DNA of 64,000 nt, from NCBI RefSeq assembly GCF_017515565.1, contig NZ_JAFWFN010000084.1:32668-96667 (forward strand), written 5' to 3'. Each line of letters begins with the position of its first letter. Within the stretch, counting starts at the first letter, position 1. Source of the stretch: Halomonas sp. (GTDB lineage: Bacteria > Pseudomonadota > Gammaproteobacteria > Pseudomonadales > Halomonadaceae). The position numbers and the translations under genes were made by a program. A model generated the notes under the pieces. The model did not search any database, was not told the origin of the DNA, and worked only from the letters and a program-made list of their open reading frames with translations. This document shows positions 1 to 64,000 of this stretch, piece by piece.

Positions 1-1242
1 AATGCCGCCACAAGGCGCCAACGCATCTACTAATTCCCAATTAATCGGTAGCGATGTTTTACGCAGCGGTGCCAGTAGCATCGGAATAAAATAGAGGCCT
101 GGTTCGATGGTGACCACCATGCCTGCGCGCAGTGTCCGTATCAGGCGCAGTGCTGGGTGCAATGCAGGCGCAGCTGCTGGGGTGCCATCTGGGTGACGAA
201 GCCCTGCCACGTCATGTACTTGGAGCCCCAAAGAGTGCCCCAACCCGTGAGGGCAAAAGGCCCGCGTTACCCCTTCATTAACAGCTTCTTCTAGGCTGCC
301 TTTGAAAAGATCGTGGGCAATTAAAATCTCGCCCAAATGCTGGTGCATTTGCTCATGCAGTGCAACAAACTCGACCCCAGGTGCTGTGCTCTGTACGAGC
401 GTATCTTTTAGGCCGTGCATCGCAGTAATTAAATCGCTAAACACGCCGGGTGCGTCAGGGCCTGCATGGGTGCGGGTTATGTCGGCACAGTAACCGCGAA
501 AGCGTCGACCTGCGTCTACCAACAGGCTGTGACGCTGCTTAGGGGTATGCAGGTCATAGTGTTGATAGTGCAGCACCCCAGCATGGCTATTCTGACCAAT
601 AATATTTTGATACGGCACGTCAGATTCACGCTGACGACTGGCGCCTAGATAAGCCAGCTGGATATTCAGCTCCCCTGAGGCACCGACGAATGCAGCCTGA
701 GCGGCTTGGTGCCCGGCGATAGCCAAACGGTTTGCTTCGCGCAAGCAAGCGATCTCGTAAGCCGTTTTGAACAGTCGTAGCTCATCAAGCGAGTGGATCA
801 GTGCGGTGGGCTGATGTTCTGCTTGAATGGCTTGTTGCGTGCTTGCTTCTAGGGAGTTTATGTCGCCAATCACCGCAGCGCGACCCGTGAGGGGAGGCGT
901 TATTTTGTCGCTGCACAGATGCACATCAAGTTCAGCTACCCAAGGTTCTTCAGGTAGACGCGTGGGTAAATGCCAGAAATCAGCCGGCGCATATAAATAA
1001 AGCTGCGGACGTTTGCCTGGTTGAATGACAAGCCAGCTATGCTGCACATCGGCAAGCCCCACCCAGTGCATAAAGTGACCATAGGCTTGAAACGTAGGTG
1101 TTTGGTCGTCGGCGAAATGGACGTTGGCATGGCCGCTGTAAATAGCTAGGCTGTCGATCTCTTGGGCTATCAAAATGTCGCTATAGGCGCGCTGCAAATG
1201 CGCTAAATGGTCTCGCTGTAAATTAAATAGGGTGGTTGACAT
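1..1242 (-). CDS. pepQ: Xaa-Pro dipeptidase (prolidase), C-terminus cut by window edge
   Basis: Cytosolic metallopeptidase of family M24B that cleaves dipeptides with C-terminal proline. The frame is open from the ATG at 1242 to base 1, giving 414 residues, so only about the last 30 of a roughly 440-residue protein are missing. The translation follows E. coli PepQ along its length. Metal ligands visible are the two Asp in LLVDAG and YCADITRT, the His in CPHGLGH and the Glu in TIEPGLYF; the final Glu ligand lies beyond the edge, just after the PCGGI seen at base 1. It starts 14 bp after the LysR gene, on the same strand as the peptide transporter, which suggests a role in using imported peptides. 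Confidence 0.93.
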   Translation of the reverse strand, partial: MSTTLFNLQRDHLAHLQRAYSDILIAQEIDSLAIYSGHANVHFADDQTPTFQAYGHFMHWVGLADVQHSWLVIQPGKRPQLYLYAPADFWHLPTRLPEEPWVAELDVHLCSDKITPPLTGRAAVIGDINSLEASTQQAIQAEHQPTALIHSLDELRLFKTAYEIACLREANRLAIAGHQAAQAAFVGASGELNIQLAYLGASRQRESDVPYQNIIGQNSHAGVLHYQHYDLHTPKQRHSLLVDAGRRFRGYCADITRTHAGPDAPGVFSDLITAMHGLKDTLVQSTAPGVEFVALHEQMHQHLGEILIAHDLFKGSLEEAVNEGVTRAFCPHGLGHSLGLQVHDVAGLRHPDGTPAAAPALHPALRLIRTLRAGMVVTIEPGLYFIPMLLAPLRKTSLPINWELVDALAPCGGI

Positions 1243-1256
1243 AACTCGGTGTCCTT

Positions 1257-2168
1257 TCAATGTCGTGGTGGAGTGAGTTCACTCCATAGCCCATCCAGTT
1301 CGGCATGATGCTGGCTTTGATGGCGGTATAAGCGGAGTTCCATGGGTACATCCCAGCGGCTATCGCCTGCTCTTACCAAGGTGCCTTTAGCAAGCTCAGC
1401 GGTTACGTTGCGTTCAGGGAGCCAACTCATGCCATAGCCAAGCAGCACTAGCTCTTTAATACCGGCGGCATAGAGGTTTTCACTCTGTGCCGTCAGGTAG
1501 GTGCTTTGGGGCATGCGGGCAAGGTGTGCTTTTACCGCTGAACCCAGCAATCCGCGTTTTGGGTAGGCAAGCCAAGGGGCTGGCTGTTGCCGAGTGCTCG
1601 GTAAAAGGGCGCAGGGTGAACCTTGGCTATTTAGCCCAGTAACTGGAATCAGACGTTCGTGACCTATCACGCGGTAGGTACATGCGCTGGTATCAATATC
1701 TAAATCACAGCGTCCTATGGGCCAATAACACATGGCTAGATCGCATTCCGCCCTGGCAAGCGCTTGAAAATAGTCACTGGCTACCCAGCCGGTGGCGCGC
1801 AGGTAAGGTTGTACGCGCTCCTGCCAGCCCATCTTGGCTAGCCATTCGGGTAAGAAATGCGGCAGTAAGCTTTGGGGGGCGGCCACCATAATACGCCGCT
1901 GCTGCCCAGCGCTGATCTCTCGCACACGGTCTCGGGCCAGGCGTACACGGTCGGTAACCTGCTCGCAGAGTGTCAAAAACTCTTCTCCCGCGGGCGTGAG
2001 CGAGAGCGGCAGCGTTTGCCGATTTATCAGCGTAACGCCCATCTCCTCTTCCAGCAGCTTAATTCGCCGGGAGAACGTGGGCTGAGTCACGTGTTGCTCG
2101 TCGGCGGCGCGGGAGAAATGTCGCGTTCTGGCCAGGGCAATAAAGTCTTCTAGCCAGCGAATTTCCAT
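1257..2168 (-). CDS. LysR-family transcriptional regulator (HypT/YjiE-like)
   Basis: DNA-binding regulator of 303 residues. The N-terminal helix-turn-helix is clear (WLEDFIALARTRHFSRAA, then VTQPTFSRRIKLLEEEMG), followed by a substrate-binding-like effector domain. I start it at MEIRWLED; a longer open frame reaches upstream to 2339 but runs into the ABC transporter gene and adds no recognisable sequence. The N-terminal domain and the NRQTLPLSLTPAG segment resemble E. coli HypT, a hypochlorite-responsive LysR protein, but the effector is not evident here. It sits 50 bp after the last transporter gene and 14 bp before pepQ, so it is probably co-transcribed with both and may regulate them. Confidence 0.88.
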   Translation of the reverse strand: MEIRWLEDFIALARTRHFSRAADEQHVTQPTFSRRIKLLEEEMGVTLINRQTLPLSLTPAGEEFLTLCEQVTDRVRLARDRVREISAGQQRRIMVAAPQSLLPHFLPEWLAKMGWQERVQPYLRATGWVASDYFQALARAECDLAMCYWPIGRCDLDIDTSACTYRVIGHERLIPVTGLNSQGSPCALLPSTRQQPAPWLAYPKRGLLGSAVKAHLARMPQSTYLTAQSENLYAAGIKELVLLGYGMSWLPERNVTAELAKGTLVRAGDSRWDVPMELRLYRHQSQHHAELDGLWSELTPPRH

Positions 2169-2217
2169 GCCATACCTCGTAGTGCTCTCAGGCGCGATGC
2201 TTTGTTGAGGGCGATCT

Positions 2218-3279
2218 TCATAGGCGACCTTCTTCCACAGCGTGGCATGCGACGCGGGTGCCGTCGTCCTGCGTTCGCAGTGTAGGAATTTCCTGCTTGC
2301 AGCGGGCGTTGGCGTAGGGGCAGCGCCCGTGGAAGACACAGCCGCTGGGTAAGTTGACTGGCGTAGGCACTTCGCCGGTTAGGCGGATATGCTGTGGCCT
2401 GTCATCTTTCAGCCGTGGAATCGCCGAGAGCAGCGCCTGAGTGTAGGGGTGGCGCGGCTTCTCAAACAGCGTGGCCGTTGTAGCAATCTCGCATACTGTA
2501 CCTAAATACATCACTGCTACCCGGGTGCCGAAATGCTCTACCACGGCTAAGTCATGGGTAATAAATAGGTAAGTTAGGTTACGATCACGCTGTGCATCCA
2601 TTAGCAGGTTGAGCACTTGGGCCTGAATGGAAACGTCTAGCGCTGAAATGGGCTCATCTGCGACGATAAACTCAGGGTCAACCGCCAAAGCGCGTGCGAT
2701 CGCGATGCGCTGGCGCTGGCCACCGGAAAATTCATGCCCAAAGCGCTTGCCCCAGTCAGGGTCAATGCCCACTGAGCGCATTACTTCTCCAACTTTGTCG
2801 AGAATTTGCTGGCGATTCCAGTTCGGGTGATGCAGGCGCAGCGGTTCTTCCAGGGTTTGCTGAATGGTCATGCGTGGGTTGAGCGATGCATAAGGATTCT
2901 GGAAAATCATCTGCATGCGCTTGCGATAGGGCAGCAGCTGACGCGAACTCAGGTTGTCGATACGCTGGCCATCGTAGCTAATCTCGCCTTCGGTAGGCGT
3001 AATCAGGCCCATCACTGTGCGTGCTACCGTTGATTTACCACAGCCGGACTCACCCACCACACAGAGTGCTTCACCGCGTTTGATATCTAAATTAACGCCG
3101 TTAATGGCATGCACATGCTCTTGATGGCGAACCAGCTTGCCGCCTTTAAATCGCAGTTGATCTAGGAAATCGCCTGATAGCGAAAAGCGCTTCTTTAGCC
3201 CACGAATTTGCAACAGTGATTCGCTGCTCTCTTCGTTTTGTGTAGGGTTGGCGATGAGCGTTTCTGCCTGTGCACTCAT
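2218..3279 (-). CDS. dppF: Di/oligopeptide ABC transporter ATP-binding protein (DppF/OppF-like)
   Basis: Second ATPase subunit of a peptide importer, 353 residues, on the inner face of the membrane. Walker A (GESGCGKST), the signature (SGGQRQR), Walker B (FIVADEP) and the switch His (ITHD) are intact. The C-terminus has the cysteine-containing extension typical of the OppD/DppF group (GCVFHGRCPYANARC), which in several relatives binds a [4Fe-4S] cluster. The start overlaps the end of the dppD-like gene by 4 bp, which implies translational coupling. Whether the substrate is dipeptides, oligopeptides or another small peptide-like compound cannot be read from the ATPase. Confidence 0.92.
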   Translation of the reverse strand: MSAQAETLIANPTQNEESSESLLQIRGLKKRFSLSGDFLDQLRFKGGKLVRHQEHVHAINGVNLDIKRGEALCVVGESGCGKSTVARTVMGLITPTEGEISYDGQRIDNLSSRQLLPYRKRMQMIFQNPYASLNPRMTIQQTLEEPLRLHHPNWNRQQILDKVGEVMRSVGIDPDWGKRFGHEFSGGQRQRIAIARALAVDPEFIVADEPISALDVSIQAQVLNLLMDAQRDRNLTYLFITHDLAVVEHFGTRVAVMYLGTVCEIATTATLFEKPRHPYTQALLSAIPRLKDDRPQHIRLTGEVPTPVNLPSGCVFHGRCPYANARCKQEIPTLRTQDDGTRVACHAVEEGRL

Positions 3280-4292
3280 GAGGTTTCCTCCTTCAGGCGA
3301 CGGTCTTCTAGCATTTCAGCTACCATGTGGCAGGCCACTTGGCAGTTGCCTGAGGTGACGAATCCAGGGACTTGCTGGGTACATGCCGGGCGGGGCTGGC
3401 CATCGGCACGGTTGATGAAGTCGCAGCGGGGACGGAAGGCGCAGCCATTAGGTAAATTGGACAATGAGGGCATGCTGCCACGGATTTGGTTGAGCCTTTC
3501 TCCTGGGGTCGCCATTTGTGGCAGGGCGTTAATTAGCCCCTGGGTGTAGGGGTGCTGTGGGTCGTTGATGATTTCCCTGGTGGGGCCTTGTTCAATTACT
3601 CGGCCTGCATACATAACCAGCATGTGTTGGGTAACTTGGCTAACAACACCTAGGTCGTGGGTGATTAATATAAGCCCGACATTGTGCTGCTCGCATAGCT
3701 CTAGCAGCAGCGCCATGATTTCCGCTTGAATAGTCACATCCAGTGCGGTGGTGGGCTCATCGGCAATGATAATGTCGGGGTCGAGCAGCAGTGCGATGGC
3801 AATAATAATCCGCTGGCGCATACCCCCGGAAAGCTCGTGGGGGTACTGATCCAGACGCGTTTCCGGCGATGGAATCTGCACTTGGCGCAGCTTGTCCAGT
3901 GCGATGCTGCGCGCCTCTTTTGATGAAATACGCCGATGCGCCTTTAGGCACTCCAGCATTTGCTCACCAATCGAGAGAACCGGGTTTAGCGTCATCATCG
4001 GGTCTTGGAAAATCATCGAGATGCGGTTGCCGCGCACCTTACGCAGGCCGCGCTCAGACATCGTATTAAGCGTTTGGCCTTCAAATTTAATGCTTCCCCC
4101 AGCAATAAAACCGGGCTTAGCGATCAAATTCAGTAGTGAGAAGGCGGCGACCGATTTACCGGCGCCGGACTCTCCGACAATTCCTAAACGCTCGCCGCGC
4201 TCAAGGGTGAAATTAACATCGCGTAGGGCGCGCACTTCGCCCTGGCGAAGGGCAAAGCGAACATCGAGTTGAGAAACTTCAAGTAGTGCCAT
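3276..4292 (-). CDS. dppD: Di/oligopeptide ABC transporter ATP-binding protein (DppD/OppD-like)
   Basis: First ATPase subunit of the peptide importer, 338 residues. Walker A is GESGAGKSV, so the usual final Ser/Thr of GKS[TS] is followed by Val, as is common in DppD. The signature is SGGMRQR, Walker B is IIIADEP, and the H-loop is ITHD. The C-terminal oligopeptide-transporter extension [10 protein letters not shown] is present. It lies 7 bp after the dppC-like gene and overlaps the dppF-like gene by 4 bp. Together they form the heterodimeric nucleotide-binding pair typical of Dpp/Opp systems. Confidence 0.92.
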
Positions 4293-4299
4293 GGTGCCC

Positions 4300-5241
4300 T
4301 CAGCCTTTATAAAGTCGTGGGTTCATGACATCGCGCAGCCAGTCACCCAATAGATTGATAGACAGCACCAGCACTACTAGCACCGCACCAGGAATCAACG
4401 TAATCCACCAGGAACCCGACTGTATGTAATCAAAGCCTGCTTTGATCAACGATCCCAGCGATGGGTGAGTTTCTGGCATCCCCAGGCCCAAGAACGATAG
4501 CGCCGCCTCGGAAATTATTGCGTTGGCAATCTGTACCGTAGAGATAACGAAAATAGGTGAGAGCGTGTTGGGCAGTACATGACGGAACATAATGCGCTTG
4601 CTGCGCAGGCCCATCACGCGGGCGGCGTCCACGTACTCTTTGCTTTTCTCAGCCAACACCGAGGCGCGCACCGTTCTTGCGTACTGCGGCCACTCGGCCA
4701 AGCCGATAATCAAAATCAGCATAAGTACCGCGTATTGGCTGTAAAAGGCGCTACCCATGGTGGCCTTAACCACGGCACCTACCACAATGGCCACCATTAG
4801 AGTCGAGAACGATAGCTGGATATCTGCCAGGCGCATCAAGAAAGCATCAACGCGGCCACCCAAATAGCCGGCCATTAAGCCGAAGGTGACACCAAGCAGT
4901 GCCTGAAGGAATACGGCACCAAAGCCAATCAGTAGCGATACCCGGGTGCCGTAAAGCACAATCGACCATAAATCGCGGCCCTGGGCGTCGGTGCCTAGTG
5001 CGTAGCGGTCGTCGGCGCCGTCGATCCAGAAAGGCGGCAATTCAGAGTCGAGAATATCAATTTGGCGCAGGTCATAAGGGTCAGTGGGTGCCAATAGCGG
5101 TGAGGCGAAGGCGGCAATGACCATGCAAAGGAATACGGCCAAACACAGCTGAGCGGTGCGGTCGCGTTTGAAGCTGTACCACAAAAAGGAATCGCGTAGG
5201 CGTTCCCAGCGGCTGGGTGAAGCATTCGTTGTCATTGTCAT
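4300..5241 (-). CDS. dppC: Di/oligopeptide ABC transporter permease (DppC-like)
   Basis: Inner-membrane permease of 313 residues. It has an N-terminal transmembrane helix (LCLAVFLCMVIAAFA) and a BPD_transp_1 core of about five helices. The cytoplasmic EAA loop that contacts the ATPases is visible as EYVDAARVMGLRSKRIMFRHVLPN. The N-terminal region before the core carries the short OppC-type extension. The start overlaps the end of the dppB-like gene by 4 bp. It pairs with the preceding permease to form the channel. Confidence 0.92.
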   Translation of the reverse strand: MTMTTNASPSRWERLRDSFLWYSFKRDRTAQLCLAVFLCMVIAAFASPLLAPTDPYDLRQIDILDSELPPFWIDGADDRYALGTDAQGRDLWSIVLYGTRVSLLIGFGAVFLQALLGVTFGLMAGYLGGRVDAFLMRLADIQLSFSTLMVAIVVGAVVKATMGSAFYSQYAVLMLILIIGLAEWPQYARTVRASVLAEKSKEYVDAARVMGLRSKRIMFRHVLPNTLSPIFVISTVQIANAIISEAALSFLGLGMPETHPSLGSLIKAGFDYIQSGSWWITLIPGAVLVVLVLSINLLGDWLRDVMNPRLYKG

Positions 5242-6287
5242 GCGGGCTTCCCGGTCAGTTTAACGGTGGGGTTCACCAGTCCGTAGATCAAGTCCACAAT
5301 TGTATTAGTGACCACAAAAATAACGCCGACAATCATCAGGTAGGAGACAATCAACGGAATATCGGCATGGTTTATTGCATCTAAGAACATCAAGCCCATG
5401 CCCGGCCATTGGAAAACGGTCTCGGTTAAAATGGTGTAAGCAACCATGGTGCCGATTTGAACACCACCGACAGTAATCACGGGTAGCATGGTGTTCTTAA
5501 GCGCGTGAACAAAGTAAACACGGCGCATAGAAATGCCTTTGGCGCGGGCATACTTCACATATTCAGATTGCAGCACTTCCATCATTTCGGCTCGGATCAG
5601 TCGAATGAACAGCGGTAGCATAATAGAGGCAAGTGCAACCGAAGGCAGTACCAAGTGCTTTATGCCATCCCAGGTAGCGAGATTGGTATCCCAGTTACCC
5701 ACCACGTTGACTAAGTCATAGCCACGTCCAAAGGAAGGCATATTACCTTGCGTGGAGAAGAAGCTATTCAGCCACGCTCCCCAGCCGGTGGTTTCAGGAA
5801 AGAGCGTCACAGTAACGCCTATGGAAAAAATTTGGATAAGCAAGATGGCGGTAAGAAAGACCGGAATTGAAATACCAATAATGGAAACACCCATAAAAAG
5901 CCGTGAAATCGGTGATCGCGGCTTAATCGCGCTATAAACGCCAATGGGGACAGAAAAAACTACGATTATCAGCGTTGCAGCAAATACCAGCTCTAAGGTT
6001 GCAGGTAAGTGTCTGGCGATCACTGATAGAGCAGGCTCGCGATAAAAGTACGAATATCCAAAATCGCCTTGAACCGCGTTTTTAGCAAAACGTACATACT
6101 GTACTAAGAACGGGTCATTAAGGCCCAGGCGCTCACGAATAGCTTCCCGCTCGCTTTCAGGTACTGACTGTCCGACCATCTGTTGTACAGGGTCACCCAG
6201 GTTATCCTGGATGGCGAAGGCCAGTACACTGATGATAAACATCACCAATATAGCGTGCATCAGCCGCTTGATTAGAAAAGCAATCAT
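5238..6287 (-). CDS. dppB: Di/oligopeptide ABC transporter permease (DppB-like)
   Basis: Inner-membrane permease of 349 residues, starting with the family-typical N-terminal helix (MIAFLIKRLMHAILVMFII). The EAA loop reads EYVKYARAKGISMRRVYFVHALKN. I use the ATG at 6287, which has AGGTGG eight bases upstream; a GTG at 6299 would add four residues and has no good ribosome site. It is separated from the binding-protein gene by about 140 bp but lies on the same strand, so the five genes probably form one transcription unit with the binding protein first. Confidence 0.92.
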   Translation of the reverse strand: MIAFLIKRLMHAILVMFIISVLAFAIQDNLGDPVQQMVGQSVPESEREAIRERLGLNDPFLVQYVRFAKNAVQGDFGYSYFYREPALSVIARHLPATLELVFAATLIIVVFSVPIGVYSAIKPRSPISRLFMGVSIIGISIPVFLTAILLIQIFSIGVTVTLFPETTGWGAWLNSFFSTQGNMPSFGRGYDLVNVVGNWDTNLATWDGIKHLVLPSVALASIMLPLFIRLIRAEMMEVLQSEYVKYARAKGISMRRVYFVHALKNTMLPVITVGGVQIGTMVAYTILTETVFQWPGMGLMFLDAINHADIPLIVSYLMIVGVIFVVTNTIVDLIYGLVNPTVKLTGKPA

Positions 6288-6428
6288 GGCGTACGCCACC
6301 TATGCAATAGGTTTAATTAAGGAGTAGGGCGGGTCTCGTTGCTGGTCATCAACAAATAAACTACTTCGCCCCCCAGTTACCTGGAGAGCGAAGCATCCTT
6401 GCTTATTAATGCGGCAAGACGAGAGAAC

Positions 6429-8000
6429 TTAGCGGTTGATTACTAAGTCACCCAGGTATGGGAAGTCGGTTGCGTTAACTACCGGCTCAATTTCGACACC
6501 ATCTGCTGCGGCATAGGCCAGGTTTTGCCAGTGCAGCATGATGTAGCCAACATCTTCATAAAGCATGGCTTCAGCTTCACGTAGCATTTCGTTACGTTTT
6601 TCGAGATCAGTTTCGCTGTCTGCTTGGGTAACTAGCGCATCGATCTCTTCGTTGCAGTAGCTGCCGTAGTTGTACTGGCCCGCACCCGTCTCTTCATCAA
6701 TACAGAAAGAGAGATACTGGAAGAAGTTAGCGCTGTCTTCGGTATCAGAGTGCCAGCCAATCATAGCCATGTCTGATTGGCGGGTATCGTATTCCGGCCA
6801 ATACTGGGCTAATGGCATGGTGCGTAAGCTGACATTAATATTGATACGCGCCAACATGTTAGCCACGGCTTGGGCGATTTGTGCATCATTAACGTAGCGG
6901 TTATTGGGCGCAATCATTTCCACGCTAAAGCCGTCTTCATAGCCTGCTTCCGCCATTAGTTCCTGGGCACGCTCCAGATCGTAACGCGGAACAAGGTCAG
7001 GATTGTGGCCCGAATAGCCTTCAGGAGAGAACTGGCCTGCGGGCGTTGCGAAACCGCGCATTAAGCGGTCGGCAATGCCCTCTTGGTTGATGGCAAGGTC
7101 AACCGCTTGGCGGACGCGAGCGTCCTGGAAGGCTTCAACCCGCTCTTCATTCAGCTGGAAGCCGATGATGCGCGTGCCGGGAATTTCATAAAGGTTTGCA
7201 CCTTGGGCATCGCGAACACGGTCTAAATCGTTAGGCGGTACGGCATCAATAAAATCAACGCCGCCAGAGAGAAGCGCCGCAACGCGGGAGGCGTTTTCAG
7301 CAATGGGCGTCAGTACGATGCGTGAAACATTGCCTTCGGTTTCGGTATCCCAGTAATCTTCGAAACGCTCAAAATCAACCCGTACACCCTGGCGGCGGTC
7401 GGTGACGATGAACGGGCCGGTACCGGAGACGTTGCGCGATGCAAAGGAGTTGCCCGCTTTAACGATTTCTGATTTGTCGTTTCCGTCGTCGGTTTCGCCG
7501 GTGTAAAACTCGCTATCCATGGGGAAAATGTAGGTAGCAAGGTTGAGCAGCAGCGGGTAGGGCTCAGTAGTGGTGATTTCTACGGTGTAGTCATCAACCG
7601 CTTCAACACTGGCTATCGGCTCGAAAATAGCGCGATAGTCTGGGCTCTCTTTTAAACGCTCAATGGTCCATACCACGTCTTTGGCAGTGAATTCGTTGCC
7701 GGAGTGGAAGGTAACGCCTTCACGCAGCGTCATGCGCATATGGGTGTCGTCTACTTGCTCCCACTCAGTGGCCAAGCGCGCTTCAAATTGAAAGTCTTTG
7801 GTCCAGCGAACCAGCGGGTCAAAGGCTAAGTGTGAAAAGCGTAATACGCCGCCAGAAAGCTGCTCATGGAGGTCGAGGGTTTCAGGGTCAGCGGAGTAGC
7901 CAATACGCAGTGTTTCAGCGCTTGCCGCCATCGGTAGCATTGCAGTGCCCGCAACAGCGGCGCCAATAATGGAGGCTAGTAGCGTTTTCTTGAGCGTCAT
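6429..8000 (-). CDS. dppA: Periplasmic peptide-binding protein (family 5 solute-binding, DppA-like)
   Basis: Substrate-binding component of the ABC importer, 523 residues. The signal peptide is MTLKKTLLASIIGAAVAGTAMLPMAASA, with probable cleavage after ASA. The mature part is an SBP_bac_5 protein (SADPETLDLHE near the start, FDPLVRW, LREGVTFHSGNEFTAKDVVW). The mature chain is very rich in Asp and Glu, as expected of exported proteins in a halophile. The ATG at 8000 is preferred over one at 8012 because GGGA precedes it at normal spacing. The family also includes glutathione, heme-precursor and nickel binders, so the dipeptide assignment rests on the neighbouring pepQ. Confidence 0.9.
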   Translation of the reverse strand: MTLKKTLLASIIGAAVAGTAMLPMAASAETLRIGYSADPETLDLHEQLSGGVLRFSHLAFDPLVRWTKDFQFEARLATEWEQVDDTHMRMTLREGVTFHSGNEFTAKDVVWTIERLKESPDYRAIFEPIASVEAVDDYTVEITTTEPYPLLLNLATYIFPMDSEFYTGETDDGNDKSEIVKAGNSFASRNVSGTGPFIVTDRRQGVRVDFERFEDYWDTETEGNVSRIVLTPIAENASRVAALLSGGVDFIDAVPPNDLDRVRDAQGANLYEIPGTRIIGFQLNEERVEAFQDARVRQAVDLAINQEGIADRLMRGFATPAGQFSPEGYSGHNPDLVPRYDLERAQELMAEAGYEDGFSVEMIAPNNRYVNDAQIAQAVANMLARININVSLRTMPLAQYWPEYDTRQSDMAMIGWHSDTEDSANFFQYLSFCIDEETGAGQYNYGSYCNEEIDALVTQADSETDLEKRNEMLREAEAMLYEDVGYIMLHWQNLAYAAADGVEIEPVVNATDFPYLGDLVINR

Positions 8001-8244
8001 AATTGTTCCCATGAATGATTGTTTATTGTTCGTTTTACACGTTGGTCACGGTGTTGTTGTTCATAGGTGACCAGTAAAACAGACACGGCCAGCTCGTAAG
8101 CTATCTAGCTAACATAGAGAGAGCCCGTTGCGTCATACAATCGAAATAATGACACGCATCATTCATCTGCCGAATGAGATGGCTAGAAGCGGCAGGGCGG
8201 CGCCAGGTGTTTAGACGAAAGTTGATACTGTTGGCAGTAAACTA

Positions 8245-8262
8245 GCAGGCCAAATGGCCTGC
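8245..8262 (-). terminator. Hairpin downstream of the glutaredoxin-like gene
   Basis: A perfect 7-bp stem (GCAGGCC/GGCCTGC) with an AAAT loop lies 15 bp beyond the stop codon of the minus-strand glutaredoxin-like gene. The following sequence on the minus strand is only weakly T-rich (TAGTTT), so it is a possible rather than a classical intrinsic terminator. The remaining 8001-8244 upstream of dppA shows nothing else I can name. Confidence 0.4.
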
Positions 8263-8276
8263 CTTAAGCGAATTTT

Positions 8277-8663
8277 TTAGCCAAAGCGCTGATGTAGCAA
8301 GCGATTAATGGCATCCGACTCGTAAAGCCATTCGTGCCGCCCATCTTCATGGGTGATTTTTAAGCAGGGTACTTTAACCTTGCCACCGCCTTCTTGTAGT
8401 GCCTTTTTGTGCTCGGGATCTAACTGAGCGTCCCGTGTTTCAATTTTCAGCCCCAGGCGGGCAATTTCTTTGCGTACTTTGATACAAAACGGGCAGGTGC
8501 GAAATTGATAAAGCGCTAGGCTTTTGCACGCTTGATCTACCTCGGCCTGCTCTTCAGGGGTGCGCTCTACCGATTTAGGTGTAGAAAGCTTTTCTGAGAT
8601 CAGCATGACCGGTGCGAGCACAAGACGTACGCCGCGGAAAAAGTAACGAATCAGGATGCGCAT
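8277..8663 (-). CDS. Glutaredoxin-domain protein with N-terminal membrane-type segment
   Basis: Protein of 128 residues. Residues 1 to about 25 (MRILIRYFFRGVRLVLAPVML) are hydrophobic with interspersed arginines and may anchor it to the inner membrane. From about residue 48 a thioredoxin-fold glutaredoxin/GST-N domain follows, with a CPFC active site (FRTCPFCIKVRK), a VPCL cis-proline segment and a C-terminal YESDAI motif typical for glutathione binding. It is probably a glutathione-linked disulfide reductase of the cytoplasmic face. Target proteins cannot be inferred. It is transcribed alone, divergently from mpl. Confidence 0.8.
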   Translation of the reverse strand: MRILIRYFFRGVRLVLAPVMLISEKLSTPKSVERTPEEQAEVDQACKSLALYQFRTCPFCIKVRKEIARLGLKIETRDAQLDPEHKKALQEGGGKVKVPCLKITHEDGRHEWLYESDAINRLLHQRFG

Positions 8664-8886
8664 GGATAGTTCCTCTGACCAACACCGTGGCTAGACGATG
8701 TGGTTAAGTGGTTTATTAAATGGATGGGCGCATCCTGCAACAATACGCCGAATTTGTCACTTTCTAGCCCCGTGACGTGAAGCCGCAATGATGATGGGAT
8801 GAGCAGCGTGGCTTAGCGTGCTAATCTCAGCGGCTATTTTCTATATGTTATGTCGGCTTTTACGGCAAAGGGAAAGGAGCTACCCC

Positions 8887-10263
8887 ATGCATCTCCATAT
8901 TATCGGTATTTGTGGCACCTTTATGGGTAGCTTGGCGCTATTGGCTCGGGAGCTAGGGCACCAGGTTAGTGGCTCCGACGCCAATGTTTATCCCCCCATG
9001 AGCACCCAGCTTGAACAAGCAGGCATTACGTTAATGGAGGGCTACCGTGCGGAAAATTTGTCAGCGGCAATCGACATGGTGGTGGTGGGTAATGCGCTCT
9101 CTCGGGGTAACCCCGAGGTAGAGGAGCTGCTCAATAGCGAGCTGTGCTACACCTCGGGCGCCCAGTGGCTTGCCGACCATGTGTTGCCTAATCGGCAGGT
9201 TATTGCGGTGGCCGGCACCCACGGTAAAACAACCACAGCAAGCCTACTGGCATGGCTTTTAGAGAGCGCAGGGCAGTCCCCCGGCTTTTTAATTGGTGGT
9301 GTGCCGCGTAATTTTGGTGTGTCTGCCCGACTGGGCAGCCCCGAGGCGCCGTTTGTGGTTGAGGCGGATGAGTACGACACCGCTTTTTTTGATAAACGCT
9401 CCAAGTTTGTGCATTACCGCCCCACCATTGCTGTGCTGAACAATCTTGAGTTTGATCATGCAGATATTTTTCCTGATCTAGCGGCTATTGAGCGCCAGTT
9501 TCACCACCTAGTGCGCACGGTGCCCAGCAAGGGCCAGCTGCTGATCGCCGATCAGGAGCCTGCCTTGGAGCGGGTGCTAGGGATGGGCGCCTGGACGCCA
9601 GTAGAGCGCTTTGGTTGCTTAGCCACCAGCGAGTGGCAGCTAAGCCTGGAGCGCTCGGATGGAAGTCGTTTTCAGGTGCTGTACCGCGGTGTTAATGGGG
9701 AAGAAGACGGCGTTGTAGAGTGGTCGTTAACCGGTGAACACAATGCCCGCAATGCCTTGGCAGCGCTGGCGGTGGCGCATCGCTGTGGGGTTGATTTGCC
9801 CCGTGCGTGTGCTGCGCTGTCGCGCTTTCAGACCCCACGGCGCCGCCAAGAGGTGCTAGGTGAAGTAGGGGGAGTGCAGGTGATTGATGATTTTGCCCAT
9901 CACCCAACCGCCATCGCCGCTACGTTACAAGGGCTGCGTGCGGCCACTACCAAGGGGCGTTTGTTAGCGGTGATTGAGCCTCGCTCCAATACCATGCGCT
10001 TAGGTGCACTGCGTGAGCAATTAAATGACAGCGTTGCTGAAGCGGACGCGGTGTTTTGGTTTCAGCCCGAAGGCCTCGATTGGTCAATGGAAACGTTTGT
10101 GGCAGAGCAGGGCGAGTGCGCTCAGCTATTTAGCACTATCGAGTCGCTGGTCGAGGCCGTTGTCACTCAAGCGTCACCGCAAGACCGTATTGTCGTAATG
10201 TCGAATGGTGGCTTTGAAGGTGTCCATGAACGCCTATTAACCGCATTAGCTGCTAAGGAGTAA
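8887..10263 (+). CDS. mpl: UDP-N-acetylmuramate:L-alanyl-gamma-D-glutamyl-meso-diaminopimelate ligase
   Basis: Cytosolic murein-recycling ligase that joins UDP-MurNAc to the tripeptide released from old peptidoglycan, bypassing MurC/D/E. The 458-residue protein has the Mur-ligase layout: N-terminal Rossmann domain (MHLHIIGICGTFMGSLA), ATP-binding GTHGKTTTASL near residue 110, the central EADEYDTAFFDKRSKF segment characteristic of Mpl rather than MurC, and the DDFAHHPTAI segment in the C-terminal domain. I start at the ATG at 8887, which has AAAGGAG just upstream; an in-frame ATG at 8818 adds 23 residues foreign to the family. ubiX follows after 5 bp. Confidence 0.95.
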   Translation: MHLHIIGICGTFMGSLALLARELGHQVSGSDANVYPPMSTQLEQAGITLMEGYRAENLSAAIDMVVVGNALSRGNPEVEELLNSELCYTSGAQWLADHVLPNRQVIAVAGTHGKTTTASLLAWLLESAGQSPGFLIGGVPRNFGVSARLGSPEAPFVVEADEYDTAFFDKRSKFVHYRPTIAVLNNLEFDHADIFPDLAAIERQFHHLVRTVPSKGQLLIADQEPALERVLGMGAWTPVERFGCLATSEWQLSLERSDGSRFQVLYRGVNGEEDGVVEWSLTGEHNARNALAALAVAHRCGVDLPRACAALSRFQTPRRRQEVLGEVGGVQVIDDFAHHPTAIAATLQGLRAATTKGRLLAVIEPRSNTMRLGALREQLNDSVAEADAVFWFQPEGLDWSMETFVAEQGECAQLFSTIESLVEAVVTQASPQDRIVVMSNGGFEGVHERLLTALAAKE

Positions 10264-10268
10264 GTTGC

Positions 10269-10946
10269 GTGGCGAAGATTAGTTCCGATAACCCAAGTTC
10301 TACTTTTAAGCCACCGGTTACCGTGGCCTTAACCGGTGCATCGGGGGCGCAATATGGCTTACGGTTGATCGATGTGCTGGTAGAGGCCGGGCATGAAGTA
10401 TGGGTGATGATATCTAAAGCCGCACACATGGTGATAGCCACTGAAACAGAGGTATCGCTGCCAGCGCAACCTGGGCGTTTAGTCGAGGCGTTAAGTCAGC
10501 GTAGTGGAGCTAAACCAGGGCAAATCCGCTGTTTCGGGCGTGAGGACTGGATGGCGCCTGTGGCGTCCGGTTCTGGTGCACCTTCGGCAATGGTGGTGTG
10601 TCCTTGCTCTACCGGGACTCTCTCTGCGGTGGCAACCGGAGCAAGCAATAACTTAATTGAGCGCGCGGCAGATGTCGCCATCAAGGAGCGTCGAACCTTG
10701 GTGATGGTACCCCGGGAAAGCCCTTTTTCTCCCATTCATTTAGAGCATATGCTGGCGCTTAGCCGCCTAGGCGTAGTGATTCTTCCTGCAGCGCCGGGGT
10801 TTTATCATCAGCCGCAAACCATCGAAGACCTTATCGACTTTATTGTTGCCCGAATACTCAACCAGTTGGGCATTAGCCATCGTCTGATACCGCGCTGGGG
10901 AGAAGCGCATCAGACATCCAGCGATACACAACATAAGGATTTGTAA
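10269..10946 (+). CDS. ubiX: Flavin prenyltransferase UbiX
   Basis: Makes prenylated FMN, the cofactor of the decarboxylase UbiD in ubiquinone synthesis. The protein has 225 residues. FMN and substrate segments are visible: TGASGAQYG near residue 24, the CPCSTGTLSAVATGASNNLIERAADV stretch (quoted in part: CSTGTLSAVATG), and VPRESPFSPIHLEHM. It starts at a GTG with AAGGAG nine bases upstream. It lies 5 bp after mpl and 2 bp before the LysE-type exporter, so the three are probably one operon, with no obvious functional link among them. Confidence 0.94.
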   Translation: MAKISSDNPSSTFKPPVTVALTGASGAQYGLRLIDVLVEAGHEVWVMISKAAHMVIATETEVSLPAQPGRLVEALSQRSGAKPGQIRCFGREDWMAPVASGSGAPSAMVVCPCSTGTLSAVATGASNNLIERAADVAIKERRTLVMVPRESPFSPIHLEHMLALSRLGVVILPAAPGFYHQPQTIEDLIDFIVARILNQLGISHRLIPRWGEAHQTSSDTQHKDL

Positions 10947-10948
10947 CG

Positions 10949-11572
10949 GTGATGTCTTGGGCCATGTTGTCGGTGTTTGTGCCAACCTTTTTGTTTGTTT
11001 CGCTTACGCCAGGCATGTGTATGACCCTTGCCATGGTGTTGGGTATGACCCAGGGCGTTAAGTGTACGCTTTGGATGATGGTGGGAGAACTCATTGGGGT
11101 TGGTCTTGTAGCTGCTGCAGCCGGCGCTGGCGTGGCCGCCTTAATGCTTCGCCAGCCGGAGTTGTTTACGGCTTTTAAATGGGCAGGTGGTGCTTATCTT
11201 GCCTACCTGGGGGTTATGATGTGGCGCTCCCGGGGGCGCATGGCGATCCCCAGTGAGCTGGATGCTGGCCCCGCTGCAGGGCGGTTGCAATTGGCCATGC
11301 AGGGCTTAGTGACCGCCGTTGCAAACCCTAAAGGCTGGGCATTTTTTATGGTGTTACTACCGCCTTTTTTAGACAGCAGCCGCCCACTAGCACCGCAGCT
11401 TAGCATTTTGATTGTAGTTATTCTTACCATTGAGTTTGCCAGCATGCTGGTTTACGCCACCGGCGGTAAAACGCTACGTCAGGTGTTGGGTAAAAGCGGC
11501 AATGTGCGGTTGCTTAATCGAATTGCTGGCACGCTGATGTTGGGGGTAGGCGTCTGGTTAGCACTGGGTTAA
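10949..11572 (+). CDS. LysE/RhtB-family amino-acid exporter
   Basis: Inner-membrane protein of 207 residues with about six hydrophobic helices. The family signature at the start (FVSLTPGMCMTLAMVLGMTQG) and the GGAYLAYLGVMMWRS segment near residue 75 identify the LysE/RhtB family, which exports amino acids such as threonine, homoserine lactone or leucine. The substrate cannot be told from sequence. The start codon is GTG followed directly by ATG, so the true start could be 10952. A GC-rich hairpin at 11598-11616 spans the converging gene ends but lacks a T-run. Confidence 0.85.
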   Translation: MMSWAMLSVFVPTFLFVSLTPGMCMTLAMVLGMTQGVKCTLWMMVGELIGVGLVAAAAGAGVAALMLRQPELFTAFKWAGGAYLAYLGVMMWRSRGRMAIPSELDAGPAAGRLQLAMQGLVTAVANPKGWAFFMVLLPPFLDSSRPLAPQLSILIVVILTIEFASMLVYATGGKTLRQVLGKSGNVRLLNRIAGTLMLGVGVWLALG

Positions 11573-11605
11573 CAAGGCAAGTAAATAGAGTACGGCTACC
11601 GCCCG

Positions 11606-13015
11606 TTATGCGGGCGGCAAGAAGATAACGCGTAACGTAACCAGAAACAGCGATGCGCCAGCTAGCAGTACCCACGGGCAGGGGGGCAAAGGCGACCGGT
11701 AGCGACGCTGCCAGCTAAGCCGTACCAACGCGCACACCACCAAGCCGAGAAGGGCGCCGCCAATTAAGTCACTTAACCAATGTACGCCTATCACTAAGCG
11801 GGATAGCGCCATTGGGGTGGCCAGAACAATGGCTAGCCAATACACCCAAAAGTGGCGCTTACGCGGCAGTCCAGCCACTAAAAAAGCAGCGGCCAGGCCA
11901 ATCACCACCACCGATGTAGAGGTGTGGGCGCTAGGGTAGGCGAGTGAACCCGTTAGATGGTCGGGGGTGAAAGGCCGTTCACGACCAAAAATAGCCTTGC
12001 CCAAGGTATTTAGTAGGGCAATGCCACCCACCGCTGCGCCCCAGTGATAAAAGGCATCCCAGCGCTTGTGCACCAAAAACCACAGCCCCCAGGGGATGAG
12101 TAGCGCTGCAATACCGAGCTTATCGCCGATATCTGCCAGTATTAAGCTTGAGGTAACCAACACATCGTTGCTTAGCCAGTTAAATAGCCGCTGAGCCTGA
12201 AGGTCCATGAGTAGGGGGCCGTCGTGCTGCATGACCAGTAGCGTCCAGGCGGACACGCTGGCGAGTGCCACGATGAACAGCAGAAGCGAAGCTAGTGGAA
12301 CCTCTCCGGATCGGCTCATGGAGAGCCAGGGACGCCGCATGAAGGGGATGCGGCGAATGATGCGCGCAATGCCTAGATACGCCCAGCCGTGGCGACCAAC
12401 CTGCGCTCTGCCCCAGGAAAACACCACGGCTAGCACTACCACGCTTGCGGCCATCATAATCGCAGCGGCTTCTACGTCAGGTGGCAGGTCTAGGCGCTGT
12501 TGCCACGTTCGGCCTAATAGATAGCCTGGCAGCACATAAGCTGGCGCCCATAGCGCTGCTGATGAAACGTTGGCCCACAAAAACGTGCGGGCAGGCATGC
12601 GCATCATACCTGCAATTAGCGGGATAATAGGGCGTACCGGGCCTACAAAGCGGCCAATAAACACCGAATAGATCCCATAGCGTTCAAAAAAACGCGCGCC
12701 ACGCCCTAGCCACTCTGGATGATGCACCAGTGGCCAGCGCTGGGTTACCTGCTCGCGGTGATGGTAGCCCAGCTTATAGCTAATGCCATCGCCTAGCACG
12801 GCGCCAATGAAGGCAGCGCCAACAAGCCAGGGGAGGCCAAGGGATTGGTGCCCGGCAACAGAGGCGGCCGCGGTAATTAATACCACCCCAGGAACCAGCA
12901 AGCCAACGAGTGCGAGAGACTCAGCCAGCGCGATGAGTAAAACCAGCAGCAGTAACATGGTGGGCGACATCGAAAGCGCAAAAAGTGAATCAACTACAGA
13001 CACAGACAGCTCCAT
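11606..13015 (-). CDS. DedA-PAP2 fusion membrane protein
   Basis: Two-domain membrane protein of 469 residues. Residues 20 to about 190 form a DedA/SNARE-associated domain (ESLALVGLLVPG, then FERYGIYSVFIGRFVGPVRP and IPLIAGMMRM). Residues about 250 to 450 form a PAP2 phosphatase domain with its three motifs: KAIFGRERP, PSAHTS and SRLVIGVHWLSD, the His residues being catalytic. Such fusions probably move and dephosphorylate undecaprenyl pyrophosphate or phospholipid phosphates; DedA proteins are now tied to lipid-carrier recycling. The partner of DedA is thus built into the same chain. Transcribed towards the mpl operon, alone or with the two upstream genes, 11 bp away. Confidence 0.9.
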   Translation of the reverse strand: MELSVSVVDSLFALSMSPTMLLLLVLLIALAESLALVGLLVPGVVLITAAASVAGHQSLGLPWLVGAAFIGAVLGDGISYKLGYHHREQVTQRWPLVHHPEWLGRGARFFERYGIYSVFIGRFVGPVRPIIPLIAGMMRMPARTFLWANVSSAALWAPAYVLPGYLLGRTWQQRLDLPPDVEAAAIMMAASVVVLAVVFSWGRAQVGRHGWAYLGIARIIRRIPFMRRPWLSMSRSGEVPLASLLLFIVALASVSAWTLLVMQHDGPLLMDLQAQRLFNWLSNDVLVTSSLILADIGDKLGIAALLIPWGLWFLVHKRWDAFYHWGAAVGGIALLNTLGKAIFGRERPFTPDHLTGSLAYPSAHTSTSVVVIGLAAAFLVAGLPRKRHFWVYWLAIVLATPMALSRLVIGVHWLSDLIGGALLGLVVCALVRLSWQRRYRSPLPPCPWVLLAGASLFLVTLRVIFLPPA

Positions 13016-13026
13016 ATATAAAAGGG

Positions 13027-13959
13027 TTAGGCCTCAACCAATGCCTGGGCGCGCGCTTCCAGGCGCTTCACGTAACGTTCAAAACTTTCGGTTCGGCACG
13101 GTAAGCACACGCTAATACGGGTGTCTAAATGACCTGTTTCGACGAGCACGCAGCGTGATAATGCCCGCTGAAGCCGTTCACGCACTAATAAAGCGCCGCT
13201 TTCGCTCGTGTCTGGAAGCACTAGCCAAAAAGTGGCGTTGCCTGCTCGGCCAAGCACATCATGGTCGCGGCAGCGGCTATTGACCTCGCTGCAAAGTGTG
13301 CCCAGTAGCGCTAATTGAGCACGCTGTCCAAACTGCTCTTCTGCCATATCTAGCTGGGGTAGATGAAGCACTAGCACGGCAAGGCGTTTGTTAAGCATTG
13401 CTGCGCGCTGATACTCATTGTTTAGCCGCTCCTTTAAGGTGTCGATATGGTAAGCGTTGCAGTCGCTGTCGTTAGGGTCTGTTGCTCTCAGTAGTGCCCG
13501 CCTGCGGGCATGCTCCCAGGGGGGGAGCGCTGATAGCAGAATAAGGGCGAGATAACCCAGCGCAAAGGTGGATGAAATATCACTGGTGCTGGGTAGCAGC
13601 CACCAAAGGGGTGTACAGAGCAAGTTCAAAAAAAGTGCGCCCCATAACGGCAGAAGCAAAAAAGAGGCGGCAACAGGCAACCCCAGCCAGATAAGCGGTG
13701 TGGAGGGTTGATAGTACATGGCAGCTAGAATCACCACGTAGGTGCTTGCGAGTAAAATGGCCCGCGGGATAGCGGGTGTTAATCCCTGGCTGTAGTGCAT
13801 CAATAGGGCGGTTAATAGAAATAAGGTGACAAACAGGGGGATTAATAAGTCGCGGTAGTCACCCATCGCGTATAGCCACAATGTGTAAGCGGCCATGACG
13901 ACGACGCTGCCACTATAAGCCAGTGTCATTAACCACTTTGGTAGCTGGTGCTCAGTCAT
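13027..13959 (-). CDS. Membrane protein with degenerate GGDEF domain
   Basis: Protein of 310 residues. The first half has about five hydrophobic helices (residues 10-140). The second half has the outline of a diguanylate cyclase domain: a linker with YHIDTLKERLNNEYQRA, a first strand RLAVLVLHLPQLD, and the later RAGNATFWLVLPDTSESGALLVRERLQ. The position that should read GGDEF reads AGNAT, so metal and GTP binding must be lost. It is therefore probably a non-catalytic sensor or partner protein. It overlaps the upstream gene by 4 bp; the two look like a coupled pair of relatives. Family assignment is inferred from pattern only. Confidence 0.65.
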   Translation of the reverse strand: MTEHQLPKWLMTLAYSGSVVVMAAYTLWLYAMGDYRDLLIPLFVTLFLLTALLMHYSQGLTPAIPRAILLASTYVVILAAMYYQPSTPLIWLGLPVAASFLLLPLWGALFLNLLCTPLWWLLPSTSDISSTFALGYLALILLSALPPWEHARRRALLRATDPNDSDCNAYHIDTLKERLNNEYQRAAMLNKRLAVLVLHLPQLDMAEEQFGQRAQLALLGTLCSEVNSRCRDHDVLGRAGNATFWLVLPDTSESGALLVRERLQRALSRCVLVETGHLDTRISVCLPCRTESFERYVKRLEARAQALVEA

Positions 13960-14810
13960 GGCGCGTTCCCAAACGTCTTGGCAGGAGAGGTATGCAGCAT
14001 TTCCAGAGTGAGCGTTGAAAGCTCCACGTCCATCAGCGATGTATGGTGGTAAAGCACTTTTTCAGGCAGAGCGTTGCAAATCAACCCACGGCGTTGGGCG
14101 CCCTCCTTTGGCGAGCGCGAGAGCAGCAATATAACTAACGCCGTGCCATTTAAGCGATAAACGTTTTCAAATGCGTAAGTTAGCTCGCAGAGTTTTTGTG
14201 CCGATGCCCAAAGCTGATGACGTTTAACGTATATGACGACTACTTCAGCGTAAATTGCCTCTCGTTCAGAGCGGATTTGCTCCCGGGCTAAGTCGCGTAA
14301 TAGCTGCTCGCCAGCCCATAAGTTGAGCCCCGGTATTAGCCGTAAGCGTTGCTGAATCGCTCCGTTTATATCAATCAGTTGGCGTGTTTTCGATACCGCC
14401 AATAGCCCTAACGCCGTTAGTGTTGTAAGCAGTAATAGCCATTCTGGCTTGCTGAGAAAAGGGGCGATCATTATCCAGCTTAATAGGGCGGCACTGGTGT
14501 TAAAGGCGATTGCCACAGGTCTTTGCGGCAGCATATAAACGGCTGCAAAAACCCATATTAGTATGCTATGCCGCTCCGGGGCGGCGACAATTAAGCAAAG
14601 TAGCAGGCCGCCAGCCAGCATTTGCCAGGGCAAGCCTCTAGCCCGGCGGTGGCTGAAATCCAGCAGCAGCGCGGTAATCAACAGCCATCCAACCGAAAGC
14701 CACAGCACCAGCGCGGCAGCAGGTGGGGCGGTGGGTGTCCAGAGTGCCAGCACCACAGCGGCAGCCAGTAAATTGGTTCTTAGTAGGCGTATTTTGTACT
14801 TGCTTTGCAT
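13956..14810 (-). CDS. Membrane protein, possible highly degenerate GGDEF relative
   Basis: Protein of 284 residues with about five N-terminal hydrophobic helices (residues 10-145), then a soluble region starting with PGLNLWAGEQLLRDLAREQ. That region alternates strands and helices (AIYAEVVVIYVKRHQLW, then YRLNGTALVILLLSRSP) in an order like the downstream GGDEF-type protein, with RLNGTALVILL at the position of R-x-GGDEF-x-x-I. No catalytic residues remain. It overlaps its neighbour by 4 bp (ATGA), so the two are translated together. I cannot assign a function. It is divergent from proA. Confidence 0.55.
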   Translation of the reverse strand: MQSKYKIRLLRTNLLAAAVVLALWTPTAPPAAALVLWLSVGWLLITALLLDFSHRRARGLPWQMLAGGLLLCLIVAAPERHSILIWVFAAVYMLPQRPVAIAFNTSAALLSWIMIAPFLSKPEWLLLLTTLTALGLLAVSKTRQLIDINGAIQQRLRLIPGLNLWAGEQLLRDLAREQIRSEREAIYAEVVVIYVKRHQLWASAQKLCELTYAFENVYRLNGTALVILLLSRSPKEGAQRRGLICNALPEKVLYHHTSLMDVELSTLTLEMLHTSPAKTFGNAP

Positions 14811-15044
14811 GGTGGCTTACTATTCACCTTTAATAACGGAGGCTGGTTCACGGCCGTGCCGTGGTGCTGTTTGATAACGTTGCCGTGTCGAGATTAGGCA
14901 TCTAATACCCCAGTATAACGCCCAAATGGCGTAACATACTGTTAAGCATTCAGTACCACGGTCACCATAGCTTCTATATAGCTTTTACACATAACATTTG
15001 CCTACAACCACCTCACACGCTACGCCACTAACCAGGGAGACAAT

Positions 15045-16352
15045 ATGAGCGGTTCTAACACGTTCCAGGATGAAGCCCAACGCCACTTGGCTGCTGGGGA
15101 TGTGCCCGCTTATATGCAGGCGCTCGGGCAGGGTGCCCGTGCAGCGGCCGTTGAACTGCGCCGCGCGGATACGGGACTCAAAAATCGTGCACTTGAGGCG
15201 ATGGCAGCGCGCTTAGCAGCCTCTAGAGCGATGATTCTAGAAGCCAATGCACTCGATATGCAGCGCGGTCAACAAAATGGTTTAGACAGTGCGCTGCTGG
15301 ATCGCTTAGCGCTCTCCGATAGTCGAGTCGATGCCATGATTGAAGGGCTGCGTCAGGTGGCTGGGCTACCCGACCCGGTGGGCGAAATCGACGAGATGAA
15401 CTACCGCCCAAGTGGTATTCAAGTGGGCAAAATGCGCGTGCCGCTGGGGGTTATCGGCATCATTTATGAGTCGCGCCCCAATGTCACCCTTGAAGCTGCA
15501 AGCCTTTGCTTAAAATCCGGTAATGCCTGCTTATTACGCGGGGGATCAGAAGCCAGCGCCTCAAATGCTGCCATTAGCAGCTGTATCCAGCAAGGCTTGG
15601 CCGATGTCGGCTTGCCAGCGGGCGCTGTCCAGGTAGTGGCAACCACCGATCGCGCTGCGGTAGGCGCGATGATCAGCATGCCTGAGTATGTGGATGTGAT
15701 TATTCCGCGAGGCGGCAAGTCGTTGATTGAGCGTATTTCCCGCGAAGCGAAGGTGCCCGTCATCAAGCACCTAGATGGCGTTTGTCATGTGTATATCGAT
15801 ACAACGGCAGACCCAGCCAAAGCATTAGCCATTGCGGTTAATGCTAAAACCCACCGTTATGGAACCTGCAACACCATGGAAACTCTGTTGGTGGACGCGC
15901 CTATTGCCGATATTGTGCTGCCAGAGCTGGCCCGTGCCTATGCACAGCATGACGTGGAGCTACGGGGCTGTGAGCGCACCCAGGCGTTGTTGCCGCAAGC
16001 CGTCGAAGCAACAGAAGAAGATTGGCATGCAGAATACTTGGCCCCGGTGTTATCCATCAAGGTCGTTGATGGTATGGACTCAGCGATTGCGCACATAGAG
16101 AAGTACGGGTCACACCATACCGATGCCATTGTTACCCAGGATTACTCCCTTGCCCGCCGCTTTATGGCAGAAGTGGACTCTAGCTCGGTGATTGTTAATG
16201 CTTCTACCCGTTTTGCAGACGGCTTTGAGTACGGGCTTGGGGCAGAAATTGGCATATCCACCGACAAGCTGCACGCCAGAGGCCCTGTCGGGCTGCAGGG
16301 GCTGACAACACAGAAGTACATCGTGTTTGGAGATGGTCAGGTTCGGCAATGA
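15045..16352 (+). CDS. proA: Glutamate-5-semialdehyde dehydrogenase (gamma-glutamyl phosphate reductase)
   Basis: Second enzyme of proline synthesis: NADPH-dependent reduction of gamma-glutamyl phosphate. The 435-residue protein has the ALDH-fold landmarks: [21 protein letters not shown], the [10 protein letters not shown] segment, and the catalytic Cys275 in [14 protein letters not shown]. The start has AGGGAGA upstream. It overlaps nadD by 4 bp (ATGA), an arrangement seen in related gammaproteobacteria. In halophiles proline is also a compatible solute. The intergenic 14811-15044 presumably holds both divergent promoters, but none is clear enough to mark. Confidence 0.95.
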
Positions 16353-17008
16353 GTCATACGCTATTAAAGGTCGGCATGCTGGGTGGAACCTTTGACCCGG
16401 TACATTTGGGCCATTTGCGCAGCGCAGTGGAGGTTCGCGAGGCGCTGGGGCTAGATTGGCTACACATGATTCCGGCGCCCAAGCCGCCTTTGCGAGACAT
16501 CCCGCAGGTCTCGCCCGACCAACGTTTTGAGCTGCTCAAAAAGGGTATAGCCGATACGCCGGGCATTATTGCTGATGGGCGTGAGCTGCGCCGGGAGGGC
16601 CCCTCCTACAGCGTTGATACGTTGGCAGAGTTACGCAGTGAGTACGGCAGTGAGGTGCCGCTAACCATGATTATTGGCTTTGATGCGTTTTTACGGCTGG
16701 CAAAATGGCACAAAGTGGACGAAATATTTACCTTAGCGCACCTTGTGGTGATAGCTCGGCCCGGTTATCAAACACCTTGGCCTCTAGCGCTGAAGGAACT
16801 GGTGGGTAATCGTGAAGTCGATAGTGTGTCAGCGCTCATGAAGCGCCCTAGTGGTTCAATGCTATCGCTCACGCTGCCCTCAATGATGGCGATTTCTGCT
16901 ACTTATGTAAGAGAGCGCCTAAAAGCAGGTGAGAGTGTGCGTTATCTGCTTCCGGAAGCAGTGGAAAGAAGCATTTTACAGCAGGGGTTTTACCAAACGT
17001 ACGAATAG
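16349..17008 (+). CDS. nadD: Nicotinate-nucleotide adenylyltransferase
   Basis: Adenylates nicotinate mononucleotide in NAD synthesis. The protein has 219 residues, with the nucleotidyltransferase signature [13 protein letters not shown] (the HxGH motif) near the start and the [13 protein letters not shown] motif (ISST-type ATP site) near residue 185. The start ATG overlaps the proA stop. It is followed after 145 bp by rsfS and rlmH, the usual neighbours of nadD in Proteobacteria. Confidence 0.95.
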
Positions 17009-17152
17009 CGCTGGCAGTCATGAAAGAAGCCGTTACAATGGCCCGCTTAACGGCGGCTGATTGATATTAGCTTTAAAGCACTGTTGATTGCCGTTTTTAT
17101 TACCCGTTCTACGACTTAGTCTTATCTTCACAAGGGGTTGCCTTCAGGAGCC

Positions 17153-17539
17153 ATGCACATCGATACACTTAAAAGCCTAGCGATTGACGCGCTAGAAGAG
17201 CTAAAAGCACGCGACATTACCCAGTTAGATGTTTCCAAGCTAACCGAAGTCACCGATTTAATGGTGATTGCTAGCGGAACTTCGACACGTCATGTCTCCG
17301 CGCTAGCGCAGAACGTGGTAGAAAAAGCCAAAGCCGCCGGTCTTAAGCCCCGCGGTGTAGAAGGTGGCGATAACGCTGATTGGGTGCTTGTTGATTTGGG
17401 TGACATCGTTGTCCACATCATGCTGCCCGATGCACGCGCACTGTACGACCTTGAACGTCTATGGGCAGACCTGCCAAACGATGCTGGCGCAATCGGTGAA
17501 TCACTGAAACGCTTAGAAGAGCGGGTCACTATGTCATGA
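17153..17539 (+). CDS. rsfS: Ribosomal silencing factor RsfS
   Basis: Binds ribosomal protein L14 and blocks subunit joining when nutrients are scarce. The protein has 128 residues and the family core: [14 protein letters not shown], then [28 protein letters not shown] start at MHIDTLK, which matches the family N-terminus. A CAGGAG lies only two bases before this ATG, which is unusually close, and an AAGGGG sits 16 bases before; a TTG at 17138 is the alternative start. It overlaps rlmH by 4 bp. Confidence 0.93.
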
Positions 17540-18003
17540 GAATACGGCTGTTAGCGGTGGGGACGAAGATGCCTGGATGGGTGGAAGAGGGCGTTGAAAC
17601 CTACCGCAAACGGTTGCCAAGGGATTTTAATTTAGAAATTGAAGAGATCCCTCTGGGCCAACGGGGCAAAAATGCTGATGTTGCCAAAGCTCGTGCCCAA
17701 GAAGCCCAGCGTATTCGTGACAAGCTGCGTGGTGATGAATATATCGTGGCATTAGAGGTTAAAGGTAAGACATGGAGTACCGAGCAGCTCGCTCAAGAAG
17801 CCGATGCTTGGCGCATGATGGGGCGTGATATTGTGCTTCTCGTTGGTGGTCCTGATGGTTTAGAGCCCTCGCTTTCAGCGTTGGCTGATAAGGCTTGGTC
17901 GCTCTCTTCTCTCACGCTGCCGCACCCGTTAGTGCGTATTATGCTGGCAGAGCAGTTATACCGTGCGTGGACCCTGTTAGTCGGTCATCCTTATCATCGC
18001 TAG
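17536..18003 (+). CDS. rlmH: 23S rRNA (pseudouridine1915-N3)-methyltransferase
   Basis: SPOUT-class methyltransferase that modifies pseudouridine 1915 in helix 69 of 23S rRNA on the assembled 70S ribosome. The protein has 155 residues. The trefoil-knot AdoMet site is visible as [13 protein letters not shown], and the C-terminal [20 protein letters not shown] and HPYHR end are diagnostic. Its start overlaps the rsfS stop (ATGA), so both ribosome-acting proteins are translationally coupled. Confidence 0.96.
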
Positions 18004-18074
18004 GCGTGCTAAAACTGAGCCATTTCTATGGCTACTGTTGCGTCATTTGTTAGATTTGAGAGTCATCTTTTGCC

Positions 18075-19982
18075 ATGCCACAGCGCCTTGATACGCTAAA
18101 AAACTCCGAGCAAGAGCTGCGTATTTTCCGTGTCAGGGCGCTGCTTGCCGTCTTGGTAGTTATTGTATTGACCAGTCTGCTGACTGGTCGCCTCGCTTAT
18201 TTGCAGATTACTCAGCATGACCTTTATAGCACTCGCTCAGAAAAAAACCGTGTGCGTGTTGAGCCGTTACCGCCCAACCGAGGGCTTATCTATGACCGTA
18301 ACGGAACCTTACTTGCTGAAAATCGCCCCACCTACAATCTGACCCTAGTTCGTGAGCGTGTCGATAATTTGGATGACACGCTGACGCTGCTGGTTGATCT
18401 TCTAGAGTTGCCCGAAGAGGATATCGACGCCTTTAATGTTCGCTCACGTCAGCGCCAGCGTCCGTTCCAGCCTGCGCTATTGATGAGTGATTTAAGCGAA
18501 AACCAAATTGCACGCCTTGCGGTAAACCGTCATCGATTGCCCGGTGTGGAAGTGGAAGCTCAGTTACTGCGCTACTATCCCGATGCCGAGGTGATGGCTC
18601 ATGCCCTAGGGTATGTGGGGCGCATTAACGCTGAAGAGATGCAAACCCTGGACACCGGCCGTTATGCAGGCACGCACTTTATTGGAAAAACCGGCGTAGA
18701 ACGGTTTTACGAAGACCAGTTACACGGCCAGGCAGGGCTACGCAAGGTAGAAACTAATGCACGTGGTCGTGTGTTAAGAGAGCTAGGGCGCACCGACCCC
18801 GTTCCTGGAGAAAACCTGACCCTTACACTGGATAAATCGCTACAGATGTTGGCCTATGAACTGATGGATGGCCGACGTGGATCTATTGTGGCGGTTATGC
18901 CGGATACAGGGGAAATTCTGGCGATGGTTTCAACGCCTGGCTTTGACAGTAACCAGTTTGTGACCGGTATCGATGTTGCTTCGTATAGGGCGCTCCAGGA
19001 AAATATCGACTTACCGCTATTTAATTGTGCTATCCGCGGGCACTATCCGCCCGGCTCCACCATTAAACCGTTCCTTGCTTTAGCGGGCTTAGTGGAGGGG
19101 GCAATTACGCCTGATAGCACGATAAACGATCCAGGGTTTTATCAATTACCCAATGATACTCGGCGCTACCGCAACTGGCTCCGCTGGGGCCATGGCCGGG
19201 TTGATATGGAGCGCTCTATAGCTGTTTCCAACAACACTTACTACTATTCGCTGGCGCACGACCTGGGTATCGACAAGCTACATGAGCAGATGAGTAACTT
19301 TGGCTTTGGCCAGCGGGTAGCCCACGATGTGCAAGGTGAAAGCACTGGACTGATGCCGTCTCGGGATTGGAAGCGTGGTCGTTTTAATCAGCCCTGGTAT
19401 CCGGGTGAAACGCTCTCGGTGGGTATTGGTCAAGGGTATTGGCAGGTGACCCCACTGCAGCTAGCCAGCGCAACGGCTGCCTTGGCGAATCGAGGTCATT
19501 GGGTGAAGCCACGCCTTGCTCTAGAAGTGGGTAATCAACCGGTTCCACGTGATCTCCCTGACACCTTGCCTGATATTGAGCTTGATAACGAAGGCTGGTG
19601 GGGGCGCATCTTTAGCGGTATGGAAAAAGTACTTACCGGTAGTGAGGGCACCGCCCGTCGTACTGGGGTGGGGCTTGAGTATCGTATGGGGGGTAAGTCG
19701 GGGACTGCTCAGGTCTTTTCGCTGGGGCAGGATCAGCGCTACAACGCAGAAGAGTTAGAAGAGCGCCTGCGAGATCACGCGCTTTTTATGGCCTTTGCGC
19801 CCCTTGAGAATCCACAAATTGCGGTATCGGTAATTGTTGAAAACGCTGGAGGGGGAAGTACCCACGCGGCGCACTTGGCTCGCGCGATGACCGATGCTTG
19901 GCTTCTAAAAGAGCGTGCGCCAGAGGTGGATGAAGTGCGTGATGCATTAGAAGAAGACTCTGTTGGCGTGGAGGGTAATTAA
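18075..19982 (+). CDS. mrdA: Penicillin-binding protein 2 (elongasome transpeptidase)
   Basis: D,D-transpeptidase of the rod complex, 635 residues, inner membrane with a periplasmic catalytic domain. A single N-terminal helix spans residues 22-44 (RALLAVLVVIVLTSLLTG). A pedestal region follows with RGLIYDRNGTLLAENRPTYNL, then the transpeptidase domain. The catalytic motifs are PGSTIKP with Ser328, SNN in AVSNNTYYY, and KSGTAQ. It overlaps rodA by one base (TAATG), so the enzyme and its glycosyltransferase partner are made together. Confidence 0.97.
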   Translation: MPQRLDTLKNSEQELRIFRVRALLAVLVVIVLTSLLTGRLAYLQITQHDLYSTRSEKNRVRVEPLPPNRGLIYDRNGTLLAENRPTYNLTLVRERVDNLDDTLTLLVDLLELPEEDIDAFNVRSRQRQRPFQPALLMSDLSENQIARLAVNRHRLPGVEVEAQLLRYYPDAEVMAHALGYVGRINAEEMQTLDTGRYAGTHFIGKTGVERFYEDQLHGQAGLRKVETNARGRVLRELGRTDPVPGENLTLTLDKSLQMLAYELMDGRRGSIVAVMPDTGEILAMVSTPGFDSNQFVTGIDVASYRALQENIDLPLFNCAIRGHYPPGSTIKPFLALAGLVEGAITPDSTINDPGFYQLPNDTRRYRNWLRWGHGRVDMERSIAVSNNTYYYSLAHDLGIDKLHEQMSNFGFGQRVAHDVQGESTGLMPSRDWKRGRFNQPWYPGETLSVGIGQGYWQVTPLQLASATAALANRGHWVKPRLALEVGNQPVPRDLPDTLPDIELDNEGWWGRIFSGMEKVLTGSEGTARRTGVGLEYRMGGKSGTAQVFSLGQDQRYNAEELEERLRDHALFMAFAPLENPQIAVSVIVENAGGGSTHAAHLARAMTDAWLLKERAPEVDEVRDALEEDSVGVEGN

Positions 19983-21145
19983 TGGCGGCCTGGCAGACAC
20001 TCTCCCGTTCTTTTCGTAGTTACCCCGTGCGGCCTCCAAGTAGCGGTATTGCGCGACGTAAAAGCATTTGGGAGCGTATTCATCTCGACCCTTGGTTGAT
20101 AGGCATGCTGCTGGTGCTCATGGTGGCGGGTCTGTTTGTCCTCTACAGTGCTTCTGGCCAGCGTATCGAAGCAGTCGTGGCCCAAGCCATTCGTTTTGGC
20201 GTTGCACTGGTCGGCATGGTCATTATTGCGCAATTCTCTCCCTCTACTTTCCTGCGTTGGGCACCTTTTGCTTATGGTGTGGGGCTTGCCATGCTTATTG
20301 CGGTAGAACTCGTTGGAGATGTGGGGATGGGGGCTAAGCGGTGGCTAGTCATTCCTGGTGTTATACGCTTTCAACCCTCCGAGATGATGAAGCTAGCCGT
20401 ACCGTTGATGGTGGCGGCTTACCTGAACCGCTGCCCGCTGCCGCCCCGCCTTCGCGATATTGCGGTGTGTGGCTTAATCATTGGTTTGCCCGTTGTGCTG
20501 ACGGCTATTCAGCCAGATTTAGGCACCTCGTTACTAGTGACTAGCGCGGCAGTAATTGTAGTGCTGTTGGCAGGTCTTTCCTGGCGGCTTATCGGCTTTG
20601 TTGGCGCACTAGTTGCCGCTGGGTTGCCGCTGCTGTGGATGAATATGCATAACTATCAGCGTCAGAGGGTGCTGACGTTTCTAGACCCGGAAAGCGACCC
20701 TTTAGGTGCGGGGTGGAATATTATCCAGTCTACCACGGCAATTGGCAGTGGTGGTTTATGGGGCAAAGGCTGGTTGGACGGTACTCAATCCCAGCTTGAG
20801 TTTCTCCCAGAACGCCATACGGATTTTATTATTGCAGTATTGGGCGAAGAGTTTGGTCTTGTCGGAATGTTATTGCTACTGGCGCTTTATGTCATGATTG
20901 TGGGGCGCGGGATGTGGTTAGCCACGTCTTCCCAGGATACTTTCGGGCGGCTGGTGGCGGGCAGTATTATTCTGACGTTTTTCATTTATGTTTTTGTTAA
21001 TGTCGGTATGGTCAGCGGCATTCTGCCGGTGGTTGGTGTGCCGCTACCCTTAGTGAGTTACGGCGGCACCTCAAGCGTGACCTTATTGGCTGGGTTCGGT
21101 ATTCTCATGTCGATTCATGCGCATCGTCGTTTGTTACCGCGCTGA
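19982..21145 (+). CDS. rodA: Peptidoglycan glycosyltransferase RodA (SEDS family)
   Basis: Polymerises lipid II glycan strands during cell elongation, as partner of PBP2. The 387-residue protein has about ten membrane helices. SEDS landmarks are GAKRWLVIPGVIRFQPSEMMKL, TAIQPDLGTSL, the long periplasmic loop with the putative catalytic Asp region (WLDGTQSQLEFLPERHTDFI), and the C-terminal PLVSYGGTSS. It directly follows mrdA. The N-terminus is longer than in E. coli by about 15 residues before the first helix. Confidence 0.97.
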   Translation: MAAWQTLSRSFRSYPVRPPSSGIARRKSIWERIHLDPWLIGMLLVLMVAGLFVLYSASGQRIEAVVAQAIRFGVALVGMVIIAQFSPSTFLRWAPFAYGVGLAMLIAVELVGDVGMGAKRWLVIPGVIRFQPSEMMKLAVPLMVAAYLNRCPLPPRLRDIAVCGLIIGLPVVLTAIQPDLGTSLLVTSAAVIVVLLAGLSWRLIGFVGALVAAGLPLLWMNMHNYQRQRVLTFLDPESDPLGAGWNIIQSTTAIGSGGLWGKGWLDGTQSQLEFLPERHTDFIIAVLGEEFGLVGMLLLLALYVMIVGRGMWLATSSQDTFGRLVAGSIILTFFIYVFVNVGMVSGILPVVGVPLPLVSYGGTSSVTLLAGFGILMSIHAHRRLLPR

Positions 21146-21184
21146 TGGTCTAAGCGTTATGGTTTTCACAGGAGTGGTGAGTTA

Positions 21185-22207
21185 ATGAACAGGGCCCGAA
21201 ACAACGCAGGTAGTTATTTGATGGCTGTCGTAATGGCATGCTCAATCCCTGCCGTATGGGCTGAGGAGCAGGCGCATTTTGACCCGCAGCACCATGAGCG
21301 TACCCAGCAGTTGGTTGATGAACTGGTAGCCCAAGGATTGCCAGAAGCTTGGCTGACAGAAACATTCAACCAAGCCAACTATAGCCAGGGCGTGCTGGAT
21401 GCTATGGAGGGTGCGGCTGAGCGCCGCCTAAGCTGGCATGAGTATCGGGAAATATTCATGACCGATCAGCGAATCGAGGAGGGCGCTGCTTTTATCCAGG
21501 AACATGCAGATACGCTCGCCCGTGCTGAAGAGGTATATGGGGTTCCCCGTGAGGTTATTACCGCTATTATTGGCGTGGAAACCTACTATGGGCGCCATAA
21601 AGGTCGCCATCGGGTACTCGATTCGCTGGCAACATTGGCATTTCATCACCCGGTGCGTGGCGATTTCTTCCGCGGTGAGCTGGCTGCATTCTTACAGATT
21701 GCTCATGAGCAGGGTGTTGAGCCAACAGCGCTATATGGCTCCTATGCTGGCGCCATGGGCTATCCGCAATTTATCCCTACTAGTTACCAAGCCTATGCCG
21801 TTGATTTCGACGACGACGGTATTCGTGACCTATGGGAAAATCCTGTCGATGCGATTGGCAGCGTGGCCAATTATTTCGCGGTGCATGGTTGGCAGCGTGA
21901 CGGCACTATTTATCACGAAGCGAGTGGGCCCAGCTCACCGCCAGAGACACTAAGCTTTAATCAAACGCGTTCGCCCACGGTTACCGTGGCGGATGTAGTA
22001 GATGCAGGGATTGAGCCTGAGACAGTGCTCGAACCAACGCTTCCCGCCGTACCCTTGATGCTGGAGTTCGCCGACGGCAGTATCCGCTACCGGTTGGGTG
22101 AGTACAATTTCTACGTTATTACCCGATACAACCACAGCCATCTCTACGCAATGGCGGTGGCGGAGTTATCTGAAGCCATTGAGCGGCAGGTAGAGGACCA
22201 AGGATGA
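21185..22207 (+). CDS. mltB: Membrane-bound lytic murein transglycosylase B
   Basis: Cleaves peptidoglycan glycan strands with anhydro-MurNAc formation (GH103). The protein has 340 residues with an N-terminal signal sequence ending around PAVWAEE. The catalytic acid is Glu132 in TAIIGVETYYGRHKG, and the AGAMGYPQFIPTSYQ and DFDDDGIRDLWENPVDAIGS segments are typical. E. coli MltB is a lipoprotein; here VVMACS is a poor lipobox, so the mature protein may be soluble in the periplasm. It overlaps rlpA by 4 bp. Confidence 0.94.
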   Translation: MNRARNNAGSYLMAVVMACSIPAVWAEEQAHFDPQHHERTQQLVDELVAQGLPEAWLTETFNQANYSQGVLDAMEGAAERRLSWHEYREIFMTDQRIEEGAAFIQEHADTLARAEEVYGVPREVITAIIGVETYYGRHKGRHRVLDSLATLAFHHPVRGDFFRGELAAFLQIAHEQGVEPTALYGSYAGAMGYPQFIPTSYQAYAVDFDDDGIRDLWENPVDAIGSVANYFAVHGWQRDGTIYHEASGPSSPPETLSFNQTRSPTVTVADVVDAGIEPETVLEPTLPAVPLMLEFADGSIRYRLGEYNFYVITRYNHSHLYAMAVAELSEAIERQVEDQG

Positions 22208-23217
22208 AAACAGTGCTGACAGATGTCCGGGGTGTGGCTGGAGCTGTCACTATCGTGGCCCTAATGAGTGGCTGCGCTAGTCAAGAAACCCAGCGAGCCA
22301 GTGTTGATACGGATCGCCCTTCGAGTGCTTCCACATCGAGTAGCGCTGTTGCAACTGGCGGTTCCAGTAGTGCTGGCACTAGCGGTGGGCGCTACGCGAT
22401 GTCAGGTGATGCTTATCCGCTTGAGCCACCGGATGTAAGCAAAGTACCGGATGCTGAACCGCGCATTGAGCCTTTATCGCGTGCGGGCAATCGCTCAACC
22501 TATGAGGTGTGGGGTGAAACCTACAGGGTGTTGCCTGATTCAAAAGGGTATGCACGGCAGGGCACGGCCTCCTGGTACGGCGAGAAATTCCATGGTTACG
22601 CCACGTCTAACGGTGAAATTTACGACATGTACAAAATGACGGCTGCCCACCGTTCTTTGCCGTTGCCAACCTTTGCCCGAGTGACCAGTTTAGATAACGG
22701 TGAGTCAGTGATTGTGCGGGTGAATGATCGTGGACCCTTCCATAGTGATCGTGAAATCGACCTTTCTTACGCGGCGGCGGCACGCTTAGGGTTTTTAGAA
22801 AATGGTACTGGGCCGGTTCGCGTCGAAGCGATAGACCCTGCTCAATGGCTTGCGGAACGGGGCAGAGGTGGCAGCGCATCAGAGACAAGAACGGCAACGG
22901 CTCAAGCTGCTCCTGCTTCAAGTACTTCAGCATCCACAGCAGAAGCGCCCCAGCGACAAGCTGTCTCTCAAGCACAAACGGCTAGTGGACAAGAAGCGGG
23001 AACTGCTGTGTATCTGCAAATTGCCGCGCTGGGAACTGCCGAAGGCGCTGAGCAACTGCAGCGGCGTCTGCAGGGTGAGCTTGCACACTCAGTACGCGTA
23101 ATGAGTGATGCAGACGTTCACCGTGTGCAGGTAGGGCCGGTAATGCCTGCCCAAGAGACGCAAGCCCGAGAGGCATTGCGCCACGCAGGTTTCCCACAAG
23201 TGTTTGTCGTGAGATAA
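22204..23217 (+). CDS. rlpA: Septal-ring lytic transglycosylase / rare lipoprotein A (DPBB plus SPOR)
   Basis: Outer-membrane lipoprotein of 337 residues that, in Pseudomonas, cleaves denuded glycan strands at the division site. The signal ends at a lipobox (LMSGC, Cys near residue 23). A Ser/Thr-rich linker follows, then a double-psi beta-barrel with ASWYGEKFHGYATSNGE and VRVNDRGPFHSDREIDLS, containing the catalytic Glu and Asp. A second low-complexity Ala/Ser/Thr linker leads to a C-terminal SPOR domain (residues about 265-337, AVYLQIAALGTAEGAEQLQ) that binds stem-less peptidoglycan. It sits in the mrdA-rodA-mltB-rlpA-dacA run found in many gammaproteobacteria. Confidence 0.95.
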   Translation: MKTVLTDVRGVAGAVTIVALMSGCASQETQRASVDTDRPSSASTSSSAVATGGSSSAGTSGGRYAMSGDAYPLEPPDVSKVPDAEPRIEPLSRAGNRSTYEVWGETYRVLPDSKGYARQGTASWYGEKFHGYATSNGEIYDMYKMTAAHRSLPLPTFARVTSLDNGESVIVRVNDRGPFHSDREIDLSYAAAARLGFLENGTGPVRVEAIDPAQWLAERGRGGSASETRTATAQAAPASSTSASTAEAPQRQAVSQAQTASGQEAGTAVYLQIAALGTAEGAEQLQRRLQGELAHSVRVMSDADVHRVQVGPVMPAQETQAREALRHAGFPQVFVVR

Positions 23218-23287
23218 GTCGCCCTTTTATTTATCCTTAATGGCGTGTCTCGTCACGTCCATTTTCTATGTAGGTGAGAAGTTAGTA

Positions 23288-24487
23288 ATGAATATAGTAA
23301 TGTCGTTTCGTCGTTCAGCTCAGCTCTGCTTGTTTGCGGCAATGACGGTGGTAGCGCTACCTGCCTCGGCCCAGCCGGCTCCTCAGCCACAGACAATTAT
23401 TCCAGCTGCGCCACAGCTTGCGGCAAGCTCGTGGATACTGATGGATGCTCATAGCGGTCGTGTGCTTGCTGAGCATAACTCCGATGAGCGTTTGCCCCCG
23501 GCAAGTCTCACCAAGCTGATGACCGCTTACCTAGTCGAGCGTGAGCTGGATCGCGGCACCATTAGCCTCACCGACATGGTGAACATCAGCGAGAGAGCAT
23601 GGCGCACCGGCGGCTCCAAGATGTTTATTGAAGTGGGCGATCGTGTCTCAGTCGATGACCTGTTGCATGGCATAATTATTGTTTCAGGCAACGATGCCAG
23701 TGTCGCTATTGCCGAGCACTTGGCTGGGGGGGAAGCACCCTTTGCGGATTTAATGAACCAGCATGCCACGCGTTTAGGCATGAATAACACAAACTTTCAA
23801 AATGCCACCGGGCTGCCGGGTGATAATCACTACTCAACCGCTCGCGATATGGCGCTGCTTTCCCAATACATCATTAATGATTACCCTGAGCACTATGCGA
23901 TCTATTCCGAGCGCACCTTCACCTTTAGCGGCATCGACCAACCCAACCGCAATCGGCTGCTGTGGCGCGACCCCACGGTTGATGGCTTGAAAACCGGCTG
24001 GACAACAGAGGCCGGTTACGGCTTGGTAGCCTCAGCCAAGCGTGATGATATGCGTCTAATATCTGTTGTGATGGGTACAAATTCAGAGGAGGCGCGTGCT
24101 CAAGAGACGCAGAAACTGCTCAGCTACGGCTTTCGCTTCTATGAAACCATGAAACTCTATGAGCGAGGCGCTGTGCTTGCGACGCCGCGAGTGTGGGGTG
24201 GCGAAATGAACGAGCTACGGGTTGGGGTCAACGAAGAAGTATTCATGACGCTACCGCGCAATCGCAATGAAGAGCTTCGCGCGCGCCTTAATCTCAAGCA
24301 AGATCTGCAAGCGCCCGTTGCTGTAGGCGATGAAGTAGGTACCTTAGAAGTGTATCTTGGCGAGGATATGGTTGGTGACCGTCAACTGGTTGCCCTTGAA
24401 AATGTTGAAGAGGGTGGATTGTTTAAGCGGTTGTTTGATCAGGTCAGGCGCTTTTTCAGCGGCTTGGTCAGTAACTTCACCAGCTAA
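23288..24487 (+). CDS. dacA: D-alanyl-D-alanine carboxypeptidase (PBP5/6 type)
   Basis: Trims the terminal D-Ala from peptidoglycan stem peptides in the periplasm. I start at the ATG at 23288, with AGGTGAG nine bases upstream, giving 399 residues and a signal peptide ending at PASAQP. The serine-protease-like motifs are SLTK with Ser73, SGN in VSGNDASVA, and KTG in DGLKTGWTTEAG. The C-terminal PBP5_C beta domain follows, and the end (LFKRLFDQVRRFFSGLVSN) is an amphipathic membrane anchor. The 111 bp after it show no terminator I can see. Confidence 0.95.
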   Translation: MNIVMSFRRSAQLCLFAAMTVVALPASAQPAPQPQTIIPAAPQLAASSWILMDAHSGRVLAEHNSDERLPPASLTKLMTAYLVERELDRGTISLTDMVNISERAWRTGGSKMFIEVGDRVSVDDLLHGIIIVSGNDASVAIAEHLAGGEAPFADLMNQHATRLGMNNTNFQNATGLPGDNHYSTARDMALLSQYIINDYPEHYAIYSERTFTFSGIDQPNRNRLLWRDPTVDGLKTGWTTEAGYGLVASAKRDDMRLISVVMGTNSEEARAQETQKLLSYGFRFYETMKLYERGAVLATPRVWGGEMNELRVGVNEEVFMTLPRNRNEELRARLNLKQDLQAPVAVGDEVGTLEVYLGEDMVGDRQLVALENVEEGGLFKRLFDQVRRFFSGLVSNFTS

Positions 24488-24598
24488 TGCCGTACGCTTT
24501 TCTCTAGTTAATGGCACTTTCTTTAGAGGGCTAGGGGCACGGTCGATGGCCTTGGCTCCTAGTTACCCGCTCTCTTATTTGGTAATTGAAGGCAACTT

Positions 24599-24910
24599 AT
24601 GAAAAAGGATGCAAAAAAAGGGCTTCGCGACTTGCGGCAGCCTGCCGCGCCCCCACCTCCCAAAATTACCTTTCCTTGTGATTACTCGCTGAAAGTGGTG
24701 GGCGATGCTGCTGAAGACTTTGCAGCCTGCGTGTGTCAAGTAATCCATAGGCATGCGCCTGGTTTTGATGAAAGCCTCATTCAGGTGGTGGATAGCCGCA
24801 ACGGTCGTTTTCAGTCGGTGCGTATTGTAATTAAGGCAACGGGCGAACAACAGCTTAGTCAGTTGTTTGACGCTTTAAAAGCCACTGGCCGCGTGCACAT
24901 GGTGGTGTAG
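24599..24910 (+). CDS. YbeD-like protein (DUF493)
   Basis: Small protein of 103 residues of the UPF0250/DUF493 family. It has a Lys/Pro-rich N-terminus ([14 protein letters not shown] is the start of the fold) and a ferredoxin-like alpha/beta ACT-type core ([23 protein letters not shown]). Its biochemical role is not established. In E. coli ybeD also lies between dacA and lipB, as here; it is 2 bp upstream of lipB. A regulatory role near lipoate metabolism has been suggested from this context only. Confidence 0.88.
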
Positions 24911-24912
24911 CA

Positions 24913-25557
24913 ATGAACGCCCCCATTGAGCTTCATCGTCTTGGCCGCAGCGCGTACTTGCCCGTGTGGGAATCAATGCGTGCGCTGACTGATACGCGAG
25001 GCGAAGCAACCTCCGATCAGTTTTGGCTCGTCGAGCATGACCCTGTGTTTACCCAAGGGCAGGCAGGTAAACCTGAGCATTTATTAATGCCGGGTGATAT
25101 TCCCGTGGTACAAACTGACCGTGGCGGCCAAGTTACATACCACGGCCCTGGTCAGGTAGTGCTCTATCCGCTGTTAGATATTCGCCGCAGCAAGATTGGT
25201 GTGCGTGACCTGGTTACCGCCCTTGAAAATGCAGTGATTAGCGTACTCAGTGAGTATGGGGTTAGTGCTCGCGCTAGGCCAGATGCACCGGGAGTATATG
25301 TGGATACGGCGCTAGGGGAGGCAAAAATTGCCTCGCTAGGATTACGTATTAGGCGGGGGGCAAGCTATCACGGTGTGGCGCTCAATGTAGATGCAGATCT
25401 ATCCCCGTTTGCGCGTATCAATCCCTGTGGGTATGCCGGCATGCCGGTAACCCGTTTAGCAGATCTGGTCGCAATCAAGCCTGATCATCAAGTGGGGGAG
25501 CAACTAGCGTTTGCATTAGCCGCAGAGCTAAAGCGTGAGCTAGTAACCATCGCATAA
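24913..25557 (+). CDS. lipB: Octanoyl-[acyl-carrier-protein]:protein N-octanoyltransferase
   Basis: Transfers the octanoyl group from ACP to lipoyl domains, the first step of lipoate assembly. The protein has 214 residues. The family motifs are [20 protein letters not shown], the catalytic Lys in [12 protein letters not shown], and the catalytic Cys in [12 protein letters not shown]. It converges on lipA, the next enzyme of the pathway, with a striking inverted-repeat structure between the two genes. Confidence 0.96.
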
Positions 25558-25595
25558 CGGTAGTACCAAAAAATCGGCGGTATAATTTAGGAGGT

Positions 25596-25657
25596 TGCCG
25601 CTGTAAATAGGAGAGGGTATCTCCAACGTGCTCTCAGCACGCACATTTACAGCGGCA
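25596..25657. repeat. Perfect inverted repeat folding as a three-way junction
   Basis: A 13-bp perfect closing stem (25596-25608 with 25645-25657) encloses two perfect hairpins: a 5-bp stem GGAGA/TCTCC (25610-25614 with 25620-25624) and a 6-bp stem CGTGCT/AGCACG (25627-25632 with 25636-25641). Joining strands are only 1, 2 and 3 bases. It lies between the converging lipB and lipA genes and has no T-run on either strand, so it is not a standard terminator. It may be a transcript-end structure, a small structured RNA or a short mobile repeat. Confidence 0.75.
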
Positions 25658-25665
25658 TAGGCGTG

Positions 25666-26718
25666 TTAGCCTACGTTCAATGCGGGAATCCGGCCGGTAT
25701 CTGTTTCTTGGCCTGGCACGGCTGCAGGTGAAGCAAGACCGAGATTGTTTTTCTCAAACACGCGGTCAGCACGATAGCTAGAGCGCACCAAAGGCCCTGA
25801 GGGGACTTCCATAAAGCCTTTTTCTAGGCCCAGTACGCGGTAGCGGTCGAACTCTTCTGGGGTTACCCAGCGTTCTACGGCAAGGTGGTTTTTGGTCGGG
25901 CGCAGGTATTGACCAAGAGTTACGATATCAACGCCAATCTCACGTAGGTCGTCGAAGGTCTGTAAGATCTCTTCGTCAGTCTCACCGAGTCCTAACATCA
26001 AGCTGGTTTTAGTAATGATATCGGGACGATGCTGCTTAGCATGCGCCAAAACATCGAGCGTTTTGCGATAGCCAGCGCGTGGATCCCGTACCTTTTGGGT
26101 TAAGCGTTCTACAGTTTCAACATTCTGGGCAAACACCTCCAGCCCGGAGTCCACAACCCGTTCAATAGCGTCTTTTTGTCCATCAAAGTCGGGGGTTAGC
26201 GCTTCAACAACAACCTCTGGCGTGCGCGCCTTAATAGCGCGAATACAGTTGGCATAATGTGTCGCGCCACCGTCGTCTAAATCATCGCGATCGACGGAGG
26301 TAAGCACGATATAGCGAAGCCCCATTAATTCAACCGACTTGGCCGTGTTTTCAGGCTCTTCTGTGTCCAGCCAACCTTTAGGGTTGCCAGTATCTACTGC
26401 ACAAAAGCGGCATGCGCGGGTACATACGGAGCCCATCAGCATAATGGTAGCGGTACCGTTGCTCCAGCATTCGCCCATATTGGGGCAATGCGATTCGGCG
26501 CACACGGTGCTAAGGCGGTGAGTAGCGACATTTTTCTTAACCGCTTCAAACCGTTCGCCACCAGGAATCTGAGCGCGTAACCACTTAGGCTTACGCTCAA
26601 GAGAAGGGGCATCCGCCTGCGCTTTGCGTTGCTTCATGCCGTCTTTGATCACCGTCATGCCGTGTTCATTGCGGAATTTTTCACCGCTGGGCACACGCTG
26701 TGAGGGGTTATTGCTCAT
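25666..26718 (-). CDS. lipA: Lipoyl synthase
   Basis: Radical-SAM enzyme that inserts two sulfurs into protein-bound octanoate. The protein has 350 residues. The auxiliary cluster motif [12 protein letters not shown] and the radical-SAM motif CTRACRFC are present, as are the GLGETDEEI segment and the C-terminal PLVRSSYRA with the conserved Ser ligand. I start at MSNNPSQRV (26718), which has GAGAGG nine bases before it; an ATG at 26757 has no such site. The gene faces lipB rather than forming an operon with it. Confidence 0.96.
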
Positions 26719-26868
26719 AGAAAAGAGCCTCTCGACTGTGCGGCAGGCCAGCATCACTCCGCGTTAAAACTGACCAAGCCCTGAGTACGCTAAATCATAC
26801 GTAGGTAGTAGGGTAATGTAACATATCTCATAGAGAACAAGACACTCTAGGCACGTTTCATGCGCTGC

Positions 26869-27855
26869 CTAAACAGGGAGCATAGGCAGGCAAGAGACAC
26901 CGTGACTGGGTAACGGGCTTGAGGGCGTTTGAAAGTAGCGGCGATACTCGTCTAAATGCTCCCGGGTAAAGCGTAAAAAGAGCTCCGCAACCGGCGTGGG
27001 GAAATGGTCACGGCGGTGAACGGCGCACCAAGAGCGGCGGATAGGAAAGTTGGGTAATGCCAGCGATGCGAGTAACCCCTGCTCAAGCTCTAGCTGTACC
27101 GCTAAACATGGGAGTACCGCAATGCCCAGGTGCGCCATGACGCCCTGTTTGATCGCTTCGTTGGTGCCTAATTCTATGCGATGGGGAAGGCCCACCTCTT
27201 GGTCGGCTGCCAGCTGTTCAAAGGCATTGCGTACCCCCGAGCCGGGTTCGCGCATTAAGACGTAATGGCGGGCAAAATCAGCTAGAGAGGGTGCAGGGGA
27301 GTGTAATAGCGGGTGGTCAGGCCATACGACGGCGATTAGCTCATTATCTAAAATGGGCATAACGACCAAGCCGTCGTCGTCAGGCACCATTGCCATAATC
27401 ACTACGTCGTCTTTCTGTTGCGCTAGCCTTTCAAGCGCTTGGCTACGGTTACACACTTTTAAGCGTATTCGAACGTCAGGATAGCGCGCACGAAAGCGAG
27501 CAAGCAGGTAAGGCACTACATATTGGGCGGATGAAACGGCCGCGATATTAAGTTCGCCGCTAATTTTGCCGTTAATGTCCGAGAGGTTCATCTGAAGCCG
27601 AGAAAGTTGACCAATGATCTCTCGGGTAGAGAGTGCCAACGTGTCCGCTGCGGGCAGTACATGGAGAGTTTTGCCCGCATATTTAAACAGCGGTTGGCCT
27701 ACTGCCTGCTCAAGCTGACGGATCTGAGCGCTGACAGCGGGTTGGGTAAGGCCGAGCTGTTCTGCCGCGCGGGAATAAGAGCGCTGGCGATGCACTTCCT
27801 GAAATACTTGGAGTTGACGAAAGGTCAGGCGGTTTAGCAGCGTAGGGGACGACAT
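26869..27855 (-). CDS. LysR-family transcriptional regulator (CbbR-like)
   Basis: Regulator of 328 residues. The helix-turn-helix covers FRQLQVFQEVHRQRSYSRAA and GLTQPAVSAQIRQLEQAVG; the effector-binding domain follows (GELNIAAVSSAQYVVPYLLARF). These segments resemble CbbR, the Calvin-cycle regulator, but no Calvin genes are seen here and many CbbR-like proteins have other roles. It is divergent from the DUF3141 gene, the usual arrangement of a LysR protein and its target, so that gene is the first candidate target. Confidence 0.85.
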   Translation of the reverse strand: MSSPTLLNRLTFRQLQVFQEVHRQRSYSRAAEQLGLTQPAVSAQIRQLEQAVGQPLFKYAGKTLHVLPAADTLALSTREIIGQLSRLQMNLSDINGKISGELNIAAVSSAQYVVPYLLARFRARYPDVRIRLKVCNRSQALERLAQQKDDVVIMAMVPDDDGLVVMPILDNELIAVVWPDHPLLHSPAPSLADFARHYVLMREPGSGVRNAFEQLAADQEVGLPHRIELGTNEAIKQGVMAHLGIAVLPCLAVQLELEQGLLASLALPNFPIRRSWCAVHRRDHFPTPVAELFLRFTREHLDEYRRYFQTPSSPLPSHGVSCLPMLPV

Positions 27856-28191
27856 AAAACAACCTCTCGGTAATACCCTCCAGCGATGGTGAACGCTGTA
27901 ACAATAAGTTGCTCAGTAACTCTATTATTGTGCATTTGTTGTAATGTGCTGTAGCCGTAAGTAGCACAGTAGCAAGCGCTTATAAAAGCATTTCTTCATG
28001 AAAGACAGCGTTTTAAAGTTTGCGCTAATTAGGCGATGCTACCACTGAAGCAGTCAGCCGTCTTTAGTGCTATGTCGTGAGAATTGATTAAGGGAGGCAT
28101 CGACGTCACGCGAAGAGTAGCCTAAACTATATTGCATTGCAGCATCATTGCTTCGGGATTGATGCCTCGCATCAATCCAATGGGAGGATCT
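27856..28191. promoter_or_regulatory. Divergent intergenic region with hairpin next to a ribosome site
   Basis: This 336-bp gap separates the CbbR-like gene and the DUF3141 gene and should hold both promoters. LysR-type half-sites (T-N11-A) can be found in many places in it and none stands out. Directly before the DUF3141 start a perfect 10-bp stem with a CTC loop (28156-28165 with 28169-28178) ends three bases before the GGGAGG ribosome site at 28182, so it may affect translation initiation. Confidence 0.5.
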
Positions 28192-30822
28192 ATGAACTTT
28201 CTCGCTAATCCTTTACTACCTGGCCAAGGGCTCAGTCGCGCTTGGCCAGGAGCCACCAATGATTTGTCAGCGCTACCCGGCGGGGAAGCCCTTGCCAGCG
28301 TCATCGACCCTTTTGGGTTCGGGCGTGCCGCCATGTCGTACTGGCGTGACAGCCTTGAGCGCAACATCCTCTACTGGGATGTAATGCGTGAGCGCGGCAA
28401 CCAATATCTTGAACATATGGAGCAAACTAAGCCCAATGTGCTTGGTTTTGATACCGAAGTATTAGTCGATGGGCGTACACTGCCTAATCCTACTAACTAC
28501 GAATTGCTGCGTGTTCATCCCCCCGCCAATACGCAAATTGACCCCCAGAAGCGTCCCTTTGTGGTAGTTGACCCCCGTGCTGGTCACGGCCCAGGTATCG
28601 GCGGCTTTAAGCCTGACAGTGAGTTGGGGGTAGCCTTAAAGGCTGGACACCCATGCTATTTCATTGGGTTTTTGCCTTTCCCTGAACCCGGCCAAACCGT
28701 CGAAGATGTGGTTGAGGCGGAGATTGCTTTTTTACGCCATGTTATTGCGTTACACCCTGATACGGACGAAAAACCGATGGTGGTAGGAAACTGCCAGGCG
28801 GGGTGGCAAATTATGATGGCTGCTGCGCTGGAGCCAGACGTTTTTGGCCCCATTCTCATTGCCGGTGCGCCGCTCTCTTATTGGGCAGGTGAGCATGACA
28901 ATGCGCCTATGCGCTATACCGGCGGTATGACAGGGGGAAGCTGGATTACCGCGTTAACCAGTGATCTAGGTAACGGTCTGTTTGATGGCGCTTGGTTGGT
29001 GCAGAATTTTGAGCGTCTCAATCCGGCGAATACATACTGGAAAAAACAGTTTCATCTCTACTCAAATATCGATACTGAAAAAGAGCGGTATCTAGAATTT
29101 GAGCGCTGGTGGGGCGGCCACGTGGTTTTGGGTGGTGAAGAAATCCAGTACATCGTGGATAACCTCTTTGTTGGAAATCGCCTTTCCACCGCGCAGCTAG
29201 TCACTCGGGATGGTCGCCGTATTGACTTGCGCAATGTTCGCTCACCGGTCGTGGTGTTTTGCTCACGGGGTGATGATATTACGCCGCCTCCTCAAGCGCT
29301 TGGCTGGATTCGTGATCTATACGAAGGCGAAGAAGATATCATCGCCAACGAGCAGACCATTGTGTACTGCCTTCACGATACGACGGGGCACCTTGGGATC
29401 TTTGTTTCCGGCAGTGTGTCACGTAAGGAGCACTCAGAGTTTACGGCGAACATGGACTACATCGATGTAATGCCCCCGGGGCTTTACGAGACGACTGTAT
29501 CCCATGCCAGTGAGCGCGATGATGCCGAGCTGATCGAGCGAGATTATCTACTAGAGTTCACCGCGCGTAACTTTGAAGAGCTAGACCGCGATGTGATGCA
29601 CAAGCCCGAAGATGATCGGCGTTTCGCGACCGTTGCGCGTATTTCTGAGATAAATCTCGGTTTTTATCGTCTATTTATGCAGCCTTGGTTGCGCGCGGTG
29701 ATGACGCCGGAAGCGGCGCGTTGGACTCGCCGCATGCACCCGATTCGCTTGGGTTATAAGCTGCTTTCCGATCGTAATCCGTTAACGGTACCGCTACCGG
29801 TAATGGCAGAAAACGTACGCCGCAATCGCCAGGAGATAGGCCAGGATAACTTTTTCAAAGCCCTGGAAACGATGGCGTCTGACCAAATTACTGCGGGGCT
29901 AAATGCTTGGCGAGACCTGCGCGACAGCTCCACTGAACGCCTGTTTATGGACATTTATGGACAGCCTCTCCTGCAGGCGGCGGTTGGCTTACATGGGGAT
30001 GCGCATGTGCATCGCCGCCGTCCTGGCGCCGAGCCGGAGCACCGTCGCTTTATGGAGAACCGCAAAAACGAGCTGCGTAAAAAGTTCTCTCATGGCGGAA
30101 CCCATGAAGCTGCCATGCGTTCGATTATTTACGTGCTGGGTGGTGCAACGGCCACGGATGAGCGTAACTTTAAACGGCTACGCGCTTCCCGCGCCGAGCT
30201 TGAGCCAACATCCTCGCTAAGCGACTTCAAGCACTTGGTGCGTGAACAGTTCTTTTTGCTGAAAATGGATCGGGAGCAGGCGCTCAATACCCTACCTGAC
30301 CTGCTTAAAGGGCAAAGCAATGATGAAATTGATAGCCAAGTAGAGCACCTAGAGCATGTTTTTGCAGCCAGTGGGGAGCTGTCTGAGCACGCCGCTGAGC
30401 GCTTTAGTCAGGTAAAAGCCCTGTTTGATAAAGCGCGTTCTGCTAAGCCTAAACCTGCGGTGGCTAAACAAGCGGCGGCTCCTGCCGCGGTAGAGAAAAC
30501 GCCTCAGAAAGTACCTGAGAAAGCTGCGCAAAAGTCACCTGATACATCGGTTGAAAAAGTCTCCGAGAAGGTGTCAGAGAAAGCAGTACCTGAGAAAGCA
30601 GCTGCAGCTAAATCAGAGGTGAAAACGGCTGATCATAGCGCTAAAGAAGCCACTGAGACTGCCGGTAAAGCCGCTAGTGAAAGCCCCGCTGCAACTCCTG
30701 CTAAGGGTACAGCGACTTCGACGGCTGATAAAAAGCAGGCGGCGACGCCTGGTGATAATGCCGAGGCAGAGAAGCCAAAACCTGCCTCAGTGGCGCGACG
30801 TAAAACACCGCGCAAACGTTAA
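28192..30822 (+). CDS. DUF3141 protein, PHA-synthase-like alpha/beta hydrolase with Lys/Ala/Pro-rich tail
   Basis: Protein of 876 residues, starting at MNFLANPL with GGGAGG just upstream. Residues about 100-420 form an alpha/beta hydrolase domain like class III polyhydroxyalkanoate synthase: nucleophile elbow GNCQAGW with Cys201, acid in SRGDDIT (Asp361/362) and His400 in TTGHLGIF. The rest up to about residue 760 is the DUF3141-specific helical part. The last 110 residues are low-complexity repeats of Lys, Ala, Pro, Glu and Ser (EKVSEKVSEKA-like), as in PhaF-type granule proteins. The substrate is unknown; polyester synthesis or depolymerisation is inference from the triad. Confidence 0.85.
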   Translation: MNFLANPLLPGQGLSRAWPGATNDLSALPGGEALASVIDPFGFGRAAMSYWRDSLERNILYWDVMRERGNQYLEHMEQTKPNVLGFDTEVLVDGRTLPNPTNYELLRVHPPANTQIDPQKRPFVVVDPRAGHGPGIGGFKPDSELGVALKAGHPCYFIGFLPFPEPGQTVEDVVEAEIAFLRHVIALHPDTDEKPMVVGNCQAGWQIMMAAALEPDVFGPILIAGAPLSYWAGEHDNAPMRYTGGMTGGSWITALTSDLGNGLFDGAWLVQNFERLNPANTYWKKQFHLYSNIDTEKERYLEFERWWGGHVVLGGEEIQYIVDNLFVGNRLSTAQLVTRDGRRIDLRNVRSPVVVFCSRGDDITPPPQALGWIRDLYEGEEDIIANEQTIVYCLHDTTGHLGIFVSGSVSRKEHSEFTANMDYIDVMPPGLYETTVSHASERDDAELIERDYLLEFTARNFEELDRDVMHKPEDDRRFATVARISEINLGFYRLFMQPWLRAVMTPEAARWTRRMHPIRLGYKLLSDRNPLTVPLPVMAENVRRNRQEIGQDNFFKALETMASDQITAGLNAWRDLRDSSTERLFMDIYGQPLLQAAVGLHGDAHVHRRRPGAEPEHRRFMENRKNELRKKFSHGGTHEAAMRSIIYVLGGATATDERNFKRLRASRAELEPTSSLSDFKHLVREQFFLLKMDREQALNTLPDLLKGQSNDEIDSQVEHLEHVFAASGELSEHAAERFSQVKALFDKARSAKPKPAVAKQAAAPAAVEKTPQKVPEKAAQKSPDTSVEKVSEKVSEKAVPEKAAAAKSEVKTADHSAKEATETAGKAASESPAATPAKGTATSTADKKQAATPGDNAEAEKPKPASVARRKTPRKR

Positions 30823-30842
30823 ACAAGGGTTTGGTAACGTAT

Positions 30843-30872
30843 ACGCCCCTGCTAAAAAGCAGGGGCGTTTTG
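30843..30872 (+). terminator. Rho-independent terminator after the DUF3141 gene
   Basis: A perfect 11-bp stem (ACGCCCCTGCT/AGCAGGGGCGT) with an AAAA loop is followed by TTTTGTTT, 20 bp after the stop codon. The rest of the 308-bp gap up to topA (30880-31130) shows no gene or tRNA; it presumably carries the topA promoter, which I cannot place. Confidence 0.9.
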
Positions 30873-31130
30873 TTTGATTGCACTTAATTAGGGTTGCCGT
30901 CCTTGTGGCGGCAGTCTAGTGTCTAGCTACTTTGTGATAAAAACTTATGGGGCCTCAGCATGGCTCTGGTCACGTTCAGTGTGGCGCCCTACGTCGTGGT
31001 TGCCACTGGCGCTTAAGTAAGTGCTGGGGTAGGGTAGGCGCATTTTTCACGCAGTCGCTAATATTAATTGATGCGGCGCCGTATTCAGAGCATGGGCTGG
31101 ATAGCCTAAGCAATAGGAAAGTGGAGCACT

Positions 31131-33758
31131 ATGGGTAAGTCACTGGTCATCGTCGAATCGCCAGCGAAAGCGAAGACGATAAATAAGTACCTCGGCAACG
31201 ATTTCATCGTCAAGTCGAGCGTGGGTCATATACGTGACCTACCGACCAGCGGCTCAGGTAAGGCAGCCTCCGATCCCAAGGAGCGCGCTCGCCAGGCCGC
31301 GGCAACGCGTAAGATGTCCGTGGAAGAGAAGGCAGAGTATAAGAAGCGCAAGGCCCAGGACCAGCTGATACGGCGCATGGGGATCGATCCTGGTAATGGA
31401 TGGGAAGCCCACTACGAAGTATTACCCGGTAAAGAAAAAGTGGTTGCCGAGCTAAAAAAATTAGCCGAAAAGGCTGATGCTGTTTATCTCGCAACGGATT
31501 TGGACCGCGAAGGGGAGGCCATTGCTTGGCACCTACGCGAGACCATCGGTGGTGACGAAAGCCGTTACAAGCGCGTTGTATTTAACGAGATTACCAAGAA
31601 CGCTATTCAGGATGCATTTAAAGCACCTGGGGTGCTCAATATTCCCCGGGTTGAAGCCCAGCAGGCGCGCCGCTTCCTGGATCGCGTAGTAGGTTTTATG
31701 CTCTCTCCGCTGCTGTGGGCCAAAATTGCCCGAGGGCTTTCTGCTGGCCGCGTACAGTCGGTAGCAGTGCGCCTGATCGTGGAGCGTGAGCGTGAAATTC
31801 GCGCGTTTATTCCCGAGGAATTTTGGGATGTGCATGCTGATCTGGTTTCGCCGGACGGTGAGTTGGTGCGCTTTGCGCTGGCGCGCCAGGATGGCAAAGC
31901 CTTTCGGCCAACCTCGCAGAAAGACACCCTTGATCGCATTGAGAAGCTGCGCAAGGCAAAGCTTGCCATCACCTCCCGTGAAGATAAGCCCACGAGCTCC
32001 AAGCCCACGGCGCCGTTCATCACTTCGACGCTTCAGCAAGCAGCCAGTGGTCGGTTAGGGTTTTCAGTTAAAAAGACCATGACCATGGCCCAGCGCCTTT
32101 ATGAGGCGGGCTACATCACCTATATGCGTACTGACTCCACAAATCTCTCCAAAGATGCGGTGGAGGGTGTGCGGGCCTTTATTGGAGATGAGTACGGTGA
32201 GCGCTACTTGCCGGAAGCACCTAACCGTTACAGCAGTAAAGAGAGTGCCCAAGAGGCCCACGAGGCGATCCGGCCTTCTAGCGTTGAACGTAAAGCGTCT
32301 GACTTAGCGGGAATGGAACGCGACGCTGAGCGCCTTTATGAACTTATTTGGCGCCAGTTTGTGGCGTGCCAAATGACCCCGGCTGAATACCTATCCAGCA
32401 CGCTGAGTGTTGAAGTAGAAGGTTACGATCTGCGTGCCAAAGGGCGTGTGCTTAAGTTTGATGGCTATACCCGAGTAATGAAGCCCAGTGGTAAAAACGA
32501 AGATCAAAGCCTGCCAGATTTGCCCAAAGGCACGCCCATGGGCCTTGAAAAGCTTGACCCTCAGCAGCATTTTACTAAGCCTGCCCCGCGTTATACGGAA
32601 GCAAGTTTGGTAAAAGAGTTGGAGAAACAGGGAATTGGCCGGCCTTCTACCTACGCATCAATTATTTCCACGATTCAGGATCGTGGTTATGTGAAGCTAG
32701 AAAATCGTCGTTTTTATGCTGAAAAACTGGGCGATATCGTTACCGAGCGTTTGAAAGAGTCTTTCCCTGACCTGATGGATTACTCTTTTACGGCGCGTAT
32801 GGAAGATAGCCTAGATGAGGTAGCTGAAGGGGAGCGTAACTGGCAAGCGTTGCTGGATGCTTTTTACGAAGAGTTTCGTGGGGAGCTAAGCAAAGCCGAA
32901 AGCGAAGACGGTATGCGCCCCAACCAGCCGGTGCCTACGGATATCGACTGCCCAAGCTGTGGTCGTAAAATGCAGATCCGCACGGCATCAACCGGGGTAT
33001 TCCTTGGCTGTAGTGGCTACAACTTGCCCCCTAAAGAACGCTGTAAAACGACTATTGACCTGATCCCGGGTGAAGAGGCAGTTGCCGAAGATGCCGGTGA
33101 AGAAGCAGAAACCAATGCCCTGCGTGCCAAACACCGTTGCGAGAAGTGTGGCACGGCAATGGATAACTACCTAATTGATGAAACCCGCAAACTGCATATT
33201 TGTGGTAACAGCCCTGATTGCGATGGGTACGATATCGAGACAGGTAAGTTCAAAATCAAAGGGTATGACGGGCCCATCATCGAGTGCGATAAATGCGGCT
33301 CGGAAATGCAGCTGAAGTCCGGCCGTTTTGGTAAGTACTTCGGCTGTACGAATAGTGAGTGTAAAAACACACGTAAGTTATTGAAAAGTGGTGAAGTGGC
33401 GCCGCCTAAAATGGACCCAATTCCAATGCCAGAGCTGGCCTGCCAAAAAGTGGATGACCATTACGTTCTGCGCGATGGCGCCAGTGGCTTATTCCTAGCA
33501 GCCAGCAAGTTTCCTAAAAACCGGGAAACACGCCCACCCTTGGTGAAAGAGTTAAAGTCTCACGCCCAGGAGCTTCCTGAGAAGTACCACTTTATTCTCA
33601 AGGCGCCGAGTGAAGACCCAGACGGACGTCCAGCGCAAATTCGTTTCTCGCGTAAAAATAAAGAGCAGTTTGTGATGACTGACGAGGAGGGTAAGGCGAC
33701 TGGCTGGAAAGCGACCTATGAAGCCGGTAAATGGCATGTGGAGGACAAGCGTAAGTGA
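31131..33758 (+). CDS. topA: DNA topoisomerase I (omega protein)
   Basis: Type IA topoisomerase that relaxes negative supercoils. The protein has 875 residues. TOPRIM motifs are [12 protein letters not shown] at the start and the acidic [11 protein letters not shown]. The catalytic tyrosine is Tyr331 in [14 protein letters not shown]. The C-terminal part has zinc ribbons: [18 protein letters not shown] and CDKCGSEMQ, each with a second cysteine pair, as in E. coli TopA, then a basic end. It overlaps the DUF6586 gene by 4 bp. Confidence 0.97.
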
Positions 33759-34216
33759 GCCCCCGGTCTCGTACGAATCAACTGCTTTACCAAGCAGAGT
33801 TGCTAGTGGGTTTGCCCGCTGGGGATGATGAGCATGCCCCTGTTCGGCAAATGGCGATTGAAGAGAGCGCCTTGGCGCTCTTTGAGCTGGCGCTTAATGC
33901 CATGCTCAAAGAGGTTTGCGAGCATGCGCGGCTTGAGAACCATGCTTGGCAGCAGCTACTCGCCAGCGATGGCCCGGCCATTGCTGAGCTTCAGCGCCTG
34001 CGTGACCTTATTGGCCAGCCGGATAGCTGGCTATGTTGGTTAACGGCTCAACTTGAACGGCTACATAGCAGTGAAGGGGCTGCCAAGCGGCGTGTAGGCA
34101 ACCCCTCAATGATTGCCGTCGCTAGCCAGGCTTCTTTCTCAGAGCAATTACTCAGCCATATAGCCGCAGCTAAGCAAGAAATAGCGGCGCTACGTGAAAC
34201 CAGCCAAGAGTGGTAG
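33755..34216 (+). CDS. DUF6586-type protein downstream of topA
   Basis: All-helical protein of 153 residues starting [15 protein letters not shown]. The position directly after topA (4-bp overlap) and the N-terminal RTNQLLYFA-type motif match the uncharacterised PA3010-like family (DUF6586) of Pseudomonas. No catalytic motif is apparent. Assignment rests on the N-terminal motif and synteny, so it is moderate. A short purine-rich GAGAGTAG-like imperfect repeat follows at 34213-34256. Confidence 0.65.
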
Positions 34217-34349
34217 AGAGTAGTCGAGAGAATGAGAGAGTAGCCTAGAGAGTGGCGGAACTATCACAAACCACTAAACTCTAGACAGTACTTTAAAAAT
34301 CAATAAGTTCAATTCACCGATGATGAGATGACACGGGAGGAAGACACGG

Positions 34350-34814
34350 ATGCGCTACAACCAGGTCAAGGATTTAATCGAGTGGGCGGCAGGCTACCAT
34401 GCGCGTATGGCGCGCCAGTACACAGAGGCTGCTGAGCAGACTGATAATCAGCGTCTCGCGATGGCGTTGACCTATCTCGCCTCTAGCGAGTTAAAAATGA
34501 AGACCGGGCTGGAAGCACTTTTTCATGACGGCAATGATCAGCGTGAAGTGCTAGAGCTCTGGTTTGACGAGTCAGGCGACTTCCCTCAGCCCCCCTTATT
34601 AGAGGCACTTGCTGAACGCTCGGTAGCAGGCTCAATTGATGAAATAATGGCAACGGCAGAAGAGTCCCATCGTAATTTGCAGGCCCTTTACGAGCATCGT
34701 GCTTCACGGTCAAAAATTGAGCCTGAAGAGGAGTTCTTTACGGCGCTAGCCGAAGGGCACAATGCTGAAGCTCGCAAGCTAGTAACCAGCATGCATGAGT
34801 TTGAAGATATCTAA
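34350..34814 (+). CDS. Hypothetical helical protein, ferritin-like pattern
   Basis: Acidic protein of 154 residues that I do not recognise. It is almost entirely helical, with four long amphipathic helices (VKDLIEWAAGYHARMARQY; RLAMALTYLASSELKMKTGL; DEIMATAEESHRNLQALYEH; FFTALAEGHNAEARKLVTSM). Glu and His residues recur in a spacing reminiscent of ferritin-like or rubrerythrin-like four-helix bundles (YHARM, SSELKM, EESH, EGHN), but a complete di-iron ExxH set is not certain. It has a GGGAGGAAG ribosome site and stands alone between the topA pair and an L,D-transpeptidase. Confidence 0.6.
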   Translation: MRYNQVKDLIEWAAGYHARMARQYTEAAEQTDNQRLAMALTYLASSELKMKTGLEALFHDGNDQREVLELWFDESGDFPQPPLLEALAERSVAGSIDEIMATAEESHRNLQALYEHRASRSKIEPEEEFFTALAEGHNAEARKLVTSMHEFEDI

Positions 34815-34969
34815 CAAGCGTTAAAAATGAGTTAAATTGGCTCATTGTGATAGAAAAAATGGTTTTTGTGCGGCGAAATCGCTGACAGTGATAGCGTTAA
34901 TAAGGTATAAAAGCCCTCATAAATGCCTTATTTGGCCTGCCAAGCTGGCCCAAAGTGAGAGCCACAACG

Positions 34970-35599
34970 ATGCCTTTAAACCGCCGCCGATTTTTGGCGT
35001 TAGCACTAAGCTGGCCAGTAGTCGCCAACGCAACTACTGTTAGTCCTGTGAGTGATTATCAGCCGACTGATCTGGTTGAGACTCTGCTTTCACGCGCCCA
35101 TATTCCCCGTCATAGCAATGAGCTTTGGCTGCTGGTTGACGATAAAGACGCCTCGTTGAGTGTTTTTCGTGGCAATACGTTAATTGATCGTATTGCGCCT
35201 ATCTCATTGGGCCGAGCAGGCGCGAAAACCCAGCGTGTGCGCGGCGATAACGTCACGCCGCTAGGTGAATTTCGTATCAACCGTTTTAATTACCAAAGTC
35301 AGTGGCATATTTTCATAGGTATCGATTATCCTACGCCACCGCATGCTCGGATGGCGCTTGAGAAAGGCATTTATTCTCAAGCTGATTATGAAGCTTATTT
35401 CGATTACTATCGGCGCCACGGATATCCGCCGCAAACCACCGCACTAGGTGGTGCTATTGGTATTCATGGTATTGGCGGAGGGGATCCGGATATTCATGGT
35501 CGCTACCACTGGACTCAAGGGTGTGTGGCCGTCACTAATGAAGAGATCGAGCGAGTGGCAGGATTGGTAAGTGTTGGCACTCGCGTGGTGATCCGCTAG
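34970..35599 (+). CDS. L,D-transpeptidase (YkuD family) with Tat-like signal
   Basis: Periplasmic protein of 209 residues. The signal MPLNRRRFLALALSWPVVANA has a twin-arginine-like NRRRFLA motif. The YkuD domain covers residues about 45-209; catalytic motifs are IHGIGGGDPD and HWTQGCVAVTNEEIE with Cys185. The ATG at 34970 with GTGAGAG upstream is preferred to the GTG at 34955. Such enzymes cross-link meso-DAP residues or attach lipoproteins to peptidoglycan. It lies just upstream of the OprI-like lipoprotein gene, which may be a substrate. Compared with the second L,D-transpeptidase on the other side it lacks a LysM domain. Confidence 0.88.
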   Translation: MPLNRRRFLALALSWPVVANATTVSPVSDYQPTDLVETLLSRAHIPRHSNELWLLVDDKDASLSVFRGNTLIDRIAPISLGRAGAKTQRVRGDNVTPLGEFRINRFNYQSQWHIFIGIDYPTPPHARMALEKGIYSQADYEAYFDYYRRHGYPPQTTALGGAIGIHGIGGGDPDIHGRYHWTQGCVAVTNEEIERVAGLVSVGTRVVIR

Positions 35600-35677
35600 G
35601 CTTATGTCGTTGAAGGAAGTTCAAGGTTTTAAGCACGTGGCTATAGACATCCGTTGTTGTCTATTATAAAACAGCGT

Positions 35678-35705
35678 TTGACTTGTGTGCCGAGGAGATT
35701 ATTCT
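35678..35705 (+). promoter_or_regulatory. Candidate sigma-70 promoter of the OprI-like gene
   Basis: TTGACT (35678-35683) and TATTCT (35700-35705) are spaced by 16 bp, about 120 bp before the start codon. A CCGAG/CTCGG inverted repeat overlaps the -10 region, and CCTGC-ACC-GCAGG lies in the leader. The leader ends in CAAGGAG. A long structured leader is plausible for a very abundant lipoprotein, but the promoter call is by eye. Confidence 0.4.
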
Positions 35706-35823
35706 CGGTGCTAGTCGCTGTAAAGAACCTGCACCGCAGGTAGACAAATTTAAGCTAACACTTTAGTCTTACTTTTTGTCATACCCCTAATGTTGTACCC
35801 AAGGAAGACTCAAGGAGAACACT

Positions 35824-36087
35824 ATGACTCTGAAAACTGCTCTTAAGATGACTGCCGCTGCCGCTTCTCTGGCAATCCTGGCTGGTTGTGCTTCTACCAG
35901 CGCGCTGGAAGAAGTTCGCATGACTGCTGAATCTGCACAAGCTGATGCTGCAGAAGCACGCAGCATGGCTTCACAAGCTCTGAACACTGCTAACCAAGCT
36001 CAGCGCGATGCGCAAGCTGCTCTGCAGATGTCTGAGCAAAACCGTGAAGAAATGAACCGCATGTTCCAGCGTTCCATGCAGAAGTAA
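35824..36087 (+). CDS. OprI/Lpp-type major outer-membrane lipoprotein
   Basis: Lipoprotein of 87 residues. The signal ends at the lipobox LAGC (Cys22). The mature part is one continuous alpha helix with heptads of Ala, Gln, Glu and Met, as in Lpp and Pseudomonas OprI, and ends in MQK with a C-terminal Lys that can be joined to peptidoglycan. Codons are strongly biased to those of highly expressed genes (GCT, CTG, AAC). It is a stand-alone gene with a strong ribosome site (AAGGAG) and terminator. An L,D-transpeptidase faces it from the other side of the terminator. Confidence 0.92.
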   Translation: MTLKTALKMTAAAASLAILAGCASTSALEEVRMTAESAQADAAEARSMASQALNTANQAQRDAQAALQMSEQNREEMNRMFQRSMQK

Positions 36088-36138
36088 TTCTGCTTGGGCC
36101 ACTGAACATCAATTAGGTTCAGTGGTTGCTGTAGATGT

Positions 36139-36168
36139 AAAAAAACCCCGCTTCGGCGGGGTTTTTTT
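36139..36168. terminator. Bidirectional Rho-independent terminator
   Basis: A GC stem CCCCGC/GCGGGG with a TTCG tetraloop is flanked by seven A on one side and seven T on the other. It can therefore stop transcription of the lipoprotein gene (plus) and of the L,D-transpeptidase gene (minus). Confidence 0.95.
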
Positions 36169-36188
36169 ATGGCTGGAAGGCCTAAGCG

Positions 36189-37322
36189 TTAAGCTTCGCC
36201 CTCAATGCGTACAACGGTACTCACTTCTAAGTCTACTTCTTCAAGCAAGCCCTCTAGTTGAACGGGCGTCTCCACGGGTGCAGCTTCTGGCGCCTGGGGG
36301 CCATAAAGCGCTACAAAGCGGCCATTGGGGTCTGCAATCGCCCGCTTGATTTGTTCTTCATCAACATCAACTTGGTCTTCAATCAGCTCGTTTAGACGTG
36401 ATAAGGCGTCTTGGAACGGCTCTGAGGCATCGATATTCTCTTCAAGCTGCGGGTATGTTTGCACAAATAGCGTGCCGTCTTCAGCCCAGCCGGCTTTAAA
36501 GGGGGCATCCATCAAATTAACCTGGGTGCCGCTGGGTAGGCGATCGTAGAGCGACTCAATATCCTCAGGATACATGCGGATACAGCCACGGCTGGCGCGC
36601 ATGCCCACACCGTCAGGGCGGTTAGTGCCGTGAATTAAGTAGCTAGGCATTGCTAGCAGAATAGCGTGACGGCCAAGTGGGTTGTTTGGGCCGGGAGGAA
36701 CGATCGCCGGTGCTGGCTCGCCGCGTTCAGCCGCTTCACGGCGCATTGATGCAGGGGGGGCCCAGGCGGGATCTTTAACTTTAACCGTGGTGCGTGTAAT
36801 GCCCACCGGGGTAGCAAAGCCGTCTCTGCCAACGCTAACAGGATAGGTTTCTACAATGCCGGGGTTGTTAGCTGGGTAGTAATAGAGACGCAGTTCCGAA
36901 AGGTTGATGACGACGCCTTCACGGGGTGCGGGTGGCAAGATGTATTGAGCAGGAATGACGATTTCTGTGCCTTTGCCTGGAACCCATAAGCTTACATCAG
37001 GGTTGGCCATGCGAATCTCTTCAAAGCCGATATTATGCCGGCGAGCGATATCGATTAGGGTTTCTTCCTGATCCTCCACCGTGACAGTGTAATACTCACC
37101 AACGATGTCGCCTTTTTCGGGCAAGCGAAAATGGCCGCGGGGAAGCTCACGGTGATCGGCTACCTGCTCTGCACCAGCTACAGCTGCATCACCAACCACA
37201 GCTTGACCGCTGGCCAGCAGCTCGCTTAAAGGCTGGGCATAGGCCGGCCCAGTAAGGCTAGCCGCCAGCAGTACCGCTAAGCTGGTGGGGCCCCATAGGT
37301 TGAAAAGGTGGCGAGTGTTCAT
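36189..37322 (-). CDS. L,D-transpeptidase with LysM domain (ErfK/YbiS/YcfS type)
   Basis: Periplasmic enzyme of 377 residues with a signal ending at GPAYAQP. A LysM peptidoglycan-binding segment covers about residues 77-125 (YYTVTVEDQEETLIDIARRHNIG). The YkuD catalytic domain covers about 135-275, with LIHGTNRPDGVG and MRASRGCIRMYPEDIE (Cys247). An acidic C-terminal tail of about 80 residues follows. This is the domain order of the E. coli enzymes that attach Braun lipoprotein to peptidoglycan. It is convergent with an OprI-like gene whose product ends in Lys, which supports that role. Confidence 0.92.
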   Translation of the reverse strand: MNTRHLFNLWGPTSLAVLLAASLTGPAYAQPLSELLASGQAVVGDAAVAGAEQVADHRELPRGHFRLPEKGDIVGEYYTVTVEDQEETLIDIARRHNIGFEEIRMANPDVSLWVPGKGTEIVIPAQYILPPAPREGVVINLSELRLYYYPANNPGIVETYPVSVGRDGFATPVGITRTTVKVKDPAWAPPASMRREAAERGEPAPAIVPPGPNNPLGRHAILLAMPSYLIHGTNRPDGVGMRASRGCIRMYPEDIESLYDRLPSGTQVNLMDAPFKAGWAEDGTLFVQTYPQLEENIDASEPFQDALSRLNELIEDQVDVDEEQIKRAIADPNGRFVALYGPQAPEAAPVETPVQLEGLLEEVDLEVSTVVRIEGEA

Positions 37323-37472
37323 GGTCGTTCCTAATAGTGAATGCAGTTGAGTAAAGGCAAGTCAGGTAAAGCAAAGGTGTTATTGCCAGGGTGGAGCACC
37401 CTTATTTGCCAGAAGCACGTTGGCTTGTTGAAGCTTCAAATGTGCTTCTTAGGTATAAGTTTGCCCCAAGGA

Positions 37473-40400
37473 TTACGCCGCCGCTACTTTTTGATTCAGC
37501 GTGGTCAACAGAGTTTCAACCTTTTCAAAACGCTGTTCGATTGATTCCATTGGAAATTCAAACCTTAAGGTGTCTGAGCCGTCTAAACGGTAGTGCTGTG
37601 GTGATTTTTGAATCAGCGTCACCAATGTCAATGGGTCAACCTGTGTGGCGCTGTTAAACAGCACTCGGCCTTTGCTCTCGCCAGCTTCGATGCGGGCCAC
37701 ACCTAACTGTTCGGCGCGTTGGCGGAGCTTGGTTTGCCGAATTAAGTTTTTCAGCGGGGCAGGTAACAAGCCAAACCGATCGATAAGCTCTACCTGAAGT
37801 TCTTTAAGTTCAGCGTCGCTTTGAGTATTGGCAATGCGCTTATACATGACTAGCCGCTGCTGTACGTCATGAATATAGTCATCGGGTATTAAGGCCGGTA
37901 AGTTGAGGCTGATTTCCACACCGTTATTAAAGGGTGCATCTATGTTGGGTGTTTTGCCCGCACGAATCGCTTTTACTGCGCGGTCAAGCATTTCCATATA
38001 CAGCGTGTAGCCAATGGTTTCCATCTGGCCGATCTGCTCATCACCCAGTAGCTCACCTGCGCCGCGGATCTCCATGTCGTGGCTGGCTAGGGTAAAGCCA
38101 GCGCCTAGATCATCAGAGGCGCTAATTGCTTCAAGACGCTTAACAGCATCCCGCGTCATGGCCTTGGGTGGCGGCGTTAGCAGGTAGGCATAGGCCTGGT
38201 GGTGGCTGCGCCCTACGCGCCCGCGTAGCTGATGTAGCTGTGCAAGGCCGAATTTATCGGCACGCTCAATCAAAATGGTATTTGCGCTGGGCACGTCGAT
38301 GCCCGTTTCTATAATCGTGGAGCACACCAGCACGTTAAAGCGCCGATGGTAGAAATCTGACATAACCCGCTCAAGGCTGCGTTCAGGCAGTTGACCATGG
38401 GCGACGGCTACGCGAGCTTCAGGAACCAGTTCTCGGATCTGTTCGGCGGCGTTCTCGATGGTTTTGACTTCGTTATGCAAAAAATAGACTTGGCCGCCGC
38501 GCAAAATTTCGCGCAAGAGCGCCTCTTTAACGATGCTGTTGTCGCGTTGTTGCACAAAGGTTTTGACCGACAGGCGTCGGGCGGGTGGGGTGGCAATAAT
38601 GGAAAGATCTCGAATGCCGCTCATTGCCATGTTTAACGTGCGGGGTATTGGTGTCGCGGTGAGCGTCAAAATATCAATTTCCGCGCGCAGCGTTTTGAGC
38701 TTTTCCTTTTGAGCAACCCCGAAGCGGTGCTCTTCATCAATTATTAATAGCCCCATTTTTGGCAGCTCAACGCTTTTTGAAAGCAGCTTATGGGTGCCAA
38801 TGACAATATCAGTTCGACCCTCTTTGATGTTTTGCAGTGTTTGAGTCATCTCTTTACCCGCGGTAAAGCGGGAAATCAGGCTTATATTGACAGCGGTATC
38901 GGCAAATCGGTCGCGGAAGTTCTCAAAATGTTGGCGGGCAAGCAGCGTGGTGGGCACCAATACCACTACTTGTCTGCCTGACTGCACGGCCAGAAACGCG
39001 GCGCGCATGGCGACTTCGGTTTTGCCGAACCCCACATCACCGCAGACCACGCGGTCCATAGGCTGGGGGGAAGTCATGTCACTGATGACCGCCTCAATAG
39101 CGGCCTGCTGGTCGGGGGTTTCTTCAAAGGGAAAGCTAGCTGAAAAGCGGGTGTACTCTTCAGCGGGAGCATCGTAAACCACCCCTTGCTGGGCTTCGCG
39201 CCGGGCATAAACATCAAGCAGCTCTGCGGCGGTGTCGCGAATCTTCTCGGCGGCTTTGCGGCGCGCTTTTTCCCACTGGTCTGAGCCAAGTTTATGCAAG
39301 GGTGCCAGCTCGTCGTCTGCGCCGCTGTAGCGTGAAATTAGGTGCAGGCTATCCACGGGCACGTAGAGTTTTGCCCCGTCAGCATAATAGAGGGCGAGAA
39401 ACTCATTAGCTTGACCGCCCGCTTCTAAGGTCTCAAGCCCCATGTAGCGGCCGACGCCGTGGGCTTGGTGCACCACCGGCGCGCCTTCCTTTAGCTCAGA
39501 TAAGTGCCGAACCGCGAGCTCGTTATCATCGGTCGCCTTTTCCCGGCGGCGGCTCTGGCGAACCACATCGCCAAATAGCTCGGTTTCACTGATTACCGCT
39601 ACATTGGGTTCAGTGAGCCACAAGCCGCTACCGACTTGGCTTTCGGTGATGCCCATCGCGTGTTGACTGCCTAAGAAAGCGTGGAAGCTCTCCACATGAG
39701 GCAGCTGTAAATGTAGCGGCGCTAGAATTTCTTCCAGTGCTTCTCTGCGCCCTCTGGATTCTGCAGCAAAGAGGATTCGCGTTTGGGATTGGGTTTCCAG
39801 GAAATAAGCCAATGCGCTGAGCGGCTGTTTTGCCCGGGCATTAATCGTCAAGGTAGGCAGTGCTTGGGCGTCAGGGGTTAGCGCGTGGCGATGTGTTTCA
39901 TCTTCGGTTAACTCAATGCGTGGTCGCGCCTTGATCGCCGAGAAGACCTCGCTAACGGGAAAGAATGCGCGATGTGGGGGTATTAACGGCCTGGTTGGAT
40001 CTACCCCAAGGTTTTCGTAGCGTGACTCGATCGCTTGCCAATGCTGCTCGGCGGCTTGAAATATGCCGGGTAGTAATGCGACGCGAGTGTCGTCAGTGAC
40101 GTGTTCAAAAAGTGACGCGGTCTGTTCGAAAAATAGTGGGAGGTAGTGCTCTAACCCGGGTGAGGGTATGGCTTTAAGGGCGTCGTTGTAGAGCGGGCTT
40201 TGGCGCGGGTCAACGTCGAATAGGGTTTCAAACTGCTCCCGAAAACAGGCAATGGCGCTACGGCTTAACGAGTATTCGTGGGCAGGAAGCAGTTCAAGGC
40301 GGTCTAGTTTATCGGTAGAGCGCTGGTTGCCTGGGTCGAAATGACGCAGCGTATCAATTTCATCATCAAACAGGTCGATCCGGATAGGTTCATCCATGCC

Positions 40401-40922
40401 CATGGCAAAAAGATCGATAATCGCGCCGCGCATGGCGTACTCACCCGGCTCATACACGGTTTCAACAGCGCGATAGCCTGCGCGGGAGAGTGACTCCCTG
40501 AACGTTTCACGATTGAGCTTGGCGCCTGTTTGTAAGGTCATCACCCGGCCAGCGATATATTCCACCGGCGGCAGGCGCTGCATTAACGTATTGATAGGAA
40601 CCAATACAATCCCGCGTACCCCGTCCTGCAGCTGTCGCAGGGTGCGTAGGCGGGCAGATATAATATCCTGATGGGGAGAAAAACTGTCGTAAGGCAGCGT
40701 TTCCCAATCAGGGAAGGGGAGGACAGGCACGGTGCTGTAGAATGCTAGGTCTTGCTCCAGGCGTTGGGCGCTAGCGGTGCTGGGCGTAATTACCAGCAGT
40801 GGGGCTCTAGACGCTACCTGGGCGAGTGCCAGGGCAGTCGCACTGCCCGGCGGCGCTGTGAGGTAAAGCGTGTCGCGAGTCCCTTGTGGCTGGGGCGGTT
40901 CGAGCAGAGAGAAAGAAGGCAT
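37473..40922 (-). CDS. mfd: Transcription-repair coupling factor
   Basis: DNA translocase that removes RNA polymerase stalled at lesions and recruits UvrA. From the ATG at 40922 the protein has 1149 residues, matching the family length; a TTG at 40973 would add 17 residues. The order is the UvrB-like homology region (FPDWETLPYDSFSPHQDI), the CarD-like RNA polymerase interaction domain (GAPVVHQAHGVGRYMGLETLEAGG), helicase motifs (CGDVGFGKTEVAMRAA, DEEHRFGV, TATPIPRTLNM, LHQLRGRVGRSHHQAY) and the TRCF C-terminal domain. Divergent from gap, as in Pseudomonas. Confidence 0.96.
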   Translation of the reverse strand: MPSFSLLEPPQPQGTRDTLYLTAPPGSATALALAQVASRAPLLVITPSTASAQRLEQDLAFYSTVPVLPFPDWETLPYDSFSPHQDIISARLRTLRQLQDGVRGIVLVPINTLMQRLPPVEYIAGRVMTLQTGAKLNRETFRESLSRAGYRAVETVYEPGEYAMRGAIIDLFAMGMDEPIRIDLFDDEIDTLRHFDPGNQRSTDKLDRLELLPAHEYSLSRSAIACFREQFETLFDVDPRQSPLYNDALKAIPSPGLEHYLPLFFEQTASLFEHVTDDTRVALLPGIFQAAEQHWQAIESRYENLGVDPTRPLIPPHRAFFPVSEVFSAIKARPRIELTEDETHRHALTPDAQALPTLTINARAKQPLSALAYFLETQSQTRILFAAESRGRREALEEILAPLHLQLPHVESFHAFLGSQHAMGITESQVGSGLWLTEPNVAVISETELFGDVVRQSRRREKATDDNELAVRHLSELKEGAPVVHQAHGVGRYMGLETLEAGGQANEFLALYYADGAKLYVPVDSLHLISRYSGADDELAPLHKLGSDQWEKARRKAAEKIRDTAAELLDVYARREAQQGVVYDAPAEEYTRFSASFPFEETPDQQAAIEAVISDMTSPQPMDRVVCGDVGFGKTEVAMRAAFLAVQSGRQVVVLVPTTLLARQHFENFRDRFADTAVNISLISRFTAGKEMTQTLQNIKEGRTDIVIGTHKLLSKSVELPKMGLLIIDEEHRFGVAQKEKLKTLRAEIDILTLTATPIPRTLNMAMSGIRDLSIIATPPARRLSVKTFVQQRDNSIVKEALLREILRGGQVYFLHNEVKTIENAAEQIRELVPEARVAVAHGQLPERSLERVMSDFYHRRFNVLVCSTIIETGIDVPSANTILIERADKFGLAQLHQLRGRVGRSHHQAYAYLLTPPPKAMTRDAVKRLEAISASDDLGAGFTLASHDMEIRGAGELLGDEQIGQMETIGYTLYMEMLDRAVKAIRAGKTPNIDAPFNNGVEISLNLPALIPDDYIHDVQQRLVMYKRIANTQSDAELKELQVELIDRFGLLPAPLKNLIRQTKLRQRAEQLGVARIEAGESKGRVLFNSATQVDPLTLVTLIQKSPQHYRLDGSDTLRFEFPMESIEQRFEKVETLLTTLNQKVAAA

Positions 40923-41195
40923 AGGTAAGGTATCGTTTTGCGCTGAAACGGAATTTGGATCATACACGATCAATACTTCTAGTTAGAGTCCCTGCTGGGC
41001 AAGAGTGATGGGTGGGGTTGCTCTGTTATGTTTTGTTGCCTCCATATCATTTGCGATTTGTAGTCAATGGCCGGTTTCTGTAATACCCCTACATGCTGTG
41101 CGACTAACCTTTGATTGCTACTGAGCCTTAAGCCCAGGATAATGAACGTTGGTTTTTCTTTATGACCCTGTTTTCACTACTCAATGAGGCCGCAC

Positions 41196-42659
41196 GTGAG
41201 TCAGCAAGCTCTCGAAAACGTTTTTCAGGATTGGCAAAACAACGAAGCCTTGGCAGAGCAGATGATTCCGCTTGTCGGGCAGCTTTACCGTCAGAACAAC
41301 GTTGTTGCCACCATGTTCGGACGTTCGCTGATCAAACGGTCGGTTATTCGTATCCTTAAAGATCATCGCTTTGTGCGTAAGATCGAAGGCACTGAGCTAT
41401 CAGTTGAAGACACGTTCCCCATCGTAAAAGCGATGAGTGAGCTAAATCTGGGGCCTGCTCACGTAGATGTTGGCAAGTTAGCCGTCAATTTTAAGCGCCA
41501 GAGTGGAAGCGATCTAGATGCCTTTCTGCGTGACGAGTTAAGTGACATCATTGATGGCTACAAGCCAGGTGCTAGCACTGGTGAGCCACAGGACGTGGTG
41601 CTGTATGGCTTTGGTCGTATTGGTCGCTTGCTAGCCCGTGTGCTGGTTGAAAAGGCTGGCGGTGGTAACTTGCTGCGCCTACGTGCGATTGTTGTACGTG
41701 GCCGTGGTGACGTAGCAAAAGACCTTGAAAAACGCGCTAGCCTGCTTCGCCGCGACTCCGTCCATGGGCCTTTTGAAGGCACTATTTCGATTGATGTTGA
41801 GGCGCGTACGCTTATCGTAAACGGTAATGTGGTACAGGTGATCTACGCGGATTCGCCCAGTGAAATCGATTACACCGCTTATGACATTAATAACGCTGTC
41901 ATCGTGGATAACACCGGCATTTGGCGTGATGAAGCAGGTCTTGGTCAGCACCTTGAGTGTAAAGGCGCAGCCAAAGCGTTGCTGACGGCACCGGGTAAAG
42001 GCGATATTAAAAATATTGTATTCGGTATTAACCACAGCGCCATCAGTGATGAAGACCGCATTGTTTCAGCCGCGTCTTGCACCACCAATGCCATTGTGCC
42101 CGTGCTTAAAGTGCTCAACGATGAGTACGGTGTGGTTAATGGTCACGTAGAAACAGTTCACGCCTACACCAATGATCAGAACCTAATCGATAACTACCAT
42201 AAAGGCGACCGTCGTGGCCGTAGCGCGGCGCTTAACATGGTATTGACTGAGACCGGTGCTGCAAAAGCTGTTTCTAAAGCACTGCCGGAGCTTGAGGGTA
42301 AGCTAACGGGTAACGCTATCCGTGTGCCAACACCCAACGTTTCCATGGCGATTTTGAACCTGACGCTGGATAAGGGCACCGACGCTGAGGCGCTAAACGA
42401 CTATTTGCGCCGTATGTCGATTGACTCTTCCTACCAAAAGCAGATCGATTTTGTCGACTCAGCAGAAGTAGTCTCTTCTGATTTCGTTGGTAATCGCCAT
42501 GCAGGCATTGTGGATGCCAAGGCGACCATCGCTAACGGTAATCATGCTGTCGTATACGTTTGGTACGACAACGAGTTTGGTTACAGCTGTCAGGTGATTC
42601 GAATTCTTCAGCAGATGTCTAATGTGCAGTTTTTGAAACTGCCCCGCCAAGTGGGCTAA
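41196..42659 (+). CDS. gap: Glyceraldehyde-3-phosphate dehydrogenase, long form with N-terminal extension
   Basis: Long GAPDH of about 487 residues. Residues 1-130 are a helical extension absent from ordinary GAPDH (about 330 residues). The Rossmann start is LYGFGRIGRLLARVL, the catalytic Cys295 lies in SAASCTTNAIVP, and the C-terminal domain has WYDNEFGYSCQV. I prefer the GTG at 41196, which has TGAGG seven bases upstream; the ATG at 41184 lacks a ribosome site. The Pseudomonas homologue beside mfd and nqr has the same layout. In such organisms this form is thought to act mainly in gluconeogenesis. Confidence 0.92.
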   Translation: MSQQALENVFQDWQNNEALAEQMIPLVGQLYRQNNVVATMFGRSLIKRSVIRILKDHRFVRKIEGTELSVEDTFPIVKAMSELNLGPAHVDVGKLAVNFKRQSGSDLDAFLRDELSDIIDGYKPGASTGEPQDVVLYGFGRIGRLLARVLVEKAGGGNLLRLRAIVVRGRGDVAKDLEKRASLLRRDSVHGPFEGTISIDVEARTLIVNGNVVQVIYADSPSEIDYTAYDINNAVIVDNTGIWRDEAGLGQHLECKGAAKALLTAPGKGDIKNIVFGINHSAISDEDRIVSAASCTTNAIVPVLKVLNDEYGVVNGHVETVHAYTNDQNLIDNYHKGDRRGRSAALNMVLTETGAAKAVSKALPELEGKLTGNAIRVPTPNVSMAILNLTLDKGTDAEALNDYLRRMSIDSSYQKQIDFVDSAEVVSSDFVGNRHAGIVDAKATIANGNHAVVYVWYDNEFGYSCQVIRILQQMSNVQFLKLPRQVG

Positions 42660-42744
42660 TCGTCCGCCTTGCTTAGCATAGGCGTTTTGCCTTGATAGCT
42701 AAGGATAGGGTGGTGTTTTGCCCGTTCTTCTAGCGCTTACTGTC

Positions 42745-42768
42745 AACGCCACCTTCGGGTGGCGTTTT
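42745..42768 (+). terminator. Rho-independent terminator after gap
   Basis: A 9-bp perfect stem (AACGCCACC/GGTGGCGTT) with a TTCG loop, followed by TTT. It lies 86 bp after the gap stop codon, in the 338-bp gap between gap and nqrA. Confidence 0.9.
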
Positions 42769-42827
42769 CGTACCAGAAACAAACGCGCTGTAAAAGCATA
42801 TAGCACCTTTGGAGGCCCTCAGGGATG

Positions 42828-42856
42828 TGGTCATTGGCCGCTCTTATCTTTATAAT
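42828..42856 (+). promoter_or_regulatory. Candidate sigma-70 promoter of the nqr operon
   Basis: A perfect -10 hexamer TATAAT (42851-42856) is preceded at 17 bp by TGGTCA, a weak -35. It lies after the gap terminator and about 140 bp before nqrA, leaving a long leader. The rest of the gap shows nothing else I can name. Confidence 0.45.
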
Positions 42857-42997
42857 ACGTTAGATTTTTCGGGGTGGTTCAAGCTTGCTTGGGCCTGACT
42901 GGTAACAATCTGAACAGAAAACAAGAATTCACTGAGCAGAAAATAAGCATTCGAACCCCTTACCTTCGTATATCCGATCCAACAACTGGGCGAGACT

Positions 42998-44347
42998 ATG
43001 ATCGAAGTCAAAAAAGGCCTGGATCTCCCCATCACGGGAGCGCCCGAGCAGCGTATTGAAGATGCGCGGCGTGTGCGCCACGTGGCAATCCTGGGCACCG
43101 ACTACGTTGGCATGAAGCCAACGATGGAAGTTCAGGAAGGGGATAAGGTCAAACTGGGCCAATTGCTTTTCACCGATAAAAAGATTGAAGGTGTGCGCTT
43201 TACAGCGCCTGCCAGCGGTGAAGTAGTTGCAATTAACCGTGGCGAAAAACGCCGTTTGCTGTCTGTCGTTATTAAAGTTGACGAAAATGAAGAAGCGATG
43301 ACGTTTGCTTCCCATGATCGTGGTGCTTTAGGGCAGCTAGAGCGTCAAGTCGTTGTCGACCAACTGGTTGAGTCAGGACTCTGGACTGCCTTGCGCACCC
43401 GTCCGTTCTCACGTACACCAGCCATCGACAGCACACCTACCGATATCTTTGTCACCGCCGTGGATACTCATCCGCTAAGCGCTGATCCCGCCTTAATCAT
43501 TAATGAAAATGCCCAGGCATTTGAAGACGGCCTCAAGGTGCTAACCCGCCTGACCGAGGGCAACGTTTTTCTATGCACGGGGGCTGACGCTTCCCTACCA
43601 GGAAGTAATGTTAGCGGTGTAACAACCGAAAGCTTCGCTGGGCCGCATCCAGCTGGTTTGGTGGGAACCCACATTCACCACCTTTCGCCTGTCGCACTGC
43701 ATAAGAAAGTGTGGCATATCGGCTATCAGGACGTTATCGCGTTCGGCAAGCTGTTTGTGGAAGGGCAGCTTGATATGACCCGCGTAGTAGCGGTGGGTGG
43801 CCCGCGTGCTGAGAATCCTCGTTTGCTGCGTACCCGTGTGGGCGCCAGCACCGATGAACTCTTTGCAGGTGAGGTTATCCAACCCGAAGACACCCGTGTG
43901 ATTTCAGGTTCTGTGTTCTCTGGCTTTGCAGTCGAGGGCAAACTGACCTATCTGGGGCGCTTCCATAATCAGGTGAGCATGCTGGAAGAGGGCAATAAGC
44001 GCACCTTCATGGGATGGCTATCTCCTGGCGCGAACCGTCACTCTGTACTTGGTATTTATATTTCTAAGCTTAAAGGCCTGCGTAATTACGCTCCAACCAC
44101 ATCAACCAATGGTTCTGAACGTGCCATGGTTCCAGTGGGCGCGTATGAGACCATCATGCCTTTAGATGTAATGCCAACACAGTTGTTGCGTTCGCTGATC
44201 GTGGGCGACATTGAAGTTGCCATGCAGCTTGGGTGTCTTGAGTTAGACGAAGAGGATCTGGCGCTTTGCACGTACGTTTGCCCCGGCAAATACGAGTATG
44301 GCCCCATCCTGCGTGACAATCTCACCATGATCGAGAAAGAGGCCTGA
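42998..44347 (+). CDS. nqrA: Na+-translocating NADH:quinone reductase subunit A
   Basis: Peripheral cytoplasmic subunit of the sodium-pumping complex, 449 residues. It begins [18 protein letters not shown] as in Vibrio NqrA and contains a barrel-sandwich domain ([18 protein letters not shown]) and a RnfC-like region. NqrA has been linked to quinone binding. It is the first gene of nqrABCDEF and overlaps nqrB by one base. Confidence 0.97.
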
Positions 44348-45573
44348 TGATGGGTATTCGACAAACACTCGATAATCTCGAGCCGCACTTCCACAAAGGT
44401 GGCAAGTACGAAAAGTTCTACCCGCTCTACGAAGCGGTAGATACTGTTTTTTACTCACCGCCCAGCGTGGCAAAAACTACTGCACACGTGCGTGATGGTA
44501 TCGACCTCAAGCGCATTATGATCACCGTCTGGATGTGTACCTTCCCGGCGATGTTCTTCGGCATGTGGAACGCAGGTTGGCAGGCTAATACAGCTATTGA
44601 TGCTGGCTACGCGTCCATGAGCGGTTGGCGTGAAGCAATCATGATGACCCTGGCGGGCGGGCATGATCCCGGCAGTCTATGGGCCAACTTTGTACTGGGC
44701 GCCACGTACTTCTTGCCTATCTACCTCGTAACGTTCGCGGTAGGTGGCTTCTGGGAAGTGATGTTCGCTATCAAGCGCGGTCACGAAGTTAACGAAGGCT
44801 TCTTCGTAACGTCAGTACTGTTTGCGCTGATTCTGCCAGCGACTATTCCGCTTTGGCAGGTGGCTCTGGGTATCACCTTCGGTGTTGTTATCGGTAAAGA
44901 GATCTTTGGTGGTACCGGTAAAAACTTCTTGAACCCCGCATTAACCGGCCGCGCGTTCCTGTACTTTGCTTATCCGGCGCAAATTTCCGGTGATGCAGTG
45001 TGGGTTGCTGCTGATGGTTACTCCGGTGCGACAGCACTTTCGCTAGCGTTCCAGGACGGTATGACGGCACTGACCAACACCTTCACTTGGTGGGACGCCT
45101 TCTTAGGCTTTGTGCCGGGTTCGGTGGGCGAGGTCTCAACGTTAGCCATCTTTATTGGTGCGGCGGTGCTACTGTGGACCCGAATCGCCTCGTGGCGAAT
45201 CATGCTAGGTGTATTCCTGGGGATGGTGGTTACCAGTACGCTGTTCAACCTGATTGGCTCTGACACTAACCCGATGTTCGATATGCCGTGGTACTGGCAT
45301 TTGGTGATCGGTGGTTTTGCGTTTGGTATGGTGTTTATGGCGACTGACCCTGTGTCTGCCTCTATGACCAACCAAGGCCGCTTAGTGTTCGGTGCGCTGA
45401 TAGGTGTGATGACAGTCTTGATCCGCGTGGTGAACCCGGCCTTCCCTGAAGGCATCATGCTGGCCATTCTGTTCGCTAACCTGTTTGCGCCGCTGATTGA
45501 CCACATGTTCGTCCAGGCCAATGTTAAACGCCGCCTCAAGCGGACTGGCGTACCGGCCGAGGAGACTGCCTAA
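44347..45573 (+). CDS. nqrB: Na+-translocating NADH:quinone reductase subunit B
   Basis: Integral membrane subunit of 408 residues with about ten helices. It carries covalent FMN on a threonine: the flavinylation motif SGAT is at residues 226-229 (GYSGATALS), so Thr229 is the attachment site. It also binds riboflavin and contributes to the sodium path and quinone site in the Vibrio enzyme. The end overlaps nqrC by one base. Confidence 0.97.
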
Positions 45574-46391
45574 TGGCACAAGGTAATAACTCCATCAAGA
45601 AGATCCTGACCGTAGCATTTTCGCTGTGTATCGTATGCTCAGTCATCGTTTCGACGGCGGCTGTTGCATTACGACCCATGCAGCAGCTAAATCAGGAGCT
45701 GGACCGTAAAACCAACATCCTAAACGTGGCGCGTTTATACGAATCCGGTGTGGATGTAGAGCAGGCGTTCCGTGAGCAGATCACCGCTCGCGTCGTTGAG
45801 CTGGCAACTGGCGACTACACTGACCAGTTCGACGCTGACACGTTTGACGGTTTTGAAGCGTCTCGTGATCCGGCAACGGGTCGTACGTTGTCTGGCCCCC
45901 GTGACATCGCTGGGCTATCCAGGGTTGAGAACTATGCGGCCGTTTATTTGGTCGGCGACCCTGATGATCCCGATCAGATTGTTTTACCCATCCGTGGTCA
46001 AGGCCTTTGGGGCCGCATGATGGGTTTCCTGTCGGTTGAAGGTGACGGTAATACGATTGTAAGTATTACTTACTATGACCACAGCGAAACGCCTGGCCTG
46101 GGTGCCGAGGTAAACAATCCGCGCTGGCAAGCTCAGTGGGAAGGTAAAGAGATCTTCGACGACGAAGGTGATCTGAATCCTGCTATCCGCGTTGTTAAGG
46201 GTACCGGCTCTGGCGAGCATGAAGTTGATGGCCTCTCTGGCGCTACCCTGACAGCTAATGGCGTTAACAACATGCTGCAGTTCTGGCTGAGCACAGAAGG
46301 CTTCGGTGAATATTTAGCCAAGTTCCGCAGCGGCGTTGACCAGGAAGATGCTCAGGACGCTGACGTCGAACTCGAAGCGGAAGGAGCCTGA
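45573..46391 (+). CDS. nqrC: Na+-translocating NADH:quinone reductase subunit C
   Basis: Subunit of 272 residues with one N-terminal membrane helix ([18 protein letters not shown]) and a periplasmic FMN-binding domain. The covalent FMN site is Thr225 in the SGAT motif of [12 protein letters not shown]. It passes electrons between the cluster held by NqrD/E and NqrB. The Asp/Glu-rich C-terminal tail is typical for halophile relatives. Both NqrB and NqrC need the transferase ApbE, which is not encoded in this window. Confidence 0.97.
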
Positions 46392-46393
46392 TC

Positions 46394-47062
46394 ATGGCAG
46401 ATTTAAATGCTAAAGGCGCTTTGACGGCGCCGATCTTCAAGAACAACCCCATTGCGCTGCAAATCTTGGGTATTTGTTCTGCCTTGGCGGTAACCACCAG
46501 CATGAGCGTTTCGCTGGTCATGTCGTTGGCTGTTATCTTTGTGTGTGCGTTTTCTAACTTGTTCGTATCGACCATTCGGAACCATATTCCGTCTTCGATC
46601 CGTATCATTGTGCAGATGACGATCATTGCATCGCTGGTTATCGTGGTTGACCAGATCCTCAAGGCCTATGCTTATGAAATGTCTAAGCAGTTGTCGGTCT
46701 TCGTAGGTCTGATTATCACTAACTGTATCGTAATGGGTCGCGCTGAAGGCTTTGCCATGTCCAACTCACCGGGCATATCGTTCCTTGACGGTATTGGCAA
46801 CGGCTTGGGCTACGGCTTTGTACTGATGGTTGTGGGCTTCTTCCGTGAGCTGTTTGGTTCAGGTAGTGTTTTTGGCTTCACCGTATTTGAGACCGTGCAA
46901 AACGGTGGCTGGTACGTGCCTAATGGCCTGCTACTGCTGCCGCCCTCTGCCTTCTTTATTATCGGTCTGCTGATATGGGCGATCCGCTCATTCAACCCCG
47001 AGCAGGTAGAAGATAACGAGTTCAAGATGAAGCACAACACCAAGCCGAAGGAGGCTGTGTAA
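46394..47062 (+). CDS. nqrD: Na+-translocating NADH:quinone reductase subunit D
   Basis: Integral membrane subunit of 222 residues with six helices. It pairs with NqrE and the two hold an iron centre between their cysteines; here a Cys lies in the early helix ([10 protein letters not shown]) and another in [16 protein letters not shown]. It is preceded by GGAG two bases after nqrC and is followed after one base by nqrE. Confidence 0.96.
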
Positions 47063-47063
47063 C

Positions 47064-47681
47064 ATGGAACAGTATATTAGCCTTTTTGTCGCTTCGGTCT
47101 TCGTTGAGAACTTGGCCCTAGCCTTCTTCCTGGGTATGTGTACCTTCCTGGCGGTATCGAAGAAGGTATCAGCTGCCTTTGGTCTGGGTATTGCGGTTAT
47201 CGTGGTACTGACGATTGCCGTGCCCGTTAATAACCTAGTATTCAACCTCCTTCTCGCTGAAGGTGCGTTGACTTGGACTGGGATTAGCGGCGCTGAGAAT
47301 ATTGATCTCTCTTTCCTGGGTCTATTGAGCTATATCGGTGTTATTGCAGCCCTGGTACAGATCCTTGAGATGTTCTTGGATAAGTACGTGCCCGCGCTGT
47401 ACAACGCACTGGGCGTATTCCTGCCGCTGATTACCGTTAACTGCGCCATTTTAGGTGGCGTACTGTTCATGGTTGAGCGTAACTACAACTTCGGTGAATC
47501 CGTGATCTACGGTTTCGGCTCCGGTGTTGGTTGGGCGCTGGCAATTACTGCCCTGGCTGGTATCCGTGAGAAGCTGAAGTACAGTGACGTACCTGGTGGT
47601 TTACAGGGCCTTGGCATCACGTTTATCACCGTTGGCTTAATGTCTCTGGGCTTTATGTCTTTCTCAGGCATTCAGCTTTAA
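47064..47681 (+). CDS. nqrE: Na+-translocating NADH:quinone reductase subunit E
   Basis: Integral membrane subunit of 205 residues, inverted-topology relative of NqrD. The conserved segments [21 protein letters not shown] and [13 protein letters not shown] contain the cysteines that complete the iron centre. The start lies one base after the nqrD stop. A strong hairpin separates it from nqrF. Confidence 0.96.
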
Positions 47682-47689
47682 TTGGAGCT

Positions 47690-47729
47690 GGTTTTCTCGG
47701 CAGCCCAGGCTGCCGAGGTACAGAAAACC
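47690..47729 (+). other. Intercistronic hairpin between nqrE and nqrF
   Basis: A perfect 9-bp stem CTCGGCAGC/GCTGCCGAG (47696-47704 with 47709-47717) with a CCAG loop is extended by GGTTTT/AAAACC (47690-47695 with 47724-47729) across a six-base one-sided bulge. It has no T-run and so is not a terminator. It probably affects mRNA processing or nqrF translation. Confidence 0.7.
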
Positions 47730-47749
47730 CTCAGCAATAGGAAACCGAC

Positions 47750-48982
47750 ATGGTTGATACATCAGTCATCTTGCTCGGTGTTGTCATGTTCACGGTCATC
47801 GTTATTAGTTTAACGGGGATCATCCTGGCAGCGCGTAGCAAGCTAGTGAGTAGCGGGGACGTGACTATCGAAGTCAACGGCGACCCCGAGCACACCTTGA
47901 CGACTCAGGCGGGTGGCAAGCTTTTGAATACGCTGGCCGCCAATGGTATTTTTCTTTCCTCCGCCTGTGGCGGCGGCGGCTCGTGTGCCCAGTGTAAGTG
48001 CCGGGTAGAAGAGGGTGGCGGTTCTATCTTGCCCACCGAAGAGTCGCATTTCACCATGCGTGAAAAGAAAGACGGCTGGCGCCTCTCTTGCCAAGTACCT
48101 GTTAAGCAGGACATGAAAGTAGAAGTACCTGAAGAGGTCTTCGGCGTTAAGAAGTGGGAAACCGAGGTTACCGCTAACCCTAACGTGGCTACTTTCATCA
48201 AAGAGCTGAACTTGAAGCTACCAGAAGGTGAAGAAGTTGCCTTCCGCGCCGGTGGCTATGTTCAGCTGGTTGCGCCGCCCTACGATATCAAGTTCTCTGA
48301 CTTTGATATCGAAGAAGAGTACCGTGGCGATTGGGAAAAGTTTGACCTTTACAAAATTTCCCATAAGAACAACGAGGAAGTTATCCGCGCCTACTCCATG
48401 GCGAACTATCCGGAAGAGAAAGGCCTCCTCAAGTTCAACATCCGTATTGCGACGCCGCCTCCGGGTACCAATCACCCGCCTGGCCTTATGTCTACCTATG
48501 TGTTTAACCTGAAACCGGGTGACAAGGTGACCGTAATGGGGCCGTTTGGTGAATTCTTTGCCAAAGACACTGACGCCGAAATGATCTTTATCGGTGGTGG
48601 TGCTGGCATGGCACCCATGCGCAGTCACATCTTCGACCAGCTCAAGCGCTTGAAGTCTGATCGTAAAATCTCGTTCTGGTATGGTGCGCGCTCCTGGCGT
48701 GAAACGTTCTACAACGAAGAGTACGATCAACTGGCCGAAGAGTTCCCGAACTTTAAGTGGCACTTAGCCCTCTCGGATCCTCAGCCCGAAGATAACTGGG
48801 AAGGACCGACAGGCTTTATCCATAACGTGTTGTTCGAAAACTATCTGAAGGATCATCCAGCGCCTGAAGATTGCGAGTACTACATGTGTGGACCGCCCAT
48901 GATGAATGCGTCTGTTATTAAGCTACTGCTTGATATGGGCGTTGAACCGGAAAATATCCTGCTTGATGACTTCGGCGGTTAA
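47750..48982 (+). CDS. nqrF: Na+-translocating NADH:quinone reductase subunit F
   Basis: Entry subunit that oxidises NADH, 410 residues. One N-terminal helix (residues 5-27) anchors it. A ferredoxin domain follows with Cys73, Cys79, Cys82 and Cys114 around [12 protein letters not shown] as [2Fe-2S] ligands. Then come the FAD domain (RAYSMANYP) and the NADH domain ([24 protein letters not shown]). It is separated from nqrE by 68 bp containing a hairpin, and followed by a clear terminator. Confidence 0.97.
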
Positions 48983-49005
48983 TATTTCGGTAGTAGATCT
49001 GCATG

Positions 49006-49038
49006 CGGGGCTGGCCTTAGGGTCAGCCCCGTTTGTTT
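49006..49038 (+). terminator. Rho-independent terminator after nqrF
   Basis: An 11-bp stem with one G-T pair (49006-49016 with 49021-49031, CGGGGCTGGCC/GGTCAGCCCCG), a TTAG loop, and TTTGTTTG after it. It ends the nqrABCDEF transcript, so nqrM probably has its own promoter or depends on readthrough. Confidence 0.92.
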
Positions 49039-49172
49039 GTCAGGTTGAAAAAATGCCACACGCCTGATCATTTCGGAGTGGCTGAGGTACAATAGTGGCT
49101 AAATGATATTGGCACTTATCGACATGAGTGTTGTCGGCAGGTGAGCAGTTAACGCAATGTCGGGAGATAAGC

Positions 49173-49427
49173 ATGACAATTTGGCTACTGGTATTTGGTT
49201 TTATGGCGTTGATGATGACCGCCATGGCGGTGGGCGTGTTGATGGGTCGTAAGCCTATCGCGGGTTCATGCGGTGGCTTAAACCAACTCGGCCTCAAGGA
49301 GGGCTGCGACATCTGTGGCGGCAAAGATGAAGTGTGCGAGGAAGAGAATCGTAAACGTATGAGCGAGCGTCGGCGTAGCGATGCAAGCCGCGGTGCCGAC
49401 TTAGGCTACGACGCCACGCGGCGTTAA
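49173..49427 (+). CDS. nqrM: Nqr assembly factor NqrM
   Basis: Small membrane protein of 84 residues (formerly DUF539) needed to mature the Na+-NQR complex, probably by delivering iron to the NqrD/NqrE centre. One N-terminal helix (WLLVFGFMALMMTAMAVGVLMG) is followed by the conserved cysteine motif GSCGGLNQLGLKEGCDICGG and a hydrophilic tail. I start at MTIWLL with CGGGAGA upstream; a GTG-like upstream extension at 49128 is not family-like. TACAAT at 49088-49093 is a possible -10, but no convincing -35 accompanies it. Confidence 0.94.
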   Translation: MTIWLLVFGFMALMMTAMAVGVLMGRKPIAGSCGGLNQLGLKEGCDICGGKDEVCEEENRKRMSERRRSDASRGADLGYDATRR

Positions 49428-49451
49428 TACTTCATCATGATGTTCAGCTTG

Positions 49452-49482
49452 ATAAACGCTCGCTTATTTAGCGGGCGTTTAT
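49452..49482 (+). terminator. Hairpin terminator after nqrM
   Basis: A 12-bp stem with one G-T pair (ATAAACGCTCGC/GCGGGCGTTTAT) and a TTATTTA loop lies 24 bp after the nqrM stop. The T-rich end is inside the stem, so it may act as an imperfect intrinsic terminator. Confidence 0.65.
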
Positions 49483-49542
49483 GTATGCGTTCTTGAATGC
49501 TTAGTTGTTAAGTACGTGCAGTTACAAGGAGATTGGAAGCGT

Positions 49543-50934
49543 ATGGCGGTTCACAATTATGATGTTGTCGTTATCGGGACTGGCCCCGCCGGTGAAAGCG
49601 CTGCTATAAACGCTGCAAAACACGGCATGCGTGTAGCGATTGTTGAGAAACAGGCCCAGGTTGGCGGTAACTGCACCCATTGGGGCACGATTCCTTCAAA
49701 AGCGCTGCGCCATCAGGTTAAGCAGATCATGGCGTTCAACACCAACCGGATGTTTCGCGATATTGGTGAACCCCGCTGGTTTTCGTTTCCCAAGGTAATG
49801 GAGCGTTCGCGTAGCACTATTGATAAGCAGGTCGAGATGCGCACAACGTTCTATGCGCGTAATCGTATCGACCTGTTTCATGGCGTCGCCCGTTTTAAAG
49901 ATGAGCATACGGTATTAGTTCGGGATCGCCAGGAAGGAATGGAGGAGCTTGTCGCCAAAAAAATTATCATCGCTACCGGCTCAAGGCCTTATCGCCCGGC
50001 AGACATTAACTTCCGTCACCCGCGAATTTACTGCTCTGATACGATTTTAAGCCTTTCCCATACGCCCCGCACGCTAGTGATTTTTGGCGCCGGTGTAATC
50101 GGCTGTGAATACGCCTCCATCTTCTCAGGGCTAGGCGTTAAAGTAGATTTGATTAACAACCGCGATAGCCTGCTCTCATTCCTCGATGATGAAATTAGCG
50201 ATGCGCTTTCATATCACTTGCGCAAACACGGCGTCTTGATCCGCCATAATGAAGAGTATGCAAGTGTTGAAGGTGATGAGTCCGGCGTGGTGGTTCATTT
50301 ACAGTCAGGTAAAAAGATCCGTGCGGATGCCTTCTTATGGGCCAACGGGCGTACCGGTAATACTGATAGCCTGGGGCTTGAAAATATCGGCTTAGAAGCA
50401 AATAGCCGCGGCCAATTGGGCGTGGATGAGCACTACCGCACCGCCATTCCAAATATTTACGCCGCAGGGGACGTGATTGGCTGGCCTAGCCTTGCCAGTG
50501 CTGCTTACGACCAGGGGTTAAATTCCTGTAACGAGCTGCTGGAAAAGGAGTACCGCTTTGTTAGCGATGTGCCCACCGGTATCTATACCATTCCAGAAAT
50601 CAGTTCCTTTGGCCCCAACGAGCGCGAACTCACTGAAGCCAAAGTGCCTTACGAAGTGGGTAAAGCCTTCTTCAAAGATACCGCCCGTGCACAGATTACC
50701 GGTGACACTGTAGGTATGCTGAAAATTCTTTTCCACCAGGATACGCTGGAGATTCTTGGTATTCACTGCTTTGGCGACCAGGCCTCAGAAATTTTGCACA
50801 TCGGCCAAGCTATTATGCAGCAGGAAGGGGAGGCGAACTCCTTAAAGTACTTTGTTAACACAACCTTCAACTACCCCACTATGGCTGAAGCCTACCGTGT
50901 GGCGGCGCAAAATGGTTTAAACCGCGTATTTTAA
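49543..50934 (+). CDS. sthA: Soluble pyridine nucleotide transhydrogenase
   Basis: Flavoprotein of 463 residues that transfers hydride between NADPH and NAD+, usually consuming excess NADPH. The FAD site is [13 protein letters not shown]. The region that holds the redox disulfide in related enzymes reads [14 protein letters not shown], with one Cys replaced, which is diagnostic of SthA. The NAD(P) site is [14 protein letters not shown], and the C-terminal dimerisation domain ends [19 protein letters not shown]. The ATG at 49543 follows AAGGAG by 11 bases. Its place after nqr matches Pseudomonas. It converges end to end on the diguanylate cyclase gene. Confidence 0.96.
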
Positions 50935-52110
50935 TTAACCGAGTGCTGTGTTCAGTGCCACGTTATGTGGCACTGGCTCCCCAGGCACAATGCTTTCCAC
51001 TCTATTGCGGCCTAAGGCTTTTGCTTGGTAGAGCGCTTGATCAGCCAGTGAATAAATTTGTTCAAACGTGAAACTGCCATCAGGGGCGCAGCTAATGCCA
51101 ATGCTAGCGGTTTGTTGCGGGAGTTCAGATAGGTGTTGAAGATCCAAGTCGGCAATCTCTTTGCGGATCCGCTCAGCGACATGTTCGGCGTCCTCAAGGT
51201 GGGTATTGGGCATGAGCAAGCAAAACTCTTCACCGCCAATACGTGCAAGCGTGTCTGCCGGGCGCTTAAGTTGCTTCATGCGTGCGCTGACTACACGAAG
51301 TACTTCATCGCCGATAGGGTGGCCAAAGGTATCGTTTACACGCTTAAAGTAGTCTAAATCAATCAGTAAAAAGCTCAGCGGTTGTTGCTGGCGTTGAGCG
51401 TTGGTTAGTTGCTCCTGTGCTGTACCTATGAGGTGGCGACGGTTATAAAGGCCGGTAAGTTCGTCGGTGAGCATCAGCGCTTTAAGCGAATCACGCTGGC
51501 GTTGTAGGCGAAAAACCGCGATCAGTAGCACCGTTGCAATCAGCATAACCATTGCTACAAGAAAACTAACGGCAGTTGAAAGGCGCTGCATTATTCGGCG
51601 TTGTTGCCCGGCAGCGGTATGGACGACATCGTTTAGTTCGAAATATACCCATGCCATATTGGCTTCTAATTCTGTGGCTAAGCGCTGTAAAGTTGGCAAT
51701 TGGCTGGGCGTATTAACAGCACGTTGAGCGCTTTGCTCTAATGCGTTGAGCTGTCCAGGTAAAGCCTGCATATCATTTTGTAAGTAGTCAGCGCGTCGCA
51801 ATAACTGTGGGTGTTGCGCTAAACCGTGTTCAACATGGGCAAGATACTGTCGGGATAGCCAGGTTATATGGTTAATCTGGCGTAAGTGGATGGCTTCAGG
51901 CTGATCTATAAATCCCTCGAGAGCGATCTGAAATTGTGGTGTTGTTTGCTGGGCACGAACGATATCGCCCACGAGGGCGGTATAGTCAGCACCTAGCTGC
52001 TGTCTGGCACTATAAACGTAGCTAGCAATTAATAAGGCACAAATGCTGACGCTCACTGCCAACAACCCGGCTAAACGCCAAGGCATGGAAGGGCGGCATA
52101 GAGCTTTCAT
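50935..52110 (-). CDS. Membrane diguanylate cyclase (GGDEF domain)
   Basis: Protein of 391 residues. Helices at about 11-33 and 185-208 bracket a periplasmic helical sensor region. The catalytic GGDEF domain (about 225-380) has DELTGLYNRRHL, DYFKRVNDTFGHPIGDEVL and the active GGEEF signature (ARIGGEEFCLLMPNT). RPAD five residues upstream is the inhibitory site that binds c-di-GMP, so feedback control is likely. No EAL domain is present. It overlaps the upstream molybdopterin-fold gene by 4 bp (ATGA), so they are made together. Confidence 0.93.
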   Translation of the reverse strand: MKALCRPSMPWRLAGLLAVSVSICALLIASYVYSARQQLGADYTALVGDIVRAQQTTPQFQIALEGFIDQPEAIHLRQINHITWLSRQYLAHVEHGLAQHPQLLRRADYLQNDMQALPGQLNALEQSAQRAVNTPSQLPTLQRLATELEANMAWVYFELNDVVHTAAGQQRRIMQRLSTAVSFLVAMVMLIATVLLIAVFRLQRQRDSLKALMLTDELTGLYNRRHLIGTAQEQLTNAQRQQQPLSFLLIDLDYFKRVNDTFGHPIGDEVLRVVSARMKQLKRPADTLARIGGEEFCLLMPNTHLEDAEHVAERIRKEIADLDLQHLSELPQQTASIGISCAPDGSFTFEQIYSLADQALYQAKALGRNRVESIVPGEPVPHNVALNTALG

Positions 52111-52658
52111 TGCTGCCTAAGTTCCTTAATAGACCAAATCCAGCGTGTTAGCGGCATGGTTCCAGCGCGCACTGCAGCGAGGTTATCCGGCGCGATCAAC
52201 ATTAATGGACCAAGATGGTCTAACGCTATGGGTTCACCGTCGAGCCGTGTTGTAAGGAAATATCGGGTTCGTGCCCGTTCCTGTCCTTCTAAAAAAACCG
52301 TATAGTTATCTATGGCGATGAGGCGGATACGCTGATCGGCAGAAATGCCCTGTTGCTCAATTAGATCATTTAACCACACGCCTGTGAAACGTCCGCTGGT
52401 GCCTTCAGGATGCGTCATTTCTATATCGAAAATAGGCAATGTTTCGATATCTGCGAGGGATAGCCAATGTTGGTCGTAGCCAATGGTGACGCTTAAAACC
52501 AGTTTCTGGTTTTGAGAATTTGTGTACTGGCTAGGCACAACAATCCCGCCCGCGTGCAGTGTTGGTATAAATACCCAATACGTTAGCACGCTGATAAAAA
52601 TGGCGGCGGGGGAAAAGCGAAACCACTGAATCTGCGCTACGCGTGGGTGGACAGACAT
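52107..52658 (-). CDS. Exported molybdopterin-oxidoreductase-fold protein without cysteine, partner of the cyclase
   Basis: Protein of 183 residues with an N-terminal hydrophobic segment (FSPAAIFISVLTYWVFIPTLHAGG) that exports or anchors it. The rest resembles the sulfite-oxidase molybdopterin-binding fold (SLADIETLPIFDIEMTHPEG, TGVWLNDLIEQQG, GPLMLIAPDN, PLTRWIWSIKEL). The molybdenum-ligating Cys is absent; the protein has no cysteine. It is therefore probably a ligand sensor rather than an enzyme. The ATG at 52658 has AGGGAG at normal spacing; 52691 is the alternative. It overlaps the diguanylate cyclase gene. Confidence 0.7.
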   Translation of the reverse strand: MSVHPRVAQIQWFRFSPAAIFISVLTYWVFIPTLHAGGIVVPSQYTNSQNQKLVLSVTIGYDQHWLSLADIETLPIFDIEMTHPEGTSGRFTGVWLNDLIEQQGISADQRIRLIAIDNYTVFLEGQERARTRYFLTTRLDGEPIALDHLGPLMLIAPDNLAAVRAGTMPLTRWIWSIKELRQQ

Positions 52659-52794
52659 ATTGAAGCTCCCTGAGATGCCAATTTTGGTCATGCGGTTGTC
52701 AATGTCTGTGTAAACTTAAACAAACTTTCGTTGCAATAGCCATCCTTTGTAATAATGAATTTAGTATTGTTTTTAACGTTAACACTTACTTAAT

Positions 52795-53757
52795 TTATTT
52801 AGTTTTATGGAATGACGGGTTTAAAGTTTTCAGCATTTCAATTGCGCGCGTTTGCCATTCGCCCTCTAATGCGGCGGCTTGGCTTAGCGCCTCGTGAGCG
52901 CCGGTGGTGTCTTCCTGCTGAAGCCGCACCAGGGCTACGTTGAGCCAGGCGGCGCCCATGGCAGAGTCAAACTGCGTGGCAGACTCAAAGGCCTGTAGTG
53001 CGGCATCTGGCTGTTCCGCCGCATACAGGGCATTACCGAGGGCGAATTTGCCAAGGGGGTTGGTTGGGTAGCGTTCGGCAAAGGCTTGCCAGCTACTTAG
53101 TGAGGCCGCAGAACCGTGCTGCTCTTCAAAAGCACTGATGGCTTCCAAGGCATTTCGCGCAGTCACCCCTTCTGGCAGCGTGCCCGGTTCGCTTACCACA
53201 AACCCCCAGCGCCCGGTGCGCGCCCACGTGGCATCAAAGCGGCTAAACGACATCGTATGCCGCTCGATTTCACCACTGCGCAAAATCAGCGTCTCATTAG
53301 GCAAATCGAACCCAATCGCTACCGCATAGTGCCACATGGGAAACGCGGGTAACGCGAGATTTTGCATCACGACCACCGGGTCACCTGCCTCCAGGTGGCT
53401 AAGTAGTGCATCCATGGTGCCGCGTATAGGAAAGGCCAGTTGTTCATAGCGGCGCACTGTGGCCAACATTTCAGGCTGTACGCTACCCTCTCTGCCGGGC
53501 AAAAAAACCTGGGGGATCAACTGCTCAAGGCTGGCATCCACCTCCTGATGATTAAGCACCATAGCAAGCGTTGCCGGGCCACACTGGTACTCAGTTTGCG
53601 CATAAAACGGCACCTGGGTGAGTTCAGTTTGGGGAGTAAGGTTCGCCTTGGTGCTTTCTAGCAGCACGGGGCTCCTTGCGCAGGCGGTTAGTAGCAGGGC
53701 AAATAGTAAAACGCCCGCAAAGCGGGCGTTTTTAAACAGTGTCGGCATGTTGAGCAT
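52795..53757 (-). CDS. PA2778-family cysteine peptidase lipoprotein with TPR repeats
   Basis: Lipoprotein of 320 residues with signal MPTLFKNARFAGVLLFALLLTAC ending in the lipobox LTAC. Residues about 45-190 form a C39-like papain-fold domain: VPFYAQTEYQCGPATLAMVLN with the Gln and catalytic Cys, and MWHYAVAIGFD with the His; the usual Asp position reads LRSG. The C-terminal 120 residues are TPR helices (NPLGKFALGNALYAAEQPDAAL). The peptide substrate is unknown. It begins one base after the PA2779-family gene; the two families are usual neighbours. A terminator-like hairpin lies inside its first codons. Confidence 0.88.
   Translation of the reverse strand: MLNMPTLFKNARFAGVLLFALLLTACARSPVLLESTKANLTPQTELTQVPFYAQTEYQCGPATLAMVLNHQEVDASLEQLIPQVFLPGREGSVQPEMLATVRRYEQLAFPIRGTMDALLSHLEAGDPVVVMQNLALPAFPMWHYAVAIGFDLPNETLILRSGEIERHTMSFSRFDATWARTGRWGFVVSEPGTLPEGVTARNALEAISAFEEQHGSAASLSSWQAFAERYPTNPLGKFALGNALYAAEQPDAALQAFESATQFDSAMGAAWLNVALVRLQQEDTTGAHEALSQAAALEGEWQTRAIEMLKTLNPSFHKTK
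53708..53732. terminator. Terminator-like hairpin inside the signal-peptide coding region
   Basis: A perfect 11-bp stem AAAACGCCCGC/GCGGGCGTTTT with an AAA loop lies 25-50 bases into the PA2778-family gene. On the minus strand it reads as a GC stem followed by TTTTAC, the form of an intrinsic terminator, yet it encodes the signal peptide in frame. See findings. Confidence 0.8.
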
Positions 53758-53758
53758 C

Positions 53759-54157
53759 TTAGCGAGTGAACGGATAAACGTCGGTTAAACCGAGAATATC
53801 GGTAATCAGCAGAATGATGAACACTGCAAACAGCACGCCAATGACGCCAGCACCCGCAGGCATCTGCTCTAGCTGTTCAGCCATTTGCTGTGCTTCGGCA
53901 TCGCTTAGCGCGGCAACACGGGCTTCAACTTCGTTAAGGTCCACACCCTGCTTTAGCAGCTGGTCTTGCACATCGGCCCGAGCCAGAACGTTGTAAATAC
54001 GTTCGCGGTCAGCGCCAGCACGGTCAGCTGATAAAGCAGATTGCGTCGTCACTAGGTCCATAGATTGCGGGGCAACCGGTGATGCTGCAACAGGTAGGCT
54101 GGTAATCACAAGAGCGGCAATTAGCAGGGTCGAGAGGTAAGCACGTAATGTTTTCAT
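53759..54157 (-). CDS. PA2779-family protein
   Basis: Protein of 132 residues. A signal peptide (MKTLRAYLSTLLIAALVITSLPVAASP) is followed by a helical segment (ADVQDQLLKQGVDLNEVEARVAAL, then SDAEAQQMAEQLEQMP) and a C-terminal membrane helix (GVIGVLFAVFIILLITDILGLTDVYPF). The C-terminal ILLITDILGLTDVYPF is the family hallmark. Function is unknown; it is regularly paired with the C39-like lipoprotein, perhaps as its membrane partner or substrate. The start at 54157 has AAGGA eight bases upstream; a longer frame to 54316 overlaps holA and is rejected. Confidence 0.87.
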   Translation of the reverse strand: MKTLRAYLSTLLIAALVITSLPVAASPVAPQSMDLVTTQSALSADRAGADRERIYNVLARADVQDQLLKQGVDLNEVEARVAALSDAEAQQMAEQLEQMPAGAGVIGVLFAVFIILLITDILGLTDVYPFTR

Positions 54158-54257
54158 CGTCTTCATCCTTAGACTGGTCGGGGAACAAGTTTTTTTATTG
54201 CTTGAAACAACAGTATAGAAATAAATGGCTTGGGGTTTAAGACTTAACTGCAAAGTG

Positions 54258-55321
54258 CTAATTATTTGCACTAATGCGATAGGTCCAAGGCGTTTCAGCC
54301 AAAAGGCCTTTTGCACCGGCCATGGTAATGGCGAGGTCGTGAAGTCCTGGCCATAGCGGCACCTGTGATGCGCCTTTTACTGCAAGGTCTAAACGTTGAG
54401 CCATCAAAAGAAGCTTGTGCAAGCGTTTCATGGATAGGCGGCCGATGGCCTTTTGGTAAGCGGGGCGTCGTTTATCAAAAATCATCGGTTTTTGGGTTTT
54501 GCAGGCGTGCTCAAAGCTTTGGCCTTGGTCCAGGTGCTGGTGCAGTGAGAGCAGGGTGCGCAGCTCGCGGCTTAGCGCCCACAGCACAATGGGGGCTTCT
54601 ACCCCTTCGCTTTTTAAACCGGTTACGATTTTAGACGCGCGACTAGGCTCGCCTTTCAAACAGGCATCGGCCAAGTTAAACACATCAAAACGGGAGCTAT
54701 CCTCAACGCCTTGGGCTATATGTTCTGCGTTAAGGCGCGTGTTTTGCGGATAGATAAGGGCAAGCTTTTGCAGCTCTTGATCCGCGGCCAGCAGGTTGCC
54801 TTCGGTACGTTCACCCAGCAGGCGGGCCGCATCTAGCTCAATCTGCAGCCCGTGGAGCGAGGCGCGATCCCGCAGCCAATAGCCCAAGCGAGATACATCA
54901 ACGGGCCACACCGGCACGAACAGCCCGTGTTTATCCAGCGCTTTAAACCAGGCGCTTTTTTGCTGTTTGGCATCCAGCTTGCCCATGCTGACCAGCAGTA
55001 GGTCATCGTTGCCATCCATCATCTCAGCGTACTGTGCCAGCGCTTTGCTGCCTTCTTGGCCGAGCTTATGGTGGCCTAAACGCAGCTCTAAAAGTTTGTT
55101 AGAGGCAAACAGAGAAAGATTGCTGGCGGTTTCCAGCAGGCGCCCCCAGGCAAAGTTGGCTTCAACGTCCAGGACTTCTCGTTCTTCAATCCCTGCTTGC
55201 CGGGCGGCTAAGCGCACAGCATCGCAAGCATCGCGGTGCTGCAAGGGTTCATCACCGGCCACAATAACCGCTTTAGGCAGCTTTTTGGCTAGCGCAGCGG
55301 GTAGCTGGTCGGAAAATACCT

Positions 55322-55325
<4 letters not shown>
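54258..55325 (-). CDS. holA: DNA polymerase III delta subunit
   Basis: Clamp-loader subunit that opens the beta clamp, 355 residues. The N-terminal region reads MKVFSDQLPAALAKKLPKAVIVAGDEPL with the VAGDEP motif of delta in place of a functional P-loop, and the AAA-like and collar domains follow (NLLAADQELQKLALIYP, WALSRELRTLL). The start is GTG and overlaps the lptE stop by 4 bp (GTGA), giving the leuS-lptE-holA order typical of gammaproteobacteria. Confidence 0.95.
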
Positions 55326-58452
<3,127 letters not shown>

Positions 58453-58580
58453 TCAGGGCGCAAAGTGAATAGTAGATGACGGGTGTCAGATAAGTAACGT
58501 CGATTGTATCCTATGCGGGTGTATCCTTGAACGGCTAGCCGATGATAGGAACACTCTGGGTCGACAAAAGGAGAGGTACC

Positions 58581-59117
58581 ATGGAACAACATAACGATCA
58601 TCGTTTGCGCGAAGGCTACGAGCGCCTGTTAGAGCGCATGCAAAATGGCGCCAACGAGCTCACTTGGGACAACCTACAAAAGGACTTGGACGACGCCGTT
58701 GCCTTTGAAGCGGAGCTTGAGGAGTACACCAAAGACGAGCTAGCGCTGCTGCGTGCCTGGGTAGAGCGCGACCTAAAAGATATGCGCTACTACATGGCGG
58801 ATACCGGCAAGCAGGTAGCCAGCTGGTTGGGCATTGATATTGACGGCCTTTCCCGCCGGGTTGCCGAATCGTTGCTTTCCATTGCCGATCGCAGCGTGGT
58901 CGATCGCGAACGCTTTGAAGATGACCTGGAAGCCGCCCGCGCCGACTACTGCGAAGGTGAAATGGCCGCCCCGGGTTTAATGGCCTGCGTTCACTGCGAT
59001 GCCCAGGTAATGCTCAGCACGGTTGCCCGTATAGAGCCTTGCCACCAGTGTGGCCATCGTTACTTTTATCGCTTCCCCAATAAAATCATCGAAACCCGAT
59101 ACGGCGGTACGCTCTAA
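58581..59117 (+). CDS. YbeL-like zinc-ribbon protein (DUF1451)
   Basis: Protein of 178 residues starting at MEQHNDHRLREGYERLLERM with GGAGAGG upstream. The first 130 residues are helical and acidic. The C-terminal zinc ribbon has CVHCDAQ and CHQCGHRYFYR. E. coli ybeL also lies next to leuS. The role is unknown. It overlaps the 3-prime end of the convergent transporter gene by 4 bp. Confidence 0.88.
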   Translation: MEQHNDHRLREGYERLLERMQNGANELTWDNLQKDLDDAVAFEAELEEYTKDELALLRAWVERDLKDMRYYMADTGKQVASWLGIDIDGLSRRVAESLLSIADRSVVDRERFEDDLEAARADYCEGEMAAPGLMACVHCDAQVMLSTVARIEPCHQCGHRYFYRFPNKIIETRYGGTL

Positions 59118-60427
59118 ATAACGAGCCAACTGAGGCCTGCAATCGCCCCTAGCGAGAGCAGGCTCATCATCCCGGCGTAGGGTAAGTTATCCCGCATCAT
59201 TTGGTAGCCGCTAACCCCGTAGCGCCCCTGCAGTGAAAGATTGATACCGGAAAGCGGCCCTACGCTGGTGCCCACCGCCCAAGCGCTAAGCGCCACAAAG
59301 GCAAACAGCGTTTGCTCTCCGCCGTTCAAGTTCAAAACTGACGCCAACACCGAAACGCCAATAATCGGGTGTAGCCCCACTAACGCACTTAGCGTGATAG
59401 CGACGAAGCTCACCATGGCCTGCCACATGCCAAAGCGGGCAAACAGCGTCCACTCATCGCCTGCTGCCGCCGCGACAAGGGTAGAAAGCCCCAGCGTTAA
59501 TAAGCCGGCCGCCAAAAACAGCGAGATTTCCCCGCGCATGCCGGGCAGCCGAGTAACGGTATGCTGGCGAATGCGCCGCAGCGTATAGCGCGTGCCTTCC
59601 CGCAGGTTGCTAAGCAGCGCCACCCCGGGCAGCAAAAAAGTAATAATGCTGACGATAGTGAGTGAGGGGGTAAGCCAGAAGTGAAATACCATCACCAGCG
59701 CCGCCATGCTGGCAGGCATTAACAGGCTGCGCGGTGAAAGCGAAAAACCGTCCACCTCAGCTAAATCAAACCGCCGCCTTAGCTCCAGCGTGGTGAGTAG
59801 CCCCGAGAGCATCGCCAGCGGAAAGCCAATCAGCGCAATGTGGCCATACTGCACCGACGGGACTAGCGCGATCACCACCGCCATAGACGCAAAGAAGGGC
59901 GACCACAGCGCGGCGCTACTTAGCCCACGGTTTAACGCCAACAGCTGTGGCGTAGTTAATGGCGCGCGCCGTGCCAAACGATCGCCCACCATAAACACCG
60001 TGGAAAGATTCAAAATGGTGCCAAGAAAATGCACGCCTAGCCACGTGCGCAGTACGCCATCCGCGCCGGTGACCCGTTTACCCGGCGGGCGCTTGTTACC
60101 CTGGGTGCCAATCAAAGAAATAAAGCTAACGCCCACCAGCATCGTGGCCACAAACACGTTGCCCTGCAACATGGCAGGCCAGTTGACCGCCGCGCCATAA
60201 ACCACCCGTGCCACCACCAACATCAGCGCGCCAATGGCAATCAACACCCCCGCCTGAACGCGCGAACGCTTAGGAATATCCCGCCACAGCAGCGCTACTG
60301 CCGTCCACAGCAAATAACTCACCGCCTGCGCCGTTGGCACCGCGCCGGTAAAACCAATAATTTGTGCCAACAGCCCAAGCAGAATCAAAACACCCGCTAA
60401 GCGCTGCCGCATTGTTGTCTCTTGCAT
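59114..60427 (-). CDS. Polytopic membrane protein, probable ion-transporter-superfamily member
   Basis: Membrane protein of 437 residues with about eleven hydrophobic segments that I do not recognise at family level. It has an inverted-repeat feel: NRGLSSAALWSPFFASMAVVIALVP in the first half and LVGLHPIIGVSVLASVLNLNGGE plus GTSVGPLSGINLSLQGRYG in the second, with Gly/Ser/Pro re-entrant-like loops as in ArsB/DctM-type transporters. The substrate cannot be inferred. It is transcribed alone and marks the end of the conserved core before the mobile region. Confidence 0.6.
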   Translation of the reverse strand: MQETTMRQRLAGVLILLGLLAQIIGFTGAVPTAQAVSYLLWTAVALLWRDIPKRSRVQAGVLIAIGALMLVVARVVYGAAVNWPAMLQGNVFVATMLVGVSFISLIGTQGNKRPPGKRVTGADGVLRTWLGVHFLGTILNLSTVFMVGDRLARRAPLTTPQLLALNRGLSSAALWSPFFASMAVVIALVPSVQYGHIALIGFPLAMLSGLLTTLELRRRFDLAEVDGFSLSPRSLLMPASMAALVMVFHFWLTPSLTIVSIITFLLPGVALLSNLREGTRYTLRRIRQHTVTRLPGMRGEISLFLAAGLLTLGLSTLVAAAAGDEWTLFARFGMWQAMVSFVAITLSALVGLHPIIGVSVLASVLNLNGGEQTLFAFVALSAWAVGTSVGPLSGINLSLQGRYGVSGYQMMRDNLPYAGMMSLLSLGAIAGLSWLVI

Positions 60428-60676
60428 CTCAATCCCTTAATGGTCGAGTTAGCAGGCTAATCGGATTTTCAACAATTGGCTAGCGGCAACAGGATATGAA
60501 ACCCGAAGTTCTCGTAACGCGTGGTAACGAGCGAAGCGAAGCACTCGCGGGAGCAATGCCAAGCCAATGCAACCAAGCCTGGTAATGATGTGGGAGGGCG
60601 CTTCAGCGCGCGAAGATTAAGCCGCTAATGTTGGCGGTGTTGCTGAAATGTAAGAAGGCAACGTAGTAGCGCGTAT
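60428..60676. repeat. Repeat-bearing intergenic segment left of the IS
   Basis: No gene is visible. Two features stand out. CGCGTGGTAACGAGC at 60519-60532 resembles the IS target and repeat junctions on the other side of the IS. GTGGGAGGGCGCTTCAGCGC at 60590 onward (to 60615) is a REP-like palindrome of the GTGGGAG...CGAAG type known from pseudomonads. GTAGCGCGTA at 60666-60675 is the left flank of the inserted IS. Confidence 0.6.
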
Positions 60677-60690
60677 ATGGACTCCTCCTC

Positions 60691-60947
60691 GCTTGCAAGC
60701 ACAAAAGGTCATAGCGGCAATGTCGACTGCTAGCGTATATTCGGTCTCGTCAAGGATGCCTAACGTGTGGGCATCGGACCTTAATGGGCTATTCGCACGC
60801 CGGGTACCCGCAGGGTAAACGAGCTCTAAGGCTCTACGCGCTACACGGTATGGCCCGGCGTCGGTTCGACCTGTTCGCCATCTCTCTTGTGGTGTTGCAA
60901 TCGGGGTGGTGGGTACACTGGTTAAAGGTTTCTGGTCACGTCGCCGC
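60691..60947 (-). ncRNA. Putative bridge RNA (seekRNA) region of the IS
   Basis: Non-coding end of the element, between the transposase stop and the inverted repeat, the place where IS1111-type elements encode their guide RNA. Read on the transposase strand it has several small hairpins, such as TACCC-TGC-GGGTA near 60804-60816 and GATGCC/GGCATC at 60755-60775. Between 60844 and 60813 it contains GTAGCGCGTA, identical to the left flank of the insertion, then nine bases, then AGCTCGTT, complementary to the right flank. This fits a target-binding loop with two guides. The RNA ends are not defined. Confidence 0.65.
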
Positions 60948-61982
60948 TTACGCAGCAGCGGCCAACTCAGGGTTATACGGCACCTCATAACGCGTAACGG
61001 CCCACGCCATGCGCGCTGTCTTATTGGCTAGCGCCACGATCGCCACGTTACGATGTTTGCGCACGGCAAGGTGCTTGATCCACTGACTAAGCCCGTCTTC
61101 TTGCCTGACTGCAAAACGCAGCACCGCTCGTGCGCCATGAACCAGCAGCTTTCGCAAGTAACTATTGCCACGTTTACTGATGCCCAACAGCCGCTCTCGT
61201 CCACCCGTGCTATGTTGTCGCGGGGTCAGTCCTAACGAGGCGGCAAAGTCGCGTCCACGCTTATAGATAGCGCCATCACCTAGCACGCCAGATAACGCAC
61301 TGGCGGTAATGGGGCCAATGCCGCGCAGGGTCATTAAGCGCTTGGCGACCGGGTCGGTGTTGGCATGCGTTTCAATGGCGGACGTTAACTGCTCAACGCG
61401 CTCATCTAAATAGCGTAGGTCATCTGCTAAATCGGCCAACAAGCGGCGAAAGCGGTCACTGAGTCCGTTGGTGGCATCCTCCAGCCAAAGAGGCAGCGCC
61501 CGCCGTAACTGCTGGATACCCGCGGGGGTAATAAAACCATACTCACCAACGAGGCCACGGATTTGATTGGCCTTCGCTGTGCGCTGGCTAATCAGCTCTT
61601 CGCGTATCCGGTGAGTGGCTTGGCAGTCCTGTTGATCAACGGTTTTTACGGCCACGAAGCGCATCGTGGGACGGCCTAATGCTTCACAAATCGCTTCAGC
61701 ATCTGCCCGATCATTTTTATTCGTTTTAACGTAAGGCTTCACGAATTGGGCGGCGATCAGCTTTACCTGGTAACCCCGTGCTTGAAGTTCCCGTGCCCAA
61801 TAATGAGCCGAGGCACACGCTTCCATGCCAATAAGGGCACCTTGAGGAACACGGCGACAGATTGCATCCAGCCACTTGTTACGGGCATATTTACCCCGCC
61901 ATTGAGGCTTCTCATGCCGATCAACGCCATGAACGTGAAAGACAGACTTTGCGATATCCACACCAACTCGGCTAATGTTCAT
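60948..61982 (-). CDS. IS110-family (IS1111-type) transposase
   Basis: DEDD/serine recombinase-type transposase of 344 residues. The N-terminal RuvC-like domain has Asp9 (VGVDIAKS), Glu54 (IGMEACASAHYW), Asp91 and Asp94 (NKNDRADAEAI). A coiled linker follows, then the Transposase_20 domain (LMTLRGIGPITASALSG, FAASLGLTPRQHSTGG, ISKRGNSYLRKLLVHGA), where the catalytic serine lies, most likely in HSTGG. No frameshift or stop interrupts it. In this family the enzyme works with an RNA that pairs with donor and target DNA. Confidence 0.95.
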   Translation of the reverse strand: MNISRVGVDIAKSVFHVHGVDRHEKPQWRGKYARNKWLDAICRRVPQGALIGMEACASAHYWARELQARGYQVKLIAAQFVKPYVKTNKNDRADAEAICEALGRPTMRFVAVKTVDQQDCQATHRIREELISQRTAKANQIRGLVGEYGFITPAGIQQLRRALPLWLEDATNGLSDRFRRLLADLADDLRYLDERVEQLTSAIETHANTDPVAKRLMTLRGIGPITASALSGVLGDGAIYKRGRDFAASLGLTPRQHSTGGRERLLGISKRGNSYLRKLLVHGARAVLRFAVRQEDGLSQWIKHLAVRKHRNVAIVALANKTARMAWAVTRYEVPYNPELAAAA

Positions 61983-62081
61983 ATGGGCTTCTCCTGACTC
62001 TCAAGCTGATAGTTTTCCAACCACCTACCAGTATGGCGCACTGACGCCGGAGTAGGGTGAGGAGGAGTCCATCCCATTGGG

Positions 62082-62460
62082 TAACGAGCTTGTGAGGAAC
62101 GAGCAACGAGGCACCCGCGAAGCACCGCACAGCGGTGCCAAGATACTTAAACGCCCACCAGCGATAGGAAGGAGTGCCTTAACTCGTGACGATAACGCCG
62201 CCTAAACGGAACACATCATTAAAACGGCTATACGCACATGTAGCGCGTGATAATGAGCTTGTGAAGAACGAGCAACGAGGCACCCGCGAAAGCACCGCAC
62301 AGCGGTGCCAAGATACTTAAACGCCCACCAGCGATAGGAAAGGACGCCTTAACCCGTGACGATAACGCCCCTAAACGGAGCTCATCATGAAAATGGCTAT
62401 ACGCACATGTAGCGCGTAGTAACGTTTTTGCGAGGTGCAAGCAAATAAGGCACCCGCGAA
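62082..62460 (+). repeat. 169-bp direct repeats, two full copies and a partial third
   Basis: Copies at 62082-62250, 62251-62419 and 62420 to about 62460 are spaced exactly 169 bp apart. The first two are about 90 percent alike by eye; the third matches only at its start and at GGCACCCGCGAA. Each begins TAACGAGC or a variant and the first two end in GTAGCGCGT plus two purines. Each full copy has a perfect hairpin GCACCGC-ACA-GCGGTGC. No coding capacity is credible and no integron attC core sites are present. The junctions equal the target of the neighbouring IS. Confidence 0.9.
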
Positions 62461-62707
62461 TGGTAAGGGCCACGATTAATTAAATACAACGATAGGCGAA
62501 TACTAAAATGCGCTTTCGGCTTTGCTATGTCGAAGAAAACTGAGTAATGTCAAAAACACATTAATCACTTAACGTAACATCGACAAGAAAATCAGAGACG
62601 GTTGCCAGCGGTGCGTTTTAACGTAGCCCAGTTGTACCGGGGCGGTAGCGTGCTTTCATGGCATTTAGCTATCGAGATGCCATCGGGGTACATCAACTGT
62701 TTAGTAG
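62461..62707. other. Non-coding gap between repeats and integrase gene
   Basis: AT-rich stretch with no gene I can support. ACTTAAC at 62567-62573 fits the RYYYAAC half-site of attC by chance-level match, without a partner. TGGCAT/ATGCCA around 62660-62683 could form a weak stem after the integrase stop codon. Confidence 0.5.
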
Positions 62708-63670
62708 TCACGTTATCGCATCCAGAGGGCTTGTTAAGCCAGCAAAATGTTGGCCGAGCACATAGGTATAAATTTGCGTAGTAGATACATCAGAATGCCC
62801 AAGTAGCTCTTGGACGGTTCGAATATCCCTTCCATTTCTCAGCAGTTCGGTCGCAAAGCTGTGACGAAATGTATGGCAAGAGACCCTTTTATTAGTCAGC
62901 TTTGCAGCAACTACGGCTTTCTTTAACGCTTTTCTGGGCACAGAATCATGCAAGTGGTGGCGACATAGCACGCCAGTAACGGGGTGGCGAGAAATGCTGC
63001 TAGACGGAAATAAATACATCCACGCAGGCTGCCGATAGGCAGAAGGATATTTTTTTGCCAAAACACCTGGTACAGAAGGGCCAACGCTTTCCTGGTTATC
63101 TCGTTCTTGTAGTGCTAGCGCAGTGCTGATTATGTCTCTCGTACTTTCATAAAGCGAGGGGCTAAAGATGGTCACTCTATCTTTTGACCCTTTACCGTCT
63201 CTCACTGTTATCGATCCTCGGGAGAAATCGATGTCTTTCACTCTTAAGCGCAGGCACTCAGTAATTCGTAATCCAGAACCGTAAAGAAGAGAAAAAATCA
63301 GTTTATCCCTACCGGTCATCTCCTTGAGGATGCTCGCGACTTCAGCTGCCATAAGTACTTCAGGCAACCGCTGTGGCTTAGAAGCATAATTGAATTCAAG
63401 ATCACCCAATGGCTGTTTCAGAAATTGGTTATACAAATACGCTAGCGCGTTCAACGCTATACGTTGGGTATTGACTGCCACATTGCGTTCGGTGGCTAGG
63501 TAGCCCAAAAAACCTACTACTTCAGTTGCTCCCATGTCACTGGGGTGGCGACAATTGTTGAACCGGATGAAACAACGTATCTAGTAAATGTATGTTTTCT
63601 CGGTTCGCATGCTCATCCCACGCACGCGGATGGACGTGCGAACCTCATTCAGGAAAGGGCTGCTGGCCAT
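62708..63670 (-). pseudogene. intI: Integron integrase interrupted by one amber codon
   Basis: Tyrosine recombinase of the IntI group, 320 codons from the ATG at 63670. N-terminal part: MASSPFLNEVRTSIRVRGMS and RTEKTYIY; then an in-frame TAG at 63581-63583 where IntI proteins have Trp (YxYWI); then IRCFIRFNN and the rest in the same frame. The catalytic set is present: Arg in YGSGLRITECLRL, HTFRHSFATELL, GHSDVSTTQIYTY. The IntI-specific insertion is visible (KKYPSAYRQPAWMYLFPSS, then VLCRHHLHDS). Apart from the nonsense codon no decay is seen, so the mutation is recent, suppressed, or a sequence error. Cassettes, if any, lie to the right. Confidence 0.9.
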
Positions 63671-63689
63671 TTTAAGAAACCCTCTTTGG

Positions 63690-63705
63690 CTGTATTTATA
63701 AACAG
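63690..63705. promoter_or_regulatory. LexA box over the intI promoter
   Basis: CTGTATTTATAAACAG fits the LexA consensus CTGT-N8-ACAG with an AT-rich centre. It lies 20 bp before the intI start codon. On the minus strand a promoter TTGAAA (63719-63724), 18 bp spacer, TATAAA (63695-63700) has its -10 inside the box, so LexA binding would block it. SOS control of intI is known in other integrons. Confidence 0.85.
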
Positions 63706-63724
63706 TACAATTGGGAGTTTTCAA

Positions 63725-64000
63725 TCTGCAATGCGTGTTTTTCCTTATCCCTGGCATGAGCATGTGCCTAGTTTTACGGATATGTTTTTATAAACCCAAG
63801 TAATAACAATGAGTTAATAAGAGCATCTGTATGTTTATGTGCCATTTTAAAAAATGGCTTAAAATGATAACGCGCATGCGCACTTTTCTGGTGAGCTGTA
63901 GTAAGAAGATCGATTATTTTTATTTGCTTTCAATGTGTTATAGGTTTTTGGTAGGGTTGAGCTTTCCAGGAAAATGCGCATGCATACTAATAAACTGTTA
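63725..64000 (+). other. Region expected to hold the integron attI site
   Basis: In integrons attI lies upstream of intI, which here means to its right. GTTGAGC at 63956-63962 matches the core GTTRRRY, and the window ends in CTGTTA, which could begin another. GCGCATGC occurs twice, at 63872-63879 and 63976-63983, and could be integrase-binding repeats. No gene is seen, and no cassette can be confirmed because the window ends. Confidence 0.35.

Follow-up and report, generated by a model that had tools for sequence, protein, structure and literature searches.

The stretch of Halomonas DNA analysed here (the window, 64,000 nucleotides) contains an insertion sequence whose non-coding end resembles, in short segments, the flanks of its own insertion site. 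This raises the question of whether the element carries an RNA that specifies its target and whether that target can be read from the sequence. We conclude that it is very probably an RNA-guided element of the IS1111 group with target-loop and donor guides, which would be directed into a repeat of Halomonas and Vreelandella genomes with the loss of a central base. The sequence evidence for this consists of the anatomy of the element, the order of its two target guides (T, then B), the tracking of flanks and element ends by the target and donor guides, the consensus fold of the target loop, and an extra base in the empty sites. The mechanism was already published in 2024 (seekRNAs, bridge RNAs), and the window element is a further member.

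Anatomy and Boundaries of the Element

The element was delimited by comparison with its copies in other genomes. Its parts are as follows.

60674..62079, minus strand: IS1111-group insertion sequence, 1406 bp (comparison of copies)
60948..61982, minus strand: transposase gene, 344 aa, with DEDD_Tnp_IS110 and Transposase_20 domains (NCBIfam: IS110 family RNA-guided transposase)
60677..60690, no strand: subterminal inverted repeat (sTIR), right end, 14 bp (sequence)
62059..62072, no strand: subterminal inverted repeat, left end, 14 bp (sequence)
60674..60676, minus strand: 3-bp right terminal extension, ATA in the IS orientation (copies aligned)
62073..62079, minus strand: 7-bp left terminal extension, CAATGGG in the IS orientation (copies aligned)

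The two 14-bp sTIRs are perfect repeats, and the CAATGGG and ATA outside them are identical in 8/8 copies of more than 92% identity, the window copy included. Since these extensions flank the sTIRs in the close copies, the element was taken to span 60674–62079 (1406 bp), which replaces the 60677–62091 of the original prediction. A 7/3 extension rule is given for IS1111 elements in PMC11187229.

In a profile search, the transposase matched PF01548 and PF02371 above the cut-off, and it scored 330.6 bits against NF033542 (cut-off 140). Its 344 residues, with a DEDD (RuvC-like) and a C-terminal Transposase_20 domain, fit the 330–350 aa of IS1111 transposases, and the C-terminal motif GL-P----S(t)G, listed for the group in PMC11187229, is present in this protein (P0001) as GLTPRQHSTG. 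As in other IS1111 elements, a non-coding region lies downstream of the transposase gene, with 257 bp between the gene and the right sTIR (60691–60947). Placement among IS110 (IS621-like) elements found no support, as the RNA region is downstream of the transposase, not upstream, and the 14-bp sTIRs are present. A target-site duplication is absent: no base was gained relative to 5/5 empty sites, which were picked among the matches listed.

A single copy was found in the 86 contigs that make up the assembly of the element's own genome. DNA matches to it, many of them short or partial, were found in 25/82 genomes of the genus (own genome included), and protein matches at E up to 1e-60 in 50/275 genomes of the family. 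The scan of named genomes used the best 80 of 402 relatives, and several of these loci coincide with ones already found in the other searches; the nearest among these 80 belong to Vreelandella neptunia and Halomonas sp.

Target Guides in the 3' Non-Coding Region

Of the 181 matches of a tblastn search, the comparison retained the 169 that spanned 150 residues or more. They yielded 119 distinct copies with recognisable ends; those dropped were partial, duplicate or lacked a recognised end, some of them at 72–78% identity. The copies were oriented, their ends were located, and each 3' non-coding region was compared with its own flanks.

The alignment of 32 copies of more than 70% identity, chosen by identity and by the finding of both ends and not by the GCTCG motif, showed an invariant GAGC...GCTCG hairpin bordered on each side by a short variable segment. 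The segment that precedes it (T guide) is complementary to the right flank's top strand, and the segment that follows it (B guide) is identical to the final bases of the left flank. The T guide thus lies 5' of the B guide, which is the order of IS1111 seekRNAs, where the top-strand guide precedes the bottom-strand guide (PMC11187229). The features of the region are listed below.

60734..60871, minus strand: predicted seekRNA/bridge RNA core (aligned and folded with relatives; predicted ends)
60837..60844, minus strand: T guide GUAGCGCG, with the right half-site 60666–60673 (top strand in the IS orientation) as predicted partner (8/8)
60821..60834, minus strand: scaffold hairpin GAGC...GCUC separating both guides (alignment, consensus fold)
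60814..60819, minus strand: B guide UUUACC, with the left half-site 62080–62085 (bottom strand) as predicted partner (5/6)
60666..60673, plus strand: half-site read by the T guide (flank comparison)
62080..62085, plus strand: half-site read by the B guide (flank comparison)

The last five bases of the B guide all match (TTACC). The segments that the original prediction had singled out are indeed located where it put them: GTAGCGCGTA at 60844–60835 (minus) equals 60666–60675, AGCTCGTT at 60825–60818 is the complement of 62083–62090, CCCATT stands at 60788–60783 (minus) and again on the plus strand at 62073–62078, and GTCC stands at 60779–60776 (minus). Their reading had to be revised in part. 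Eight bases of the ten-base match lie in the target, while the last two (TA) are inside the element, as it starts at 60674. The proposal of two guides, one per target strand, holds for the internal loop of the consensus fold with the top-strand guide first; the second guide was misplaced. Instead of AGCTCGTT, the real one is TTTACC (60819–60814), matching TTACC, which also explains the one extra base needed to extend the match. AGCTCGTT consists of scaffold and the first two bases of the B guide, and AGCTCG occurs within 14 bp of the left junction in 1/37 copies, namely the window copy. AGCUCGUU was rejected as second guide, its GCUCG being scaffold that is present in the non-coding region of 32/32 copies of more than 70% identity.

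For the statistical comparison of guides with flanks, 37 copies with 21 distinct guide pairs were chosen by the hairpin motif, the constancy of which in this set is by construction. The T guide matched its own flank with a mean of 5.62 of 8 bases against 3.27 (sd 0.29) for permuted flanks, and the B guide with a mean of 4.57 of 5 against 1.92 (sd 0.27), with 0/20,000 permutations as good in either case. The alignment of copies that had been proposed as a check thus shows both guides following their own flanks over the 21 distinct pairs. The own flank was strictly the best in just 12/21 pairs, partly because several elements share a target. An unanchored joint score over 93 distinct non-coding regions gave 11.68 for own flanks versus 9.77 for those of other elements (0/20,000); here the own flank beat 95% of unrelated flanks in 45/93 only. 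Part of this modest ranking may be due to targets used by several elements and to the shortness of the guides. In one copy (L064), the B guide UUUACG has a one-base misfit to its own flank TTACC.

In the ten copies with the flanks of the window target, the guides are identical or almost so, and among the copies compared none was seen with the guides of the window element in an unrelated target, the counter-example that the original prediction had named. Its broader claim that the target is readable from the RNA guides is therefore supported by the guide–flank comparison. The claim that one locus suffices for a confident reading did not stand up. When the 257-nt non-coding region was subjected to 5000 dinucleotide shuffles, 2.7% of them gave a T match of at least 8, 73% a B match of at least 5, and 1.8% both together. 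As 1.8% of shuffles do as well, the window locus by itself is weak evidence, and the claim is carried by the comparison with relatives.

Predicted Fold of the RNA

The RNAalifold consensus of 21 sequences left both target guides unpaired in an internal loop around the hairpin. The closing stems of this loop show compensatory changes, and the outer helix is formed by two arms.

60855..60861, minus strand: closing stem of the target loop, 5' arm, pairing with 60797–60803 (helix 1: two-sided changes in 6/7 pairs)
60797..60803, minus strand: closing stem of the target loop, 3' arm (consensus fold)

In the named structure, 97.2% of cells pair, with two-sided changes in 34 cells versus 9.0 in shuffles, and sliding the structure by 1–3 columns lowered the pairing to 28–38%. 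The hairpin between the guides gives no covariation because it never varies. A position of the guides in a stem had been named as evidence against their role: single-sequence minimum-energy folds do pair part of the T guide, at stabilities that are not unusual (z −1.32 and −1.06), whereas the 21-sequence consensus leaves both guides free. The Rfam search (E up to 1) returned no relevant family and one irrelevant weak match.

Donor Guides

Two further segments of the same region correspond to the ends of the element itself.

60783..60788, minus strand: donor guide 1 CCCAUU, which complements the left terminal extension (donor comparison)
60735..60740, minus strand: donor guide 2 AUAUAC, equal to the right end ATATA followed by the base that opens the left end (donor comparison)

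It is the core CCCAU of guide 1 that complements the left extension. A donor region does follow the target loop, as had been predicted, but GTCC is not a donor guide: it overlaps the conserved stem GGTC/GACC in the counted structure, and the donor guides are CCCAU and AUAUAC. The RNAalifold consensus instead pairs the GTCC letters with donor guide 1. As two bases of that guide pair with the neighbouring GG in the consensus, any fold given for the donor region is tentative.

Among relatives with variant ends, the donor guides change with them. Guide 2 is AUAUA where the right end is ATA, and AUACA, AUGUA, AUCUA and AUGCA where it is ACA, GTA, CTA and GCA, respectively; two copies of another group with the end CTATA have CUAUA. 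Guide 1 is UCCAU with the left end TAATGGA (15/17), CUCAU with CAATGAG (3/3) and UUCAU with CAATGAA (2/2). The match was exact in 78/95 regions for guide 1 and in 92/95 for guide 2, of which the sixth base equals the first (left-end) base of the element in 95/95; 3/98 regions had no anchor for donor scoring. These raw counts overstate the case because each guide was in part already set by the pattern used to find it, namely CAT for guide 1 and TA or CA for guide 2. Under the same constraint, 177/190 matches over 19 end/guide classes were obtained versus 149.9 (sd 3.9) after permutation (0/20,000). Of the 17 misses of guide 1, 14 would be U-G wobbles. Potential donor-binding nucleotides in the IS1111 multiloop were already described by Durrant et al. 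2024 (PMC11208160). In 88/95 scored regions, the right flank and the left extension begin with the same base, which resembles a shared core of one base.

Flanks Predicted behind Group II Introns

L170 and L164, two copies whose right ends look odd, were kept as misses in the test of 21 guide pairs. They failed the match because their right flanks began with the same odd sequence, which proved to be the start of a group II intron in the right end of the element (Rfam RF02005 in both; RF00029, the 3' domain of the intron, in one). The T guide of L164 predicts CGACCTAC past the intron, and in the sequence fetched there, TA-CGACCTAC follows immediately on the RF00029 match (8/8). Behind the intron of L170, the predicted flank was not found in the fetched sequence, so one of two predictions came true. 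L170 carries the same intron start as L164, and the similarity of the two introns stops after about 836 bp; this copy may therefore be truncated or rearranged.

In two different IS1111 relatives, L226 (G117) and L225 (G158), group II introns identified with Rfam start after CCATA, within the right extension of 3 bp, and the intron may recognise the end of the element. The predicted far flank of L225 was not found behind its intron.

The Target Repeat

The target is a repeat of the form 5'-TTACS-N-CGCGCTAC-3', seen in both orientations. Its 14-base pattern is present in 56/82 genomes of the genus, with up to 60 occurrences in one, and the repeat is widespread in Halomonas and Vreelandella genomes. 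Members of the family adjoin the insertion.

62082..62424, plus strand: tandem units of 169 bp that belong to the target repeat family, next to the insertion (sequence)

In several Halomonas and Vreelandella genomes, the repeat forms tandem and inverted arrays with a spacing of roughly 160–300 bp. An integron integrase gene (62711–63535, minus strand; TIGR02249, 331 bits) adjoins the repeat cluster; read from its first ATG, it lacks the first 40 model positions. With an integrase next door, the repeat was considered as an integron attC site. This was rejected, as 11 sites lie outside long ORFs in two 19-kb stretches of one other genome. Judged by eye, the genes around these sites are presumably housekeeping genes.

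Two further observations concern insertion sites. In G059, two adjoining copies with intact ends (L142) occupy the target of the window element, and their transposase matches contain several stop codons. In G034, a distant IS1111 relative (L155–L160) is found at GTGGG/AGCG..., a REP-like repeat, and sequence similar to this repeat occurs in the window near 60590–60612.

A Central Base Apparently Lost on Insertion

The same locus without the element was fetched from five relatives, picked among the matches listed, and in 5/5 it reads ...CGCG-T-GGTAACGA, which is one base longer than the joined flanks. At another copy (L141), a nearby repeat unit of the same genome is identical to the occupied site over 60 + 60 bp and has an extra A. 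Relatives in other subgroups do have empty sites equal to the joined flanks: they were contiguous in 87/87 cases in three genomes with related elements, counted with a pattern from the G186/G112 copies from which the own site of the G182 copy differs by one base, and in 6/6 cases in a fourth genome with a more distant element. Since the empty sites of these subgroups are contiguous, the subgroup of the window element differs from them. Insertion thus apparently removes one extra central base pair of the empty site.

The copy L063 bears on how this may come about. It is inserted at a TTACG site, and 28/28 TTACG repeats in the four genomes searched carry C at the central position; its right end nevertheless reads ATA. 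The ninth base of the T guide is U in the other seven close copies and G in L063, so that U faces A and, in L063, G faces C. We give about an even chance to the reading that the guides fix the two cuts independently and that this IS1111 element uses half-sites one base pair apart and deletes the pair between them, the ninth T-guide base tracking the lost base. Among the papers listed in the literature searches, no report of a one-base loss by IS1111 insertion was found.

The right extension of the subgroup might instead be of 2 bp (AT), with the A derived from the target, so that insertion is fully conservative and no base is lost. The central base is indeed A (IS orientation) in 5/5 empty orthologous sites, picked among the matches listed, and in the best-scoring repeat counterpart of 10/10 same-target copies, several of which counterparts score low; moreover, a conservative exchange requires no loss. 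We nevertheless consider this unlikely. Donor guide 2, AUAUAC, fits the 10-bp junction ATA + CAATGGG, relatives with the same ATA end have contiguous empty sites (the 87/87 and, for the distant element, 6/6 given above), and base loss is favoured over a target-derived A mainly because L063, at its C-carrying site, still reads ATA. The two readings predict different circle junctions: ATACAATGGG, with 10 bp between the sTIRs and loss of the central base, for a 3-bp extension, and ATCAATGGG for a 2-bp extension.

Insertions could also pick rare repeat variants without the central base, in which case nothing would be lost. Such variants exist, as three GTAGCGCGGGTAACG sites in two genomes were among the matches listed and one TTACCCGCGCTAC site was found in G059, and both match the two guides without a gap. 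They make up 1/39 matching sites in G059, where every matching site was counted, and 1/68 distinct sites in the collected loci, yet 10/10 same-target copies are without the base. Given also that the base is present in 5/5 relatives at the window locus (picked among the matches listed) and in the repeat unit otherwise identical to the site of L141, we regard this selection of variants as improbable. Finally, that the matches are due to chance or to repeats shared by element and host, with no guide RNA, is very improbable, for although the joint match at the window locus alone is at a chance level of 1.8% and AGCTCG did prove coincidental, guides and flanks co-vary across relatives, the fold that contains the guides shows covariation, and of two flanks predicted ahead of look-up one was found.

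Proposed Mechanism and Relation to Known Systems

From these comparisons, we infer transcription of the non-coding region, RNA binding, strand exchange and the loss of the base by insertion itself. The 3' non-coding region would give rise to a seekRNA (bridge RNA) that the transposase binds. In the target loop of this RNA, 5'-GUAGCGCG-3' would pair with one half-site on its top strand and UUUACC with the other on its bottom strand, the GAGC/GCUC hairpin lying between the two guides, and CCCAU and AUAUAC, further on, would recognise the left and right ends of the element. The element would thereby be directed into the 5'-TTACS-N-CGCGCTAC-3' repeat in one orientation. As each guide appears to set its own cut, the single base N between the half-sites would be lost on insertion.

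In Siddiquee et al. 2024 (PMC11187229), the seekRNA elements ISEc11, ISPa11 and ISKpn4 likewise have a DEDD transposase of 330–350 aa, sTIRs, 7/3 extensions, a 3' non-coding region with the top-strand guide 5', and an own target for each element group. ISPa11 also targets a chromosomal repeat (REP), from which the target repeat of the window element differs. ISEc11 is described there as inserting with no additional bases, whereas the empty site of the window element is one central base pair longer than the joined flanks. The guide RNA of the window element is predicted from its sequence. Durrant et al. 2024 (PMC11208160) likewise have a target loop and donor guides in the IS621 bridge RNA and in predicted IS1111 bridge RNAs; compared with it, donor tracking was here counted, by sequence, over 95 non-coding regions. 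IS110-type elements differ from the window element in having the RNA at the other end and the guide order reversed (PMC11187229). The target repeat of the window element is not named in the examined text of either paper.

Taken on its own, one locus makes the guide legible weakly; natural relatives make it legible firmly, and the guide can be separated from the scaffold. This natural family, with its many targets and variant ends, is a data set for the target and donor rules of IS1111 elements. If the loss of the central base is real, it would constrain the position at which the recombinase cuts each strand, and it would bear on the gap tolerance of programmable insertion tools.
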